The notes beneath the pieces are model-generated. The model saw only the letters and a program-made list of their open reading frames with translations, was not told the DNA's origin and searched no databases. The position numbers and the translations under genes were made by a program. From assembly GCA_027487735.1 (NCBI GenBank), contig JAIYDA010000001.1:1-64000 (forward strand): 64,000 bases of DNA, in the 5' to 3' direction. Shown here in pieces: positions 1-64,000 of the stretch; the stretch's first letter is position 1; every line of letters begins with the position of its first letter. Source of the stretch: Planctomycetaceae bacterium (GTDB taxonomy: Bacteria > Planctomycetota > Phycisphaerae > Phycisphaerales > UBA1924).

Positions 1-219
1 GAGACGCACGTCAGCCAGTCGCTGGATCGCCTGATCGCGAAGCTGCGCGAGGTCGTGAGCTTCGCGGGGGACATGGGGGCGGAGCTGGGCGACGTGCGCA
101 AGTCCATCGTGCACACGCAGGATGTCTTCGCTGGGCGGGGGGCCGCCACCGAGGGCGAGCTGGATGCGGACGAAGCCGCAACGCTCGCGGAGGAGATGCT
201 GAAACGGGCGACGTCGTAG
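1..219 (+). CDS. 3' end of an unrecognised gene (partial)
   Basis: An open frame enters from the left edge and ends at TAG 217-219, giving 72 residues. The tail is charged and alanine-rich with helix-forming heptads, ending KRATS. It lies 160 bases upstream of rbfA on the same strand, where infB is often found, but the tail does not resemble the IF-2 C-terminus. I do not recognise the family. It is called coding because the frame is uninterrupted and has GC-rich third positions like its neighbours. Confidence 0.5.
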   Translation, partial: ETHVSQSLDRLIAKLREVVSFAGDMGAELGDVRKSIVHTQDVFAGRGAATEGELDADEAATLAEEMLKRATS

Positions 220-241
220 CTGCGTGCTTCGCTTGCGTCGC

Positions 242-283
242 TTTGCTTTTGTGACTTTGCTTCTGTGACTTTGCTTCTGTGAC
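242..283. repeat. 14-bp tandem repeat, three units
   Basis: Three consecutive 14-bp units of the form TTTGCTTYTGTGAC occupy 242-255, 256-269 and 270-283; the second and third are identical. The array begins 23 bases after the stop codon of the preceding gene and is followed by a fourth, broken start of a unit. It is probably a slipped-strand expansion with no coding role. Confidence 0.8.
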
Positions 284-302
284 TTTGTTGGCTTGTTCCG
301 GT

Positions 303-354
303 TGCCTGTCTCCTGTCGCTTGTCCCCTGTTTCCTGTTTCCTGTCTCCTGTCTC
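303..354. repeat. pyrimidine-rich heptamer repeat upstream of rbfA
   Basis: This stretch is built from degenerate CCTGTYT heptamers on the plus strand and is almost free of A. It stops about 25 bases before the rbfA start. A purine-rich stretch of complementary character (about 745-780) forms the 3' end of rbfA, so the gene is bracketed by opposite-strand versions of the same low-complexity composition. A related purine-rich stretch occurs at about 2895-2940. Confidence 0.6.
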
Positions 355-379
355 TCGACCGCCCTCGCTGGTTTCTCCT

Positions 380-784
380 ATGTCGCACAAGTCCGAGCAA
401 TACGCCGCGGTTCTTCTTGACGCACTTCGCAACATCGTGCTGCGGGGTTTCCACGACCCGCGCATCGCGGGGCTCATCACGCTCACGAGCGTGAAGCTCT
501 CGCCCGACTTCAAGCAGGCGACGGTGATGGTGAGCGTGCTGCCCGACGAACAGGCGGAGCTCACGGTGCACGGGCTTCAGGCAGCCCAGCGGCACATTCG
601 CCATGAGCTTGGAAACAAAATCGAGCACCGCTCGCCCCCCACGCTCACGTTCAGGGTTGATACCACGGGCAAGAAGGAAGCCGCGGTGCTGCGGGCACTG
701 CAGAAGGTGGCGATTGAACGCGAGCAGGTCGTAAAGGAAGAGAAGAAGGGGGAGCAGGGAGCGGGGAACGGGGAGCCGGGATGA
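380..784 (+). CDS. rbfA: ribosome-binding factor A
   Basis: RbfA is a single-KH-domain factor that binds the 30S subunit during late 16S rRNA maturation. The 134-residue product matches the family from its N-terminus (SEQYAAVLLDALRNIVLRG) through the conserved DPRI segment at about residue 28, the VSVLPDE strand and the R-H-E-L-G-N region near residue 75. ATG 380 is chosen because the family similarity starts there; a longer in-frame extension to 293 only translates the pyrimidine-rich repeat. The last ~20 residues (lysine and glutamate, then EQGAGNGEPG) lie beyond the usual domain and are encoded by a purine-rich low-complexity repeat, so the tail is probably acquired and dispensable. Confidence 0.9.
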   Translation: MSHKSEQYAAVLLDALRNIVLRGFHDPRIAGLITLTSVKLSPDFKQATVMVSVLPDEQAELTVHGLQAAQRHIRHELGNKIEHRSPPTLTFRVDTTGKKEAAVLRALQKVAIEREQVVKEEKKGEQGAGNGEPG

Positions 785-943
785 ACTTCGGAGGGGGTTT
801 GAGAGGGCGCGCGGTGATGCAGCTGCCGCGCTCACTCAGCTGAGGTGACTTGTGTGCTGGCGTGGCGGGGGGTAGCACGGCCGGGCTGGCGCGGCTCGCG
901 CGGCAGTACAGGGCAGCATTCGCTGCAACGAAAAAAGGGAAAG

Positions 944-1018
944 GGTGATCGGCGGGACTCGAACCCGTAACCCCCGGGATCACAACCCGGTGCTCTAACC
1001 AATTGAGCTACGACCACC
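944..1018 (-). tRNA. tRNA-His (GTG)
   Basis: Read on the minus strand, the sequence folds into a cloverleaf with acceptor GTGGTCG pairing with CGATCAC. A G at position -1 (complement of C1018) faces C73, the identity mark of tRNA-His. The anticodon loop TTGTGAT carries anticodon GTG, and the T-loop is TTCGAGT. The outermost T-stem pair is an A-C mismatch. The 3' CCA is not encoded. It stands alone between rbfA and the methyltransferase gene. Confidence 0.95.
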
Positions 1019-1202
1019 ATCTTGGCCTGCACGACGGTGCGTGCGGGGAGGGAGTTTAGGCAGGCAGGGCCGCCACGCCAAGGCCCGCAACGCCGCGTGA
1101 GGGGCCTGGGGCCGACGTGCACGGGCGGGCCCTCACGGATCCAGCATGCACGGGCAGGCTTTCACGGGCGATGCCAGGCCCTCGCTTCTACACTGCACGA
1201 GC

Positions 1203-2021
1203 ATGACGCTGCTCGCCAAGGTTCTCGCCCGTGTTCGCAACCTCGCTTCGGGCACGCATCGCTCCCCCACCGCTCCTGGGTTCGCGCAGGCCCGGTTTCC
1301 GCAGGCGGTGCTCGACCACGAGAGCAAGTACGGATTCTCGCACGGCGGCTACGTGCTCTCGCCCGGGGCGGAGCCTGTGTATGGCAGCGTCGAGGTCGAG
1401 GTCGGGCGCGTGTGGTATAGCCTGATGATGATGCTCCGCCCGCAGCGCGTGCTCGAGACGGGGACGCACTTTGGCTACAGCACGTGCTGCATCGCAGCGG
1501 CGCTGCGCGACCTGTCGGCGGTGGATGGCAAGCCTCGCGAGCTTGTGACGATCGACCCCGCGCCGATGCCGCACCTGTGGGAGGGGACGGACCTTGCCCC
1601 GTTTATTCGGTGGGTTCCGAAGCTGAGCTTCGATGTCGCGAAGGACTACGCGGGAGAGCGATTCGATGCGCTCGTGCTCGACAGCGACCACAGCTACGAC
1701 ACAATCATGTTCGAACTTATGGCGTTTGAGCCGACGCTGCGCGAGGGGGGCACGCTGCTGCTGCACGACACGCTGTACTTTGATGGCGTGGGGGCTGCGG
1801 TGCGGCAGCTGCGCGAGAACCCGCGGTTTGACTGCGTCACGCTGCCCACGCCCCGCGTGCACCACAACCCCCCCAGGCGCTGCCCGGGCATCACGATCGC
1901 GCACAAGCACAAGGATGGCGAGCCCAGGCTGCGGTATGAGGAGCAGTATCGCGGCTGGAACGACGGGCAGACGCTGACGGAGCCCTACTTGTGGAAGCGG
2001 ACGCGCGAGCGGTTTGCGTAG
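1203..2021 (+). CDS. class I SAM-dependent methyltransferase
   Basis: The 272-residue protein has a Rossmann-type methyltransferase core. Motif I is VLETGTHFGYSTCCIAAAL at about residue 85, a TIDPAP strand follows, and an acidic post-II segment LDSDHSYDT is followed by REGGTLLLHDT. This arrangement matches the Methyltransf_24/O-methyltransferase group, often found with polysaccharide or secondary-metabolite genes. The C-terminal part has a proline/histidine-rich loop and a tryptophan-rich end. The substrate cannot be read from sequence. ATG 1203 is preferred to ATG 1146, because the extra N-terminal residues look non-coding. It is not obviously in an operon. Confidence 0.75.
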   Translation: MTLLAKVLARVRNLASGTHRSPTAPGFAQARFPQAVLDHESKYGFSHGGYVLSPGAEPVYGSVEVEVGRVWYSLMMMLRPQRVLETGTHFGYSTCCIAAALRDLSAVDGKPRELVTIDPAPMPHLWEGTDLAPFIRWVPKLSFDVAKDYAGERFDALVLDSDHSYDTIMFELMAFEPTLREGGTLLLHDTLYFDGVGAAVRQLRENPRFDCVTLPTPRVHHNPPRRCPGITIAHKHKDGEPRLRYEEQYRGWNDGQTLTEPYLWKRTRERFA

Positions 2022-2077
2022 TGCGACGCGGCGTGTCCGTCAACGCGGGCGAAGCGCTCGCGTGCGTCGCAAAGCTC

Positions 2078-2419
2078 TCAGGATGCGACGACTCGGCGAA
2101 CCTCAGGAATGTGGGCCCGCAGGTTTCGCTCGATGCCCACCTGCAGCGTGATGCTGCTGCTGGGGCAGCCCACGCACGCGCCGTGGAGGCGGATGTGCAC
2201 GTCGCCCTCGTTCGTAAGGCCCAGGAGCTCGATGTCTCCACCATCGGCCTGCACGGCGGGGCGAATGAGCTTGATGACGCGATGCACTTTGTCGAGCACG
2301 GGTGAGGCGTGGACAAAGGCGTGATGCGGCACGGCACGCTCGGGGGAGTCTGCCTGTGCTGAGGCCTGCGTGGCAAACGGGGCCTGAGCGAGCGGGATGT
2401 TGGCGCCTTGCGTCGTCAC
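2078..2419 (-). CDS. NifU C-terminal-domain iron-sulfur scaffold
   Basis: The product has the NifU/NfuA C-terminal domain: a helix (LDKVHRVIKLIRPAVQADGG), the DIELLGL strand and the Fe-S binding loop CVGCPSSS with its CxxC pair, ending near IPEVRRVV. It would assemble or carry a [4Fe-4S] cluster for transfer to apoproteins. The frame stays open to ATG 2578, but that would run through the 5' end of tmRNA, so a start downstream of 2492 is required. GTG 2419 (113 residues) is my best guess; no clear ribosome binding site supports it. The N-terminal ~30 residues before the domain are low-complexity. It is divergent from ssrA. Confidence 0.75.
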   Translation of the reverse strand: MTTQGANIPLAQAPFATQASAQADSPERAVPHHAFVHASPVLDKVHRVIKLIRPAVQADGGDIELLGLTNEGDVHIRLHGACVGCPSSSITLQVGIERNLRAHIPEVRRVVAS

Positions 2420-2491
2420 GGGAGAGGATTCTACGCGCGGCGCGAACTGCGGGGTGCGAGCACCGTATAGTCCGCTGATCTTTCTCAACCA

Positions 2492-2844
2492 GGGGCCGAA
2501 CTGGATTCGACCGGGCATGCGACGTTTGGTTGCTGCGCGTCGAGGAGCATGCAAGCCTCGTAAAAAAGTATGCACCACAATGTTTGCCGAGCGTAACTAC
2601 GCTCTCGCGGCCTAATAAAGGCTGCGTGGTCCTCGAGCGATGCTCGATAGCTTGACGACCACAGACTTCGAGCTTGCGGACACCTGAGACCGACAGGGGT
2701 GAACCCGTGAAAAAATGCTGCAGGTAGGGCCATCGCGGAGAGAGCGGGTGATCGCTGCGATGGCTGAGATTAAAACACCCGAGACACGCGTGGACGCGCC
2801 AGACTGACTGTCACGGGACCGGGGTTCGATTCCCCGCGGCTCCA
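2492..2844 (+). ncRNA. ssrA: tmRNA
   Basis: This one-piece tmRNA rescues stalled ribosomes. The 5' end GGGGCCGAACTGGATTCGAC is the conserved tRNA-like half, and GGGGCCG pairs with CGGCTCC at 2837-2843, followed by discriminator A2844. The T-arm GGTTCGATTCC is present and CCA is not encoded. Pseudoknot 1 resembles the E. coli form (GAGGAGCATGCAAGCCTCG). The probable resume codon is GCC at 2586, giving tag AERNYALAA ended by TAATAA, close to the planctomycete/E. coli type. A TATAGT hexamer at 2466-2471 is a possible -10 box. Confidence 0.95.
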
Positions 2845-2854
2845 TTGTTTCGTG

Positions 2855-2876
2855 CGATCTGCCCTTTGGGCGATCG
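2855..2876 (+). terminator. hairpin just after tmRNA
   Basis: CGATC-T-GCCC, loop TTT, GGGC-GATCG forms a 9-bp stem with one bulged T, starting 11 bases after the tmRNA 3' end. There is no U-run, so it could be a 3' processing or weak termination signal. From 2877 to 3087 I see no gene, only a purine-rich stretch of GGGAAC-like heptamers (about 2895-2940). Confidence 0.35.
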
Positions 2877-3087
2877 ACGGCTTCGGCCAGCGGTGCGCGC
2901 GGGGAACAGCGAACGGGGAACAGGGAGCCGGGAACGGCAGGGCCTCAGAGACACACGGTCAGCCACAAGCGATCAGCGAGCGGGAGCGACTGCCCTTGGC
3001 AGGTCGCTCTTCGCTCGTGGCTGCTTGCCCATGTCGCGCGTGACTTCCTTGAAGGCGTGACTTCCCGCAGCGCTGATTCAACTCAAC

Positions 3088-4680
3088 TCAGTTCCGCCCC
3101 TGCCAGCGCGACGCATCGATGTTCGTGATCCCCTTCCAACTGCGGATGCTGCCGCTGCTCTGCATGTTCCAGCAGCCCACGTCGCCCGTGGTGTTGTTGA
3201 TCCACACGATGTCGCTTGAGCTTGGGTTGTCGTCAAAGTCGCCCACGCCCGCCACGCTCCAGCCGCTCGCGAAGGCGATGGGCTGGAACGCGCGAATGCG
3301 GCTGTCGTCGCCCATCAACCAGTTCGCGACAAGGCCCGTGCTGTTGTTCTTCCACAAAATGTCGCAGGTGCCGTCATCGTCAAAGTCGGCGACTGCCTGA
3401 ATCTGCCACGCGCTATCCGCGACGGGCTCGATCTCGCGCCACGTCACCTGCCCAGTGTCGCTCAGCAGCCAGTAGCCGTTTGCGCCGGTGGAGGTATTCC
3501 GCCACAAGAGGTCGGGCATGCCATCACCATTGAAGTCGCCAACGCCCACGGGCGACCACGCGAGGGGCGCACTGCCAATGTCCGCCCAGCCCGAACCGGC
3601 ACTCGTGAAAAACGACGGGAGGAAGCCATTGCTGTCGTCGGTGAGGCGGAAGCGATCGTCGCCCGGGAACGAGGCCGGGGCGACGAAGCGGACGCGCACC
3701 ATGCCATCGCTGTTGCGACGCACGAAGAGATCGTCGCGGCCATCGCCCGTCACGTCGCCCGAACCGATGATGGTGTACTCGCTGGGGTCGAGGCGCGAAG
3801 CGGTGCGATCGTCGTACTGGAATCCCGAGACGTCGGGCCCGGTGCTGGTGCGCGAGAGTTCCCACACGAGGACCATGCCGCGGCTCGCGATGATGTCGCT
3901 GCGGTCGTGCCAGAAGATCGTGCTGCTTCGGCTGTTGTTGCGGTCGCCCCGCGTGGTGCGATTGAAGACGACATCGCGGAAGGTGCCGCGCAGGCTTGCC
4001 GTCTGGCTCGGGCGTGCAAGCACCGCAAAGCCTGCCTTGCCCGGCGTGAACGTGACGTTGCTCGCGGAAATGGTCGCAACCACGATGCCGTCGCGCACAG
4101 CGCGGAGCGTGGCGGTGGTGCCGCTGAGCGAGAAGTCGAGCTTGTAGTCCTCCTCGATGTCAAATGCGGGGATGTTGCCGCTCGCAAGCTGGAGGGCCAT
4201 CGCCCCCGCGCTGGCCTTCTGCGCGATCACGATCGCGCCCGTGTTGGGGTCAAGCAAGCCCAGCAGGCACGCGCCCGTGGTCTCGTTGAAGGCGAGGGTG
4301 AGACCCGGCATGCCGGCGGGGTTGGTCTCGCGCGCGCCGTTCACCTCGGCGCGGATGCGGGCACGGTCGACGAGCTGCGGAGCGAGGGCGACAGCGAAGG
4401 TGACGCCGCCACTGCTTGGGTTGCCGTTCGCTACGAGAAATGCGTGCGGGCGATTGCTGGTGGTGGCGCCGAGCGAGATGTTGGAGTTTGCTTCAGTGCC
4501 ATCGGCGAGATAGGCAAGCACCGTCCAGCTGCGCTGAAAGCCGCCTTGCGTGCACGACTCGCGGAAGTAGCCCTGTGCCAGCGCGGGCATTGCGGGCGCG
4601 CAGAGGCCCGCGGCAAGCGCGAGCAGTGCGGCACCAAAGACAGGGCGTGAGAGACGGCTGCGGGTTGCGTTGGTGTTCAT
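3088..4680 (-). CDS. secreted VCBS/FG-GAP repeat protein (copy 1)
   Basis: This 530-residue exported protein starts at ATG 4680, preceded by AAGGAAG at suitable spacing, and has a signal peptide ending near PALAQ (residue ~36). Residues ~40-240 form an all-beta region with no assigned family. The C-terminal half holds four calcium-loop repeats of the FG-GAP/VCBS type: DVTGDGRDDLF, DFNGDGMPDLLWRN, DFDDDGTCDILWKN and DFDDNPSSSDIVWIN, each followed by a TG..W motif. Such repeats usually build a beta-propeller used in adhesion or carbohydrate binding. It is the tandem paralogue of the next gene (4968-6452) and is related to the protein at 61227-62870. A longer upstream start exists but lacks a signal peptide at its N-terminus. 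Confidence 0.75.
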   Translation of the reverse strand: MNTNATRSRLSRPVFGAALLALAAGLCAPAMPALAQGYFRESCTQGGFQRSWTVLAYLADGTEANSNISLGATTSNRPHAFLVANGNPSSGGVTFAVALAPQLVDRARIRAEVNGARETNPAGMPGLTLAFNETTGACLLGLLDPNTGAIVIAQKASAGAMALQLASGNIPAFDIEEDYKLDFSLSGTTATLRAVRDGIVVATISASNVTFTPGKAGFAVLARPSQTASLRGTFRDVVFNRTTRGDRNNSRSSTIFWHDRSDIIASRGMVLVWELSRTSTGPDVSGFQYDDRTASRLDPSEYTIIGSGDVTGDGRDDLFVRRNSDGMVRVRFVAPASFPGDDRFRLTDDSNGFLPSFFTSAGSGWADIGSAPLAWSPVGVGDFNGDGMPDLLWRNTSTGANGYWLLSDTGQVTWREIEPVADSAWQIQAVADFDDDGTCDILWKNNSTGLVANWLMGDDSRIRAFQPIAFASGWSVAGVGDFDDNPSSSDIVWINNTTGDVGCWNMQSSGSIRSWKGITNIDASRWQGRN

Positions 4681-4967
4681 CGCGTGCTTCCTTGTTGAGT
4701 TGGATTTGGCTTGGTCTGGAATCTGGCCCGTGCGAGAGGCATCGTGCGGCTTGTTGCACGGGCTCAGGTGCATGTGCTGCGCTCGGCTATCGGTGCGAGG
4801 GTGGAGCACGGCGCGCTGTCACGTTGGCAGCGCGCGTGGATATTCGCATTGTTGCGTCCGGAGTTGCGGCGAGCGTGAAAAAAGCCCGCGCTTCCATCCA
4901 AACGCATGGCCCGCAAAATCGCCGCTTTTTCCCGATTTTCTCGTACTCGAACGATCAGCTTCACCGA

Positions 4968-6452
4968 TCAGTTCGAGCCGACCCACACCGTGGGAGGCAG
5001 TGCCGCAAAGGGCTGCCACGCCGCGACGGACAGCCCGCTCATCAACCACGCGCCGATCTGCCCGGTGGCGTCATTCTGCCACAGGAAGTCGACGTCAACC
5101 TCGTCTTCGTCAAAGTCTGCGGCGCCGACCAGGCTGTAGCCAAAGGCGTTGCCCATCGGCACGAAGCTCGTGATGCTCGCGCCATTCATCAGCCACGCAG
5201 CCACGAGGCCCGTCGAGGTGTTCTGCCACACGAGGTCGCTTTTGCCGTCGAGGTTCAGGTCTGCGGCAGACACAAGCTTCCACGCAGGGTCGGTCACGCT
5301 CGTGAGGCCCTGCCAGCGCAGGATGCTCTGACCGTTCATGATCCAGATGCCGTTGGAACCCGTCGTGGGGTTTCGCCACACGATGTCGTTCGTGCCATCG
5401 GCATTAAAGTCGGCAACGCCAGAGAGCTCCCAGCCTGCGGGCGCACTTGGGAGTGGAATCCAGTTGTAGTAGTTGCCGCCTCGCAGCAGCCAGACGATGA
5501 CCTCACCCGTGAGGATGTTGTGCCAGTAGAGGTCGCTCTCGCCGTCCATGTCGAAGTCGCCCGTCGCGCGGACGAACCAGTTGGCGTCTGCCACAACACC
5601 CAGGTCTTGATAGCTAAACGACGCGAGGCCCTGCATCGCCCAGCGGCCGACCTTGCCATTGCTCAGGTTGCGCCAGGCGATGTCGCTGCGGCCGTCGCCC
5701 GTGCAATCGGTGCGGCGGGCAAGGGGCACCGCGAGCACATCGTCGAAGGTCGCGAAGACAGGCGTTGCTGTGCTCGCGGTCGTAAAGATGCCGTAGCCCG
5801 CAACGCCAAAGTCGCCCGCGAAGCTGGTGCTGTCAATGCTCGCGACGGTGGTGCCCGCGGCGACATCGATCATGTTGATGCGGGTGCGATCGGACTGGCT
5901 CAGCACCTCGATGCGATACTCCTTGTTCGCCGCGAAGCCGGTGGCATTGGCGGTCGCAAGGGTCGTCATGGCGCTGAAGCGATTGGTGCGACGCAGGAAC
6001 TGCAGCTGCCCAGTCGTCCAATCGATGGCTGCGAACCACCCCTTGCCCGTGTTGGGGGTGTAGCGGAAGGCAACAAAGGGCGTGCCCACGAAGTTGCTCG
6101 AGAGCGTGGGGTTGATGTTCGCGCGGAGGCAGACGTTCGTCAGCAAGGGCGAGGCGTAGTTGAGGGCGAATGCCGCGCCGTCGTTGTTCGCGGCCCGCTG
6201 GTGGCTCATGGCAACGTAGTTGTCGCCGCAGCAACCGGCGATGCTCACGTTCAGCGTGCCCGTGGGGCTGTTGCCCGTGCCGTCATAGCTCTGGGGGCTG
6301 AAGAGGGCGTAGCGAGCGCCATCGAAGGTGTCTCCCCAGCCTGCGTGGGCAGCAGTGCAGGCAAGCCCGCACGAAGCAACCGCGAGGAGAGCGGCCCGGA
6401 AAGTTGGCGTGGTCTGACAACGCTGCTGAGGAAGGTGCTGAGCCAAACGCAT
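4968..6452 (-). CDS. secreted VCBS/FG-GAP repeat protein (copy 2)
   Basis: The 494-residue protein has a signal peptide (RAALLAVASCGLACTAAHAG, cleavage near residue 37), a beta-rich N-terminal domain with several Cys, then five FG-GAP-type repeats: DCTGDGRSDIAWRN, DFDMDGESDLYWHN, DFNADGTNDIVWRN, DLNLDGKSDLVWQN and DFDEDEVDVDFLWQN, each with a TG....W.M tail. It ends at the propeller, with no dockerin or anchor visible. The gene lies 287 bases upstream of copy 1 on the same strand and is probably a tandem duplicate. The likely role is cell-surface or extracellular binding; the ligand is unknown. Confidence 0.75.
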   Translation of the reverse strand: MRLAQHLPQQRCQTTPTFRAALLAVASCGLACTAAHAGWGDTFDGARYALFSPQSYDGTGNSPTGTLNVSIAGCCGDNYVAMSHQRAANNDGAAFALNYASPLLTNVCLRANINPTLSSNFVGTPFVAFRYTPNTGKGWFAAIDWTTGQLQFLRRTNRFSAMTTLATANATGFAANKEYRIEVLSQSDRTRINMIDVAAGTTVASIDSTSFAGDFGVAGYGIFTTASTATPVFATFDDVLAVPLARRTDCTGDGRSDIAWRNLSNGKVGRWAMQGLASFSYQDLGVVADANWFVRATGDFDMDGESDLYWHNILTGEVIVWLLRGGNYYNWIPLPSAPAGWELSGVADFNADGTNDIVWRNPTTGSNGIWIMNGQSILRWQGLTSVTDPAWKLVSAADLNLDGKSDLVWQNTSTGLVAAWLMNGASITSFVPMGNAFGYSLVGAADFDEDEVDVDFLWQNDATGQIGAWLMSGLSVAAWQPFAALPPTVWVGSN

Positions 6453-6698
6453 AGATCAGATGCTCCCAGCGCGAGCGGTGCTCGCGCAATGTCCGGACGA
6501 ACGCTCGCGCGGAGGCAGCAAGCAGGATGCCCCGCCAGAACCGCGCAGCAGAACCGGTGAAATCATACACGATGCTGGCATTTCGCCGAAGCACGATTGA
6601 GAAACTTGTGACAAATGTGGGCTGGCTTGGGGTCCGAGGCACCGAACAATCTTCGAACCACGGGCGTGCGCGGGGCATTCGCACGCTATGTTCGTGCC

Positions 6699-7550
6699 AT
6701 GCGTTTCTCGTTTCTGGGCACGGGCACCTCGGCGGGCATCCCGATGATCGCGTGCGACTGCGCGGTGTGCACGAGCCCCGACCCGCGCGACAAACGCCTG
6801 CGAACATCTGCGTCGCTGGAGTTTGTTGATGGCGCCGGGCGCGAGCGGGTGATTCTCCTCGACGCCGGGCCCGACCTGCGCGTGCAGGCGATGCGGCAGG
6901 GGCTGCGCCGATGCGACGCGATCCTCCTCACGCACAACCACGTGGACCACTGCTTCGGGCTCGATGAGGTGCGCCGCTTCAACGCGGCGCAGCGCACGGC
7001 GATCGACCTGTTTGCCGACGAGCACACGATGCAGAGCGTGCGGCGAATCTACACGCACATCCTCGACCGCGAGAAGAACGTGAACGACAGCTTCGTCGCC
7101 ACGCTCATCCCGTTCACCATCTCGCAGGGCGACATCGACGCAGGGCGGGCGATCTCGCTGTTTGGGTTGCACGTCACGCCCCTGCACCTGCTGCACGGCA
7201 AGCTGCCCATCCTGGGCTATCGCTTCGACGTTGCGCCAGGCGCGCCCGAGTCGCTGCGCGACGCAGCGGCACGCGTGCTGCCACTCGCATACTGCACCGA
7301 TGTTTCGGGCATTCCGCCCCACACGTTCGGTCGCCTGCGCGGGCTGCGCACGCTGGTGCTCGACTGCCTGCGCGAGCGGGCCCACCCCACGCACCTGCGG
7401 CTGGACGATGCCATCGGGCTCGCGCAGCAGGTGGACGCGGAGGCGACGTACTTCGTGCATATGAGCCACGAGCTGGCGCACGAGGCAACGCAGGCGATGC
7501 TGCCCGAGCGCGTGCAACTCGCCCACGATTGCCTCAGCCTGCCTGCCTGA
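6699..7550 (+). CDS. MBL-fold hydrolase, PhnP-like
   Basis: The 283-residue protein begins FLGTGTSAGIPMIACDCAVC, followed by a basic SPDPRDKRLRTSASL stretch. This Cys-containing N-terminus is typical of PhnP-type metallo-beta-lactamase phosphodiesterases. The metal motif THNHVDH is at about residue 83, with further ligands expected at DAGPDLR and the late H residues (YFVHMSHELAHE). PhnP hydrolyses cyclic ribose phosphates after C-P lyase action, but no phn genes are near, so a general cyclic-nucleotide or RNA-ligand phosphodiesterase role is equally possible. ATG 6699 is chosen because the conserved MRFSFLGTG start lies there. It converges on the debranching enzyme gene with 22 bases between the stops. 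Confidence 0.8.
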   Translation: MRFSFLGTGTSAGIPMIACDCAVCTSPDPRDKRLRTSASLEFVDGAGRERVILLDAGPDLRVQAMRQGLRRCDAILLTHNHVDHCFGLDEVRRFNAAQRTAIDLFADEHTMQSVRRIYTHILDREKNVNDSFVATLIPFTISQGDIDAGRAISLFGLHVTPLHLLHGKLPILGYRFDVAPGAPESLRDAAARVLPLAYCTDVSGIPPHTFGRLRGLRTLVLDCLRERAHPTHLRLDDAIGLAQQVDAEATYFVHMSHELAHEATQAMLPERVQLAHDCLSLPA

Positions 7551-7572
7551 CTGCGGCAGCTGGCCCCCCACT

Positions 7573-9873
7573 TCACCCGTGCGCGCCCACCATGCGCAGC
7601 ACGCGGAGCATCTCCGCCACGCTCCACGCCTGCGCGAAGCAACCCTCGGCGCGACGCCGACCCAGCTCGGGCACGTCGTCTGCGTCATACACCTCCGCAA
7701 GCGTGCGGACTGGGACGCGCAGGCGAGTCTGCCGCTCGCGCGGACTTGCGCGCGTGCCGAATGCGCTGGGCGAGCTCTGTGCGGTGCCTGCGCTGCTCGT
7801 TTGGGCGTGCCAATCGCCCATCAGCTCGGCGGTCAGCGGGCTCAGCAACTCGCGCACCTGCGCCTTGCTCGCGCCAGAAAAGTGGTTCAGTCGCAGCAGC
7901 CCCTCGCAGAAAGGGCCAATGAGCCAGGGCCACACGGTGCCGCAGTGGTACGCACCATCGCGCGCGAAGAGCGCACCTTCGTAGAAGGGCCTGTATCCCG
8001 CGCTGCCCGGCGCGAGCGTGCGCAGGCCAAAGGGCGTGAGCAGTTGCTCGTGCACGCGCTCCAGCACCGAGGCCCGCTTGGCTTTGCTCAGCGGGCTGTC
8101 TGGGAAGCACGTGGCAAAGACCTGGTTCGGTCGCACCAAACTCGCCTCGTGCAGCAGCACGCCCTGCTCGCCTGGCACAAGGTCGAGCAGGCAGCCCTGG
8201 CTCTCGCTCCAGAAGGCATGCTCAAAGTTCCGCGCGGTGTTGGTCGCAAGGGCTCGGTAAGCGCGGGCGCGCTGCGGGGCGGTCTCCTCGATGGCGCTCG
8301 CGAGCATGCTCAGGCCCGCGTGCCAGAGCGCGCTCAGCTCCACGGGCTTGCCGTTGCGAGGCGTAAAGACCACGCCATCGCGCTTCGCGTCCATCCACGT
8401 GAGTTGTGTGTCGCGCGTGCCCGCGATCACGAGGCCATCGTCGGGGTCGACGCGAATGCCAAAGTCCGTCCCGGCCTCGTACGCGTCCACGACCTCGTCG
8501 CAGGCCGGCAACAGCTCGGCAAAGCCCTTCGCGTCCTTGGTGGCATGCAGATAGCGGCAGCAGGCGATGAGGAACCACAAGCTCGCATCCACCGTGTTGT
8601 ACATCGCCTCGCCACTGCCATTGTCGAAGCAGTTGGGCACCAGCCCTCGCCGGCGGAGCCTTGCAAAGGCCAGCAGGCTCGCGTGCGCTTCGTCGTGGCG
8701 TCCGCAGGAGAGCAGCAAGCCCGGCAGGCTGATCATCGTGTCGCGTCCCCAGTCGCTAAACCAGGGGTAGCCCGCGATGATGCTCGCAAGGGGCGGCGCG
8801 TTGGGCGAAGCACGCACGACCACGAACTGATCCGCAGCCCGCACCAGCGTCGCGAGCACCGGGGCATCGCTGCCTGGTACGTCGCCTGTTGCCGCGGCGA
8901 TCATCGGCGCGAGGCGTTGCTCCTCGCTCGCGACATGGTCCTCGATCGTGGGCAGCGCACGCCCGCCATGCAGCGACGCGTCGCTCTCGGCGCGAGCGAA
9001 CAGCTCAAGGGCGATCGCATCGGCGTGCGTCCCTGGATGCAACGGCACGATGAACGTGCCCGGCGACCACAGGTGCTCGCGCCCGTCCTGCCCGCGCTCG
9101 CGGTCATAGCTGTAGGCAAAGTTTGCCCACACATCCGCGCCGCCAATAAAGCGTGCCCCTTGAGCCGCTGCGCCGCCCGAGGCGTGCGCGCGGGCTGTAG
9201 CGTGCATCGCGCAGACATTCGCTCCAGCACGAACGCGGACGGCAACGCCATCATCCTCGCTTTGCAGTGCGGGGTGGGCCTTGCTGTGCGAGGCGAGGTC
9301 GTGGAAGTCGCGCATCGCAAACAGCGGCCTGCTTTCGAGATAGCTGCCCGCAGGAAGTGTGCCGTGCACGCGGTAGCGCACTGTGCAGGCGTTGCGAAGA
9401 CGGTGCAGGCACAGCTCACGCGAGACGCGCACCCCGAGGGCTCGCAGGTCGTAGGTCCAAGTGATGGTCGTGCCCACGTCGCAGGCATGCAGCGCATCGA
9501 TGCCCTTGGGGCTGATGGTCTCGTCGGTCGGCGCGTCGCTCGCGCCGGAAGCAGTTGCTTTCGGAGCGTGCTTCGTCGCGGGGGAGGCGTTGCCCGCGGT
9601 CGCCGCGCCGAACGCGAAGCTGGAGAGGTCGTGCCTTTGCAGCGTGCCCGTCTTGGGGTCGAGCACCACGAGCCACTCCGCGCAGGCGCTCAGGGTCACC
9701 GTGCGCCCCACGGGCGGGCTCATCGCGGCGATGAGCCAGGCGTGATAGCGCCGGCGTGGCACGCCCGAGACGGTGCCGCTGGCAAACCCGCCAAGGCCAT
9801 TGGTGAGCAGCCACTCGTCATCAGGACGAGCCCGCAACACGCTCCCTGCATACGCCGCGACAGACTGAGGCAT
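7573..9873 (-). CDS. glycogen debranching enzyme (amylo-alpha-1,6-glucosidase)
   Basis: The 766-residue enzyme has the two-domain plan of the GDE family. The N-terminal beta domain (residues ~1-330) opens with EWLLTNGLGGFASGTVSGVPRRRYHAWL. The C-terminal (alpha/alpha)6 domain contains YPWFSDWGRDTMISLPGLLL, the asparagine-rich VPNCFDNGSG, and HCGTVWPWLIGPF near the end. The family removes alpha-1,6-linked glucose at branch points of glycogen or maltodextrin. ATG 9873 is chosen because the homologous region starts just after it; a start at 9921 is possible. It lies alone, divergent from the epimerase gene and without other glycogen genes in view. Confidence 0.88.
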   Translation of the reverse strand: MPQSVAAYAGSVLRARPDDEWLLTNGLGGFASGTVSGVPRRRYHAWLIAAMSPPVGRTVTLSACAEWLVVLDPKTGTLQRHDLSSFAFGAATAGNASPATKHAPKATASGASDAPTDETISPKGIDALHACDVGTTITWTYDLRALGVRVSRELCLHRLRNACTVRYRVHGTLPAGSYLESRPLFAMRDFHDLASHSKAHPALQSEDDGVAVRVRAGANVCAMHATARAHASGGAAAQGARFIGGADVWANFAYSYDRERGQDGREHLWSPGTFIVPLHPGTHADAIALELFARAESDASLHGGRALPTIEDHVASEEQRLAPMIAAATGDVPGSDAPVLATLVRAADQFVVVRASPNAPPLASIIAGYPWFSDWGRDTMISLPGLLLSCGRHDEAHASLLAFARLRRRGLVPNCFDNGSGEAMYNTVDASLWFLIACCRYLHATKDAKGFAELLPACDEVVDAYEAGTDFGIRVDPDDGLVIAGTRDTQLTWMDAKRDGVVFTPRNGKPVELSALWHAGLSMLASAIEETAPQRARAYRALATNTARNFEHAFWSESQGCLLDLVPGEQGVLLHEASLVRPNQVFATCFPDSPLSKAKRASVLERVHEQLLTPFGLRTLAPGSAGYRPFYEGALFARDGAYHCGTVWPWLIGPFCEGLLRLNHFSGASKAQVRELLSPLTAELMGDWHAQTSSAGTAQSSPSAFGTRASPRERQTRLRVPVRTLAEVYDADDVPELGRRRAEGCFAQAWSVAEMLRVLRMVGAHG

Positions 9874-10064
9874 GGGCAAGCGTAATCCGCCACTCGGCAC
9901 GCGCGAGTGCAAGCGGAGCAAAAGCTGAGCACTGGGCCCGCGGGCGAAACCAGACGTACCGTCGTGTGCGGGTCGCAGCGAGCGGCGCGAGCGAGAGACC
10001 AGTGGCAGCGTCCGTCGCGCGTTGGCGCTTTGCCGCGTGCGAGTGCTTCAGTTTCGAGGTTCCC

Positions 10065-11258
10065 ATGATAGGCGATGGCTGGGATGACGCGGCGAGCGTT
10101 CGTCCGGGCGAGTATGAAGAGGCGACGGAGGCGCGCGTGCTGCGCGTCTGCTGCGTCACTGGGTCGCGGGCGGAGTTTGGGCTGCTGCGCCCGGTCATGC
10201 TCGCGATCTCGCGCAGGCCCGAGCTCGAGCTTGCGGTGGTAGCGGCAGGGTCGCACCTTGTCTTGCCCGCGCAGACCTTTCGCGACGTGAAGCAGTCGTT
10301 CGCGATCGCGGACATCGTGCCCATGCAGGTGGCGGGGCGCACCGGGCAGGGCGAGGACGTGCAAAGCCTTGCGCGGGGCGTGGCTCGCTTTGGGCGGGCG
10401 TTTGAGGCACTTCGGCCAGACTGGGTCGTGGTGCTGGGCGATCGCATCGAGGCCCTCGCGGCGGGGCTTGCCGCGTCGATCGGCGGGCAGGGGCTCATGC
10501 ACATCCACGGGGGCGACCGGGCGGAGGGCATCAGCGACGAGGCGATTCGCCACAGCCTCAGCAAGCTCGCGCACATCCACTTTGCGGCAACGCCCGCGAG
10601 CGCGCAGCGGCTCGTGCAGATGGGCGAGGACAGTTGGCGCGTGCACCTGGTGGGCTCGCCCGCGATCGACGAACTGCCCGCGTGCGAACCCTTGAGTGAC
10701 GAGGCCTTCGCCGAGCTTGGCTCGCCCGAGGTGGTGATGCTCATGCACCCCGTTGGGCGCAGCGCAGAGCAGGAAGAAGCCGGCGCAAGCGCGATTGTGA
10801 GCGCGATCCGCGGCAGCGGCGCGCGCGCGCTGCTGCTGGAACCCAACCTCGACCCCGGTCGCGATGGCATCTGCCGGGCGATCGCGCAGAGCGGGCTGCC
10901 TGCGCGCACCCACCTGCCTCGGGGGACGTTTGTCGGGCTCTTGCGGCGTGTCTCCCAGATTCGGGGATGCCTGGTGGGCAATAGCTCGGCGGGGCTGATT
11001 GAGTGCGCCGCCCTGGGCGTGCCGGTCGTGGATATCGGGCCTCGCCAGAGCGGTCGCGAGGTGGGGCCCAACGTCGTGCACGTGGGCACAGAGGAGGAAC
11101 ACGCGCTCGTGAGTGCGATGGCCCGGGCCCGGGGGCTCTCGCTCGTTGGGCTCGCGCATCCATACGGTGATGGGCGAACCGGCGAGCGCATCGCGGCGCA
11201 CATCGCCCAACTGGGCGGGCCCAAGCCCCGCATGTTGCGCAAGCGGTGCGCGTACTAA
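10065..11258 (+). CDS. UDP-N-acetylglucosamine 2-epimerase (NeuC/WecB family)
   Basis: The 397-residue protein shows the GT-B-like fold of UDP-GlcNAc 2-epimerases: CVTGSRAEFGLLRPVM at residue ~26, VLGDRIEALAAGLAA, the HIHGGDRAEGISDEAIRH catalytic segment, and CLVGNSSAGLIECAALGVP with the nucleotide-binding NSS. The TGSRAE and HGGD forms are closer to hydrolysing NeuC enzymes than to WecB. The product would be ManNAc or UDP-ManNAc for surface glycans. ATG 10065 follows GAGG at about 8 bases. It is not beside other polysaccharide genes; another nucleotide-sugar epimerase is at 16385-17395. Confidence 0.85.
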   Translation: MIGDGWDDAASVRPGEYEEATEARVLRVCCVTGSRAEFGLLRPVMLAISRRPELELAVVAAGSHLVLPAQTFRDVKQSFAIADIVPMQVAGRTGQGEDVQSLARGVARFGRAFEALRPDWVVVLGDRIEALAAGLAASIGGQGLMHIHGGDRAEGISDEAIRHSLSKLAHIHFAATPASAQRLVQMGEDSWRVHLVGSPAIDELPACEPLSDEAFAELGSPEVVMLMHPVGRSAEQEEAGASAIVSAIRGSGARALLLEPNLDPGRDGICRAIAQSGLPARTHLPRGTFVGLLRRVSQIRGCLVGNSSAGLIECAALGVPVVDIGPRQSGREVGPNVVHVGTEEEHALVSAMARARGLSLVGLAHPYGDGRTGERIAAHIAQLGGPKPRMLRKRCAY

Positions 11259-11297
11259 CGGTGCGGACGAGCGGTGGACGTTACAACCCGCACGATG

Positions 11298-11319
11298 AAA
11301 CCCGCATTTCTGCGGGTTT
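11298..11319 (+). terminator. hairpin after the 2-epimerase gene
   Basis: AAACCCGCA, loop TTTC, TGCGGGTTT forms a perfect 9-bp stem 40 bases after the stop codon. The stem ends in T but no long U-run follows, so termination strength is uncertain. Confidence 0.5.
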
Positions 11320-11439
11320 GACATTGCCTCCACAAAGCCGAGCATCGGAACGGTCGATTTTTTGGCGGTCACCGGAGTACGGATAGTCCGGATGCAATCG
11401 ATGCGTGCGCGACGAGTGTGTTGCGCGGGGAGTTCCTTC

Positions 11440-12327
11440 ATGAGCGTGCTGACCCAAGAACGCGAACAGGTCGTTTCCGCGGCGATCCGCGAGATCAGTC
11501 ACATCGCGACGTTGCCAGAAGTCACGGTCAAGGTGGTCGAGCTTGTGGAGAACCCCAAGAGCACCGCCCAGGACCTGCACAAGATCATCAGCACCGACCC
11601 TGCGCTGTGCAGCCGCATTCTCAAGGTGGTCAACAGCTCGTTCTACGGGCTGCCCGGGCAGATCAGCAACATCAACCGCGCGATCGTGATGCTGGGGCTG
11701 AACGCGGTGAAGAACATCGCGATCGCGGCGAGCATGGCGAAGCTGTTTCGCGGCGGCGAGCTGACGCCCACGTTCAGCGCTCGCGACCTGTGGACGCACA
11801 GCAACGTCGTGGCAGCAGCCGCAAAGCTTGTGGCCAACGGCGCGAAGCTGGGGCTGGCGGACGAGGCATTCCTCGCGGGGCTCATCCACGACATCGGCAT
11901 CATGGTGCAGATGCAGTTTGATCGCAACAAGCTTGCCGATACCATCAACTCGGCGGGGCTGGATGGCGATGGCGTGCCCGCCACCGACTTGCAGGCGCTG
12001 GAGCTTCAGGCCTTTGGCGCGACGCACGAGGACTTCGGTGCTGGCCTGTGCGAGAAGTGGAAGTTCCCCAAGAGCTTTGCGTTCGTCTGCGGCTTCCACC
12101 ACAACCCGCTGAACGCCGCGCCCGACCAGCGGACGCTGCCTGCGGTGATCTATGTCGCGGACCACATCGCAGCGGAAACCAAGCAGGGCTTCCGAGGCGA
12201 CCTGATGCAGACGACGATGGACCCCGGCGTGCTCGACTTCCTGAAGCTCAGCGCCGAGAAACTGGCGGAGATTCGGCAGACGGTGATGGCGAACGCAAAG
12301 GACTACGCAAACACCCTGCAGCAGTAA
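11440..12327 (+). CDS. HDOD domain protein
   Basis: The 295-residue cytoplasmic protein is almost entirely an HDOD domain: LPEVTVKVVELV, the PALCSRILKVVNSSFYGLPG helix-turn, INRAIVMLGLNAVKNIA, the degenerate HD region with FLAGLIHDIGIMVQ, and FGATHEDFGAGLCEKW. Such proteins act in signalling and cell-cycle or motility control, usually without proven phosphohydrolase activity. ATG 11440 has GGGGAG about 9 bases upstream. It stands as a single gene between two hairpins. Confidence 0.85.
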   Translation: MSVLTQEREQVVSAAIREISHIATLPEVTVKVVELVENPKSTAQDLHKIISTDPALCSRILKVVNSSFYGLPGQISNINRAIVMLGLNAVKNIAIAASMAKLFRGGELTPTFSARDLWTHSNVVAAAAKLVANGAKLGLADEAFLAGLIHDIGIMVQMQFDRNKLADTINSAGLDGDGVPATDLQALELQAFGATHEDFGAGLCEKWKFPKSFAFVCGFHHNPLNAAPDQRTLPAVIYVADHIAAETKQGFRGDLMQTTMDPGVLDFLKLSAEKLAEIRQTVMANAKDYANTLQQ

Positions 12328-12363
12328 GCGGGCTGCTGAACCCAAACCTCAGACCATCGACCG

Positions 12364-12397
12364 GGGCCGCTTTGCACGCTGTGCGAAGCGGCCCTTT
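12364..12397 (+). terminator. Rho-independent-type hairpin after the HDOD gene
   Basis: GGGCCGCTT at 12364-12372 pairs with AAGCGGCCC at 12386-12394, and an inner GCAC/GTGC extends the stem. TTT follows at 12395. It lies 37 bases after the HDOD stop codon. The U-run is short. Confidence 0.6.
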
Positions 12398-12499
12398 GCG
12401 TTGCGTGCTGGACCGGGGTTTGGGCCTTGTTTGAGCGGGACTTTGGGGTGCCATCTCGCCTGCTCGTCGGCGTCGATTTTGTGACCTAGAATCGAGGCC

Positions 12500-13438
12500 A
12501 TGTCCCACGATCCTCTTGATATCGTTATCGGTTCCAGCGCCACCACCAAGCGTGACCAGCAGGCCTCGGCCTCACACCTCGCGGCGGGCAAGAAGCACGA
12601 AGCAACCGGCGCTCGCGAGCAGGCGATCGCGGAGTATCGAAAGGCCGTGGCGAGCGACCCGTGCAGTGCGGAGGCGCTCTTCAAGCTTGCGTACGCGCTG
12701 GACCTGCTGGGCGAGGAAGAGGAAGCGGTGTCGCTGTATGAGAAGTGCGTGGAGCAGCAGCCCGCGCACGTAAACGCGCTCATGAACCTCACGGTGATGT
12801 ACGAGGACATGGAGGACTACGGGTCGGCGGAGCGCTGCCTGAAGCAGATTCTCGAGACGCACCCCAACCACCTGCGTGCGCGGCTGGCGATGAAGGACGT
12901 GATCGCGAGCAAAGAGATGATCGTGGAGGAAGAGGCCGATCGCGACGTCTTCAAGCGCAAGGCGATGCTCGACACGCCCGTGACCGACTTTGAGCTCTCG
13001 GTGCGTGCCCGGACCTGCCTGAAGAAGATGAACATCCGCACGCTGGGCGACCTGCTGCGCATCACCGAGGCCGAGCTGCTGAGCTACAAGAACTTTGGCG
13101 AGAGCAGCCTGATCGAGATTCGCAAGATGCTCGCAGCCCGCGGCATGCGCCTGGGCCAGGGCCTTGAGGATGCGCACCGCCAGGCGCGGCGCGCCCTGCT
13201 GGATCAATACAAGGGCACCGGGCGCGAGACGATCCTCGCCCGCAGCGTTGCCGACCTGAACCTGAGCGTGCGGGCCCGCAAGGCACTGCAGCTGCTCAAC
13301 ATTCAGACGCTGGGCGACCTCGCGAGCCACACCGAGGCCGAGCTCATGGGCATCAAGAACTTCGGCGCGACCAGCCTGAAGGAAATCCGCGAGCGGCTCG
13401 TCGAGAACAACCTCGAGCTGCGCAAGCTCGATGCGTGA
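12500..13438 (+). CDS. TPR protein with two RNA polymerase alpha-CTD domains
   Basis: The 312-residue protein has TPR repeats at about residues 25-130 and then two copies of the RNA polymerase alpha-subunit C-terminal domain, at ~157-223 and ~246-309. Copy 1 (TDFELSVRARTCLKKMNIRT, FGESSLIEIRKMLAARGM) follows E. coli alpha-CTD to its end, including a RLGQGLED tail. Copy 2 contains NLSVRARKALQLLNIQTLGD and NFGATSLKEIRERL. The arginine equivalent to E. coli R265 and the conserved G and S of the NFGxxSL turn are kept in both; the N268 equivalent is T or K. Such proteins are known from planctomycetes, but the function is not established; DNA or transcription-factor contact is a reasonable inference. 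Confidence 0.85.
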   Translation: MSHDPLDIVIGSSATTKRDQQASASHLAAGKKHEATGAREQAIAEYRKAVASDPCSAEALFKLAYALDLLGEEEEAVSLYEKCVEQQPAHVNALMNLTVMYEDMEDYGSAERCLKQILETHPNHLRARLAMKDVIASKEMIVEEEADRDVFKRKAMLDTPVTDFELSVRARTCLKKMNIRTLGDLLRITEAELLSYKNFGESSLIEIRKMLAARGMRLGQGLEDAHRQARRALLDQYKGTGRETILARSVADLNLSVRARKALQLLNIQTLGDLASHTEAELMGIKNFGATSLKEIRERLVENNLELRKLDA

Positions 13439-13778
13439 TCGGTGCACATGCCGCGGCGCACGGTGGGTTGGTGGGCTTTGCTCGCTTGCTTGCCCATGCC
13501 GGGCACGTCGGTGCGAGCGGCAGGGCAACGTTGTAGTCGCCAGCCGTGCACTGGGTGCACGCGGAGATGCCACGATCTCCCAAGACAGCGCTCGCAAGCC
13601 ACAGCGCGAACCTTGTACGCTCTTGAGCACGCGTGCGGGCGTTTCCCTGCGCCTCGCCAGATTCTGCTACCACTTCCGGCCAGAATTATCAATCGCGTCC
13701 CGTCGCGCCGTGCGCAAGCCGCGAACGATGCGACCGGCTTATCACTCCCCCACCACCACCGCGCCAGAAGGACTCTGC
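13439..13778. other. 340-base stretch without a gene
   Basis: Neither strand shows a convincing gene here. The open frames have no family resemblance and no ribosome binding sites. The last 20 bases hold AGAAGGA, the ribosome binding site of the porin gene. I see no strong promoter or hairpin. Confidence 0.5.
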
Positions 13779-14975
13779 ATGCACCCCTCTCGCCACCTCA
13801 ATGCTCTCCGCGCTTCTCGTTTCGTGCGTTGTGGTGTGGCAGCCGCGGTGCTCGCGTCGTGCGGCACGATCGCGCACGCCCAGGATGCAAGCTCTGGGCG
13901 CGACAAGTCGGGCTTCTTCATCAAGGGCGACAACGTGGGGCTCTCGCTCAGCGGATACATGCAAGCCCGTTTCACCTCGGTGTTTCGCGATGCCCCAGGG
14001 GTGACGCCCTCTTCCGAAGACGTCGTGACGGGCTTTGTCATGCGTCGCACGCGCCTCACGACCACCGCCTCGCTGACCGACGCGGTGAAGCTGCGCGTCG
14101 AGCTGAGCGCCGACAACGACGGGGTGGTCCGCGTCATCGATGGCTTTGCGACCATCAAGCTCGCGAGTGAGACCGTGCTCGATGTCGGCGCTTTCAAGGG
14201 CCCGGGGCTGCAGGAGTTCCACGCGTCGGACACGGGAGCGACCTTTGCCGAGAAGAGCACGCTCAACTCGGTATTCAACCAGGGGCGGAGCGACGGCGCG
14301 ATGGTGACGCGCACGTTCTCGCTCGAGGGCGGAGCCATTCGCGTGCGAGCCGGCATCAACGATGGGCTGGGAAGCAGCTTCAGCGATGTCGACAGCAACC
14401 GCGAGGCAGACTTTGCCTCCGCGGTCCGCGTCGAGTGGACGGACACGCAGGCGGATTTCTCTCGCTTTCAGGGGCTCTCGGGGTTTCGAGGGAGCACGCC
14501 CGGCTGGCTCGTGGGTGCCGCCCTGCACGCCGAGAGCGGGGGCGAGACTGCGGGCACCATCGACCGTGACCGCACGCAGCTCACGGCAGACGTCACGCAC
14601 CTGAACGACGGGTGGAGCCTGTTTGGGGCAGCGGTGTATCGCATCACCGACACCCCAGCTTCAGAGTTTCGCGATTGGGGCGCGGTGGCGCAGGTGGGGT
14701 GCTTTGTGACCGATGCGCAGCAGGTGGCTGCCCGCGTGACGTACATCGCGCCCGATGGAGACCGCGCAAACGGCGATGACTATCTTGAGCTTGGCCTCGC
14801 GTACAACTATTTTCTTCTGCCCAGCAGCCACGCCCACAAGCTCGTTGCCGACATCATGTGGGCAACGCCCCAGGGCGAGAGCGGCGATGTGGTGACGCCC
14901 AGCGTGTTTACCAACCTGCAGGCGAGCGAGGACGACCAGGTGATGATCCGCGTGCAGTATCAGGTGATGTTCTAA
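13779..14975 (+). CDS. outer-membrane porin, OprO/P-like
   Basis: The 398-residue protein has a signal peptide ending at IAHAQ (residue ~33), then KSGFFIKGDNVGLSLSGYMQ, the standard first strand of phosphate-selective-porin-like barrels. Alternating amphipathic strands follow (VMRRTRLTTTASL, VKLRVELSADN), with late strands YLELGLAYNYFLLP and MIRVQYQVMF ending in phenylalanine, as expected for barrel insertion. The substrate cannot be read. ATG 13779 is preceded by AGAAGGA at 6 bases. It supports an outer membrane in this organism. Confidence 0.75.
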   Translation: MHPSRHLNALRASRFVRCGVAAAVLASCGTIAHAQDASSGRDKSGFFIKGDNVGLSLSGYMQARFTSVFRDAPGVTPSSEDVVTGFVMRRTRLTTTASLTDAVKLRVELSADNDGVVRVIDGFATIKLASETVLDVGAFKGPGLQEFHASDTGATFAEKSTLNSVFNQGRSDGAMVTRTFSLEGGAIRVRAGINDGLGSSFSDVDSNREADFASAVRVEWTDTQADFSRFQGLSGFRGSTPGWLVGAALHAESGGETAGTIDRDRTQLTADVTHLNDGWSLFGAAVYRITDTPASEFRDWGAVAQVGCFVTDAQQVAARVTYIAPDGDRANGDDYLELGLAYNYFLLPSSHAHKLVADIMWATPQGESGDVVTPSVFTNLQASEDDQVMIRVQYQVMF

Positions 14976-15048
14976 CGCAGAGGGGCAAGGGCCCACGGTG
15001 GAGTACCGTCTGCATCGCTCGGGACGCTGCCAGCGAAGCAACAACCGC

Positions 15049-15879
15049 ATGACACCTCAGGTCTGGTTCATCACGGGTTGTTCGTCGGGGCTTGGGCGAG
15101 CTGTGGCGCAAGCCGCTCTCGCGGCAGGAGACACGGTCGTCGCGACAGCCCGCGACCCGCGCACGCTCGATGCGCTGGTAGCCAGCGCGCCCGACCGCTG
15201 CCGGCCTTATGCCCTCGACATCACAAACACCCAGCAGATGCGTGACGTGGTGCAGCGAGCCCTGGGCGTGCATGGGCACATCGACGTGCTCGTGAGCAAC
15301 GCCGGTGCGGGGCTGATCGCAGCGCTCGAAGAGTGCAGCGACGAGCAGATTGCTCGCAACATCGCGACCAACCTCACGGGCCCGCTTCAGCTCATTCGGG
15401 CGGTGCTGCCCGCGATGCGGGCGCGGCGCAGCGGGCACGTCATCGTCATCTCGGCGATTGCCGCGCTCAGCAACCACGAGGGATTTAGCGTGTATGGCGG
15501 GGCAAAGGCTGGGCTTGAGGCAGCGATGGAAGCGGTGGCGGTGGAGGTGAAGCCCCTGGGCATCCGCACCACGCTCGTGCTGCCCGGGCCCACGCGCACC
15601 GACTTTATCTCCAAGAGCCTGGAGGCTGGGGCGATGACGATTCCTGACTACGCGCCCACGAGCGGGAAGTTCGGCACGTTCCTGCGGTCCATCAGCGGCA
15701 AGCAAACTGGGAGCGCGGAGAAGGTCGCGTCGCTCATTGTCGAGCTGTCTCGCGAGGCAACGCCCCCGCTGCGCATCGTGACGGGTAAGTATGCCACGCA
15801 GCGCGCGAAGGCGAAGCTGCGCACGCTGACGGCGGAGATCGAGGCGTGGGAGAGCCGGGCGATGCCGACGGATTTTTGA
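15049..15879 (+). CDS. short-chain dehydrogenase/reductase
   Basis: A classical SDR of 276 residues: the NAD(P)-binding TGCSSGLG motif is at residue ~9, VLVSNAGAG near 82, and the active-site serine region VIVISAIAALS is followed by YGGAK (the YxxxK pair) near 152. The basic ATARDPRT stretch after the second strand suggests NADPH. The C-terminal ~60 residues vary and probably bind the substrate, which is unknown. It follows the porin gene by 73 bases and might be co-transcribed. Confidence 0.85.
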   Translation: MTPQVWFITGCSSGLGRAVAQAALAAGDTVVATARDPRTLDALVASAPDRCRPYALDITNTQQMRDVVQRALGVHGHIDVLVSNAGAGLIAALEECSDEQIARNIATNLTGPLQLIRAVLPAMRARRSGHVIVISAIAALSNHEGFSVYGGAKAGLEAAMEAVAVEVKPLGIRTTLVLPGPTRTDFISKSLEAGAMTIPDYAPTSGKFGTFLRSISGKQTGSAEKVASLIVELSREATPPLRIVTGKYATQRAKAKLRTLTAEIEAWESRAMPTDF

Positions 15880-15998
15880 GGCGACAATCGGCCTGCCGTG
15901 GCTGAGGTCGCGTGTTCATCTCGCGGTTTTTGGGCAAGTCGAACCGCTCGTGTCGGGCTCGACGCGAAGCAATGCACACCCATCATCAGCTCCGACGC

Positions 15999-16211
15999 TC
16001 AAAGCCCGCGCATCCGTGCCACCCAACGGGCATACTCCAGCACGGCTCGCGCTCGGGCTGCTGCACTCGGCTTGGGGCCTTTGCCCCACGCGGTTTCCCA
16101 GCGCCACTGCCAGTAGGCACCTCGCAGGCGAAACTTCGTAGCAAGGCCTAGCCGCAGCAGGGCGAAGAGGGCGGCGGGCAGGGTGAGGATGTTGTGGAGC
16201 GTGGATCGCAT
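15999..16211 (-). CDS. small conserved-type protein, unknown function
   Basis: The 70-residue product MRSTLHNILTLPAALFALLR... has a hydrophobic N-terminal helix, then a basic aromatic core (RLRGAYWQWRWETAWGKG) and a second helix ending EYARWVARMRGL. The even hydrophobic/basic pattern and the Trp-rich core look like a real protein associated with the inner face of the membrane; I recall similar short planctomycete proteins but cannot name a family. There is no good ribosome binding site before ATG 16211. It could belong to a transcript with the epimerase upstream (16385-17395), which points the same way. Confidence 0.5.
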   Translation of the reverse strand: MRSTLHNILTLPAALFALLRLGLATKFRLRGAYWQWRWETAWGKGPKPSAAARARAVLEYARWVARMRGL

Positions 16212-16277
16212 GGGGAGTATCGAAGACGTGGGGCGGAGGGGTGCTTGGAATCTCGAACTGGGTTGTTGTGGGCTTGG

Positions 16278-16333
16278 CTTGCTGGGCTGGGCTTGCTAGT
16301 CTGGTCTTGCTAGTTTGGTCTTGCTAGTCTGGG
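16278..16333. repeat. 14-bp tandem repeat, four units
   Basis: Four consecutive 14-bp units (16278-16291, 16292-16305, 16306-16319, 16320-16333) follow the consensus CTTGCTAGTCTGGT, the first being the most divergent. They fill the gap between two minus-strand genes. Unit length equals that of the array at 242-283, but the sequence is unrelated. Confidence 0.85.
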
Positions 16334-16384
16334 CCATCGTGTGGCCGCGCAAGGTCCCGCTGACGCAACACGCTCGCGCCGAAC

Positions 16385-17395
16385 TCACCCCGCCCCCACC
16401 TGCTCCTGCTGCCACGCCACGACCTGGGCGAGTCCATCTTCGAGCGTCTCGAAGGGTTCGTATGCGAGCAGCGACCGCGCGAGGGAGATGTCTGCAAGGC
16501 TGTCGCGCACGTCGCCCACGCGCGCGGGCTCAAACTGCGGCGTCACGCCCTCCTTGCCGCAGAGCTTGGCGATCGTGCTCGCAAGCTGCACGAGGCTCAC
16601 TCGCCGCCCGGTGCCCACGTTCATGACCTCGCCCGCGAAGGCGTGCGTGCTCGCGCCCGCGAGCAGCGTGGCAAGGCACGCGCACGCAACGCTCGTCATG
16701 TCGCGCGTCTGCTGGCCATCGCCATAGATCACGGGGCGCTTGCCGCTGCTGAGGGCACGCACAAACGAGGGCACGACGGCGGCGTACGCGCTGTCGGCAC
16801 GTTGCCTTGGGCCAAAGACGTTGAAGTATCGCAGGCTCACGGTGCTCAGGGCGTAGCTCTTGGCGTAGCAGAGCATCAGGTGTTCAGCCGCGAGCTTGCT
16901 CGCGGCGTAGGGCGAGAGGGGGCGGCCCTGCATGCTCTCAACCTTGGGCAGCGTGGGCTGGTCGCCATACGCCGAGCTTGACGCGGCGAGCACGACGCGC
17001 CGTACGCCCGCAACGCGCGACGCTTCGAGGACGCGCAGTGTGCCGGTGGCGTTCACGCTCCACACGCGGGCCGGATGCTGCACGCTGAAGGGCACGCTGC
17101 CCAGCGCGCCGAGGTGAAACACAACCTGGGCCCCCGTCACCGCTTCGGCAAGGGCGTCGTCGTCGAGGATCGAGGCGTGCGTGAGGCGGATGCGCTGGGG
17201 CTCGAGGGCGATGAGCTCGGAGAGGTGCTGCATGCTCGAGTTGGAGAGGTCATCGATCACGCTGATGTGCGCCCCGAGCGAGCACAAGGCATCCACAAGG
17301 TGGCTGCCGATGAAGCCCGCACCACCCGTGACGCACACCGCAACGCCCGCGTACGAGCGACGAAGCTTCTCGACCTGTTCGGCTGGCAACCGCAT
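16385..17395 (-). CDS. NAD-dependent nucleotide-sugar epimerase
   Basis: The 336-residue extended SDR has TGGAGFIGSHLVDAL near residue 20, the VFHLGALGSVPFS segment, the serine region AASSSAYGD and the YAASK catalytic pair near residue 150, then SLRYFNVFGPRQ and VIYGDGQQTRDM. The overall form resembles UDP-GlcNAc/UDP-glucose 4-epimerases and WbpP-like enzymes. The usual C-terminal VGDVRDSLADIS is present. The likely role is UDP-sugar supply for surface polysaccharide. ATG 17395 is chosen just upstream of the Rossmann domain; a GTG at 17410 is also possible. Confidence 0.82.
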   Translation of the reverse strand: MRLPAEQVEKLRRSYAGVAVCVTGGAGFIGSHLVDALCSLGAHISVIDDLSNSSMQHLSELIALEPQRIRLTHASILDDDALAEAVTGAQVVFHLGALGSVPFSVQHPARVWSVNATGTLRVLEASRVAGVRRVVLAASSSAYGDQPTLPKVESMQGRPLSPYAASKLAAEHLMLCYAKSYALSTVSLRYFNVFGPRQRADSAYAAVVPSFVRALSSGKRPVIYGDGQQTRDMTSVACACLATLLAGASTHAFAGEVMNVGTGRRVSLVQLASTIAKLCGKEGVTPQFEPARVGDVRDSLADISLARSLLAYEPFETLEDGLAQVVAWQQEQVGAG

Positions 17396-17447
17396 GGGGC
17401 ATGATATCACGAGACGAAGCTCGCCCACGCGGGCTTGAAAACTGGGC

Positions 17448-17489
17448 AAAACAAGAAAGGCACCGGCGTGCTTGCGCAGTGCCGGTGCC
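17448..17489 (-). terminator. Rho-independent terminator of the 911-residue dockerin protein gene
   Basis: On the minus strand GGCACCGGC (17489-17481), a 13-base loop and GCCGGTGCC (17467-17459) form a perfect 9-bp stem followed by TTTCTTGTTTT. It lies 42 bases after the stop codon of the dockerin gene and insulates the epimerase gene downstream. Confidence 0.85.
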
Positions 17490-17530
17490 GAAGAGAGAGT
17501 CAGACTTTCGCACGCCACGATCCGGCGTGC

Positions 17531-20266
17531 TTAGCAGTTGCCGCCCGCGAGCACGGTGAGGAACGAGACAAGGTCGCTGTCATCGGGGAAGAGGCCGTCG
17601 TTGTTGAAGTCGATGTCGCCGCAGGCTGAGGTGGGGCAATCGCCGCCCGCGAGGACGGTGAGGAATGCCACGAGGTCGTTGTCGTCGGGGAAGAGGGTGT
17701 CGGCGTTGAAGTCGATGCTGTCGCAGCCCACCGTCGAGATGGTGAGGTTGCCGCTGCCCACGGTCGTCGCGTTGCCAGTGCCGACGCGGATGATGACGGG
17801 CGTGCCCGCCGTCACGGGCAGATCAAACTGCGACTGCTGGCTGCAACCCGTGACGCTGAGGTTGTCGTTGCAAGCAAGCTCGGTGCCGAAGCACTGGTCG
17901 TAGGCGCTGAGCACGGTGTTCAGCGTGCCGCCGCAGGTGCTGAAGCGCACGGTGCCCGATGCGGTGGGCACATAGCGGAACCAGACATCGCGGCTGCGAG
18001 CGGTGTTGCAGGCGGCGAGCCAGTCGTTGGTCGCTTCGTTGAGGTCGAAGGGGTTGGCACCAAGGGTCGCGAGCGTCGCGTTCGCGCAGTTGTCGTTCGG
18101 TGCCGCAGCGGGGGCCGCGGTGATCGACAAGTTTGCTGTGCTGCTGGCACTCAGGAAGGTGCTCGAAGGAGCCGCGATACGCACGATGTAGGTCTGCCCG
18201 CCCTCGAGCGAAGCCGAGAGCACGCGGCTGCGGGTGCTCGTGCAGCCGGTCGTTGGGCCGCTCTCGTAGTTGTCGTTGCACGCGACCTCGCTGCCAAAGC
18301 AGTTGGAGTAGACGGCAAGCAGTGTGTCAAAGTTCGCGCCGCAGGTCTCGAAGCGGAAGTTGCCCGAGGAGGCTGGTGTGAAGCTGTAAAACAGGTCGGT
18401 CTTCAGCGTGCCGCTGGTGCAGGCAATGCCGAAGTTCTCGTTCGTGTAGGCGTTGCAGACGCTCTGGGCGGGGCTCAGCACGTTCGTGCCCAGCGAGACC
18501 ACGCGTGCGTTGGCGCACGTGTCGTTGGTTGCGGGCGTGACGAAGGCGGGGTCGACGCTGACCGCTGCGTTGCTAGTCTGGGCGGGCGTGCCACACTGGC
18601 CCGTCACGACGGCGTAGTAGGTGCCCGCGTCGCTAGGAGACAACGGGGGCGTGATGCGCAGCAGGTACTGCGTGGCCCCACTGACGACCGAGCCTCCCAC
18701 CGTCGTGCCGTCGCTCAGGGGCTGGCCATCCTTAAACCACTGATAGGTAAAGCCAGGCGTGCCCGACACGAAGGTGCTCAGCAACAAGCTGCTCGAGCAA
18801 GCGGAGAAGGTCGTGTTTGCGGTGGGCTGGGTGGTGATGCTGGGTGCCACGCAAGCGGGGCCGCCCGTTTCCTGCATGATCCAGCCCGGCGCGCCGGGGA
18901 TGCGCTGCGTGCCGCCCTGGAAACCAACGATCACCGTGCCATCGCGCGAGATGTTCGACGGGAAGCCCAGTACGGGCAGGCCCTTGGTGGGATCGCCGTT
19001 ATCGCCGGTAGGACCGAAGAACCCGCCCACGCTCACACCTGGCACGCCGCGAGCGGCGTTGTAGTCATACCAATCTTGCAGCACATACTCGCCCGAGGCG
19101 TTGGTCGCGATGAAACCGCCCGACATGAAGCTGCCGCACGTGCTGTAGACAGCGGTGCCAACGATGACCGAGGCGTCCTCATTCATCGCCAGGCTTCCGC
19201 CCAGGTTGGGCGGCAGGCCGCAGCTGGTGACCGAGCCGGGCAGCCAGCTTGCTGGGGTGTCCAGGTTGCGCCCGATCTCTTCGGGGCCAGTCCAAGTGCT
19301 GGTGCCCGCATCCCACGTCCACTTCGCGACGAAGTTTCCGGCCGCGTCAAATGCGCGACCGACGATGATCGTGCCCGCGTCGTTCATCGCCGCGCCACCA
19401 GGCGTCGAGCTGCCGCCGCCGCTTGGCAGCAAACTGAACTCATATTGGCCGCTGCCAACGTTCAAACGCCACACCGCCAGCGCGCCGCTATCGCCCACGC
19501 CTGTACCGCCAACGTTGTGTTCCTGCGCACCGAGCACCACGCTGCCATCGCTGCTCACGTCATACACGTTGCCCGTGCGGAACATCTGCGTCGGGCTCGA
19601 ACTGCGCTGAGGCGTGGGCAACTGGATAATCGCGCCGGCACCCGCGTTCGCGTCGGCATCCCACAGGAAGGGCCGCCAGCGGAAGCTGTTGGCGCTCACG
19701 GCATTGCCCGCGTTGTTAAAGGTGCTGACATACGCAAGGCCGCCCATGAAGCGACCGGTGCTGCTGATGGTGTGCACCGAGATCGAGTTGCCGTTTGGCT
19801 GCCCGCTGCTGCCCGAGCCAAAGACGAGCCCAGCGCGGTTGATAGGCATAGCCCCGGTCCGCGTCCACGAGTTGGTCGCGCTCGACCAGCGCCCACCAAC
19901 AAACTCTGTTGCAGCAGGCTGCGATGTCGAGGCCGTGAGTACCACGTTGGGATTGAAGATGGGCGAAACCGCCGTTGCGGTGTTGCCGAAGATCTGCGGG
20001 CCCGTGTTGAGCAACTGACCGGTCGCGAACAAACCATCAGCAGAGAGTGCCCCGCCCGCAGCACCACCCAGGTCCTGCGAAACGATGCCCGAGCTCGTCA
20101 CTGCCCAGCGCACGGCACTCGAGATGCTGCCGCCGACGTACACCGTGCCGGCCTGCGAGTTGGTCACGCTCAGCGGCAAGCCACTGCCCAAAGAGGTGAG
20201 TGTGGTCTGGGCCAGCGCCACATTCGTCGCACACAGGGCCAAGAGCAATGCAAGGGGAGTCTTCAT
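17531..20266 (-). CDS. secreted multidomain protein with GC-type dockerin
   Basis: The 911-residue protein has a signal peptide (LALLLALCATNVALAQ, residues 5-20). Residues ~30-500 hold repeated S-x-D-G-x-x-V-x-G motifs (SSDGSVVLGAQ, MNDAGTIIVGRA, SRDGTVIVGF) of the HAF/beta-propeller type. An Ig-like domain (PSITTQPTAN...YQWFKDGQPL) and two pre-peptidase-like jelly-roll domains beginning NDTCANA and NDNCANA follow, each with the F.TCG...DT.L..Y motif. The end is a GC-type dockerin with two loops (DFNADTLFPDDNDLVAFL and DFNNDGLFPDDSDLVSFL) and final NC. The enzyme activity, if any, is unknown. ATG 20266 follows AAGGAAGG at 12 bases. A paralogous tail is on 22039-23883. Confidence 0.8.
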   Translation of the reverse strand: MKTPLALLLALCATNVALAQTTLTSLGSGLPLSVTNSQAGTVYVGGSISSAVRWAVTSSGIVSQDLGGAAGGALSADGLFATGQLLNTGPQIFGNTATAVSPIFNPNVVLTASTSQPAATEFVGGRWSSATNSWTRTGAMPINRAGLVFGSGSSGQPNGNSISVHTISSTGRFMGGLAYVSTFNNAGNAVSANSFRWRPFLWDADANAGAGAIIQLPTPQRSSSPTQMFRTGNVYDVSSDGSVVLGAQEHNVGGTGVGDSGALAVWRLNVGSGQYEFSLLPSGGGSSTPGGAAMNDAGTIIVGRAFDAAGNFVAKWTWDAGTSTWTGPEEIGRNLDTPASWLPGSVTSCGLPPNLGGSLAMNEDASVIVGTAVYSTCGSFMSGGFIATNASGEYVLQDWYDYNAARGVPGVSVGGFFGPTGDNGDPTKGLPVLGFPSNISRDGTVIVGFQGGTQRIPGAPGWIMQETGGPACVAPSITTQPTANTTFSACSSSLLLSTFVSGTPGFTYQWFKDGQPLSDGTTVGGSVVSGATQYLLRITPPLSPSDAGTYYAVVTGQCGTPAQTSNAAVSVDPAFVTPATNDTCANARVVSLGTNVLSPAQSVCNAYTNENFGIACTSGTLKTDLFYSFTPASSGNFRFETCGANFDTLLAVYSNCFGSEVACNDNYESGPTTGCTSTRSRVLSASLEGGQTYIVRIAAPSSTFLSASSTANLSITAAPAAAPNDNCANATLATLGANPFDLNEATNDWLAACNTARSRDVWFRYVPTASGTVRFSTCGGTLNTVLSAYDQCFGTELACNDNLSVTGCSQQSQFDLPVTAGTPVIIRVGTGNATTVGSGNLTISTVGCDSIDFNADTLFPDDNDLVAFLTVLAGGDCPTSACGDIDFNNDGLFPDDSDLVSFLTVLAGGNC

Positions 20267-20351
20267 GGTTTCACACGCCTTCCTTCGAGGGGCAGCCACG
20301 CGCAGCTCGGCACCGACTTGCGAGCGACGCGCATGGCTTGAATCAGACAAG

Positions 20352-20379
20352 AGCATACCGGATTTCGGACTGTTTGCAA
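20352..20379 (-). promoter_or_regulatory. sigma70-type promoter with overlapping inverted repeat
   Basis: On the minus strand TTGCAA (20379-20374) and TATGCT (20357-20352) are separated by 16 bases, about 85 bases upstream of the dockerin gene start. The -35 overlaps a perfect inverted repeat TGCAAAG-ACAA-CTTTGCA at 20375-20392, placed as an operator would be. Confidence 0.5.
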
Positions 20380-20496
20380 AGACAACTTTGCAGAAATCAT
20401 GCAGGTTGTCTTTGGACTTTGGATTTCTGGTGTAGGATGCAACAGGGCGAGCCTGGCCCCCTCTCTGAAAAAAGGCCTATAACCTACCCTCACTCG

Positions 20497-21744
20497 ATGG
20501 TCCTTGATATGGCTCCTGACACGGCTCTCCAACATGTCCAAGTCGTCTCCGAAGCGCGGCAGGCTCTGCACGAGGTGCGGGGCGCGCTCGCGGAGGTCTA
20601 CGCATCGGCGGGTGCCGACCCTGCCGAGCCCCAGGGCGTTGCACGGCGATACAACCTGAACCGCAATCTCACGTGGAAGCTCTCGCGCGTGCTGCGCAGT
20701 GATGAGCCGCTTGCCACGCTCCATCATCTGCCGGGCGCTGGGGGCGTTGAGATTGCCATCCGGGCGTTTGAGGACGCAGGGGCGGACGCGACAGTGGCAG
20801 AGCGGCTACGCGGTGCGCTCGCGAACTTGCAAGCCGTCATCGAGCGGCATGCGGGCGACCGCGAGGGGCTCGAGCTGATGCTCGAATCGATGGGGTTGTT
20901 CGAGCGCGATGCAACATCCACCAGCGGACGTGAGCTCGCTTTTCGGGGCAACAGCAGCGTGTGGGGATTGCAGTGCAACGCCCGCACGTCGCTCACCGTC
21001 ATCGCACCCTCTGCGACCGTGCCGGGGAAGCTCGACTTTGCGATCGTCTCGGGCATTGCGGGCCTTCAGCGGCTTCGCCCGGGCGTTCAATGGCGGCTTT
21101 ATCGCGCGCAAGTACACGATGACAAAGGCTCGATCATGAGCGACGCGGCGAGCGTCGAGCCCCTCGAACCGCGCCGGGAGCCCGACCCGCCCATGATGCT
21201 GCGGTCGCTCTGCTCGCCCAACGTGCCGCAACTCATCTCCCGCCCCACCAGCGACGGCGTGGAGATTCTGCTGCCGGGGGGCGAGGTTGGTCGCAGCGCG
21301 GCGTTTGACTGCTCGTTTGGATATGTGTTCCGGCGTTTGCCCAACGCCGCGAGCGAGACGAATCGCTTCGCGTCGACGGCGATCACGAACACGATTCCCG
21401 GTGAGTTGCTGGTGTTCGATGTCGCGCTGCATCGCGACGTGCAGTTTGACAGCGAGCCCGAGGTCGTGCTCTATGGCTTTCCGCATGGTGGATCGGAGAG
21501 CCCAGCGCTGCAGACGGATGAAAACCGCCTGCCCCTGCGCGAGCAGTTGCAGCGCATCGGCGCACACCCTGCGGCACTGCGGATGGCAAGCGTGCCAAGC
21601 ATCGAGGCAACAGCCGAGCGCATCTACAGCAGCCTGGGCTGGCAGCCCGCAGACTTCCACGCCTATCGCATGGTGCTGGCTCATCCGCCCATGTCGTCGC
21701 GATTGGTGATGCGATGGAAGCTGCCCGCGCCGGTTGGCGCGTAG
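20497..21744 (+). CDS. unrecognised protein, 415 residues
   Basis: I do not recognise this family. The N-terminal ~120 residues are helical and include GVARRYNLNRNLTWKLSRVL, which looks like a helix-turn-helix or ligand-gate region. The middle (residues ~140-260) contains strand-rich segments (NSSVWGLQCNARTSLTVIAP), and the C-terminus a beta-sandwich-like region (FDVALHRDVQFDSEPEVVLYGFPHGG). There is no signal peptide or membrane segment. ATG 20497 is used; ATG 20509 is equally possible. It diverges from the dockerin gene and ends 3 bases before the palindromic element at 21748. A regulatory role is only a guess. Confidence 0.65.
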   Translation: MVLDMAPDTALQHVQVVSEARQALHEVRGALAEVYASAGADPAEPQGVARRYNLNRNLTWKLSRVLRSDEPLATLHHLPGAGGVEIAIRAFEDAGADATVAERLRGALANLQAVIERHAGDREGLELMLESMGLFERDATSTSGRELAFRGNSSVWGLQCNARTSLTVIAPSATVPGKLDFAIVSGIAGLQRLRPGVQWRLYRAQVHDDKGSIMSDAASVEPLEPRREPDPPMMLRSLCSPNVPQLISRPTSDGVEILLPGGEVGRSAAFDCSFGYVFRRLPNAASETNRFASTAITNTIPGELLVFDVALHRDVQFDSEPEVVLYGFPHGGSESPALQTDENRLPLREQLQRIGAHPAALRMASVPSIEATAERIYSSLGWQPADFHAYRMVLAHPPMSSRLVMRWKLPAPVGA

Positions 21745-21747
21745 GAA

Positions 21748-22006
21748 GGTTCGGTTTTAGCACAGAGACTCAGAGACGCAGAGAAAGTGGAGAAGAGAAA
21801 GGGGTGGAGAGAAGAAGGGATGGAGGGAAGTAGGGAAGACGGGAGAAAGTGAAGCAGCGCGACGCGGGCACCGCGCTGCGATTGTGAGTTCAACTGCGCG
21901 CAGGCACTCCGCGGCTTCCCTCCATCCCTTTTTCCCTCTATCCCTCCATCTCTTTCTTCTCTCCTCTTTCTCTGCGTCTCTGAGTCGCTGTACTGAAACC
22001 CGAACC
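21748..22006. repeat. purine/pyrimidine palindromic element, copy 1
   Basis: A ~259-bp element with terminal inverted repeats: the left end TTCGGTTTTAGCACAGAGAC... (21751 on) mirrors the right end ...GTCTCTGAGTCGCTGTACTGAAACCCGAA (21976-22004). The left arm (21761-21851) is nearly all purine (CAGAGACGCAGAG, then GGAGAAGAGAAAGGGG and GGATGGAGGGAAG), the right arm (21911-21992) nearly all pyrimidine, and the centre (about 21852-21910) is mixed. It sits between convergent genes, 3 bases from one stop codon and 32 from the other. A related copy is at 39181-39423. It has no coding capacity. Confidence 0.85.
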
Positions 22007-22038
22007 ACCCGCGCGCTCCGATCGTTCCAGCAAGCCGC

Positions 22039-23883
22039 TTAGCAGTCGCCGCCCGCCAGCACGCGCAGGAAGGCGATCAGGTCGCTGTCATCGGGGAAGA
22101 GCTCGTCGTTGTTGAAGTCGATGTCGTTGCACGCGCCCGTGCTGCACGTGCCGCCTGCGAGCACCGTGAGGAACTCGACGAGGTCGTTGTCATCGGGGAA
22201 GAGGCCGTCGCCATTGAAGTCCAGCGCGTCGCACGAGGGTTCGCACGCATCGAGCACAAGATTGCCGTTGGCATCGAGCGCGGCGTTGATCGCGATCTGG
22301 ATGCGGTCGGGCACATTGTTGCTGTCGCAATCATCGGGAAGGATGACTCGCAGCGCCGCCTCGGCGTCGATGAGGTTGCCGATGCGCTGCGACGCGGGAT
22401 ACAGCCCATCCTGCTGCTCGGCGCCGGTGCTCTCGATCGCGCTGCGCAGCGTCCACGGGTCGACCGTGTTGCCCTGCTCGACTCGCTCGTAGATGCTCGA
22501 CAGAGCGGCGGTCGCGCTCGCCACGATCGGGCCCGCTCCGCTGGTGCCGCCGAAATTTGACGTATAGCTGCGATTGACACCCTCCGCGTTAAAGGCATTG
22601 CCATAGCCCGTGGTGTAGATGCGCTCGCCCCACCCCTGCACGTTCATGCGGGAGCCATGGCTGCTGTACCACAGCCGGCTGCGCGGCACATCGGATGGCG
22701 AGAAGCCAGCCGCAGCGGCGCCCGCACCAACGAAGATCGCGCCGCTGTCGTTCTCGAGCAGGAATGGGTAGTGCCCGTTGTTGCCCGTGCTGTAGATCGG
22801 AGCATCGAGGTCTTGCTCGCCGTTCGCGCCGGTGGTCACGACGTGGATGCCGGCATTCACAGCTAAGCGCGTCGCGTCATACGCCGAGACCTGCCACTCC
22901 ACGGGCACCATGCCCGTGACGAACGCGGGTGGGCTGGTGGGCCCCCACACCTGCTGCTCGATGAGTATGACATCGCCCGGCACCAGCGCCGCGGCGGCGT
23001 TCGTGATGCCCGCAGCGACGTTGTATCCCGTCGAGAAGTTCGCGTGCGCAAACCGCCCCACTGCCTGCGGCGCACCACCCACAACGCCCCAGCCGTTGTT
23101 GAGGCCCATGAGGATGCCAAACACCGCCGTGCCGTGGTTGTTGTCGTCGAAAGGATCGACACCAGCGGGACCAACCCGCACAATCGGCGGCAAGTCTTCG
23201 TGGTTGGCATTGAAGCTGTACTCAACATTGCAGATCGTCGTGAAGCCGCCCAGGCCGCCCGGATAGCTCCAGAGCGACTGCACGCCGTTGCCCAGCGGCG
23301 TGGCACGCAAGTAGCCCTGATTGGGGAAGAAGTCGGGCGGCAGCGGTGCCTGTGCGGGCAAGGGCATCGCGGTCGCGCGAGCCACGCCCGGCAGCGCGAC
23401 GAGCGCGTCGATCACGCCCTCGACGGTCTGCCCAGCGTCGCCAAACACGAAGATGTACTCGTTGCGCAGATCGGGCAGAGGCTGCACGCCGCGCGTGTCG
23501 CCCCGCGCGATGCGAGCGGCGATGTTCTTGGTCCCGATCGTGCGGAGACGCTCGAGCTCTGCGTCGCTCACGTGGTGCATGCGAATCCACTCACCCGCGG
23601 GCAGCTTGCCCGCAAGCTCGCCACCAGGCCCGAGGGCACCCTCGCGCTCTTCGACAAGTTGACCATCAACCAGTCGCACGGCAAGGCGATCGGCGAAGCG
23701 CACGATCACGCGGTCCTGCGCGACGCGACCACCAAAGGCCGCCACCGCCTGAGCACCCGCACCAGCCACGTTGGGCACGCTGGGCACTGCATTGGCCGCA
23801 ACCGCAGCGGAGAGAAAGCCGCCCGAAAAGCTGGGAACACCGCCAGCCAGAACCACCAACGCGAGGGGAAAGCTCAGCCGCAT
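22039..23883 (-). CDS. subtilase-like (S8) secreted protein with GC-type dockerin
   Basis: The 614-residue protein starts at ATG 23883, with AAAGGAG 7 bases upstream, and has a signal peptide (residues 1-~30). Residues ~190-490 match the subtilisin fold: the His motif DDNNHGTAVFGILMG, the oxyanion region VTTGANGEQ and the Ser motif GGTSGAGPIVASA. The first motif reads ICNVEYSFNANHEDL, where relatives have Asp at the first position of the DxE; here it is Asn, so activity is doubtful. The C-terminus has a calcium loop (DCDSNNVPDRIQ) and a GC-type dockerin (DFNGDGLFPDDNDLVEFL, DFNNDELFPDDSDLIAFL), ending DC. Confidence 0.82.
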   Translation of the reverse strand: MRLSFPLALVVLAGGVPSFSGGFLSAAVAANAVPSVPNVAGAGAQAVAAFGGRVAQDRVIVRFADRLAVRLVDGQLVEEREGALGPGGELAGKLPAGEWIRMHHVSDAELERLRTIGTKNIAARIARGDTRGVQPLPDLRNEYIFVFGDAGQTVEGVIDALVALPGVARATAMPLPAQAPLPPDFFPNQGYLRATPLGNGVQSLWSYPGGLGGFTTICNVEYSFNANHEDLPPIVRVGPAGVDPFDDNNHGTAVFGILMGLNNGWGVVGGAPQAVGRFAHANFSTGYNVAAGITNAAAALVPGDVILIEQQVWGPTSPPAFVTGMVPVEWQVSAYDATRLAVNAGIHVVTTGANGEQDLDAPIYSTGNNGHYPFLLENDSGAIFVGAGAAAAGFSPSDVPRSRLWYSSHGSRMNVQGWGERIYTTGYGNAFNAEGVNRSYTSNFGGTSGAGPIVASATAALSSIYERVEQGNTVDPWTLRSAIESTGAEQQDGLYPASQRIGNLIDAEAALRVILPDDCDSNNVPDRIQIAINAALDANGNLVLDACEPSCDALDFNGDGLFPDDNDLVEFLTVLAGGTCSTGACNDIDFNNDELFPDDSDLIAFLRVLAGGDC

Positions 23884-23924
23884 GACAACTCCTTTTTCAA
23901 CTCATTGGCCCAACGACATTCAAA

Positions 23925-23953
23925 AGAATACCGCCGATTTCGGCTGAACGCAA
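23925..23953 (-). promoter_or_regulatory. sigma70-type promoter of the subtilase-dockerin gene
   Basis: On the minus strand TTGCGT (23953-23948), a 17-base spacer and TATTCT (23930-23925) lie 42 bases upstream of ATG 23883. The spacer contains CCGAAATC directly upstream of CGGTATTCT; the promoter of the other dockerin gene has the closely matching CCGAAATCCGGTATGCT (20352-20368). Confidence 0.55.
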
Positions 23954-24169
23954 TGGATTTCGGGCTGGCGGCTGCGCGAAGATTGTGCGAGGGTGAACGC
24001 GTGACCAAGGAAGACCCTTGGGCTCGCCCGGGTGCGGGCTGAAACGCCCGCACTGTCGTGCTCGTTGCCGCACTCAGCACCGCACGCCAGACCCGCTCGT
24101 GACCAGCGGCTGGTTTCCGGGCCCGTCGCTTGCCCGCACGAGGGTCTGGGCTATCATCCCCGCTTCGCC

Positions 24170-24244
24170 GGCCCCATCGTCTAGCCCGGCCTAGGACGTT
24201 AGGTTCTCATCCTAAAAACTGGGGTTCGAATCCCCATGGGGTCA
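24170..24244 (+). tRNA. tRNA-Glu (CTC)
   Basis: GGCCCCA pairs with TGGGGTC at 24237-24243 to form the acceptor stem, with discriminator A24244. TTAGG and CCTAA close the anticodon loop TTCTCAT (anticodon CTC), and the T-arm is GGGGTTCGAATCCCC. CCA is not encoded. A strong terminator follows within 4 bases. A decayed copy of its 3' end occurs at 33445-33484. Confidence 0.95.
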
Positions 24245-24247
24245 TTG

Positions 24248-24271
24248 CCCCCGCTTCGGCGGGGGTTTTTT
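24248..24271 (+). terminator. Rho-independent terminator of tRNA-Glu
   Basis: CCCCCGC, tetraloop TTCG, GCGGGGG, then TTTTTT (24266-24271) and CTT. This is a perfect 7-bp GC stem with a stable loop and full U-run. Confidence 0.95.
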
Positions 24272-24509
24272 CTTGTCCCACTGAATCACATGCGGTGCCA
24301 CTTCGTGACACAACCCCATGCGTCGCCGCGGCTTGTGCCGATCGCCTTGGCGCTCGTGGTTTGTTGGTGTCACGCGGTGGGTGCGCTTGTGCTGCCGGTT
24401 TTGTTGCCGCCAGCGTTTGTGGAGTGGGCTGATTCTCGCCGTGGGTGATGCCAGCGACAAGGTCGAATTGGGCATCGGTGGCGTGCTTCGGAGTGCCGCG
24501 CGGCGACGG

Positions 24510-24770
24510 TCAGGTCCACGTTGTGAGCAGCACTGTGCTGTTGAGCCACTGATGGGGGAATAGGCAAACATGCGGAGAGGTCTGTGAGCCTTCCATCGCT
24601 TGGGTGATGAACTGGTACAAGGCATGCACCTTCGCGTTCGCAGCCTCGTCGCTCCACGAAATCTGCTCGCATGCGTTGAGCAAAGAACAGCACTTGTCAT
24701 GCGGGTGCTGGAACTCGTGGGTTGCCCACGAGACCTGCTCCGCTATGGTCCGCCTTCGTCTGCTGCATCG
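24510..24770 (-). other. gene-poor stretch with an open frame that lacks a start codon
   Basis: The 660 bases between the tRNA-Glu terminator and the terminator at 24935 hold no convincing gene. On the minus strand an 86-codon frame (stop at 24512-24510, upstream stop at 24773) has a protein-like composition, including CEQISWSDEAANAKVHALYQ, but contains no early ATG, GTG or TTG. It may be the remnant of a gene truncated when this region was built. I do not recognise it, and base composition here is lower in GC than the neighbours. Confidence 0.25.
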
Positions 24771-24934
24771 TCACCCACCGCTATCACGGGCGTTGCCTTA
24801 GGCACGAACCGTGGGGGCATGGGCATGTCAGCTGGCTTCCGAAACACCACGCCAGCCGCGCAGCTTCGGGCTGCACATCGCCTAGCCACTGCGGCTATTT
24901 GAAGCATTCAGGTGCGATTGTGTGTCTTTGCCTA

Positions 24935-24966
24935 TGCAAAGCAACCCCGCTTGGCAGCGGGGTTGC
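24935..24966 (-). terminator. Rho-independent-type terminator of the metalloprotease gene
   Basis: On the minus strand GCAACCCCGC (24966-24957), loop TGCCAA and GCGGGGTTGC (24950-24941) form a perfect 10-bp stem followed by TTTGCA. It lies 55 bases after the stop codon at 25021. Confidence 0.7.
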
Positions 24967-25020
24967 GCGCGTGTGTTGCGCGCGAGCGCAGATGGGAGAG
25001 CACGTGGATCTGGCAGTGCG

Positions 25021-26868
25021 CTATTGCACAATCGCTGCTGCGCCGTCAGCACTCTTGAGGAGGCACGGGTTGCTGAGAAGGACCGCTCCTCCATTCGATG
25101 CGGTTTCGTCGTAAGTGCCGCTGAAGATTTGCACGTCGGCGAAGGCGGTGCCGCCTTGCACTTGGGCGACGGCGGTGCGGACACGGCCGTAGGGGTTGTA
25201 GCGTGTGCCCCCGCCGCCATTGCCTTGCTGCGCCCAGACCCAAGACCGCGAGGCGGCGATGCGAGCCTGCGAGGCAAAGTCCTTGGTATTGAGAATGAGG
25301 AACGCGACGTGGCTATTGGAGTCGCCAATGAGGCGGTTCGGGCAGCCGAAGGGCGTGACATAGGTGATAGAGCTGTTGGACCAGTATGGCAGCAGCGTGC
25401 TGGCGCTGCAGCCGTCGCCCGGGCCATAGGCCATGGTGGTGTGCCAGTAATCGGTGCAAAAGACGCGATCGCAGGAGATGACCTTGCCGTGCGGATTGGC
25501 GGTGACGGCGGAGCAGCTTGACGGCGGTGTCTGCGCGACGTCATGGCACGCACCGAGGTTGTGACCGAGCTCGTGGGCGAAGATGTCGCCGACGAGCGGG
25601 AGACTACCGGTGCGAGCGTTGACGGAGAAGCCCGAGTCACCGCTTTGAATACTCGCACCGGTGGAAGGTCGGTACGCGACGCCAAGCGTGTTTCCCCAGG
25701 TCGATTGCCTGATCAAAGCGACAAGATCGGCGCGATACGTGTCTCGAAGCGAGTGGATGTTGTCCATAAACCCCTGTGGATCGGGAGAACTTGGTTCGCA
25801 ACCGTTTGGTGGGGTGGGGCAACCGATGACTGTCGTGCTTCTATAGGCCAGGCGGTCGAGGTCGATCCCGCCGTCTGCGTCCTCGTTGTATTGCGCTGCG
25901 TCCCAGTCGGCGGCCATCAGTCGCATGGTCGCACCGGTGCCTGAGTTGGAGTGCCGAAGGTTCATGTCGGCGATGCACGCTTCGGCTTGCGCAAAGAATG
26001 CAGCAGGATTCTGTCCATACCCAGCGCGAGCCTCCGCCGTGCAGATGACCATGACATCGATCGTGCCCACAGGGTCGGTTGGCGCGGAGCGAGTGGTGAA
26101 GCCGCCGCCAGAGGGCGCCGGGGTATCGCTAGCCTCGCCCGCGGGCGTCGAAGCGAGTGGATTCATGCTGCACCCATTCGCGCAGGTGCCGCACTGGTGC
26201 GGAGGAAGGACGTCGCCTTGCTTTGCAAGCGTGTGCCCCGCGGGCGTGGCTTCGAACGCGGGCATGTATTGCACTTCGTAGCGGCGCTTGTTCTGATAGT
26301 CGCGCAGCGTGATGAAGACCGTGTCGTCGTAGCGCACAAGGATGAAGTCGCTCGCGGCGACGCCCGCGATCTGGCCGAACCAGGTGTAGCGTGTGTCGGT
26401 TCGATGCTCGCACTTGACGAAGGCGAGTTCGACGACTTCGCCATCGAGCAGAGGCATCGCGACGCGAGGCTGCTGGTCGGGCTTCAGCTGATCGAGCGTT
26501 GCAAAGTCAAACGACACGCGGACGCCGCGGCTTTGGTAAGGCAGCAACGCATCGCCCGGCTCTTCGACATTCGCGATGCCCGCGAAGAGCGAGGGCAGCG
26601 TCTCGAGGTCGTCGGTGGGTGCGAAGGCTTGGGCGTAGTTGAGAAAGCCCTGCGAGCCTTGGATGGTCGCTTCGCGATCTTGCTTGCGGACCTCGCTCAT
26701 CAGCTTCGCCGACGCTGGGTCGAGATCGCGGGCGCGGTCCTGGGCGGTGGCGTTGGTTGCGCAGACGAAACTTGAGAACGCAAGGCAAGCGCAGAGGGCG
26801 ATGCGGGTGATATGGGCGGAATGGGCAAGCCGACTGCGGCGTGCGGTGGGACTGGCATGGGTGGTCAT
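25021..26868 (-). CDS. secreted M12B-type zinc metalloprotease
   Basis: The 615-residue precursor has a signal peptide (ending near TNATAQD, residue ~43), a propeptide-like region to ~220 and a Cys cluster (CGTCANGC). The reprolysin-like catalytic domain starts GTIDVMVICTAEARAGYG. The zinc motif HELGHNLGACHD (HExGHxxGxxHD) is complete, and the Met-turn appears as TTMAYGPGDG. The C-terminal ~110 residues carry a right-handed repeat-like segment (GTYDETASNGGAVLLSNP) that may bind a partner. Family members cleave extracellular proteins. ATG 26868 follows CGGAG at 9 bases. It lies 54 bases after the collagen-like gene and is probably co-transcribed with it. Confidence 0.85.
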   Translation of the reverse strand: MTTHASPTARRSRLAHSAHITRIALCACLAFSSFVCATNATAQDRARDLDPASAKLMSEVRKQDREATIQGSQGFLNYAQAFAPTDDLETLPSLFAGIANVEEPGDALLPYQSRGVRVSFDFATLDQLKPDQQPRVAMPLLDGEVVELAFVKCEHRTDTRYTWFGQIAGVAASDFILVRYDDTVFITLRDYQNKRRYEVQYMPAFEATPAGHTLAKQGDVLPPHQCGTCANGCSMNPLASTPAGEASDTPAPSGGGFTTRSAPTDPVGTIDVMVICTAEARAGYGQNPAAFFAQAEACIADMNLRHSNSGTGATMRLMAADWDAAQYNEDADGGIDLDRLAYRSTTVIGCPTPPNGCEPSSPDPQGFMDNIHSLRDTYRADLVALIRQSTWGNTLGVAYRPSTGASIQSGDSGFSVNARTGSLPLVGDIFAHELGHNLGACHDVAQTPPSSCSAVTANPHGKVISCDRVFCTDYWHTTMAYGPGDGCSASTLLPYWSNSSITYVTPFGCPNRLIGDSNSHVAFLILNTKDFASQARIAASRSWVWAQQGNGGGGTRYNPYGRVRTAVAQVQGGTAFADVQIFSGTYDETASNGGAVLLSNPCLLKSADGAAAIVQ

Positions 26869-26922
26869 GGGTGTGCTCCGAGCGGATGCTGAATGAAGGG
26901 ATGTTTGCACGATGCGGAGCAA

Positions 26923-28716
26923 TCACTGCAGGTTGACGAGCACGAGCACTAGGCCCGTCTCTTCGTCAAGGGCAGACATCGCCTTGCCCACGGTCGCGCC
27001 GGGTGCCCGGTCGCGATCGCTGACCTTCATCGCATAGCCAGGAAGGTCGCTGGTGGTCAGCAGATCACCCGGCTGAATCTTGCCGTTCGCAGTCGTTGCC
27101 TTCACATACACGCGGCCGGTCATCGCCACCTTGTGCTTGCCGTCCATCACGCCGTCTTGACCCATGTGGATGCCGGGGGCGACGCCGTTGGCGCCGCTGA
27201 TGATGCCGGCGACCTTGCTGTCATACGCGCTGGTGCTGGGCATGAGCTCGCCGGGGTTGGCCGGGTCAATCACCATGAGCGTGCCGGGCTCGATCTCGGT
27301 GCTCTGGGAGTTGAAGCCTTCGACGAGGTCGGCACCGCCGCGGATTTCGAGGACGTTGACGCTGAACTTGGTGACGCCCTGAACCGACAGCACATCTGGC
27401 GAGTAGATGATGCGTGCGCCAAAGTCGCCCTGGTTCGGTGCGGCATGAAAGTCAAGAAGTGCGAAGCCATTGCTTCCCACGATCTCGACTGCGCCTGCCC
27501 CGGTCCCGTTGACGGCGTCCGTGCCCATGTGGACACCCGATACCGTCGGAAGACCGTTGACGAGACCTCGGACGTGCAACGCACTTTGCGGGGCATTCGT
27601 GCCGATGCCGACGTTGTTGTTGCCGTTCACCGTGATGGCAGAAGGGCCAGAACCACTCTGAATGTGAATGGACTTGCCGGCAGTGTGTCGGATGACAAGG
27701 TCGTCACGAACGGCGCTCTGGCTGAAGAAGGTCGTCGCTGAAGCAATGCCGATTTCCGTGACCGCGCCACCCGCCTGCTTGATTTGGAAGACTGGGTCTC
27801 CGGCGGCTTCCACGCGGGTGTTGCCACGCACATCGAGCAGGAATCCCGTCGTCGGCGCGTTGGTACCGATGCCGACACCACCAGTCACACCGCTGATGTA
27901 GAAGTCGTTCGCCGACACACCCGAGCGACCCAGGGCAAACGGATTGCGCACGCCTCCGGTCGTGCCGCCAGCATTGAGGTCCCAGCCGCCGGTGAATGGA
28001 TCATCACGGAAGGACATGGGGCCCGAGACAACGAAGCCAAGGCCGCTGGTTGCTCTGGCGTGCAGGGCTGCCTGAGGATTGCTGGTGCCGATGCCCACGC
28101 GGCCAGCGTTGTAGATCGCGTTGGCTCCGCTGAGAGTAAAGGGCGATGCCCCAGCTGGGCCAGCAGGGCCAGTTGCGCCCGTGGCCCCGGCAGGCCCAGT
28201 GGCACCTTGCGGGCCGGTGGCACCTGCTGCGCCCGTCAGACCGATCGGGCCTTGCGGGCCAGTGGCCCCAGTGAGACCTGCCGGCCCCTGCGGACCCTGC
28301 GGGCCCTGAGCCCCCGGCACGCCATTGAGCGCAAAGAGCGCAAAGGGCACCGACGTGAGCTTCTGGCGTGGCGCGAGCACTTCGTAGGCTCCGCTTCCCG
28401 CGGGGTTGCGCACTTCGATCTCCAGCCAGCGGTCCTGGTTTGTGCTAAACGGCGCTGCGCCAAAGTCGAGCTCAGCGTTGAACTTTCCTGCGACGATGGG
28501 CGTTGCCAGCGCGGTCAGCGTCGTGCCGATCTGCGTGCCGCCAGAGGCTGCGTCCCACAGCGAAAAGCGAATGTCCGCGTCGCCAGTCGCGGCGATGCCA
28601 GCGACATCGAGCTGGCCCTGATAGGTAAATGCCGTTGTCACCTGAGCAACCGCAAACTGGCTGCCGGCAGCGAGAACGAGGGCGGAAGCGAGGGCACGAA
28701 TCTTGTGAGTACGCAC
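26923..28716 (-). CDS. secreted collagen-like protein with conserved C-terminal domain
   Basis: The 597-residue protein starts at GTG 28716, with GAGGAG 7 bases upstream (a TTG at 28722 is too close to it). A signal peptide ends at QFAVAQ. Residues ~25-130 form a beta domain ([14 protein letters not shown]...[11 protein letters not shown]). A collagen-type Gly-X-Y run of about 65 residues ([19 protein letters not shown]...) follows at ~132-198. Repeated [18 protein letters not shown] motifs come next, as in fibre proteins, and the C-terminal domain ([12 protein letters not shown]...[12 protein letters not shown]...[18 protein letters not shown]) is widely found on trimeric surface fibres. It is probably a surface filament. 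The Gly-X-Y run could vary in length by slippage. Confidence 0.82.
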
Positions 28717-28935
28717 GGGCAATCTCCTCAGTGGGGACGAAACGTTGGCGGTCTACCGCTTGCTGCCGGGGCGAGAATCGCACGCCCCACACGGTCATCC
28801 ACGAAGGATGCCCGGGGGAGAGAGCACGAATATTCAGATTTGTCGTGGAAAGCTGATCCTCCCACGCCCAAAGGCACGTAGTTCTCTGTGGGACGCCGCT
28901 TCTTCTGGCGGTGCCCCGTCCAAGAATGCCTCGCG

Positions 28936-29502
28936 ATGCACACACCCGCTTCCATCACCGAGGTTCTTGCCAACGCACGCCCGGGCGAGCCATCCTCGAC
29001 CGATATGCTGATTCCGCTCGTGTATGACGAGCTGCGGATGCTCGCAGCGAGCTACCTGAAACGCGACGACGCGTACACCCTGCAGCCCACAGCGTTGGTG
29101 CACGAGGCCTTCATCAAGCTCGTCGGGCGCGATCGCGAATGGGCCGGGATGGACCACTTCAAGGCCGTCGCAGCCAAAGCAATGCGGCAGGTGCTGGTCG
29201 ATCGCTATCGGGCCCGCAGCGCCATCAAGCGAGGCGGCACCGACAGGCAGCGCGCGGTGGGCGTCTCGATCGAATCGCTCGGTGTCGAGTCTGCCACGCT
29301 CGACATGCAGGTGCAACACCTCGATGAACTGCTCACCCTGCTCGCGCAGAGCTCGCCTCGCGTGGCGAACATCGCCGAGATGCGCCTGTTCGGCGGCATG
29401 GAGATCGAGCAGATGGCTCGCGTGCTGGGGGTCTCGGAGATGACCGTGAAGCGCGACTGGCAGGTGGCGCGGGCATGGCTTGCGGCAAAAGTGCAGGAGT
29501 AG
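28936..29502 (+). CDS. ECF-type RNA polymerase sigma factor
   Basis: The 188-residue sigma factor belongs to the planctomycete-rich ECF group paired with Ser/Thr kinases. Region 2 contains IPLVYDELRMLAASYLKRDD and TLQPTALVHEAFIKLVG; region 2.4 and its linker show FKAVAAKAMRQVLVDRYRAR; region 4 has MRLFGGMEIEQMARVLGVSEMTVKRDW with the recognition helix. ATG 28936 is chosen by family length. It ends immediately before a 15-bp tandem repeat, and the kinase gene starts 64 bases later, so the two probably form one unit: the kinase may control the sigma factor by phosphorylation. Confidence 0.9.
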   Translation: MHTPASITEVLANARPGEPSSTDMLIPLVYDELRMLAASYLKRDDAYTLQPTALVHEAFIKLVGRDREWAGMDHFKAVAAKAMRQVLVDRYRARSAIKRGGTDRQRAVGVSIESLGVESATLDMQVQHLDELLTLLAQSSPRVANIAEMRLFGGMEIEQMARVLGVSEMTVKRDWQVARAWLAAKVQE

Positions 29503-29560
29503 AAAGTGCAAAATTCGAAAGTGCAAGATTCGAAAGTGCAAGATTCGAAAGTGCAAGAGT
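29502..29560. repeat. 15-bp tandem repeat starting at the sigma-factor stop codon
   Basis: Units GAAAGTGCAARATTC occupy 29502-29516, 29517-29531 and 29532-29546, with a partial fourth unit to 29560. The first base belongs to the sigma-factor TAG. The unit resembles the last codons of the gene (AAAGTGCAGGAGTAG), so the array probably grew by duplication of the gene's 3' end. Confidence 0.8.
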
Positions 29561-29566
29561 AACCGC

Positions 29567-32500
29567 TTGACCGACGAGCCCGCCCAACCCAGGCCCATGC
29601 CGCCCCCCGCGACCACGCCCGAGGGCTCCACGCTCGATCGCGCAGCCGAGGTGTTTCATCGCGTCCGCCTGCTCGGGCTCGCGCAGCGCGACGAGGCGAT
29701 CGCCGCCGCATGCCAGAACGACGCGTCGCTCGAGGCGACCGTGCGCCTGCTGCTCAAGGGCGACAACGCGGCCTTGCCCGTCGAACGACTCGCCGACGAC
29801 ATCCGCGCCGTGCATGAGGTGCTGAACCTGGAGGGCGCCACGGCTGGGCATTCCTCCGCGCTCTTCAAGGCCGACGGCACACACATCGGGCCTTATCGCC
29901 TGCTCGAGCGCATCGGCGAGGGCGGGTTTGGTATCGTGTTCATGGCTGCGCAGGAGCATCCGGTGCGACGGCGTGTCGCGCTCAAGGTCGTCAAGCTGGG
30001 CATGGACACCAAGCAGGTCGTCGCTCGCTTCGAAGCCGAGCGGCAGGCCCTTGCGCTCATGGACCATCCGTGCATCGCACGCGTGTTTGATGGCGGCGCA
30101 ACGCCCACGGGCAGGCCCTACTTCGTGATGGAGCTGGTGCGGGGCGTGCCAATCACCGAATACTGCGACAGCCACAAGCTCGGCCTGCGAGGTCGACTCG
30201 GGCTCGTCTCGCAGGTGTGCAACGCGCTGCAGCACGCACACCAACGTGGCGTCATTCACCGCGACATCAAGCCCAGCAATGTGCTGGTCGTTGCCGAGAA
30301 CGGCGCGCCCACGCCCAAGATCATCGACTTTGGTATCGCGAAGGCAACCACAGGCCGACTGACCGACCGCACGCTCTTTACCGAGCTGCGCCAGATGATC
30401 GGCACGCCCGCCTACATGAGCCCTGAGCAAGCAGGGCAAACCAGCGAGGACGTTGACACCCGCACCGATGTTTACGCCGTGGGCGTGCTGCTCTACGAAC
30501 TGCTCACCGGCGCTACGCCCTTTGACTCCAAACGCCTCGCCTCCGCCGCCTACGGCGAGATCCAGCGGATCATCCGCGAGGAAGACCCACCCAAGCCCAG
30601 CACGCGCGTCGCCAGCAAGCCCGGCACGCTCATCGGCGTCGCCGAGAAACGCGCAACCGCGCCGACGAAGCTCAGCACCACCATCCAGGGCGAACTCGAC
30701 TGGATCGTCATGAAGGCGATGGAGAAGGACCGCACGCGCCGGTACGACTCCGCCGGAGCCTTCGCGGCCGACATCGAGCGTTACCTCACGGGCCACGCCG
30801 TCAGCGCCGCGCCGCCCGGGCGCGCGTATCTCGTTCGCAAGTTTGTTCGTCGCAATCGCGGCGCGGTGATCGCTGGCGGGCTGCTGACCCTCGCGGTGCT
30901 GGCGGGGCTGGCCGGCACGAGCGTGGGCCTGGTGCGCACCGAGCGAGAGCGCAAGGTGGCCGTTCGCGAGAGGGAGCGAGCGGATCTGAACGCCGGACAG
31001 GCTCGCGAGGCGGAATCCCTCGCCACACGCCAGGCGTATTCCGCCAGCATGCTCTCGGCCTCGGCGGCGATCAACAACGTGCAGTTCGCCGCGGCGGGGT
31101 CTTTTCTCGAAGCCGCGCCGCAGTCGCTTCGCGGGTGGGAGTGGCGGCTGCTGCACGCGCGGCTTGATACGTCGATCCGGGCGTTCCCGACCACGAGTGC
31201 TTCGAGTGGCTTGCCGTTGCTTCCCCAGTTCTACGGACTGCACGTCCACCCAGACGGTCAGTCTCTCTTCACGACCGATCGCCACGCCGACCCGGCGGCT
31301 CAACGCTGGAGTGTGAAGACCGGGGAACTGCTTCAGTCCTTTGCGCGGCTGAGTCTGCCGACCACGCAGCCGCCGCTCATGGTCGAGACGCTGCTCTCGG
31401 CCGACGGCTCACGTCTGTGGCTCCACGCGATACCCCAGTCACAAAGGGTCGACTTCGTGCTCGAGACGTGGGATGTTGCCTCCGGCGCTCGCGTCGATCG
31501 TGCCACCTTTGCGCCGCCGCACTTTCCGGGGCTCGAGGTGCGCGTTTCTCCTGATGCGACACGGGTGCTCTTTCAACCCCTCGATGCGGCGACGTGGACA
31601 CTGACAGACACGGCCGGCCGCGTCCAGGCCACTTCCACCGCGAGCCAGATGGCGATCCATGAAACTATGCCGTTCAGCCACGACGGCAAACGCGTCGTGG
31701 GGTTTGACCGAGACTACCGCACGATGACGATCTCCGACGCGCAGTCACTCGCGCCGCTGTCAACGGTGCCGCTCGGATCGGCGATGGTGATGAAGACCGC
31801 CTTTTCTCAGGACGAGCGCTGGCTCGCACTCGCCGTTGATGGCGGCTTCGCGCAGGTCTTTGACACGGCCGCGAGCCCGCCGACATCTGTGCGGATGCCG
31901 CACCCGGCCCGCGTGGGCAATGTGGCGTTCTCGCCCGATGCATCGGTGCTTGCCACCGTCGCCGAAGATCGTGCGATACGTGTCTGGGATCGCGCAAGCG
32001 GCGAGCTGCTGGCGACCTATCCAAGCCCGTCACTGATCAACGCTCCGCTGGCGATTCTGCCCGATGGCAAGACGGTCGTGGGGCAGGAGACCGACGGCCA
32101 CGTGCGATTCTGGGATCTCACGGCGGAGCAAACGCGCGTGCTCCGTGGGCACACCAGCATCGTCAGCAACGCGATGTTCGTCCCCAACAACCCAGCCGGG
32201 CTCATCATCTCGGGCGGCTGGGACGGCCAATCCGGCTCGGCGCGTTCGCTGCGGCTGTGGGATGAGGACTCGGGCGAGCTCGTCACGACGCTCGATGGCC
32301 CGTCGACGGGCATGATCCAGCTGCAGCATCTCGCCTGCTCGCGCGATGGCACGCGGGCCGTGGCCGCATGGGGCAGCCCCCTCGTTGAGCACCGGCAGGT
32401 GGCGTTGCTCGATCTGCAAACGGGCCAGAGGCTGTGGACCAGACAGGCTCCCCAGGACGGTCCCGTGCTCTTTGTCGCCATTGCGCCCGACACATCGGCG

Positions 32501-33322
32501 GTGTATATCGCCGAGCGTGCGAGCTTCGGCACGGTCGATGGACAGGGGTACCAGCTCAACCTCCTCGACCCCGCCAGCGGCGAGATCGTCGCGACGCGCG
32601 TGATGGAGGCCAAGCCACGCTGGAGCTTTGCCCTGACGCCCCAGGGCGATGCCCTGCTGGCCATGCCGTTCAGCCGCGAACCGGGCGAAGAATCGCAGGA
32701 GCCCACCACGATGCTGGTGCTCGACCCCAGGACGCTCCAGACGGTCCGCATGATCAAGAACATCACCGAGCCCGTGCACACCATCACGTTTGCGCCGGAT
32801 GGCAGACGTTTCGCGACGTGCAACTGGGATGGATCGGTCCGGCTCTATGACTTCAACAGCGGCTCGCGCCTCGCCACGCTCTCCGGCCACGTCGATGTCG
32901 TGATGGCCGCCGCCTTCAGCCCCGACGGCAGACGCCTGGCCACCGCCGGCAAGGACAGGCTGATCCGCATCTGGAGCCTGGAGACGTTTGACCAGGTGGC
33001 CATGCTCGGCGGCCACGCGGGCCACATCGGCGACCTGGACTGGGACGCGACCGGCGAGCGACTGCTGTCGTGCTCGGGCGATTCAACCGTGCGGATTTGG
33101 GAACCGGTTCCCGTTCGCACGCGCGTCGAGGCTCGCGATGCTCGGGCAGATGCGGTGTTGCGAATGCAGCCAACTGTCGACACACTCTTGACGACGCTTG
33201 CTGATCCCCAGCGAGTGCGAGAGAGTATCACAAACAACGGCTCGCTGACCCCGCTCGAGCGTAAGACGGCGTTGCAACTCGTTCTTGCAAGAGGCGTGAA
33301 CAACGCGATGCCGTTGCGGTGA
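29567..33322 (+). CDS. membrane Ser/Thr protein kinase with WD40 repeats
   Basis: The ~1251-residue protein has an N-terminal helical region, then a Hanks-type kinase domain (residues ~109-410) with GEGGFGIV, the lysine in RVALKVVKLG, catalytic VIHRDIKPSNVLV near 232, IIDFGIAKA and GTPAYMSPEQA. A single membrane helix (AVIAGGLLTLAVLAGLAG) lies at ~433-456. The remaining ~790 residues are WD40-like repeats (VAFSPDASVLATVAEDRAIR, AFSPDGRRLATAGKDRLIR, GHVDVVMAAAF), a probable sensor or scaffold. TTG 29567 is preferred (AAGAG upstream); ATG 29597 is an alternative, and extending further only translates the tandem repeat. It is the partner of the ECF sigma factor. Confidence 0.88.
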   Translation: MTDEPAQPRPMPPPATTPEGSTLDRAAEVFHRVRLLGLAQRDEAIAAACQNDASLEATVRLLLKGDNAALPVERLADDIRAVHEVLNLEGATAGHSSALFKADGTHIGPYRLLERIGEGGFGIVFMAAQEHPVRRRVALKVVKLGMDTKQVVARFEAERQALALMDHPCIARVFDGGATPTGRPYFVMELVRGVPITEYCDSHKLGLRGRLGLVSQVCNALQHAHQRGVIHRDIKPSNVLVVAENGAPTPKIIDFGIAKATTGRLTDRTLFTELRQMIGTPAYMSPEQAGQTSEDVDTRTDVYAVGVLLYELLTGATPFDSKRLASAAYGEIQRIIREEDPPKPSTRVASKPGTLIGVAEKRATAPTKLSTTIQGELDWIVMKAMEKDRTRRYDSAGAFAADIERYLTGHAVSAAPPGRAYLVRKFVRRNRGAVIAGGLLTLAVLAGLAGTSVGLVRTERERKVAVRERERADLNAGQAREAESLATRQAYSASMLSASAAINNVQFAAAGSFLEAAPQSLRGWEWRLLHARLDTSIRAFPTTSASSGLPLLPQFYGLHVHPDGQSLFTTDRHADPAAQRWSVKTGELLQSFARLSLPTTQPPLMVETLLSADGSRLWLHAIPQSQRVDFVLETWDVASGARVDRATFAPPHFPGLEVRVSPDATRVLFQPLDAATWTLTDTAGRVQATSTASQMAIHETMPFSHDGKRVVGFDRDYRTMTISDAQSLAPLSTVPLGSAMVMKTAFSQDERWLALAVDGGFAQVFDTAASPPTSVRMPHPARVGNVAFSPDASVLATVAEDRAIRVWDRASGELLATYPSPSLINAPLAILPDGKTVVGQETDGHVRFWDLTAEQTRVLRGHTSIVSNAMFVPNNPAGLIISGGWDGQSGSARSLRLWDEDSGELVTTLDGPSTGMIQLQHLACSRDGTRAVAAWGSPLVEHRQVALLDLQTGQRLWTRQAPQDGPVLFVAIAPDTSAVYIAERASFGTVDGQGYQLNLLDPASGEIVATRVMEAKPRWSFALTPQGDALLAMPFSREPGEESQEPTTMLVLDPRTLQTVRMIKNITEPVHTITFAPDGRRFATCNWDGSVRLYDFNSGSRLATLSGHVDVVMAAAFSPDGRRLATAGKDRLIRIWSLETFDQVAMLGGHAGHIGDLDWDATGERLLSCSGDSTVRIWEPVPVRTRVEARDARADAVLRMQPTVDTLLTTLADPQRVRESITNNGSLTPLERKTALQLVLARGVNNAMPLR

Positions 33323-33444
33323 AGCAGCCAGCCGCACAACGTCGCGCTGACTCGAACCCGATGCGAAGCGGTCTCGCAACCGAGGCCTTTCGCGAGAACG
33401 AGCGGCTTGCGGCGCAAGCCTGCAACACCGAATGAATGAACCCG

Positions 33445-33484
33445 ATGGGGTCGTTGCTCCCACTTCGGCGCGGGTTTCTTCTTG
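33445..33484 (+). repeat. decayed copy of the tRNA-Glu 3' end and its terminator
   Basis: These 40 bases match 24236-24275 (end of tRNA-Glu plus terminator) at 35 of 40 positions without gaps. The hairpin arm substitutions (CCCAC versus CCCGC, GCGCGGG versus GCGGGGG) destroy pairing, and the U-run is interrupted, so it no longer looks functional. The tRNA sequence further 5' is not recognisable except for a short CGAAT and CCC. It lies 122 bases after the kinase gene stop. The direct-repeat spacing is about 9.2 kb. Confidence 0.7.
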
Positions 33485-33540
33485 GGCTTGTGCGCCGTCT
33501 GCGTTGTCTGCGCGGCTCTTCCTGGGCCTGTCACGTCGCG

Positions 33541-35688
33541 CTACTCGTCAACCGGTGCCGCCAGCATGGCAAGCCCGGGCGTTGCGCTCTTCCCGTTCTC
33601 GTCGAGCGTCAGCTCTGGGATTTTGCCGTCCTGCTGCAGGCCCACGAGCTTGGCGTAAAGACCGCCCGCGGCGAGCAGCTGGGCGTGGGTGCCTTGCTCC
33701 GCGATTGTGCCTTTGTCGAGCACGAGGATGCGGTCGGCGGAGCGGATGGTGCTGAGGCGATGGGCGATGGTGATGCACGTGCGGCCCGAGCGGAGGGCGG
33801 CGAGGCTGGCCTGGATGCGCTGCTCGCTCTCAGAGTCGAGGTTGCTGGTTGCTTCGTCGAGAATGAGGATGCGCGGGTTCGCGAGTAGCGCGCGGGCGAT
33901 GGCGAGGCGCTGCCTTTGGCCACCAGAGAGTCGCACGCCGCGTTCGCCGATCACGGCGTCGTAGCCGCCCTCCACTTGCAGGATGAACTCATGCGCGGCA
34001 GCGGCACGGGCAGCGGCGATGATCTCCTCGCGCGTTGCGTCGCGCTTGGCGTAGGCGATGTTGTCGGAGATCGATCCATCGAAGAGAAAAACTTCTTGCT
34101 CTACGATGCCAAGCAGGCTGCGATAGTCGCTCACGCGGATGTCGCGAAGGTCGGTGCCATCGAGAGTGATGACGCCTGAGGTCGGGTCGTCAAAGCGGGC
34201 GATGAGGTTGCAGAGCGTTGTCTTGCCGCTGCCCGATGGGCCGACGAGGGCGAGGGTGGAGCCTGCGGGGATTGTGAATGAGACACCAGACAGCACGAAG
34301 GCTGGCGGCGGGGCCTCGGGCGGCGAGGGCGCACCGGTCGCCTTAGCCGCATCGGTCCCACCCGATGCTGCTTGCGGCTTTGGGCTGCGCGGGCTTGGGT
34401 AGCGATAGCTCACGTTGTTGACGCGAATCTCGCCGCGCACGCTGCGGGCTTCCAGAGCCTTGCCCTGCGGCGCATCGCAGAACTCGGTGGGCTCGCTGAG
34501 CAGCGCAAGAAAGCGGTCGAACGCCGCGAGGTTGGTCTGGACGCCACTCGCCGTCGAGACCAGCGTCTCGAGCGGGCCAAGCAGCATGAGCAGATAGGTG
34601 CTGAACATCATGACATCGCCAATGGTGAGCGATCCATCGACGACGCGCGAGCCGCCATACACCAGCACGCCCGCGGTCGCTGTGGGGATGAGCAGGGCCC
34701 AGGCAACGTCGGTCATGCGGCTCCACCACCAGCTCAGCACCTCGAGGCGGGCCATGTAGTGCTGGCTGCGCACAAAGGCCGCGCCGGCGCTCTTGCTGCG
34801 ACCAAAGGCGCGGAGCACGCGCACGCCCGCGAAGGCCTCGGTCGTGAAGGCATCGGCGGTGGTGCGCACCTGCTTGGCATCGCGCAGCACGGGGCGGATG
34901 CGCGTGATCCACGCGCGATGCGTGATCCACACCGTGGGCAGCAGCAGCAGCCCGCCCAGCAGCATGCGGTAGTCTGTCCACGCGAGCACCGCGAGCGTGC
35001 CGAAGAGCTGCACGATCGCGCGCCAGGGGCTAAAGATGAGCGAGAACAGCAGCTCGCCCGCAAGGCCCGCATCCTCGCGCAGCAGGCTTGCCATGCCGCC
35101 CGTTTTGTAGTGCTGGATCCGATGCAGCGGCAGTCTCAGCGCATGGGTGAAAGCACGCTCGCGCCACGAGGCTTGCACGCGCTTGGTCACGCGGGTGATC
35201 TGCCAGCGCGCGATGGTGCCCAGCGTGACCGCAAGCGCGGTGACGCCCACCATACCTATGCCCAGCAGCACGAGCAGACGCTTGCGGTCGGCACTTGCGA
35301 ATGCACCATCGGGCTCGACGTTGGCCCATGCCTTGGCCCAAAGTGGCAAGCCCGATGGGCCCGGGTTGTCGGTCGCGATGTAGTCAATCGCGACCTTGGT
35401 CGCAGCGGGCAGCACGAGCCCGAGCAAGGCCGTGAGCGTGAGCGTGCAGAGGCTGAGGATGAGCCAAGCGCGATGCTCGCGCGTGCGGGCAAAGAGCTCG
35501 CGCAGCAGCGCGCCAAGGCCAAGCTCGCGCGCGTTGCGGTCACGCTTTGGCGCACCGTGCGCGCCGTCGCTCGATTGCGTCGCCCACGCTGGGTCGGTCT
35601 TGCGGCGATGCAGATACGCCGCGTAGCGAGCCCGGCTCGATGGCGGGGCCTTGGTTGGAGCGAGAGGATTTGTTGTGGGGCGTGTCAC
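33541..35688 (-). CDS. ABC transporter with fused permease and ATPase (MsbA-like)
   Basis: The 715-residue half-transporter has an N-terminal six-helix exporter domain (membrane spans in ~65-380; WLILSLCTLTLTALLGLVL is the first) and a C-terminal ATPase with Walker A GPSGSGKTTL, signature LSGGQRQRLAIARALL, Walker B ILILDEATS and switch IAHRLS. It should act as a homodimer exporting a lipid, peptide or drug. A ~40-residue proline/alanine insertion lies between the domains (PSPRSPKPQAASGG...). GTG 35688 is the only start near the N-terminus and has no clear ribosome binding site. It follows the putative glycosyltransferase by 33 bases and the zinc-ribbon gene, likely one transcript. Confidence 0.9.
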   Translation of the reverse strand: MTRPTTNPLAPTKAPPSSRARYAAYLHRRKTDPAWATQSSDGAHGAPKRDRNARELGLGALLRELFARTREHRAWLILSLCTLTLTALLGLVLPAATKVAIDYIATDNPGPSGLPLWAKAWANVEPDGAFASADRKRLLVLLGIGMVGVTALAVTLGTIARWQITRVTKRVQASWRERAFTHALRLPLHRIQHYKTGGMASLLREDAGLAGELLFSLIFSPWRAIVQLFGTLAVLAWTDYRMLLGGLLLLPTVWITHRAWITRIRPVLRDAKQVRTTADAFTTEAFAGVRVLRAFGRSKSAGAAFVRSQHYMARLEVLSWWWSRMTDVAWALLIPTATAGVLVYGGSRVVDGSLTIGDVMMFSTYLLMLLGPLETLVSTASGVQTNLAAFDRFLALLSEPTEFCDAPQGKALEARSVRGEIRVNNVSYRYPSPRSPKPQAASGGTDAAKATGAPSPPEAPPPAFVLSGVSFTIPAGSTLALVGPSGSGKTTLCNLIARFDDPTSGVITLDGTDLRDIRVSDYRSLLGIVEQEVFLFDGSISDNIAYAKRDATREEIIAAARAAAAHEFILQVEGGYDAVIGERGVRLSGGQRQRLAIARALLANPRILILDEATSNLDSESEQRIQASLAALRSGRTCITIAHRLSTIRSADRILVLDKGTIAEQGTHAQLLAAGGLYAKLVGLQQDGKIPELTLDENGKSATPGLAMLAAPVDE

Positions 35689-35721
35689 GAGCTGCGATCG
35701 GTCGCGGGGCGTTGCGTGGGC

Positions 35722-36825
35722 TTATGCGGTCACTGCGACGTGCGCGCGTGTCGCGGCAAGCCATGCGTCGAGATATGGCGGGGCGTTCGACGCGAGCGTG
35801 GGAAGCTGCAGGGGCTGCGACGCACCCCCAAGCAGCGCAGGCAGCAGCATGCGGGCAAGCTGGGCTGGAGCATCGCTGGGCGCGAGGCGCGCAGCCGCAA
35901 CATCGCACCCAAGTTCTCCAAGCACGCGGGCGTCGCCCTCGCACAGCACGGGGAGCACGCGCCGGGCGATGCACGCGTGCACCAGCGTCGCAAGGGCCCA
36001 GCGGTGCGAACCCTGCGCGAGCGCGAAGACCGCCGCCGCCGAGCAAGCGGGCAACCAACGCATGAGGGGCGCAGAGGTGTGCAGCACCTGAGCGACCAAA
36101 CCTCGCTCGAGCACCACGCGGCGCGACGCGGCGAGATAGCCCGAAGCATGCTCCGGAATCACGCAGGTGTGCAGCAGTCCGCCCGCGTGGAGCACGGCGC
36201 TGAGGGCGGTCATGTCCGCCGCGTTGCCCGGGGCTGCGGGGTCGGCAAGCAACGCGACGCGAGTGGGAAAGCGCGGAGCATCGCCTGGCATGCTGCCCCA
36301 CTGCTCCTGCTCGACTGGCTGCGCCGCGGGCAAGACGCGCGCGAGCTGCGCTGGCGTGGGCAGCGCGAGCGCGACGGGCGGCACAGCCGCTTCACCTTGC
36401 GGGGCATGCAAGGTGTGCACGCTGCCCGCATCAACATCCACCCATAACCACGTTGCTCGGGGCGCAGCGCTCGCGCAGCGACGGACGAGGCCCAGGGCAC
36501 TGCGCATCGCCCCGCCCCAGCAGACGATCGTGCCGGGCTGCACGTCGCTCCTGCGTAGCAGCATGCGCAAGCCCGGGCCCATGCGCGACTGCGCATGCAA
36601 GGGCGGCAGCAGCGAGGCGTGCAGAGCGAGGCCCACGCTCTGCGCATCGGCCTTTGCTTCGTGATTGCCCACGAGCAGGGCGTGGTGCGACGCATCGTGC
36701 TGCTGCAAGCAGCGCACCGCAAGCAGCGGCGCGAGCCCGCCCACATGCAGCGAGGGACTGCCCGCAGCATGAAACCACGCGAGCGGACGCGGTCGCGGCT
36801 GGAGGATGTGGAGCGTGTGAGACAT
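35722..36825 (-). CDS. putative GT-B-type glycosyltransferase, divergent
   Basis: The 367-residue protein does not match a family I can name. It begins LHILQPRPRPLAWFHAAG and has an early GG (LHVGGLAPLLAV), GTIVCWGGAM and a C-terminal half with GELGCDVAAARLAPSDAPAQLARML, giving the alternating strand/helix pattern expected of a GT-B fold (glycosyltransferase group 4-like). No EX7E motif is obvious. It is alanine-rich (about 20%). Being between a zinc-ribbon membrane gene and an ABC exporter gene, it might prepare a glycan that the transporter exports; this is inference. Confidence 0.5.
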   Translation of the reverse strand: MSHTLHILQPRPRPLAWFHAAGSPSLHVGGLAPLLAVRCLQQHDASHHALLVGNHEAKADAQSVGLALHASLLPPLHAQSRMGPGLRMLLRRSDVQPGTIVCWGGAMRSALGLVRRCASAAPRATWLWVDVDAGSVHTLHAPQGEAAVPPVALALPTPAQLARVLPAAQPVEQEQWGSMPGDAPRFPTRVALLADPAAPGNAADMTALSAVLHAGGLLHTCVIPEHASGYLAASRRVVLERGLVAQVLHTSAPLMRWLPACSAAAVFALAQGSHRWALATLVHACIARRVLPVLCEGDARVLGELGCDVAAARLAPSDAPAQLARMLLPALLGGASQPLQLPTLASNAPPYLDAWLAATRAHVAVTA

Positions 36826-36891
36826 AAGGGCGAGCGGCCTCAGGCGAGAGCTTGCTTGAAAGACCAGGCAACGACAGGAAACGCTGGCTGC

Positions 36892-36915
36892 AACACTGGA
36901 CTAAACACTGGACTA
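36892..36915. repeat. 12-bp tandem duplication across a stop codon
   Basis: AACACTGGACTA occurs at 36892-36903 and immediately again at 36904-36915. The second unit includes the TAG of the zinc-ribbon gene on the minus strand, so an in-frame TAG is repeated 12 bases downstream. Confidence 0.75.
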
Positions 36916-37167
36916 GATGAATCGCATGAGCATCGGGATGATGAACAGTCCCAGCAGGACGAGAGCCGTGATGATGGCCCACTTCGGCACGCCCGCGTCT
37001 TGCTCTCGCATGTTCACGGCGTAGCCGCACTTCCAGCAGAGCTCAACGTCGTCGTAGAGCGTGGTGCGACACTTGGGGCAGGGGCGGGTAGCGTCGGAGA
37101 ATGCCTCGATGTCTTCGGGGCGTGGGTCGTCGGAAGAGGTAGGCTTGCGCGGGCCGGGGCGAGGCAT
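36913..37167 (-). CDS. small zinc-ribbon membrane protein
   Basis: The 84-residue protein has a cytoplasmic double-Cys zinc ribbon (CPKCRTTLYDDVELCWKCGY, residues ~32-51) and one C-terminal membrane helix (AIITALVLLGLFIIPMLM). It is probably a C-terminally anchored adaptor whose ribbon faces the cytoplasm. ATG 37167 is preferred to ATG 37245, which would overlap the divergent OGT-like gene start region. The stop codon lies in a 12-bp tandem duplication. Confidence 0.7.
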   Translation of the reverse strand: MPRPGPRKPTSSDDPRPEDIEAFSDATRPCPKCRTTLYDDVELCWKCGYAVNMREQDAGVPKWAIITALVLLGLFIIPMLMRFI

Positions 37168-37243
37168 GGATGATGGTAGAACCAGCGATGTGCCCGAGGG
37201 CATGATTCGCAGAGGGCAGAGCGAGTGTGTACCCTCGATTCCC

Positions 37244-39157
37244 ATGGTCTCAAACGCGATGATGAAGGCCGACGTGCTCTTGCAGCGAGGCCAATATGCC
37301 CAGGCCGAGCCCCTGATTCGTCAGCACCTGCGGGCAAAGCCCAACGACGTGCTCGCGCACGAGTGGCTCGGCGCCTCGCTGATGTTCCAGCAGCGCTTTC
37401 AGCAGGCGGAGTTCAGTGCGCTCCGCTGCATCGCACTCAGCGAGGCTAGCCCGGGCGTGCCGGGGGGCGGCATCTCCGCTGTGGATTTGTCGCGCCGCTA
37501 TGAGCTTGCGGCGAACATCTATGGCAAGCTGGGTGATGGCGATCGGGCGCTCAAGTTTGGCAAGCTCGCGGTGCAGACGCACGCATCGCCCGCAGCCCTG
37601 AACGTGCTCGCTGCGGTGCACCTGCTGCGCGAGGAGCCCGGGCAGGCGTATGAGCCGCTGAGCAAGGCCTACGCGATGGGAACGGCTGACATCTCCATTG
37701 CGAGCAACTACGCCTTGCTGCTCGGTGAGCTTGGCAAGCCCGAGGAATCAATCGCGGTACTGCTGAAGACACTGCGGACCTTTCACGACCCGATGACGAT
37801 GATCCAGGTCGTGTCCGGGCTCAACTACCCCGTGCCAACGCAGGGCAACGTCGCCGACCCGTTGCCCGCAAGCCCCGACGACCCCGAGTGCATCGACGCG
37901 CAGTTCAAGCTGGGGTTTGCCAAGCAGCACGGCGCGTTTGTGACGGCCCTTGCGGTGGAGGAGCTGGGGGGCCGCCCACACCTGCACGGCGTGACCGACT
38001 TCTCGCCCGATCGCCCGCTGCGCGTCGGGATTATGAGCTACGACATCCGCCGGCACTCGTGCAGCTATTTTCTCAGGCCCCTATGCAAGCACTTGCGGCG
38101 GGAGGGGCTCGCCCTCGTAGGGATCTCCAACTCGTCGCAGGTTGACGAGGTGACCAACGAGCTGCGGGCAGGCTTTGATGAATGGGTGCACCTGCCCGGG
38201 GCGGTGATTCCGACAGTCGCTCGCGCCGTCGCGCAAGCGAAGATCGACGTGCTGATTGAGTGCGGCGGCTACACCGCGAACACGCCCATGTTTGCCTGCG
38301 GCATTGGCCCAGCGCCGGTGCAAGCAACGTATCTGGGCTATCCGGGCAGCACGGGGCTGCCCCGCATCGCGTATCGCATCGTGGATGATCGCACCGACCC
38401 TGCGCCGCAAGCCGACGCGCACTGCACCGAACACCTGCTGCGTTTGAAAGACTGCTTCTTATGCTTTGACCCAGGACCAGAGTGCCCGCAGCCGCGAAGC
38501 GAGGGCGTGATGGGCCCTGCCGATGCGATCGGGGCGGATGGGCTGCCCCGCCCGCTGGTGTTTGGCAGCTTTAGCACGGCGATCAAGCTCTCGCGCGCGA
38601 CGTATGACCAGTGGTGCGCGGTGCTGCGCGCTGTGCCGCGCAGCACGATGCTCATCAAGGCGAGCATCCTGGGCACGCAGGAAGCGCGCGACCATGCCCT
38701 GCGCCAGTTTGCCGAGCGCGGGGTCGACCCAGCTCGCATCGAGCTCATCGCGCGTGTGCGCGATCAGGCGGCACACCTGCGGATTTATGACCGCATGGAC
38801 ATCGCGCTCGACACCTATCCGTATGTGGGTACGACGACGATCTGCGAGTCGCTGCTCATGGGCGTGCCGTATCTCTCTCGCTATGGCAAGCAGCACGTGA
38901 ATCGCGTGGGGCTCAGCCTGCTCAGTGCGTCGGGCGTGCCCGAGCTCGCGTGCGAGAGCGTGGAGCGGCTGGTGGCGGTCGCGAAGGAGCTCGACAGCGA
39001 CCGGGCAAGGCTCGCTCGCTATCACCGCACGCTGCGGGACACCATGCTGCAGAGCCCCGTGGGCGATGGCAAGGCCTTCGCCGACAAGTTCGCGGAGGCA
39101 ATCCGCTGGATGTGGAAGCAAGAGTGCGCAAAGCAAGCAAGCGCGGCGGCGCGGTAA
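37244..39157 (+). CDS. TPR / GT41 (O-GlcNAc transferase-like) glycosyltransferase
   Basis: The 637-residue protein joins an N-terminal TPR region (residues ~1-200; ADVLLQRGQYAQAEPLIRQH) to a GT41 catalytic domain. Landmarks shared with eukaryotic OGT are ATYLGYPGSTGLPRIAYRIV (OGT: LGYPGTSG), VFGSFSTAIKLSRATYDQW with the following RSTMLIKA, and MDIALDTYPYVGTTTICESL (OGT: DxxLDT...TT). This suggests transfer of a GlcNAc-type sugar to Ser/Thr of proteins or to another acceptor. ATG 37244 is chosen as the start of the TPR region; longer versions would include the divergent promoter. It is divergent from the zinc-ribbon gene. Confidence 0.85.
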   Translation: MVSNAMMKADVLLQRGQYAQAEPLIRQHLRAKPNDVLAHEWLGASLMFQQRFQQAEFSALRCIALSEASPGVPGGGISAVDLSRRYELAANIYGKLGDGDRALKFGKLAVQTHASPAALNVLAAVHLLREEPGQAYEPLSKAYAMGTADISIASNYALLLGELGKPEESIAVLLKTLRTFHDPMTMIQVVSGLNYPVPTQGNVADPLPASPDDPECIDAQFKLGFAKQHGAFVTALAVEELGGRPHLHGVTDFSPDRPLRVGIMSYDIRRHSCSYFLRPLCKHLRREGLALVGISNSSQVDEVTNELRAGFDEWVHLPGAVIPTVARAVAQAKIDVLIECGGYTANTPMFACGIGPAPVQATYLGYPGSTGLPRIAYRIVDDRTDPAPQADAHCTEHLLRLKDCFLCFDPGPECPQPRSEGVMGPADAIGADGLPRPLVFGSFSTAIKLSRATYDQWCAVLRAVPRSTMLIKASILGTQEARDHALRQFAERGVDPARIELIARVRDQAAHLRIYDRMDIALDTYPYVGTTTICESLLMGVPYLSRYGKQHVNRVGLSLLSASGVPELACESVERLVAVAKELDSDRARLARYHRTLRDTMLQSPVGDGKAFADKFAEAIRWMWKQECAKQASAAAR

Positions 39158-39180
39158 TCGCCCGAGGCTGCGGCGCGGGA

Positions 39181-39423
39181 GATTCGGTTCTTCGCACAGA
39201 GACTCAGAGACGCAGAGGAAGAGGAGAAGAGAAAGGGGTGGAGGGAGCGAGGGAAAAAGGGATGGAGGGAAGCTGCTGAGCGCTAGCGATAGTCTCGCGT
39301 CAGCGTGGCGACGACCTGCCAAAGTCACGCTCCGTCAGTTTGTCCCTTCTTCCCTTCATCTCTCCATCCCTCTTTCTTCTCCTCTTCCTCCGCGTCTGTG
39401 AGTCTCTGTGCTGAAATCCGAGC
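39181..39423. repeat. purine/pyrimidine palindromic element, copy 2
   Basis: A ~243-bp element with the same ends as copy 1 at 21748: ATTCGGTTCTTCGCACAGAG at the left, mirrored by CTCTGTGCTGAAATCCGAG at the right. The left arm is purine-rich (39196-39274), the right arm pyrimidine-rich (39344-39410) and the centre distinct from copy 1. It is again between convergent genes, 24 bases after the GT41 stop and 6 bases before the DUF1015 stop. Confidence 0.85.
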
Positions 39424-39428
39424 TTTCC

Positions 39429-40778
39429 CTACGCCAGCCCATGCAAGAAAAGTCCCGTCGCGAGCTTCGGATAGAAGAACGTGCTCTTCTGCGGCATGAG
39501 CTGGTTTGCGCGGCTGACCTCGCGCACCGCTTGCAGGGGCGTGGCACGCACGATCACTCCAAGCTGCGCGAAGCCCGCACCGCCCCCCGCGCCGGTCTCG
39601 GCTCCGCTGCCGATCTCCTCCACCTCGCGGATGGTGTGCGGGAAGGCCCACTTCACGGGCTTGCCTTCGTTGAGCATGCCCTGGCAGAGCTTCTCGACGA
39701 TCGTGTATTGGCAGAACGCCACCGAGAGTTGCCGCCACGCCTTGGGCTTTTCTGGGAAGCGCCGCGACAGCGCATCGGGCATCGCAGGAACTGCCACGCA
39801 CCCTTGCTTGCGAGCAAAGTCCCACAACGCAAATCGCTCTTCTCCCATGCCCGTCAGGTCGTGCAGCGCTCGCTCCACGCTGCGCAGGTCCCCCGCGATG
39901 GGCTCCACGCGAATATCTTGCGAGGCAGCGGCGAGGAACTTGTCCCACGAGTAGCCGCTCATGCCGCCCAGCACGCGGTGCGTGGGCCAGATGACCAGTC
40001 CCGGGTCGCTCATGCTCACCAGCACCATCATGCTCTTGCGAGCGGGGTGACTCTCGGGCACGGTTCCCTGCGACTCAAGATGCCGCAGATAGTTCAGCCC
40101 CGTCGTGTAGCGATGGTGCCCATCGGCGATGAAGATGTCCTCGCCCGCGAGCGCATCCTGATACGCGCGAATCGTTGCCGCATCGGTGATCGTCCAGAGC
40201 TCGTGCCGCACGTTGTCGTGCGCGGTCAGGGCGTGCACGTCCGCAGCCCGCGATGCCATGATGCTGCGCACCAGCGTGGTTGCCTTGCCCCCGTCATCAG
40301 CGTGCAGCCCAAAGATGGGCGAGAGCTGCGTCTGCGTGCTCTTCATGAGCGCGAAGCGATCTTCCTTCGGCCCACTAAAGGTCTCCTCATGGGGCAGCAC
40401 GCCCCCGCCCGCGCGCGGACCAAAGGGCACGACATCCACCGTGCACGCCATGCCGCAGCGCTGCACGGTGGTGGGCACGCCACCCTGCTCACTCACAAAC
40501 GTCTGGCGATACGCAAACATCGCCGGCTGCTCGCGGCGCTTGAGCGTGCCCGCTTGCAGCAGCGCTCGCAGCGCAGCGCCAGCTCCGTCATACGCGGCTT
40601 GCGGGCCCAGTTCCTTCGCGGGCGTGTGGGGCAGGTCAATCCCCACGATGTTGCTCGGGCTCTGCGCCAGCAGCCTGGCCTTGCCTGCCGCGTCGAGCAC
40701 GTCGTAGGGCGGAGCAACGAGGGCGCTCTGGTCCTTGGTCTGATATTGAATCGCCGCGAAGGGGTAGGTGCTGGGCAT
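39429..40778 (-). CDS. DUF1015 family protein
   Basis: The 449-residue cytoplasmic protein shows the DUF1015 hallmarks: PFAAIQYQTKDQSALVAPPY at the N-terminus, the SNIVGIDLPH segment, GVLPHEETFSGPKEDR, the IADGHHRYTTGLNYLRH motif near residue 240 and a C-terminal FYPKLATGL. The family is widespread and mostly uncharacterised; the HHRY motif suggests an enzyme. ATG 40778 is preferred to ATG 40886 because similarity begins there. It is convergent with the GT41 gene. Confidence 0.85.
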   Translation of the reverse strand: MPSTYPFAAIQYQTKDQSALVAPPYDVLDAAGKARLLAQSPSNIVGIDLPHTPAKELGPQAAYDGAGAALRALLQAGTLKRREQPAMFAYRQTFVSEQGGVPTTVQRCGMACTVDVVPFGPRAGGGVLPHEETFSGPKEDRFALMKSTQTQLSPIFGLHADDGGKATTLVRSIMASRAADVHALTAHDNVRHELWTITDAATIRAYQDALAGEDIFIADGHHRYTTGLNYLRHLESQGTVPESHPARKSMMVLVSMSDPGLVIWPTHRVLGGMSGYSWDKFLAAASQDIRVEPIAGDLRSVERALHDLTGMGEERFALWDFARKQGCVAVPAMPDALSRRFPEKPKAWRQLSVAFCQYTIVEKLCQGMLNEGKPVKWAFPHTIREVEEIGSGAETGAGGGAGFAQLGVIVRATPLQAVREVSRANQLMPQKSTFFYPKLATGLFLHGLA

Positions 40779-40864
40779 ATCGGCGGCAGGGTAGTGCCCA
40801 ACCCCCCCAGCGGGCCCGGCGAAACTGCCTGCAACCAAGCGGGGCAAACCCCCAACAATCGTGC

Positions 40865-41554
40865 ATGGAGATTGCAACGTTGGCACAAACGGTTGCGGGC
40901 CAGGCCGCGCTCGCGCAGGCGGGGGCCTCGCCCTCAGCGTGGGAGGTCGCGCTCAGCGTCGCGGCTGGGCTGGGCATCGCCGCGGCCTGCGGGTTTCGCG
41001 TGTTTGTGCCGCTGCTGGTGCTTGCGGTGGCGAGCAAGGCGGGGCTCGTGGGGCTGGGCAGCAACTTCGCATTCCTGGCCACCTGGCCCGCGATCATCGC
41101 CCTGGGCGTGGCGTGCTTGGCAGAAGTCAGCGCGTTTCACGTGCCATGGCTCGACCACGCGCTCGACACGCTCGCGGCTCCGGCGGCTGTCGTCGCAGGT
41201 GGCGTTGCGATGCTCACGCAGATGGGCGCGATCAACACGCCCATGGATCCTTGGATGCAGTGGCTGCTCGGTGCCCTCGCGGGCGGCGCAGCGGCGGGCG
41301 TCGTGCAGGCGGGCACGATGCTGATGCGCGGGCTCTCGACCCTCACGACGGGCGGCCTTGCCAACCCCGTGGTCGCAAGCATCGAGACATTGCTCGCGCT
41401 GCTGGTGGCGGTGCTCGCCATCGTGGTGCCCATGCTCGCGATCGTGGCGGTGGCCCTTGCCGTCATCTTCGCGGTGCGTGCGGGGCGGCGGTGGAAGGCG
41501 AAGCGGGCGGGGCGGGGGGTTGTTGTGCCTGCTCCGCATGTTGCGGCACAGTGA
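40865..41554 (+). CDS. DUF4126 family membrane protein
   Basis: The 229-residue integral membrane protein has the DUF4126 opening VALSVAAGLGIAAACGFRVFVPLLVLAVAS and about six membrane helices, ending with a basic tail (RAGRRWKAKRAGRG). A central DHALDTLAAPAAVVAGGVAM segment is also typical. The function is unknown. It diverges from the DUF1015 gene and converges on the oxidase operon with 46 bases between stops. Confidence 0.8.
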   Translation: MEIATLAQTVAGQAALAQAGASPSAWEVALSVAAGLGIAAACGFRVFVPLLVLAVASKAGLVGLGSNFAFLATWPAIIALGVACLAEVSAFHVPWLDHALDTLAAPAAVVAGGVAMLTQMGAINTPMDPWMQWLLGALAGGAAAGVVQAGTMLMRGLSTLTTGGLANPVVASIETLLALLVAVLAIVVPMLAIVAVALAVIFAVRAGRRWKAKRAGRGVVVPAPHVAAQ

Positions 41555-41600
41555 GCGTGCTTGGTAATGCAGGTCGGACCGTAGTCGCCTGTCGCGCCGC

Positions 41601-42491
41601 TCACTTCACGCGCTTCGGCGGGGCAAATGCGAACGCGAGGCACAGCGAGAGCCCAAGCCCGCAGAACATCGCTCCGGGCAGCGCGAGGTTCGCGGCTCGC
41701 AGCGCGTTATTGAACAGCTTCACGGTTGGGCCGATGCCACCTTCCTGCGGCATCGTCGTCAGGGCGGCGGCGAACTGCCAGGTGTTGTCCTGCAGTTCGC
41801 CCTCCTTGGCTTGCTTGAAGGGACCGCCCGTGGGGTATCGCAGGCGGCGCTCCTGGCGAATCGTGCCATCGGGCATCAGCTCGTAGATGTCAAAGCTCCA
41901 CCGCTTCTTCCACACGCTGCCCCACGTTCGCATCTCCTCGGGCGTTGGCAGCGGCGGCGGCACGCGCGACACGACCAGCAGGCGGTCGGGCTGGGTGGTC
42001 GCCTCGCCCCGCTCCATCTTCGCGAGCACCTCGCGCGTGTCGGTGCCCGTCGCCTCCACCATGCGGATGACGCGCAAATAGTCGTTGTGCGCGAGCAGAT
42101 CGGGCAGCGTCACGCTCGCGGGCACTTGCACGGGAATGCGCACGCGCGCAGCGGGCGACGCCCCGCCTTCGTCACTGCCAAAGACAACATCGATGGCATC
42201 CGCCGGCGTCTCGGGGCTGTTGAAGCTCGGGCGGCCGTCCTTGTGCGTCGTGGGTGTGCCTTCAGGAAAGACGTCGACGAACTGCACGGGCCTGCCCGCG
42301 TACGTGAACTCGCGCTCGTACACGCGCTTGATCGCGAAGAGCTTGCGTGGATTGTCGGTGTTGAAGCGGTGGATCGCGACGATCATCGTCGCGACGCACG
42401 CGCACAAACCCAGAAAGAACACGCCCGCAACCAGCAGCAATCGCTTGCGGGTGCGGGCGGACGAAGGGTCGAGCGGGGCGGGCTTTGTCAC
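41601..42491 (-). CDS. unrecognised membrane protein at the end of the oxidase operon
   Basis: The protein (~296 residues from GTG 42491) has an N-terminal membrane helix (LLLVAGVFFLGLCACVATMI), a soluble ~200-residue domain of mixed strands (RPVQFVDVFPEGTPTTHKDG, DVVFGSDEGGASPAARVRIP) and a C-terminal helix (MFCGLGLSLCLAFAFA). The soluble part would face the periplasm. No heme or copper motif (no CxxCH) is seen. A further upstream ATG at 42602 gives a low-quality extension, so GTG 42491 is tentative. It follows the subunit IV gene on the same strand, so an assembly or accessory role for the oxidase is plausible. Confidence 0.65.
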   Translation of the reverse strand: MTKPAPLDPSSARTRKRLLLVAGVFFLGLCACVATMIVAIHRFNTDNPRKLFAIKRVYEREFTYAGRPVQFVDVFPEGTPTTHKDGRPSFNSPETPADAIDVVFGSDEGGASPAARVRIPVQVPASVTLPDLLAHNDYLRVIRMVEATGTDTREVLAKMERGEATTQPDRLLVVSRVPPPLPTPEEMRTWGSVWKKRWSFDIYELMPDGTIRQERRLRYPTGGPFKQAKEGELQDNTWQFAAALTTMPQEGGIGPTVKLFNNALRAANLALPGAMFCGLGLSLCLAFAFAPPKRVK

Positions 42492-42641
42492 GGCAAGGCT
42501 GGGTTCGCTCGAGAGGCTGGGAACGATGCCGACACAGAGCAGGGAAGACACGAAAACGCCTGCGGGTGAATGAGGCACGATCGCGGTTGGCGGCACGCCC
42601 ATCGCTTTGGCGAGGCCGCCCCACCGCTCGCCGTGAGGCAG

Positions 42642-43373
42642 TTAGTGCGCGCCCGCCGGCTTGGCTTCGGGCTTGGATTCAGGCTTCGCTTCTGGCTTGG
42701 CATGATCATGGCCATCGTGCTTGCCGTCGTGCTTCGCATCGTGCCCGTGGGCCCCCACGGAGGTGCTCAGCGCGCCGGTCAGGCCCGTCACGGTGCGGCT
42801 GCGGCTCGCGGTGTTGCTCGCCTCGTGACCGCCATGCCCGTGCCCGTGCGAGTCGTGCTTGATCACGCTCTTGATGGCGGCAAACTTCTCTGCCCCCCAC
42901 TTGTCCTCGTACTTCTTCTTGGCAATGGTCGCGAAGCTGTTGGTGCCATCGCCCGAGCCGCCAGGAATCACCTGCTTGCCCTTGTCGGCATACACGCGGT
43001 CGCGCGTCAGCAGGTCGAGGCTGGTGAAGACCAGGAAAAGGGCCACGCACAAGATCGTGAACAGCATCACGATGGTGTTGATGGGGTTGTCGTACCGCAG
43101 CTGCATGAAGAACGCCATCACCAGCACGCACTTCACGGTCGCGATGATCATCGCGCCCACGATGTTGATCCACCCCGGGAGCACGATGTTGAAATAGTCC
43201 ATGATCCAAACTTCAAGCTGCGCAACGCCCACCGTGAGCAGCGTGAAGAACAGCAGCAGCCCCAGGATGGTGCCCAGCGTGATGGGCGGCACGATGACGT
43301 GACCATGGCTGTGGCCATGATCGCCTGAGCCGTGCGAACCGTGAGTGTCGTGCGATGCAACGGAAGCGGACAT
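42642..43373 (-). CDS. cytochrome c oxidase subunit IV (CtaF/CoxD type), His-rich tails
   Basis: The 243-residue protein contains three membrane helices (GLLLFFTLLTVGVAQLEVWI, IIATVKCVLVMAFFMQLRYD, TIVMLFTILCVALFLVFTSL) in the pattern of prokaryotic subunit IV. Both ends are extended: residues 6-25 are SHDTHGSHGSGDHGHSHGH, and the last ~75 residues contain HGHGHGGHE and KHDGKHDGHDH with a lysine/proline/alanine stretch (KPEAKPESKPEAKP). The tails could bind copper or zinc. ATG 43373 follows GGAG by 8 bases. It is the last canonical oxidase subunit gene. Confidence 0.8.
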   Translation of the reverse strand: MSASVASHDTHGSHGSGDHGHSHGHVIVPPITLGTILGLLLFFTLLTVGVAQLEVWIMDYFNIVLPGWINIVGAMIIATVKCVLVMAFFMQLRYDNPINTIVMLFTILCVALFLVFTSLDLLTRDRVYADKGKQVIPGGSGDGTNSFATIAKKKYEDKWGAEKFAAIKSVIKHDSHGHGHGGHEASNTASRSRTVTGLTGALSTSVGAHGHDAKHDGKHDGHDHAKPEAKPESKPEAKPAGAH

Positions 43374-43478
43374 GGGGAAGGCTCCGGAAGTAGACAGCAA
43401 TCAAGCGAGCAAGCAGAAGCGATGCGAGAAGGCGAATGATGGGCCCACTTTGCCCGTGCGTTCATTGTGCCCGGTGCG

Positions 43479-44294
43479 TTAGTGAATGAGATACAGCAGC
43501 GGGAACAGGAAGATCCAGACCAGATCGACAAGGTGCCAGTACAGGCCCGTGATCTCGACGAAGGTGTAGTGCCCCGGGCCATAGTGCCCCTTGCGAGCCC
43601 GCCACCACGCCCGCGCGATCAGGGCCATGCCGATGACAACGTGGCTCGCGTGGATGACCGTGCCCGAGTAATACACCGCCCACCAGATGGGCATCTGCGG
43701 GCTACTCGCAAACGGATAGTCAAACATCTTGCCCGGACGCTTGCCGCCATACCCCTCGACGAACTGAATGAGCCCGCCCAGCTTTGCCTGCTCGGGCACG
43801 ATGTTCGCCGTGTACTTGCTCAGCGCGGGGTCGAACGAGAAGAAGTACCCCGACCACTTGGGCATGTACTCAAACCCAAACTTCACGAGCAGGAAGGTGA
43901 GGCCAGCGAAGAAGGTGATGACGAGCATCCGGCGGGCGCGCTCTTGCTTGTCGGTCTGAAAGCAGTAGATCGCATAGGCCATCGTGAAGCTGCTCACCAG
44001 CAGCACCACGGTGTTGATGGTGCCCACCTTCCAGTCCAGCGCTTTGCTGCCCTCGGCCCAGGCCTCGGGGTACATCGCGCGGAAGAGCGCGTACGCACAG
44101 AAGATGCCCGCAAACAGGAGCACTTCCGTGCTCAAAAAGAGCCAGAAGCCAAACTTGCTGGCCTCGAACTCATCGTGCGAGTTGCGAAAGTGGTGCCCGA
44201 ACTTGTAGCGTGCCCAGAGCGGGCGCGCATCAGCCGCTGCGCCACCAGACTGGCCACCGGGCTGGCCACTCGACTGGGTTGGATACGTGCTCAT
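43479..44294 (-). CDS. ctaE: cytochrome c oxidase subunit III
   Basis: The 271-residue protein has the usual seven-helix subunit III plan: an N-terminal helix with EASKFGFWLFLSTEVLLFAG, then INTVVLLVSSFTMAYAI, VITFFAGLTFLLVKFGFEY and the last helices (GTVIHASHVVIGMALIARAW, GLYWHLVDLVWIFLFPLLYL). The E residues near the first helix and the H residues in the last two are conserved. ATG 44294 (MSTYPT) has GAGG 6 bases before it and is preferred to ATG 44306. Confidence 0.92.
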   Translation of the reverse strand: MSTYPTQSSGQPGGQSGGAAADARPLWARYKFGHHFRNSHDEFEASKFGFWLFLSTEVLLFAGIFCAYALFRAMYPEAWAEGSKALDWKVGTINTVVLLVSSFTMAYAIYCFQTDKQERARRMLVITFFAGLTFLLVKFGFEYMPKWSGYFFSFDPALSKYTANIVPEQAKLGGLIQFVEGYGGKRPGKMFDYPFASSPQMPIWWAVYYSGTVIHASHVVIGMALIARAWWRARKGHYGPGHYTFVEITGLYWHLVDLVWIFLFPLLYLIH

Positions 44295-44419
44295 CGCGAA
44301 CCTCATCCTTCAGTTGCTCCGCTTCCCCTGCGGTCATCCTCATCAAACGCCATCGATCGCAAACCTCGGACAATGCCGCTGCGAGCGTGCTTCGGCTTCG
44401 CAGCGACCAGAAAACTCAC

Positions 44420-46186
44420 TTAGTGCCCGCCGCCCTTGTGGCTCGTCAGCTCGGCGCCACTCAGCTGGGGCTTCACGCCCTCGGGCACGGGCCAGTCGGC
44501 TTCCTTCCAGCCTGGCGGCACGACGCGGTCAAAGTCGTATGGGCCATGCGTGCACACTGGCTCGTGCGCAAAGTTGTGCTCGATGGGCGGGCTGTCGGCA
44601 GCCCATTCCATTGTCAGGCCGCCCCACGGGTTCTGGGCCGCCTTCTTGCCAGCCGCGAGGCTGTGGATGAACACGAAGAGGTGGATGAAGAAGCCCACCG
44701 CGAGGATGTAGCTGCCGATCGTGCTGATCTGGTGGTAGATCTGGAAGTCCTCGACGTAGCTCGCATACCGGCGCGGCATGCCCTGCACGCCCATGAAGAA
44801 CTGCGTGAAGAACGTGACGTTGAACCCGATGAAGACGACGATCGCGCCGATGTTCGCCCAGAAGGCGTTGTACATCTTGCCAAACATCTTGGGCCACCAG
44901 TGGTGCAGGCCCGCCAGCAGCGCGATGATCGTGCCGCCCATCATCACATAGTGGAAGTGCGCAACCACGAAGTAGCTGTCGTGCAGGTGCAGGTCGGTGC
45001 TCAGCGTTGCCAGGGGCAGGCCCGTCAGGCCGCCGATGGCAAACAGGACGAGGAAGTTCACCGCATAGATCATGGGCGTCGTCAGGCTGATGCTGCCCTT
45101 GTAGAGCGTCGCAATCCAGTTGAACATCTTGACCGCGGTCGGAATCGCCACGAGGAACGTCAGCCCCGAAAAGATCGCGCTCGCCATCTCGCTCATGCTC
45201 GTGAACATGTGGTGGCCCCACACCAGGAAGGCCACCGCCGCGATCGCAAGGCTCGCAAACGCCATGCTCTTGTAGCCGAAGATCGCCTTGCGGCTGTGCA
45301 CCGGGATGACCTCGTTGATGATCGCCATCGCGGGCAGAATCATCACGTACACCACCGGGTGGCTGTAGAACCAGAAGAAGTGCTGATAGAGCACCGGGTC
45401 GCCGCCCTTTGCCGGGTCGAAGATGCCGATGCCAAACAGACGCTCAAACGTCAGCAGCAGCAGCGTAATGCCGATGACGGGCGTCGCAAGCACCTGGATG
45501 ATGCTCGTGGCATACAAGCCCCAGACGAACAGTGGCATGTCAAACCAGCCCATGCCCGGAGCGCGAAGCTTGTGCACCGTCACGACAAAGTTCAGGCCCG
45601 TCAGGATGCTGCTAAAGCCCAGGATGAACGCGCCAAGCACCATGTACACCACGCGCATCATGTCCGCGTCGGTGCTGGTGCTGTAGGGCGTATAGAACGT
45701 CCACCCGGTATCCACGCCTCCCAGCACGATGCTGCTCACCGCGAAGATGCTGCCAATGACGTAGATATACCAGCTCAGCAGGTTCAGCCGTGGGAAGGCA
45801 ACGTCCTTCGCGCCCAGCATGAGCGGAATCAGGAAGTTGCCCAGGCTCGCGGGCACGCTGGGCACAATGACCATGAACACCATGATCGCCCCGTGCAGCG
45901 TGAACAGGCGGTTATAGATGTCGTTGCCCGTTGCCACGCTCGTCGCGTCCGCAGGGCCAAACAACTGCCCCGTCACCTGCCCCGCCTCGTTGATGCGGAC
46001 AGGGTCCCACAGCTCGGTGCGCAGCGCAACCGCCGCGACCCCGCCCAGGAAAAACATGAAGAGCACCGCGAAGAGATACATCACGCCGATCTTCTTGTGA
46101 TCGACGGTCGTCGCCCAGTCAAGGACCGTGGCGAGCGTGCCGCCCTTGGGCGTCAGGTAACTGCCATGATGGTGGTCGTGTGCCAT
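44420..46186 (-). CDS. ctaD: cytochrome c oxidase subunit I (aa3-type, A2 form)
   Basis: The 588-residue 12-helix core subunit contains the oxygen-reducing site. The CuB ligands are in [13 protein letters not shown] and WGHHMF, the cross-linked His-Tyr pair being in HPVVY. Heme ligands lie in [15 protein letters not shown], and the first heme a ligand is in [17 protein letters not shown]. The glutamate of A1 oxidases is absent and YS precedes HP, the signature of A2 proton channels. The N-terminus ([11 protein letters not shown]) and the end (SHKGGGH) are His-rich, as in other subunits here. ATG 46186 follows GGAGTGA by 8 bases. Confidence 0.97.
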
Positions 46187-46313
46187 ACGTCATTCACTCC
46201 AGTGCATTCGTCCGGGCGACGATCATGCGTCGCGGCGGGGAAAAGTCTCGCAGTCTCTCAGCTTGCAGTTTCTCGGTCAGTCGTCACGTCCTCGCGCTTT
46301 CAGATCTTCGGCT

Positions 46314-47585
46314 TTAGCTCTTGGGCTTCGGTGCCTCAGCGGCCGTCGCCTCATCAGGCGTCGTCGCCGGGGCCTTGTCGCTCAGGCTCTTCATGTAGGC
46401 AATCAGCGCATCAACCTTCTTGGGGCTCAGCATGCTCTCGCTCCAAGGGGTCATGCCGTTCGGGTAGCCCTTGCGAATGTGCATCGCGGGATAGCGAATG
46501 CTCATCAGCATGTGGTTGTCATCCGCCATGTACGTCCTCCCGTCCGCGTACATGTGCTCATACCCAAACCAGTTCAGCCACGTCGGCCCCGTGTTGGGCG
46601 AGCCATCCACGCTGTGGCAGCTCGCACAGTTCGCGCGGAAGACCCGCTGACCGACCTCAACGGGCGACCCGCTCTCCGCCTTTTCCTGCGTCAGCACCAG
46701 CCACTGCTCATACGCCTCCTTGGGCACCACGCGAATGATCGCCGCCATCTCGCTGTGGCTCGTGCCGCAATACTCGGCGCAGAACACCCAGTGGTCGGTG
46801 TAGGGCACGCCCTTGAGCTGCTCGATGAACGGTGGCAGCACCTTGTATCGAATCGGGTTGGTCGTATCGCTGAAGGTCGCCTGTGCATCGTGCTGCGCGA
46901 TGCTCTCGGGCATGCGGGCCGCGTCGGGCCCCGGGGCCTTCGCCGTAAATGTCATGAACGTGAAGCGGTTGGGCAGAAGGTCCTGCTTGATGCGGAAGTC
47001 GGGCACCCAGAAGCTGTGCATCACGTCCGTGCTGTTCATCCGCAGCTTGATGGGCGTCTCGGCAGGCACATAGAACACGGGAACGGGCTCGGCGCCAATA
47101 CGCGCGCCCGACGAGCCGCTGTCCACCGCAAAGCCGTTGGGATACTCAAACTTCCAGCTCCACTTAAAGCCCGTGAGCCGAATCTCCATCGCGTTGCCCG
47201 CGGGCGTCATCTTCTTCATGTAGTCGCGGAAGCCCACGACAAAGATGCCCGCAAGCAGAATCGTCGGCAACACCGTCCATGCGATCTCCAGGGGCGTGCT
47301 GTGGCTCGGGCTCTGCGGCGCGGCCTTGCCCGGCACGCGGCGGTACTTCACGATGAAGTACACCATGAGGCCCATGAGGAACACGAACCAGAAGACGCAG
47401 AACCACCATAAGAACATGAACATGCTGTCCGTGCTGCGAGCAAGCTCGGTGGCGGGCTGGGCGCGAAGCCACAGCTTGTGCCAGAAGCCGCTGTTGAGCA
47501 GGCCATCTTCCTGCGTGCCCGTGCTGAGAACCAGCATCGACGACGCAGACAGCAGAGCATGGGCGAAGCTGGAGATCAGCATCAC
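46314..47585 (-). CDS. ctaC: cytochrome c oxidase subunit II with fused cytochrome c
   Basis: The 423-residue protein has two membrane helices (FMFLWWFCVFWFVFLMGLMV, TVLPTILLAGIFVVGF), the conserved GFKWSWKFEYPNG, the first CuA ligand in VMHSFWVPDF and the CuA loop CAEYCGTSHSEM. A C-terminal cytochrome c domain follows with CASCHSVDGS and late Met (RYPAMHIRKGYPNGM), making this a caa3-type oxidase. The start GTG 47585 overlaps the SCO stop as GTGA, with AAGAAGG 6 bases before it; ATG 47582 is an alternative. It accepts electrons from ActE/ActA or a soluble cytochrome. Confidence 0.95.
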   Translation of the reverse strand: MMLISSFAHALLSASSMLVLSTGTQEDGLLNSGFWHKLWLRAQPATELARSTDSMFMFLWWFCVFWFVFLMGLMVYFIVKYRRVPGKAAPQSPSHSTPLEIAWTVLPTILLAGIFVVGFRDYMKKMTPAGNAMEIRLTGFKWSWKFEYPNGFAVDSGSSGARIGAEPVPVFYVPAETPIKLRMNSTDVMHSFWVPDFRIKQDLLPNRFTFMTFTAKAPGPDAARMPESIAQHDAQATFSDTTNPIRYKVLPPFIEQLKGVPYTDHWVFCAEYCGTSHSEMAAIIRVVPKEAYEQWLVLTQEKAESGSPVEVGQRVFRANCASCHSVDGSPNTGPTWLNWFGYEHMYADGRTYMADDNHMLMSIRYPAMHIRKGYPNGMTPWSESMLSPKKVDALIAYMKSLSDKAPATTPDEATAAEAPKPKS

Positions 47586-48661
47586 GGGGTACCTTCTTTC
47601 ATTCCGCCGCGCGGGATATCGCCCGCGACGGGTGCAATCCTGAGTTCACCGACGTTTCCATTCCCAGCCCCAAGACCAGCCCCAACACTGGCCCCCACCG
47701 CAGCCAAACGCGCCCGCTTCCGCAGCCGCTCGCCCGCGAGGAGCACACCCACCAATCCCGCCAGCGCCACGATCGTGACGACCCCGCCCACCTGCATCAC
47801 CCGAACCGCCTGCAGCGAGTAGCCGCCGCGCGTTGGGTCATACATATAGCAGAACGCCAGCAGCCGATCTCCCAGCGTGCGCACCAGCTTCCCCTCGCTC
47901 GCCTCCATCAGGGCCAGACGCAAGTCGCGCGGCTCCTGCTTGAAGCCATAGAGATACCGGCTGAGCTTGCCATCGGGCGTGATGATGAACGCGACGACCG
48001 GATGGCTGAACTCGCCGTTGGGCAGCTTGCGGAACTGATAACCCACCGCGTTCGCGAGCTTCGCGACGCTGTCGCTGTCGCCCGTATGAAACTGCCAGGC
48101 CTTGCTCGCCTTCTCGCGTGCATCTGGCGTGAAGCTGCGGCGGTAGCCCTCGAAGTACTTCGTCTTGGCAGCGCTGCTCACCTCGGGGCTCTCGCGGTCG
48201 TCGATGCTGAAGAACAGCGCGTTGTACTCGCTGCCCAGCGTGAAGTCCAAGTCCTCAAAGGTCTGCGTCATCTTGCTCATCAAGACGTCGCACACAATCG
48301 GGCAGCGGTAGTACACCATCATCAACACCGTGGGCTTGGCCTGCCCGCCAAACGCAGCCGCCGTGCCGCCGCGCCCGTCTTCGGTCTTGAAGTAATCGCC
48401 CAAGCGCACCAGCTTGCCCTCGCTGCTCGTAAACAGCAGCTCCATGGGCAGCGTGCTGCCCACGCGCTCTTCCACCGTCAGCCCGCGAATCTCGCTGGGG
48501 TCTTGCGCGGGCATTGCTTCGCTTGCCGCCCCACCACTCGCTGCCGAGGCACCATCAGCGAACGCGGCACCCGCGCCTGCGGCGATCGCGCCGCACGCAA
48601 GCAGCATGCGCACCGACCGAAGGTCGATGCAGCGAGCGAAGATGGTGCGAAGCGGATTCAT
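47582..48661 (-). CDS. sco1: SCO1/SenC family copper chaperone
   Basis: The 359-residue protein has a signal peptide (LACGAIAAGAGAAFADG), the thioredoxin-like SCO core with copper ligands CPIVCDVLM (CxxxC) and a later H (FSHPVVAFIITPDG), then a C-terminal membrane helix (VVTIVALAGLVGVLLAG) with a basic tail. The C-terminal helix makes it longer than usual SCO proteins. It loads copper into the CuA site of the CtaC encoded immediately downstream; the two genes overlap by 4 bases, implying coupled translation. Confidence 0.9.
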   Translation of the reverse strand: MNPLRTIFARCIDLRSVRMLLACGAIAAGAGAAFADGASAASGGAASEAMPAQDPSEIRGLTVEERVGSTLPMELLFTSSEGKLVRLGDYFKTEDGRGGTAAAFGGQAKPTVLMMVYYRCPIVCDVLMSKMTQTFEDLDFTLGSEYNALFFSIDDRESPEVSSAAKTKYFEGYRRSFTPDAREKASKAWQFHTGDSDSVAKLANAVGYQFRKLPNGEFSHPVVAFIITPDGKLSRYLYGFKQEPRDLRLALMEASEGKLVRTLGDRLLAFCYMYDPTRGGYSLQAVRVMQVGGVVTIVALAGLVGVLLAGERLRKRARLAAVGASVGAGLGAGNGNVGELRIAPVAGDIPRGGMKEGTP

Positions 48662-48784
48662 CACGACTTTCTCACAAGTTCACACACGCCAACTCAAGAC
48701 ATCCAACCCAAGACATACAACTCAAGCTCGGGCGAAACGACCATCCTTGCAATCCACACCCGACACGAAGTCCATACGAATCGT

Positions 48785-49243
48785 TCACTCCGGCGAATAC
48801 AACGTCCCCGGCGCAAGCGTGCCCTTGGGCTGCGGCAAGGGCTTGGTCCCCTCGCCATACTTCGCCAGCACCTTGTCCATCGCCGCCGACAACGGAATCT
48901 GCACCGTCTTCTTCTGCGCGTCGAGCACCTTGAACTGCGCTTCCATCAGGTCGCGCTCCACGCGCTCGCGCTGCGGGCGATACTCCGCCGCGAGCGAGCG
49001 CTCGGTGATCGTCTCTTGCTTCAGCATGTTCGTGTGGTTGAAGGCAACCGCCAGCGCCACCACCGACACCGTCACAAACGCGACGATGCCCAGAAACACG
49101 CCGATCAACATGCCAAAGTTGATCTTGCCGTGCCCTGCCTGCGGCGCGGGCTCGGTCGCGTCGTGCGTGTGCCACTGGTCGGCATGCCCGGCATGGTCAT
49201 CATGCCCGGCGTGATCAGAATGGGAATGGACAGTTTGTGCCAT
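48785..49243 (-). CDS. small His-rich membrane protein of the act-cox operon
   Basis: The 152-residue protein begins with a histidine-rich segment (HSHSDHAGHDDHAGHADQW, residues 6-24), followed by one membrane helix (GVFLGIVAFVTVSVVALAVA, about 47-66) and an ~85-residue helical periplasmic domain (ERSLAAEYRPQRERVERDLM) ending PGTLYSPE. I do not recognise the family. Its position between actF and the SCO gene and its metal-binding N-terminus suggest copper handling or supercomplex assembly; a structural linker is equally possible. No SD is clear before ATG 49243. Confidence 0.7.
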   Translation of the reverse strand: MAQTVHSHSDHAGHDDHAGHADQWHTHDATEPAPQAGHGKINFGMLIGVFLGIVAFVTVSVVALAVAFNHTNMLKQETITERSLAAEYRPQRERVERDLMEAQFKVLDAQKKTVQIPLSAAMDKVLAKYGEGTKPLPQPKGTLAPGTLYSPE

Positions 49244-49438
49244 GCTTCACACTCGCAATGCCGGGGGCAGTCTGCCCGCCCCTAGCGAAGGAACCCAACA
49301 AGTGATTTCGTACTGCTCAGAACCGTAGATTGTTGTTTCACAGCACGAAACGATCATTTTCACGAAATCTCGAAACTTCCGGAAGGTCGCCAAGGTTTCT
49401 ACTGGCTTTCCTGTCCGCCCCACGACCGACTTCACCCC
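49244..49438. promoter_or_regulatory. 195-base gap with possible internal promoter or regulatory site
   Basis: Longest internal gap in the downstream half of the operon. It is AT-richer than its surroundings and holds the perfect palindrome CTTCCGGAAG (49376-49385) and two similar TTTCGTG segments on the minus strand. An internal promoter for the SCO/oxidase part is possible, but no convincing -35/-10 pair is seen. Confidence 0.3.
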
Positions 49439-50737
49439 TCACACGTAGTTCTTGTGCTCCAAGGCTTCACCCATGTAGGGGTCATTCACCCCAACCAAGG
49501 GCAACGACCCGACCTTGGCAATCACCAGCCCCAGGAACGCCAGCAGCACGCCACCGATCCCCAGCACATCCAGGTGGGCACCTCCCAGGCCAGGCCCATC
49601 ACCCGTCGGATAGACCATGGGCCGAACAACCCAGAAGATGTCCGCCACGTGCACGATCATGAACCACACGCCGGTCGCCATCAGCAAGCCGCGGACCTTC
49701 TTCACGTGCCGCGACAGGATGAACAAGAACGGCACGGCAAAGTGCCCGATCATCAGGAACGCGCCGAGATACTGCCACCCCAGCGTCTTGCGGTGCAGAT
49801 AGAAAGCGGTCTCTTCCGGGATGTTGCTGTACCAGTACAGGAAGTATTGGCAGAAGCTGATGTACGCCCAGAAGACCGTGAACGCGAACATGAGCTTGCC
49901 GAGGTCGTGGAAGTGCTCCTCGGTCACGACGCCGCGCAGCTTGCCCTTGCCGAGCAGCACCGCAAGCACGACCGCGACAAAACCAAGCCCTGAGAAGGCC
50001 GCGGTCGCGAAGTAGTAGACGCCCCACATCGTGCTGAAGAACTTGAAGTCCACGCCCATGAGATAGTCAAACGCTGCGAACGACAGCGTGAGCGCGAACA
50101 CAGGCAGGCCCCACGCGCTGGTGAAGCGCACCTGAGCCGCAAGCTTCGCCGCCGTCGCCGGGTCGCTCGTCGCGTCCATCTTGCGGGCGTTGCCCACCAC
50201 GATGTGCGTGAGATACCACCATGCCGCACCATAGAACAGCGTGCGTGCGATGAAGAACAGCGGCAGATCGCCAGGCCCGCCCACACCCCAGAAGTACACG
50301 GCCTTCTTCGCGAGCAGGTAGTCGCTCGCGAACTCAGGCCGCAGCCATTGCAGCATCAGCCCCTTGCTCGCGATCTCGATGATGAGAATGACAACCAGCC
50401 CCAGCCACGCGATGGGCAGCAGGCTCGCGACATTCTCAAACTGCCGCTTGATCGTCGCGCCCCACCCCGCGTTGAGCAGGCTCCAGACCATGAGGAAGAA
50501 CAAGCAGCCCAGGCTGATGGCGATCACGCTCATCACGCCCACCGTGAAGGCCGCCATCGCGTGCATCGCGGTGCTGCCACCCTTGGACAGCCCAAGGCCC
50601 AGCCCCGCAGCAGCCAGCAGCACGCCCACAGCGACCAGGCCCGTGCCCAGCCCCTTGCCCGCTGGCGCACCGGCAGACCCGAGGGTGATGTTGTCGGCGC
50701 TCAGCAGCGTCGAAGGATTCGCATGCATGGAGCTCAC
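49439..50737 (-). CDS. actF: alternative complex III subunit ActF (NrfD-like)
   Basis: The 432-residue integral membrane protein has about ten helices, including VAVGVLLAAAGLGLGLSKGG, FLMVWSLLNAGWG and LGLVVILIIEIASKGLML, with a conserved YFWGVGGPGDLPLFFIAR segment. It is related to NrfD/ActC and forms part of the quinol-oxidising membrane core. The start is taken as GTG 50737, preceded by GGAGG at 6 bases and overlapping the actE stop as GTGA; ATG 50728 lies just inside. Confidence 0.88.
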   Translation of the reverse strand: MSSMHANPSTLLSADNITLGSAGAPAGKGLGTGLVAVGVLLAAAGLGLGLSKGGSTAMHAMAAFTVGVMSVIAISLGCLFFLMVWSLLNAGWGATIKRQFENVASLLPIAWLGLVVILIIEIASKGLMLQWLRPEFASDYLLAKKAVYFWGVGGPGDLPLFFIARTLFYGAAWWYLTHIVVGNARKMDATSDPATAAKLAAQVRFTSAWGLPVFALTLSFAAFDYLMGVDFKFFSTMWGVYYFATAAFSGLGFVAVVLAVLLGKGKLRGVVTEEHFHDLGKLMFAFTVFWAYISFCQYFLYWYSNIPEETAFYLHRKTLGWQYLGAFLMIGHFAVPFLFILSRHVKKVRGLLMATGVWFMIVHVADIFWVVRPMVYPTGDGPGLGGAHLDVLGIGGVLLAFLGLVIAKVGSLPLVGVNDPYMGEALEHKNYV

Positions 50738-51558
50738 GGAGCACCTCCTGTGGTCGGGGTCGTCGGCGGGGTCGTCGGCGGGGTCGTTGCCCCAGCAGGA
50801 GCAGCGCTGGCAGCCGCCTCGATCGCGGCCCGCACCTTCTCGCGCTGGGCCTCGGGCACGTCGCTCAGCGTCGCGCTGCGCGTCGCCTGCAGCACGCGGA
50901 TGTACGCCACGATCCGCCACGTGTCCTCAGCCGTGAGGGCGTGGGCATAGCCCGGCATCTTGTTCTGTGCGCCATCCGGGCTCCACACGCCGTTGCGGGC
51001 GATGTGATAGAGATACCCGTCCTTGGCAGTGTCCTGCGAAACATCGCGATACTTCTCATCATGGAAGTTGGGCAGCGGGTAGCTCCACTGCGACCCCACC
51101 GTGCCCTGGCCCGCGCCGTCGTAGCCGTGGCAGCTTGCGCAGCTGATGTTGTATCGCTCCTGCCCGCGCAGCAAGTCCTGCTGCGAGAACTTCACGGGCA
51201 CCTTGGCGATCCACGCGCCCTTGTCGTCCTTGCCTGCGTAGAACACAGGGTCGGCCTTCAGCAGGTCCTCGCGCTTCTCGCTCCAGGATGTGCTCCAGGC
51301 CTTGTCCTCGCTGGGCACAAACGCCTGGCGACCGAAGGGCACCGTGCCCGCCACGGGCTGACGCATCATGCGACCATCGGCAAAGAAGTTGCTCTCCCCC
51401 TGGGGCTCCCACTTTGGCGCATCGTCCAAGTCGGGAAAGAACTGCCGCGGGGGCTCGGTGCTCCGGTCGCCCCGGCAGCCTTGCAGCGTGCCCGCGCTCA
51501 GCGCGAGCGCCGCGAGCGTTGCGCACAGCACGGCAGGATGGTGTTCAAACTTCGTCAT
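50734..51558 (-). CDS. actE: alternative complex III subunit ActE, cytochrome c lipoprotein
   Basis: The 274-residue protein has a lipoprotein signal (LALSAGTLQGC, lipobox Cys near residue 28), then a cytochrome c domain with a single CASCHGYDGAG and a likely distal Met in NKMPGYAHALTAEDTWRIV. The C-terminal ~35 residues are an alanine/threonine/proline tail (TTPPTTPPTTPTTGGAP) of low complexity. It passes electrons from the complex to the oxidase. ATG 51558 is preceded by AGGGA. It overlaps actF by 4 bases. Confidence 0.9.
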   Translation of the reverse strand: MTKFEHHPAVLCATLAALALSAGTLQGCRGDRSTEPPRQFFPDLDDAPKWEPQGESNFFADGRMMRQPVAGTVPFGRQAFVPSEDKAWSTSWSEKREDLLKADPVFYAGKDDKGAWIAKVPVKFSQQDLLRGQERYNISCASCHGYDGAGQGTVGSQWSYPLPNFHDEKYRDVSQDTAKDGYLYHIARNGVWSPDGAQNKMPGYAHALTAEDTWRIVAYIRVLQATRSATLSDVPEAQREKVRAAIEAAASAAPAGATTPPTTPPTTPTTGGAP

Positions 51559-51671
51559 GATCGTTCCCTGTGGTTCCAGTCGCAGTCTTTCCAATCGCGG
51601 GGCTCTTCGTCGCGGTCGACCGGTCCCGAAAGCCGCCCGACCGCTGTTTGCTGTCCAAGCCTGCCAGCCGA

Positions 51672-52244
51672 TTACTCCTCCACCAGCTCGATGCTCGTCG
51701 CCCCTGCCTTCTCCAGCAGCGCACGCGTCTTCTCCGGATGGAAGTTGGGGTCCGCCGCCTCGATGCAGACGAAGTACTTGTCGTCGCTGCTGCGGAGGAA
51801 TCGCTCCTTCTTGAACAGCGGGTGGTTCCAGCGTGGCAACCCATTCAGCGCGAGCATGCCGATGATGCACGTGAACGCGCTGAGCAGAATGCCCAGCTCA
51901 AACGTGATGGGCACAAAGCTCTGCCAAGCCAGATAAGGCTGGCCAGCCGTGACCATCTTGTAGTCCACCGCGCTCATCCAGCTCTGCATCAAGAAGCCCA
52001 GCCCCGCCCCGCTGAAGCCACCAATGGCGACCAGCACGGGCAGAATCGTGCGCTTGATGCCCATCGCCTCTTCCATCCCGTGGATGGGAAAGGGGCTGAA
52101 GGTGTCCCACTTGCTGTAGCCCGCATCGCGCACCTGCTCGGCCGCGTGATACAGCGCAGCGGGCGTCGCAAACTCGGCGAGCACGCCGTAGATCTTCTCG
52201 TCACGATCGGTCACAAAGACGCGGCTTGAAGCGGCAATCTGCAT
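51672..52244 (-). CDS. actD: alternative complex III subunit ActD (DUF3341)
   Basis: The 190-residue protein has a soluble N-terminal domain (YGVLAEFATPAALYHAAEQV, YSKWDTFSPFPIHGME) and two membrane helices (ILPVLVAIGGFSGAGLGFLM and TFELGILLSAFTCIIGMLAL) around the conserved PITFELGIL. The family has no cofactors and stabilises the complex. Its ATG shares a base with the actC stop (TAATG), indicating translational coupling. Confidence 0.9.
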   Translation of the reverse strand: MQIAASSRVFVTDRDEKIYGVLAEFATPAALYHAAEQVRDAGYSKWDTFSPFPIHGMEEAMGIKRTILPVLVAIGGFSGAGLGFLMQSWMSAVDYKMVTAGQPYLAWQSFVPITFELGILLSAFTCIIGMLALNGLPRWNHPLFKKERFLRSSDDKYFVCIEAADPNFHPEKTRALLEKAGATSIELVEE

Positions 52245-53854
52245 TAGTGGCCTCCTGCGGCGTGCTTGCCGTGGGTGTTGGTGCTGTGACCATGACCATG
52301 CCCGTTCCCCTTGCCGTGGTCGTCGTCATGATGGTGCGGGCTCGCCTGAGGCAGCACCGCCTTGAGCTCGGCAATCGGGAACACAGGCAAGAAGCGGAGG
52401 AAGAGCAGGAAGAGCGTCATGAAGGTGCCGAAGGACCCCACGAAGATGCCGATGTCCACAAGCGTGGGATGGAACATGTGATACTCGCCCGGCAAGAAGG
52501 CCCGGTGCAAGCTCGTGACGATGATCACAAACCGCTCGAACCACATGCCGATCGTGACCAGCAGCGCGACGATCCACACCGCGACCACGTTGGTCCGCAT
52601 CTTCTTGCTCCAGAAGAGCTGTGGGCTCAGCACGTTGCACGTGATCATCGTCCAATAGGCCCACCAGTACGGGCCCGTAGCGCGATTCACGAACGCAAAC
52701 AGCTCGTTCTTGTTGCCGCCATACCAGGCGATGAAGAACTCCATCGAGTAGGCAAAGCCCACCATCATGCCGGTGGCGAGCAAAATCTTCGCCATGTTGT
52801 CGATGTGCCGCAGCGTGATGATGTCCTTCATGTTCGCGAACAGCTCGCGGCATGGGATGAGCAGCAGCAGCACCATCGCGAAGCCGCCGAAGATGGCGCC
52901 CGCGACGAAGTAAGGCGGGAAGATCGTCGTGTGCCACCCGGGCATCACGCTGGTTGCGAAGTCAAAGCTCACGATGCTGTGCACGCTGAGCACGAGCGGC
53001 GTGCTGATGCCCGCGAGGATGAGGTACGCCGCCTCATATCGGTGCCAGTGCCGCCCGCTCATGCGCCAGCCCAGCGCAAGGAACCCATAGATGTACGCCC
53101 GGAGCTGATCCGTCCGCACAGGCAGGAAGGGCAGCACGATGGGCCCCTCCGGGTTGCGACGCAGCCGCGCATCCGCACGGTCGCGGAGCGTTGCAAAGTC
53201 GGGCACCATGCCCATGAACCAGAAGAGCGCGCTCACCGTGCCGTAGGTGCTCACCGCGAACACGTCCCACAGCAGCGGGCTGCGGAAGTTGCTCCAGATG
53301 GCGTTGGAGTTGGGAATGGGCGGGAGGAACCACGCCATCCACTGACGACCGATGTGAATGCCCGGGAACGTCGCGGCACAAATCACCGCGAAGATCGTCA
53401 TCGCTTCCGCAGCTCGGTTCACCGCCGTGCGCCACTTCTGCTTCAGCAAGCACAGGATCGCGCTGATGAGCGTGCCCGCGTGCCCGATGCCGATCCAGAA
53501 CACGAAGTTCGTGATGTCCCACGCCCAGTCCACCTGGTTGTTCAGGCCCCACGTGCCGATGCCCGTGATGACCAGATACAGGATCATCGCCCCGCCCAGC
53601 TGCGCGATGCCAAACGCCGTCAAGAACGCGGGCAGCCACCACTTGGGCGGCGCATTCTCCGCATAGCCCGCCACGATGCTCGTGATGTCGCCAATGCCGC
53701 GGTTGTTCAGCACCAGGGGCGGACGCACGCCGGGCGTGTCGATCAGCGTGCCGTCGCCCGTCTGCGGGTCCAGCGGCTGGGCTGGCGCGGTAGCCGCGGG
53801 CGCGATGCCCGCGAGCCGCTGCGCATTGAGATGGTCCGGATCTAACTGGCTCAT
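52244..53854 (-). CDS. actC: alternative complex III subunit ActC (NrfD-like), His-rich C-terminus
   Basis: The 536-residue protein has ten predicted membrane helices with the usual NrfD-family features ([20 protein letters not shown] near residue 115; [39 protein letters not shown]), which form the quinol-binding core. The last ~32 residues are histidine-rich ([19 protein letters not shown]). It starts with an ATGA overlap of the actB stop. It sits between actB and actD, as expected for this operon. Confidence 0.93.
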
Positions 53855-56800
53855 GCCATGCCTCCCGTGCTGCTCAGCACGCGCAGCGAGAGGGCATAGC
53901 CCGTGTCGCTCCGATGCTTGCGGGTGTCGAAGTAGCTGACCTTCTTCTCGCTTCCCGTCTCAGGCCCGTGCGGCGCGTCGTGCTTGCCGCCATCGTGATG
54001 ATCGTGCCCGTCGTGTCCATCGTGCCCGTGCCCATCGTGCCCGTCCCCCTCAGGCCCATGGAAGGGCTCGGAGACGTGCGCAAACCGCTCGGGCTCGCGG
54101 GCCTTGAGAATGTTCAGGTTCGGGTTGCTTACCCGCAGCAGGTGGCTCGTCCGCGGACGCGTGTTGAGATAGCCCAGCAGCGCAAACCCGCGTGCGTTCT
54201 TGCGGCTCTGGCTCACCTTGCTCGCGCTGTCCAGAATGTCGCCGAAGATGATCGCGTTGCTCGGGCACGCCTGCTGGCAGGACGTCTGGAAGAACCCATC
54301 GGGCACGACGTAGTTCCCGTCCTTGTCCTTGATGTCCGCGAGCTTGCAGTCGATCTTCGCTGCGTTGATGCGCTGAATGCAGTAGCTGCACTTCTCCATC
54401 ACGCCGCGGCTGCGCACCGTCACGTCCGGGTTCTTCTGCATCCGGCTGATCTCATCGAGCTTCTGCCGCAGCCTGGGCGGGATAAGATTGGGGTTGATCT
54501 TGTTGTGCTGCCCGCTGCCCGTGATGCCGCCAAGGTCGGGCGCGACGGTCTCGACAAGCTCCTTGCCGTAGTACCCGCCGTTGAACTTGGTCACGCCATA
54601 GTCAAACCAGTTATACCGGCGCACCTTGTACGGGCAGTTGTTCGCGCAGTACCGCGTGCCGATGCAGCGGTTGTACGTCATGTAGTTCAGCCCCTCGGGC
54701 CCGTGCACCGTCGCGTTCACGGGGCACACCACCTCGCACGGAGCATTCTCGCAGTGCACGCACGCCACGGGCTGGTGGTGCACGCCGCTGGGATTGTTGA
54801 AGTCATCGCCCGTGAAGTAGCGATCAACGCGAATCCAGTGCAGCTCGCGACCCTTTGCCGTCTCCTTCTTGCCCACCACCGGGATGTTGTTCTCGCTCTG
54901 GCACGCCACGATGCACACGCCGCAGCCTGTGCACGTCGTCGAGTCGATCGTCATCCCCCACTGCGGACGCTCCGTAAACGCGGGCGGCTGATTGCGCTGA
55001 TACCGGGGCCCGTTGGGGTCGCCCGGGGTGATGTTCGTGGGGTCGGGCGTTTCGCTGCGCGAGCCGCCATAGGGGTTCACGCGGATGCTCAGGTTCGGGG
55101 GCGTGTGGCTCAGCTCGCCGATGCGCTCCGCGAAGTTCAGCGTGTGCTTGTTGTCGGGGTAGAAGCTGTCGGCGATCGTCTGCACCGCGTCGCCGTGCCT
55201 CTTCCACGCCGGCAGATCGACAAACCGCAGCACGGGCTGCTTGCCATCGAGCGTCCAGTGGTTCTGCGTGCTCGCGATGAGGAAGGTGTCGCCTGTGTCC
55301 TTCAGCGTCGCGCCGCTCGCGCTCCAGCCGCCGCGCACGTCCATGAGCGGAGCGACGTTCACGCCCACGCCATCGCCGACAAGCCCCGCACGCTCACGCC
55401 CATACCCAATCGTGCACACCAGTGTGTTGTCCGCCACGCCCGGGCAGATCCACGCTGGCGCCTTGATGGTGCGCTCGCCCACGCGAATCTCCACGACCTT
55501 CGCCGTTGGGTACGTCGGGTCGGTATACATCGCGTTGAGCGGGTTGGTCTTGCTGGGCTTGTCCATCGCCACAGTGCCCGCAGGGTCCATCTTGAAGCCC
55601 AGCGGCGCCACGCCCAGTTGCACGGCAGTGCGTGGGCTCATCAGCACGGGGTTGTCCCACACGCAGCGCGTGCCAATGTCGGGCAGCTCGTGCAGCCAGC
55701 TCACGTTGGCGTAACGCCCATCCGCCAGCTTGCCCACCTGGAAGGCAACCTCGAGCGAGGCGTTCGTCGGTGCCTTGGGCAGTGCAAAGCCCTGCACCGC
55801 CTTCGCGATCTCGGCAATCGCCAGCGTCTTGGGTGCCGTCGGCGCCTGCTGCGTGCCCGCCACCACACCATCGTGCAGCGCGCGGCGCCACGCCTGCTCA
55901 AAGCCGCCCTTCAGCAGGCTCGTGCCCAGGGTCGTCTTCCATGCGGTGCGGACGAGCTCGTAGCCATCAACCTTCGCCGTCTTGTCGGCAAGCGTCAGCA
56001 GCGCGAGCAGCTCGATGTCGCTCATCGCGGGCTCATACAGCGGCGCGATCATGGGCTGAATCGGCGCGATCGTGCCGTCCAGTGCGCGGGTGTCGCCCCA
56101 GCTCTCCAGCGCGTGGGCACCGTTCAGGCTCCAGGTGCTTGCCCCCTCGGTCTCGGTCTGCTGCACGCTCAGCGTGATCGTCGCGGGCACATCTTTGAAC
56201 AACTCCGCAAAGCTCTTGCCCTTGCCCGTGGGCCCACGCACGCCCGCACCAAGATCACCCGGCGCGGTGTGCAGCGGGTTGGTGTTCAGGCACAACAGCG
56301 TGCGCACCTTGCCCGCGGCCATGTCGCTCGCCAGCGTCTCGATCGCTGCGTTGCTGCTGGCAGCCTCGACCTCCGTCGCGGGGTAGTAGCTCACGCTCGC
56401 GCCGACGTTCCCCAGTGCGCTGTTCAGCGCCGCGGCAATCGCGTGCACGATCGCGGGCTGCGTGCCACCAGCCAGCACGAGGGTCTTGCCCCGGTTGCCG
56501 CCGTCCAGCAGGTCGCGCCCGATCTCTTCGATGTACAGCTTGTCGAGGTCCTCGCCCGCCTCGATCGTCACGCTCGCCAGCGCAGTCAGCAAGGGCTCGA
56601 ACTTTGCATCACCCAGCTTGGGCAGCACAAACTTCGCGAGCTCGATCGCAAACGCCGTGACGCGGCTCGGCGCCAGCCGCAGGCGGTGGTCCGCGCTCGC
56701 GCCCGTGGCAGAGAGCCCGCTCTCAATCGCATACAGCCGCACCATCTCGTCGCTCGCCGAGCCCACGAAGCGGGCCGCGGCAAACTGCCGCGCCGCAATG

Positions 56801-57768
56801 AGCTCCTGCGGGTCGTTGTGCAAGAAGTCACGGTCCAGCGACACGATGACCTTGGTGTTCTCCTTCGAGATGCCCAGCGCCTCGCGCATCGGCGCGCCGA
56901 ACGCGAGCTTGGTCCCCTCAAAGCCCGCGGGGTTGGTGCCCGGGGCGTAGTGCAGAATCACTGCCTTGGGGTAGCGAGCGCGGAAGGCCGCCAGCATCGC
57001 ATCCCGCGTGGGGCTGCTCACCTTGTCGGCAAGCACATACAGCCCGCTGCTCGCCTCGCCCTCCAAGCCCTTGAAGTGATCGCTCGCCCACGTGCGGAAG
57101 TCGTCCCAGCTTGCATCCACACGCCCCTGCGCGGGGTTGGCATACACAGGCTGCTTCAGGCGGTCGGGGTCATACAGACCCATGATGCTCGCGATGCTCC
57201 ACTGCGTGCTCTTGCCCTGGTTCACGCTGTGCAGCGGGTTGCCCTCGATCTTCGTCGGGCGACCCTCGTGCGTCTCGACCATCAGCCCCTCGGCACCACC
57301 ATCGGGGCGAGGCATGCTCGTGACGTAATACAGGGGCTTGCCCGCGATGATGTCCTCGGGCACCGTCTTGCTATACGTGTGGATCTTCTGCTCGGGGCGA
57401 CGGCATCCGGGCATCGTCGCGACCGCGCCCGCAAGGGCCGCGCTCGCCCCCATGATCTTCAGGAAGTCGCGCCGGCTGCCGTTCTTCTCAGCGTCGCGAG
57501 CATCCTCCTCGCGCTCCAGCAGCACACCCGCGTACGCCGCGCTCAGATCAACGGTGCGGCGACCCACCAGGTCGCCCATCGCGGGCTGAAACTCGCGTTC
57601 CAGTTCATCGCGAAACTGCGGAGCATCCGCGATCTCTTCGGCGCTGCGCCACACCTTCTGCCCGCTCATGCGCTGCAACTGACGCGGAGTGCTCGCGAGC
57701 TCCTCCTTCGTCGGCATCGCCGGAACATCGGTCTCGTGCAGCGTGCTGTGGCATTGATCGTGGGCCAT
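53851..57768 (-). CDS. actB: alternative complex III subunit ActB (molybdopterin-like plus iron-sulfur)
   Basis: The 1305-residue protein carries a Tat-type signal ([16 protein letters not shown] at 99-114, Cys 122), an ActB1 domain resembling molybdopterin oxidoreductases (no cofactor expected), and an ActB2 domain with ferredoxin motifs [46 protein letters not shown] and CSYCIQRI...SCQQACP, expected to hold three [4Fe-4S] and one [3Fe-4S] clusters. Near the end is a histidine-rich insert ([19 protein letters not shown]), followed by a short conserved tail. It is the electron-transfer hub between quinol and ActA/ActE. ATG 57768 starts the gene; no strong SD is seen. Confidence 0.94.
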
Positions 57769-57950
57769 AGTTCACTCATCCGTCGAAACTGCAGGGGCCT
57801 TTCGCACGTTTGCGCTTCGGTGCTCCCGGGTCGGGAGGCGTCGCGGTGCGGGGCTCTGCGGTTGGTGGTGGTCGGTCAGTCAGCGTCTACGAAAACCAGC
57901 ATGAAGGTGTGCCGCGTGCGAGCACGACGCACAACACGAAGCACAGTGAG

Positions 57951-58652
57951 TTAGTAGTGGCACGCGCCGCAGTTCTCAGGCGGTGCCTTCTGAATCGCGT
58001 CGAGCACAGCCGTCGCGGCAGGCGTCATGGGCGAGCCCTCACGGCGTGCCTTCAGCTCCTCTTGCACAAAGGCGAGGTCGTAAATCTTGTCCTTGGGCAC
58101 CACGTGGTTCTCCGGTGCGCGGTGGCAGTCCAGACACCAGCTCATGCTCAGGCTCTCGACGTGGTGCACGATGGGCATCGTGTCGATGCGACCGTGGCAG
58201 CTGTAGCAGCTGATGCCAGCGTTGACGTGCACATGGTGCGGGAAGTTGTGCACGTAGTCGGGCACCTTGTGCACGCGAATCCAGTCGATGCTCGCGTCCT
58301 TCGAATAGGCATCGCGGATGAACTGCGTCTTTTCTTTGTGGCTGGGCGTGCTGTTCAGCTTCGCCAGCTTGCCGTCGCTGTGGCAGCCATAGCACGTCGA
58401 GACGTTGGGAATGTTCGCCTCGTAGCTCTTTTCCACATTCGTGTGGCAATACCGGCAGTCCATGCCCAGCTTGCCCACGTGAATCTGGTGGCTAAACCCG
58501 CCCCCGGGCTGCGTAGGCATATACCCCACGCGCCAGAACTTGGGCGTCGCGTAATACCAGAAGCCACCAATCGCGGTCGCTGCACCCCCCAGCGCAGCAA
58601 CAGCGAACACTGTGGGCAGAACATTCGTCCACTTCGGGAAGAGAAGTGACAC
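57951..58652 (-). CDS. actA: alternative complex III subunit ActA, pentaheme cytochrome c
   Basis: The 233-residue protein has one N-terminal membrane helix (LPTVFAVAALGGAATAIGGF) and five CxxCH heme motifs: CRYCH, CYGCH, CYSCH, CLDCH and CGACH. Spacing and the histidine-rich intervening parts (HVHVNAG) suit the ActA class of alternative complex III. GTG 58652 follows GGAGG by 7 bases, which is better than the ATG 58730 alternative. It is the promoter-proximal gene of the locus. Confidence 0.93.
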   Translation of the reverse strand: MSLLFPKWTNVLPTVFAVAALGGAATAIGGFWYYATPKFWRVGYMPTQPGGGFSHQIHVGKLGMDCRYCHTNVEKSYEANIPNVSTCYGCHSDGKLAKLNSTPSHKEKTQFIRDAYSKDASIDWIRVHKVPDYVHNFPHHVHVNAGISCYSCHGRIDTMPIVHHVESLSMSWCLDCHRAPENHVVPKDKIYDLAFVQEELKARREGSPMTPAATAVLDAIQKAPPENCGACHY

Positions 58653-58751
58653 GCGAGAACCTCCAGTCGATTGCCGGCAAGCAGAGTGCGCACCCCGCTC
58701 CCGAACAAGACAAGAATTGCGGACAACCAAATCGCAAACCAGCCGAAAGGC

Positions 58752-58837
58752 AGTATAACGCCTCTTTTGCTGTAAGGCAGCAAATCTTCTCTTTTTTGCC
58801 TATCATGTCAAGAACTTCTTGCGATCTGACAGCAAAT
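58752..58837. promoter_or_regulatory. divergent regulatory region between actA and ctaA
   Basis: AT-rich block in the 222-base gap. On the minus strand a TATACT -10 box (complement of 58752-58757) lies just downstream of the perfect inverted repeat TTTGCTG-TAAGG-CAGCAAA (58766-58784), which covers the -35 region of the act promoter. CAGCAAAT recurs at 58830-58837. TATCAT at 58801-58806 could be the plus-strand -10 of ctaA. The arrangement suggests one repressor or activator controlling both directions. Confidence 0.5.
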
Positions 58838-58874
58838 GAGACTGTGTCGCAAGAACTCGCCGCGAGGCCCCACC

Positions 58875-60323
58875 ATGGCACACGCATCCACCCTCGACCT
58901 CTCCCCCCTCCGACCAGCCCCGATAACTCTCTGGGGCTTCTTCGCTGGCCTCGTCCTTTGGTTCACGTGGTTCGCCACCCACCTCCCCTGGGCAGGCGTG
59001 CCCGAGCAGGTCGCCCTCCCCGTCGTGCTCTCTGCCTGGCTCGCCGCACTCACCTACGCAGGCTATCGCGTCGGCCCGAGCAAAGTCCTCCAAGTCACTG
59101 TCGGTGCTGGGCTTATCGCCGCGGTGCTGGGCCTACTCATCCTGGGTTCACGCCTGACAGAAAAGACCGAAGCCCAGCACGCCGGCATGATCGCGGCCAC
59201 CGTGAAGCCCCACGCGGGCCTGATGGTCCTGGGCTTCCTCGCCACCGGCGCAGTCTTGGGCGCCATAGGAGGCTTGATTGGCAGCAAGATCCCCGGCGCA
59301 GGCAAAGACGCTGAGGCAACCAGCGAAGACCTCCTCCCCCGCTTCGCCCTCGTCGCCTGCGCCACCACCGCCCCACTGCTCTTCATTGGTGGCCTCGTCA
59401 CCAGCACCAACAGCGGCATGGCAGTGCCCGACTGGCCCAACTCCTACGGCTCCAACATGTTCCTCTATCCCCTCGGTCCCCGCGCCCAAGGCGCGCCCGA
59501 CATGCCCGCGAACAAGATTTTTCTCGAGCACAGCCACCGCCTGTTTGGCACGCTGGTGGGGCTCGCCTCGCTCGCCGCCATGATTTGGACCTGGCTCAGC
59601 AACCAGCGCAAATCACTCAAAATCCTCGCCACCGTCGCCTTCCTCCTCGTTTGCACCCAGGGCATCCTCGGCGGCATCCGCGTCCTGCAAGGCGACGTCA
59701 ACATCGCCGAAGACAATCGCCTCTACGCCATGCTGCACGGCGTGCTCGGACAGCTCGTGTTTGCCACGCAGGTATTTCTTGCTGCAAAGCTGTTTGGCCT
59801 CGATGCGAAGATTGCGTCGTCCGCGCTAAGCCTTGCCGGCTCGCGAACGCTCAGGGTGTTTGCGACGGCCGCGCTGCACAGCAGCGTGCTCCAACTGCTG
59901 CTGGGCGCTGCCTTCCGACATTTTCGGCACACGCACATTCTTTGGACGCACATCGCCTTCGCTCTCGTCGTCGCGCTGCTGGGCATTTTCGCCGGATTTG
60001 TCGCGATGAACCTCGGCAAAAAGGACGGCGAAGAGCTGCCACTGCGCGATGCCACCCAAGCCCGCCTCGTACGCGCGGCTCGCTCGCTGGGCGTGTGGAC
60101 GGTCGTGATTGTGGGCTTGCAGTTCTCGCTTGGGTGGGTTGCTTTCCTTGCCGGCGGCACCAGCAGCGTCGAAGCCCAAACCGCAACGCAAGCGATCTTC
60201 CGCACACTGCACCAGGCCAATGGAGCTGCCATGCTTGCCCTGCTGGCTGGGTTGCTTGTGGTTGCTCGCGCTCTTCACCCCAAGCAACCCCGCGCGGCAC
60301 AGGCTCTTCCATCACTGGCATGA
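58875..60323 (+). CDS. ctaA: heme A synthase (COX15/CtaA)
   Basis: The 482-residue membrane protein has the eight-plus helix CtaA plan with conserved VTSTNSGMAVPDWPNSYG, the heme-ligand histidines in EHSHRLFGTLVG and LHGVLGQLVFATQV, and later RHFRHTHILWTHIA and RTLHQANGAAMLALL. It oxidises heme O to heme A for the oxidase encoded on the other strand. The linker between helices 4 and 5 (KIPGAGKDAEATSEDLLPR) is longer than usual. ATG 58875 follows GAGG by 7 bases; ATG 58836 is in frame upstream. The heme O synthase gene ctaB is not in view. Confidence 0.92.
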   Translation: MAHASTLDLSPLRPAPITLWGFFAGLVLWFTWFATHLPWAGVPEQVALPVVLSAWLAALTYAGYRVGPSKVLQVTVGAGLIAAVLGLLILGSRLTEKTEAQHAGMIAATVKPHAGLMVLGFLATGAVLGAIGGLIGSKIPGAGKDAEATSEDLLPRFALVACATTAPLLFIGGLVTSTNSGMAVPDWPNSYGSNMFLYPLGPRAQGAPDMPANKIFLEHSHRLFGTLVGLASLAAMIWTWLSNQRKSLKILATVAFLLVCTQGILGGIRVLQGDVNIAEDNRLYAMLHGVLGQLVFATQVFLAAKLFGLDAKIASSALSLAGSRTLRVFATAALHSSVLQLLLGAAFRHFRHTHILWTHIAFALVVALLGIFAGFVAMNLGKKDGEELPLRDATQARLVRAARSLGVWTVVIVGLQFSLGWVAFLAGGTSSVEAQTATQAIFRTLHQANGAAMLALLAGLLVVARALHPKQPRAAQALPSLA

Positions 60324-60950
60324 TCGCTTGCGACGGCGATGAGCGAGCAGCGGCGCGGCAAAGAGCAACGCAGCCCCGGGCGAAGGCACCGCCACGGGCG
60401 TGTCAAAGCTCAACCAATCAAGACCAGTGTCGGATGTGCCAGCACCGATGTTGGTGTTGGGCCAGAACTCGACGCGGCGCACGCCCACCGCGTTCATCGA
60501 GATGAGCGTGAAGCTGCTTCCGCTGAAGGTTTGCGATGCAATGAGAGCGTTGCTCGCGTCATAGAGACGCATGTCCACCGCGTCGAAATCTCCGCCGCCA
60601 TCGCCCCAGTTGGCAGAGATTGTCCCGCTCACCACCGCCGGCGTCACGCCGTCGCTCAGGTCAACAAAGGTCGCGATGATGGGCGAGTTATACCAGCCGC
60701 CATTGCTCGGAAGGGCCCACGGCTCCGCACCTTGGATGCCCCAAAGCCCGGGCATGAGCTCGGTGAATGTCACCGCTGGATAGTTCGCCGACGCAAAGAC
60801 AACCCCGTGCGAAGTGCCCAGTTGCGTCGAAACCGCTGAGTACGGCGCGAGCTCTGTGCCTTGCACCACAATCGCGTGGGCAGGCAGGGCCAACACCAGC
60901 ACAGGAACAACAGCGCACGCAACAGCGCGGCAAAGCATGAACGTCGACAT
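60312..60950 (-). CDS. secreted protein with PEP-CTERM-like tail
   Basis: The 212-residue protein has a signal peptide ending near ALPAHA (residue ~26), a single beta-sandwich-like domain with FSGSSFTLISMNAVGVRRVEFW (carbohydrate-binding-like) and a sorting tail VPSPGAALLFAAPLLAHRRRKR: proline-rich motif, hydrophobic helix, arginine run. Such tails in Phycisphaerae are treated as PEP-CTERM variants for export and surface release. ATG 60950 follows GGAG at 6 bases. Its stop overlaps the convergent ctaA stop by 12 bases. Confidence 0.7.
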   Translation of the reverse strand: MSTFMLCRAVACAVVPVLVLALPAHAIVVQGTELAPYSAVSTQLGTSHGVVFASANYPAVTFTELMPGLWGIQGAEPWALPSNGGWYNSPIIATFVDLSDGVTPAVVSGTISANWGDGGGDFDAVDMRLYDASNALIASQTFSGSSFTLISMNAVGVRRVEFWPNTNIGAGTSDTGLDWLSFDTPVAVPSPGAALLFAAPLLAHRRRKRSCQ

Positions 60951-61226
60951 GTCTCTCTCCAAAGTACATCACGCAACGCCGCGAACGCTGGGGCCAGGCA
61001 TGCCTCGGCGGCAAGACCGTTTGAGCACTCGGGCATTCCCACAATACCGTGAAGTCGCGAAAGTCGCAATGTGATTTGTGGGCAGGCAGCAGCGAAATCT
61101 GCTCTCAACGGCCGAGCGCACCAGTCGAGTCGACACGAGCCCAGGCAAAGCAGCCCAGCAATCTCCTCAACCCAGCGACTGACAACTTCGCGTGACTGAT
61201 GCCAAAGTCACCTCACGACCCGCCCG

Positions 61227-62870
61227 TTACGACATGCCGTGCCAGTGCGGACCAACCAGCACGCCCACCTCATACCACGCGTTCACAACGCCGCGCTGCA
61301 TGCCCCAGATGCCGACCACCCCCGTGGTGTTGTTGCGCCAGACGATGTCGTTCCCGGGCTGCGCATCGAAGCGTCCGCTGCCCGAATACGTCCAACCCGA
61401 CGCGTTGCCGAGAATCGCCCAGCGCTTCAGTCGCAGCTCATCCATGAACCATGCGATCACGTCGCCCGACACTTCGCTCTGCCAGATGAGGTCGGGGTGC
61501 CCGTCGTCGTCGAGATCGCCCGCACCCACGGTGCGCCAGGTGGTGTCGGCGATGATCGGGATCGGGGTCCATCGCGTGTAGTCGGCAGCAGTCGGGGTCG
61601 ATGTCTGCGGGTTGACACGTCGGAGCACGCCGTTCTGCCCGGTCACGCGGTTGTTGTACACCACGTCCACGAGCAGGTTCGCGTCAAAGTCCGCCGCTGC
61701 CCCAGGCCACCACTCATGCGAGCGAATCGTGAGCCAGGGGTCGTTGCGGAGTCCTGTGAAGCCACTCCCAAAGTCCAGGCGACCGTCGGTGTATCTGGTG
61801 AGTCCGCGGGAGAAGAACGACCCGTTCTCGTTGCAAGTCAGCAGCGAGTTGCCGTCGCCCAGGTCGCGCGTCAATCCCTTGAACCCGAGGTCAAACCTTG
61901 CGTCGCGAAAGAACTGGGGCTGAAAGAACAACGACTGGCCCACCGCTCGCGCCGCCCCGCTCAGCACGGGCCTGCCGCTGCCATCTTGCGTGAAGCTCCA
62001 CGTCCAGACCTCGCCATCGCCCAGCTGATCGCCCGTCGGCGATTTGCGAACCCACACAATGTCTGCCACGCCATCGACCGCATAGTCCGTATCGCGGTGC
62101 TGTTCGTAGAGCACATTGCGGAAGTCTGCCCGCACAGCGGAGCTCTCGCCCGGCCCTGCGATCACGGCCAACGCCCCGATGCCGGGCGACGGGGCGATGT
62201 TCTCTGCACTCAATCGATGCAGGATCACCCCGTTGAGCTTGACGTGCATCACGGCTCGCGTCTCGCCGCTGGAGAGCGTGAGCTCGTAGGCCCGTGACGC
62301 ATCAAAGCCAAAGATCGCAAGCGACGAGATGATGTTCAGCGGGCTCGCCCAGCTCGCTTTGGTCGCAAGGAACGCGTTGCCCGAGGCATAGTCAATCCCA
62401 CCGAACGTCCCCGCGCCCGTCGTCCGATCCCAGTGCAGCACCACGCAGGGCATGCCCGCGTGCGTGCGCTGAAACGTCGCGTTCGTTGTTGCGCTCATGC
62501 GCCCGCGCAGGCTCGGACCGGGGAGGGGGGCAGTCAGTGCTGCCACCACGGTGGACGTTCCACCGAGGGATGGATTGCCATCGCCTGCCAATCGATCGGT
62601 GAACCGAAAAGTGTCCTGCGTGAAGGTGCTGAGCGAAGTGTCGCCAGTCGCGGTCGCGCCGTCATGCACGCGGCTATACCACGTCGACTGTGCCAACTGC
62701 CAGGCCATGGTGCCGGTCTGCCCGTCCTGCGCGGGCACTGTGCTGGGCCGGAGCAACGGCCGAGCTTGCCCGCTGGCGACCGAACTCGCCAGACCCGTCG
62801 CGACCGCTGCAAAAACCCATGCCGCCGACCTTGTCCGATTGCTGCCGATTGTTGCTTTGCCGAACTGCAT
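61227..62870 (-). CDS. secreted VCBS/FG-GAP repeat protein (copy 3)
   Basis: The 547-residue protein has a signal peptide (VFAAVATGLASSVASGQ), an all-beta region of ~230 residues and C-terminal FG-GAP-type repeats: DYAVDGVADIVWVRK, DFDANLLVDVVYNN, DLDDDGHPDLIWQS and GRFDAQPGNDIVWRNNTTG. It is related to the two tandem copies at 3088-6452 but more divergent and lacks a recognisable anchor. ATG 62870 follows GGAGGG by 7 bases. It is transcribed away from rplU. Confidence 0.75.
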   Translation of the reverse strand: MQFGKATIGSNRTRSAAWVFAAVATGLASSVASGQARPLLRPSTVPAQDGQTGTMAWQLAQSTWYSRVHDGATATGDTSLSTFTQDTFRFTDRLAGDGNPSLGGTSTVVAALTAPLPGPSLRGRMSATTNATFQRTHAGMPCVVLHWDRTTGAGTFGGIDYASGNAFLATKASWASPLNIISSLAIFGFDASRAYELTLSSGETRAVMHVKLNGVILHRLSAENIAPSPGIGALAVIAGPGESSAVRADFRNVLYEQHRDTDYAVDGVADIVWVRKSPTGDQLGDGEVWTWSFTQDGSGRPVLSGAARAVGQSLFFQPQFFRDARFDLGFKGLTRDLGDGNSLLTCNENGSFFSRGLTRYTDGRLDFGSGFTGLRNDPWLTIRSHEWWPGAAADFDANLLVDVVYNNRVTGQNGVLRRVNPQTSTPTAADYTRWTPIPIIADTTWRTVGAGDLDDDGHPDLIWQSEVSGDVIAWFMDELRLKRWAILGNASGWTYSGSGRFDAQPGNDIVWRNNTTGVVGIWGMQRGVVNAWYEVGVLVGPHWHGMS

Positions 62871-63007
62871 AGAACACCCTCCGAGTTATCGCCCATCCGA
62901 GTGCGGAATGCGGTCGGTTCCACGCGGCACCCGCCTGCCCCTGCTTCGCTTGACGTACCGAACGACCGGACACAATCCAAACAGCAACGCCCCCGCAACG
63001 CCACCAC

Positions 63008-63036
63008 TTGCAAAAACGCGTGGTGCCTGCTAGAGT
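63008..63036 (+). promoter_or_regulatory. sigma70-type promoter of rplU
   Basis: TTGCAA (63008-63013), a 17-base spacer and TAGAGT (63031-63036) lie 67 bases before the rplU start. It is the clearest -35/-10 pair in the window. Confidence 0.65.
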
Positions 63037-63102
63037 TGAGGCCCGTCGCGGCGGCCTTGGATGGTGCTGCGAATGCGTGGGATAGGTCTTTCGGAGTGTG
63101 AC

Positions 63103-63429
63103 ATGTACGCGATCATCGAAGAGTCGGGCAGTCAGCGTCGGGTGCAAAAGGGCGACGAGTTCCTCATCGACCTGTGGCGCGAGGGCGAAGCCCAGGTGGG
63201 CGCGAGCATGTTCTTTGAGAAGGTCCTCGTGGTGGGCACCCTTGGTGGCGACACCAAGATGGGCGCTCCCTACGTCGCTAGCGCGAAGGTCTCGGCTGAG
63301 GTTGTCGAGCCCATGGTGAAGGGCGAGAAGGTGCACATCCAGAAGTTCCGCGACAAGAAGACCTGGAAGAAGAAGACGGGCCACCGCCAGCGATACACGC
63401 TGGTGAAGGTGACCGAGATCACGGCCTAA
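63103..63429 (+). CDS. rplU: 50S ribosomal protein L21
   Basis: The 108-residue product is full-length L21: MYAIIEESGSQRRVQKGDEF, the KMGAPYVASAKVSAEVVE strand region and the basic C-terminus KTWKKKTGHRQRYTLVKVTE. It binds 23S rRNA in the large subunit. ATG 63103 follows CGGAG by 7 bases. rpmA (L27), its usual partner, does not follow; a terminator and ruvC do. Confidence 0.96.
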   Translation: MYAIIEESGSQRRVQKGDEFLIDLWREGEAQVGASMFFEKVLVVGTLGGDTKMGAPYVASAKVSAEVVEPMVKGEKVHIQKFRDKKTWKKKTGHRQRYTLVKVTEITA

Positions 63430-63528
63430 GAAGGCGGCCTCACAGGCAGGCATGAGAGGCTGGCTTGATGCCTCTCGAGGCAACGCCCAGCTCACAGCCC
63501 CGAGCAAAGCTCCTGATTTCCCTCACAG

Positions 63529-63556
63529 CGCCCCGCACCCCGGGGCGTTGTTCTTT
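63529..63556 (+). terminator. Rho-independent terminator of rplU
   Basis: CGCCCC (63529-63534), loop GCACCC, then C and GGGGCG (63542-63547), followed by TTGTTCTTT. It lies 100 bases after the rplU stop codon. The rest of 63430-63654 shows no gene, only a twofold CGCTTTGCTGCTTT repeat. Confidence 0.6.
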
Positions 63557-63654
63557 CCCATCGCGTGCCTCGCGACAGTGCGATTTATCGCTTTGCTGCT
63601 TTCCCGCTTTGCTGCTTTACTGCTTGTCCTCCCTTCCCACCGATACCCTCCTCC

Positions 63655-64000
63655 ATGCGCGTGCTGGGCATCGATCCTGGGTTGCGAGTGACGGGCTACG
63701 CCTGCGTGCGAGGCGGGGCGGGGCGTGCCCAGCTTGTGGAGGCAGGGGTCATTCGCCTGCTCGCAAAGCCAGCCGACAGCGACGATTGCACCATGCTGGG
63801 GGGCAGCGTGGCGGCACGCCTCGTGCGGCTGGATGCGGAGCTCTCGACCATTCTCGATCGGGTGCGGCCTTCAGCGGTGGCGATCGAGGGCCTGTTTGCA
63901 CACCGCGCGCACCCGGCAACAGCGATGGTGATGGGACACACACGGGGGGTGCTGGTGCGGTGCGTGCATGCGCGGGGCATCAAACTGCTGGAGCTCAAGC
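63655..64000 (+). CDS. ruvC: crossover junction endonuclease RuvC (5' part)
   Basis: The frame is cut by the right edge after 115 codons. The N-terminus MRVLGIDPGLRVTGYACV contains the first catalytic Asp of the RNase H-like fold, and VAIEGLF contains the next acidic residue. RuvC resolves Holliday junctions as a dimer with RuvAB. The sequence up to HARGIKLLELK fits the family throughout. Confidence 0.9.
   Translation, partial: MRVLGIDPGLRVTGYACVRGGAGRAQLVEAGVIRLLAKPADSDDCTMLGGSVAARLVRLDAELSTILDRVRPSAVAIEGLFAHRAHPATAMVMGHTRGVLVRCVHARGIKLLELK

Follow-up and report, generated by a model that had tools for sequence, protein, structure and literature searches.

The C-terminal domain of the alpha subunit (αCTD) is a main site at which activators and UP elements act on bacterial RNA polymerase. 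Here we describe a gene of the Planctomycetota whose product carries two such domains behind a set of tetratricopeptide repeats (TPRs). Both domains share the fold and length of the polymerase αCTD (PF03118; Escherichia coli rpoA residues 249–329) together with equivalents of R265, N294, G296, S299 and E302, and the first of them, CTD1, is on average about 49% identical to the E. coli domain (48–49% in the best structure superpositions). Unlike the polymerase alpha subunit, the TPR-αCTD protein has two αCTDs per chain and lacks the αNTD, the dimerisation and β/β′ binding domain required of rpoA, so that assembly into the polymerase is not expected. With the peptide-binding TPRs of RPAP3, PP5 and Tom71, and with OGT, it has in common the TPR fold and an asparagine that is conserved at position 6 of the groove; unlike theirs, the groove residues it conserves are mostly acidic (E102, D103, D133), with one arginine, R126.

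The αCTD-like domains of the NCBIfam hypothetical protein PRK07758 and of the BREX PglW model likewise lie outside rpoA. Both models match the present protein weakly, and membership in either was rejected on the curated cut-offs (45.7 of 115 bits and 38.4 of 990 bits, respectively). None of the open-licence full texts searched describes the TPR-αCTD protein, its near-universality, its ruvA linkage or its function, and the main text of an essential-gene paper on Planctopirus limnophila makes no mention of TPR or ruv genes (PMC10632474). The individual domains are known, and Pfam suffices to reveal their arrangement; what appears new is a detached, duplicated αCTD as a core protein of a phylum.

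Domain layout and predicted structure

The gene lies in a 64,000-nucleotide stretch of a Planctomycetaceae bacterium genome (contig JAIYDA010000001.1, positions 1 to 64,000), hereafter the window, and forms a single open reading frame from an ATG at 12500 to a stop codon at 13436–13438 (Table 1). The annotated start is probably correct, since the N-terminal MSHDPLD is kept among related Phycisphaerales. A 352-residue frame on the opposite strand (12572–13630) was dismissed as a shadow frame without support of its own, and a consensus scan found no ordinary sigma70-type promoter near the gene.

Table 1. Features of the TPR-αCTD gene in window coordinates.
Feature	Positions	Strand	Residues and remarks	Basis
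TPR-αCTD gene	12500–13438	+	312 aa plus stop	reading frame, Pfam
TPR region	12557–12871	+	20–124; three repeats; N96, E102 and D103 of the groove near-invariant phylum-wide	
Capping helix (long) and linker	12872–12970	+	125–157; R126 and D133 near-invariant	
CTD1, first αCTD	12968–13162	+	157–221	Pfam, alignment, model
Inter-αCTD linker	13163–13225	+	222–242; helix 222–237 predicted	model
CTD2, second αCTD	13226–13432	+	243–311	Pfam, alignment, model

The first-pass annotation had proposed, from the letters alone, a TPR protein with two αCTDs at exactly these coordinates, closely matching the polymerase domain yet separate from RNA polymerase, and each of these points was borne out. Pfam detects RNA_pol_A_CTD twice, with a protein score of 132.7 bits (E 3.7e-39) where the gathering cut-off lies at 23.8, and TPR_8, TPR_17 and TPR_14 all score above their cut-offs within the first 130 residues. 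When domains were scored across the whole genome, CTD1 and CTD2 reached E values of 2.0e-19 and 1.0e-18, compared with 2.2e-21 for the genuine rpoA αCTD, and the family-model scan of this genome returned no further αCTD above the cut-off beyond those of rpoA and the TPR protein. By sequence, rpoA itself is a separate, complete gene between rpsK and rplQ. The TPR-αCTD gene is thus not a piece of the polymerase, given an intact rpoA in its usual place elsewhere in the genome, and the reading as an rpoA fragment or pseudogene is ruled out by that intact copy together with the conservation and single-copy state of the gene. All rpoA equivalog models fall below their cut-offs on the protein and match chiefly its C-terminal part.

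AlphaFold2 modelled the full-length protein with a pLDDT of 89.7 and a pTM of 0.54; each part is confident, and the relative placement of the domains is uncertain at that pTM. A single long helix (residues 125–157) connects the TPRs to CTD1 in the model. The TPR fold is seen both in the model and in its PDB matches, where RPAP3, PP5 and Tom71 align with Z scores of 16–18 over about 120 residues. Since the listed matches of the full model were TPRs only, the αCTD pair was modelled separately (pLDDT 89.8, pTM 0.75). The top PDB matches listed for the pair are αCTDs, mainly spanning CTD1, and the best superpositions (0.6–0.8 Å over 65 residues) are with αCTDs solved with AT-rich DNA. First among them is the Caulobacter crescentus αCTD on AT-rich DNA (9zum; 0.6–0.7 Å over 65–66 residues); E. 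coli αCTD-CAP-DNA and αCTD-sigma4-UP complexes are also among the matches listed.

Distribution and gene neighbourhood

The TPR-αCTD gene is a single-copy, near-universal core gene of Planctomycetota. Within Phycisphaerae, an orthologue was found in 144 of 150 genomes with E values of 1e-15 or lower and about 43–64% identity, in almost every case as a single copy. Across Planctomycetota genomes of at least 90% completeness, all 244 gave a match at E 1e-10, and about 241 of them are counted as holding an orthologue, because the weaker matches of three (G171, G226 and G282; 1e-11 to 1e-13) are taken to be rpoA alone. The family-model scan returned exactly three αCTD matches in 67 of 78 genomes, which fits one domain in rpoA and two in the TPR protein. 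Extra αCTD matches were observed in some Planctomycetota, with five in G163, G232 and G290 and four in G183, G254, G266 and G296.

As far as tested, with the genomes of one other phylum sampled, the protein is found only in Planctomycetota. A single one of those 61 genomes was positive, a contaminated metagenome-assembled genome titled Dehalococcoidia (L054) in which the gene sits on a 3.5-kb contig; this copy looks like a misbinned contig, given that the other 60 genomes of its phylum lack the gene. The planctomycete gene was also seen in two genomes titled Cyanobacteria and Leptolyngbya (L070, L044). Viral contigs yielded no relative, and in plasmid and phage collections the matches listed covered less than half of the query and were either of αCTD type (mostly annotated as rpoA) or TPR; a horizontal or mobile origin was rejected on these grounds. 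In a domain tree of 66 columns, too few for the deeper relations, rpoA αCTDs, CTD1 and CTD2 form three separate groups, a picture consistent with a single ancient origin, no later than the base of the phylum, followed by vertical descent.

The short form of about 312 residues is frequent in the window's order, and outside it the open frames mostly encode about 430–500 residues, with additional N-terminal repeats that resemble TPRs. CTD2 is missing from four genomes of one family, the frame ending after CTD1 while the TPRs, CTD1 and a downstream ruvA are kept, and in L141 and L150 the NFG loop has been lost from CTD2. With CTD2 or its NFG loop lost from these lineages, the TPRs and CTD1 make up the conserved core.

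Outside Phycisphaerae, 27 of 36 family representatives have ruvA downstream of the TPR-αCTD gene and in the same orientation, with a median gap of 44 bp (at most 330 bp in 25 of the 27 and at most 150 bp in 23). The identities of RuvA, RuvB and Tgt at such loci were confirmed by NCBIfam. All three genes lie downstream in L150, L141 and L148, and tgt directly follows the TPR-αCTD gene in L126, L132 and L137, where a nearby ruvA was not detected. Genes beyond ruvA differ between lineages and include ruvB, asnS and a converging mnmG. The same-strand adjacency seen in most of these representatives is absent from the window: the search for a neighbouring ruvA came up empty there and at 80 Phycisphaerae loci, with a query that could miss a very divergent RuvA, and also in nine other representatives outside Phycisphaerae. 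The simplest history would be an ancestral cluster with ruvA that was later broken up in some lineages. In the window's genome the only trace of RuvA is a sub-threshold RuvA_N match on another contig (E 8e-4; G000:C49:19651–19809), so that its RuvA is presumably either divergent or located in missing sequence. Phycisphaerae loci often lie near genes resembling a MATE-type transporter and pdxA by sequence. Upstream in the window, the gene at 11362–12327 bears an HDOD-type resemblance by sequence, with no NCBIfam match at 1e-5.

Conservation of the αCTD surface and the TPR groove

The arginine equivalent to R265 is R169 in CTD1 (13004–13006) and R258 in CTD2 (13271–13273). N294, G296, S299 and E302 correspond to N198, G200, S203 and E206 in CTD1, and to N287, G289, S292 and E295 in CTD2. 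The first-pass annotation was therefore right that the arginine and the conserved glycine and serine are kept in both domains, and it had named loss of the arginine in most orthologues as the result that would overturn its view. No such loss was found. Both R265 equivalents are invariant in Phycisphaerae (115 of 115 for each domain), and in a phylum-set alignment of 55 sequences, read in E. coli numbering, CTD1 keeps R265, N294, G296, S299 and E302 in every row. CTD2 is slightly more tolerant, with R265 in 54 of 55, N294 and G296 in 52 each, S299 in 51 and E302 in 55. Mean pairwise identity is 0.685 for CTD1 and 0.605 for the αCTD of planctomycete rpoA, which suggests a constraint on CTD1 at least comparable to that on the polymerase domain, the two compared sets being drawn from different genomes.

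The reported departure at N268 stood for the window protein itself, which has T172 in CTD1 and K261 in CTD2, but not as a trait of CTD1 across the family. Position 268 of CTD1 is asparagine in 39 and threonine in 15 of the 55 rows, asparagine in 39 of 41 sequences of a phylum-wide set, and threonine in 87 against asparagine in 28 of the 115 Phycisphaerae sequences; on this distribution, the threonine is to be read as having arisen in the branch to which the window belongs. CTD2 instead has a basic residue at this position (lysine or arginine in 50 of 55). Two further departures from the polymerase αCTD mark the family as a whole, namely an arginine in place of A267 in both domains (51 of 55 in CTD1 and 50 of 55 in CTD2) and, in CTD1 only, the replacement of K297 by glutamate in all 55 rows (E201 in the window protein). 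In view of these CTD1 changes, affinity or specificity for DNA may differ from that of the polymerase αCTD. Of the 265 determinant of DNA-binding αCTDs (R265, N268, N294, G296, K298, S299 and E302), both domains thus keep five residues and most CTD1 domains of the phylum also N268; the K298 position is threonine or serine in the family, and threonine already in planctomycete rpoA. As a separate observation on rpoA, N294 has become serine or alanine in the polymerase αCTD of seven of 14 planctomycete rows, the window's genome included, unlike the TPR protein, in which N294 is always kept in CTD1 and nearly always in CTD2.

The helix positions that line a TPR groove (2, 5, 9, 12 and 13) are generally the variable ones. 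In the present family, N96 (41/41), E102 (40/41), D103 (41/41), R126 (39/41) and D133 (41/41), all in the third TPR or the helix that caps it, are nearly fixed, and groove positions have a mean entropy of 1.05 in TPR3 and 0.88 in the cap, whereas the remaining, ordinary positions of TPR3 average 2.22. After the groove, the linker helix carries the motif M-x-Y-[DE]-E, for which the window protein has MIVEE. Such near-invariance implies, as judged from the alignment, one ligand conserved across the phylum and bound by the last TPR groove and the cap. The mainly acidic character of the groove argues against an EEVD-type acidic tail as that ligand.

Possible functions

Our preferred reading, which we hold with moderate confidence, is that the protein acts in Planctomycetota as a stand-alone αCTD-based DNA-binding adaptor that tethers a partner, probably in transcription. 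CTD1, aided by CTD2 in most lineages, would bind A/T-rich, UP-like DNA in its minor groove, in the manner of the polymerase αCTD, while the last TPR repeat and the capping helix would grip one conserved partner and thereby tether it at such DNA. The most likely consequence would be an influence on transcription, either through assistance in recruiting polymerase or sigma or through occupation of UP-like sites. In its favour stand the kept DNA-contact residues, the constraint on CTD1, the equivalents of D259 and E261 that CTD1 retains, the superposition on αCTDs solved with AT-rich DNA, the nearly fixed groove, and the persistence of CTD1 in genomes that lack CTD2. These parts differ in strength. 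DNA binding is quite probable, since the αCTD contact surface is retained and strictly conserved, and a fixed partner of the groove is likely in view of the groove conservation; the role in transcription is a best guess that might equally prove wrong, drawn from the origin of the domain in RNA polymerase. Counting against the adaptor are the conserved neighbour ruvA, a recombination gene and not a transcription gene, the loss of N268 from CTD1 in the window's branch, and the threonine or serine at K298, a DNA contact in E. coli. More tentatively, the protein could be a phylum-wide general transcription factor built from a duplicated αCTD, which would read UP-like DNA in trans, independently of the polymerase, and deliver one partner there, whether a chromosome protein, sigma or the polymerase.

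Linkage to ruvA leaves room for a role in DNA repair or recombination, and an accessory factor of this kind, although unlikely in our estimate, is the main rival. The αCTD, with its helix-hairpin-helix-type fold, would have been repurposed for branched or damaged DNA, the TPRs would dock a Ruv or other repair protein, and the gene would be part of an ancestral cluster with ruvA, ruvB and tgt, as the close same-strand spacing to ruvA and the longer runs in L141, L148 and L150 would suggest. The protein is, however, equally conserved where ruvA was not found nearby, in the window, at the 80 Phycisphaerae loci and in the nine representatives; the varying neighbours after ruvA mean that co-transcription may be mere housekeeping; and the kept residues are the ones that contact the minor groove of ordinary B-form DNA. 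It is rather improbable that the αCTD surfaces instead mimic those of the polymerase, binding sigma region 4, activators or NusA and sequestering polymerase partners without DNA. Consistent with such a mimic, CTD1 keeps the equivalents of D259 (53 of 55) and E261 (52 of 55), both looser in CTD2, which in E. coli contact sigma region 4, and the glutamate at 297 adds negative charge beside the DNA-contact loop of every CTD1. The strictest conservation nevertheless falls on the DNA-contact residues R265, N294, G296 and S299, and the DNA face has become more basic, not less, through the extra arginine at 267 and the lysine or arginine at 268 of CTD2. An RNA- or ribosome-associated adaptor, whose αCTDs would have given up their action on DNA and polymerase, seems very unlikely: TPR scaffolds are general, and genes of translation or tRNA biology (asnS, tgt, mnmG and tig by sequence resemblance) neighbour the gene in some lineages, but these neighbours differ from lineage to lineage, and the DNA-contact residues are kept across the family.

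Transcription in Planctomycetota is poorly understood, and since cultivable species with genetics exist, such as P. limnophila, the question of function is directly testable. With the DNA-reading surface of the αCTD carried by a second, nearly universal protein, either promoter recognition in the phylum would have an additional, unstudied layer or the surface would have been taken over for DNA repair. If the protein should prove to be a general transcription factor, it would constitute a second αCTD system beside that of RNA polymerase itself.
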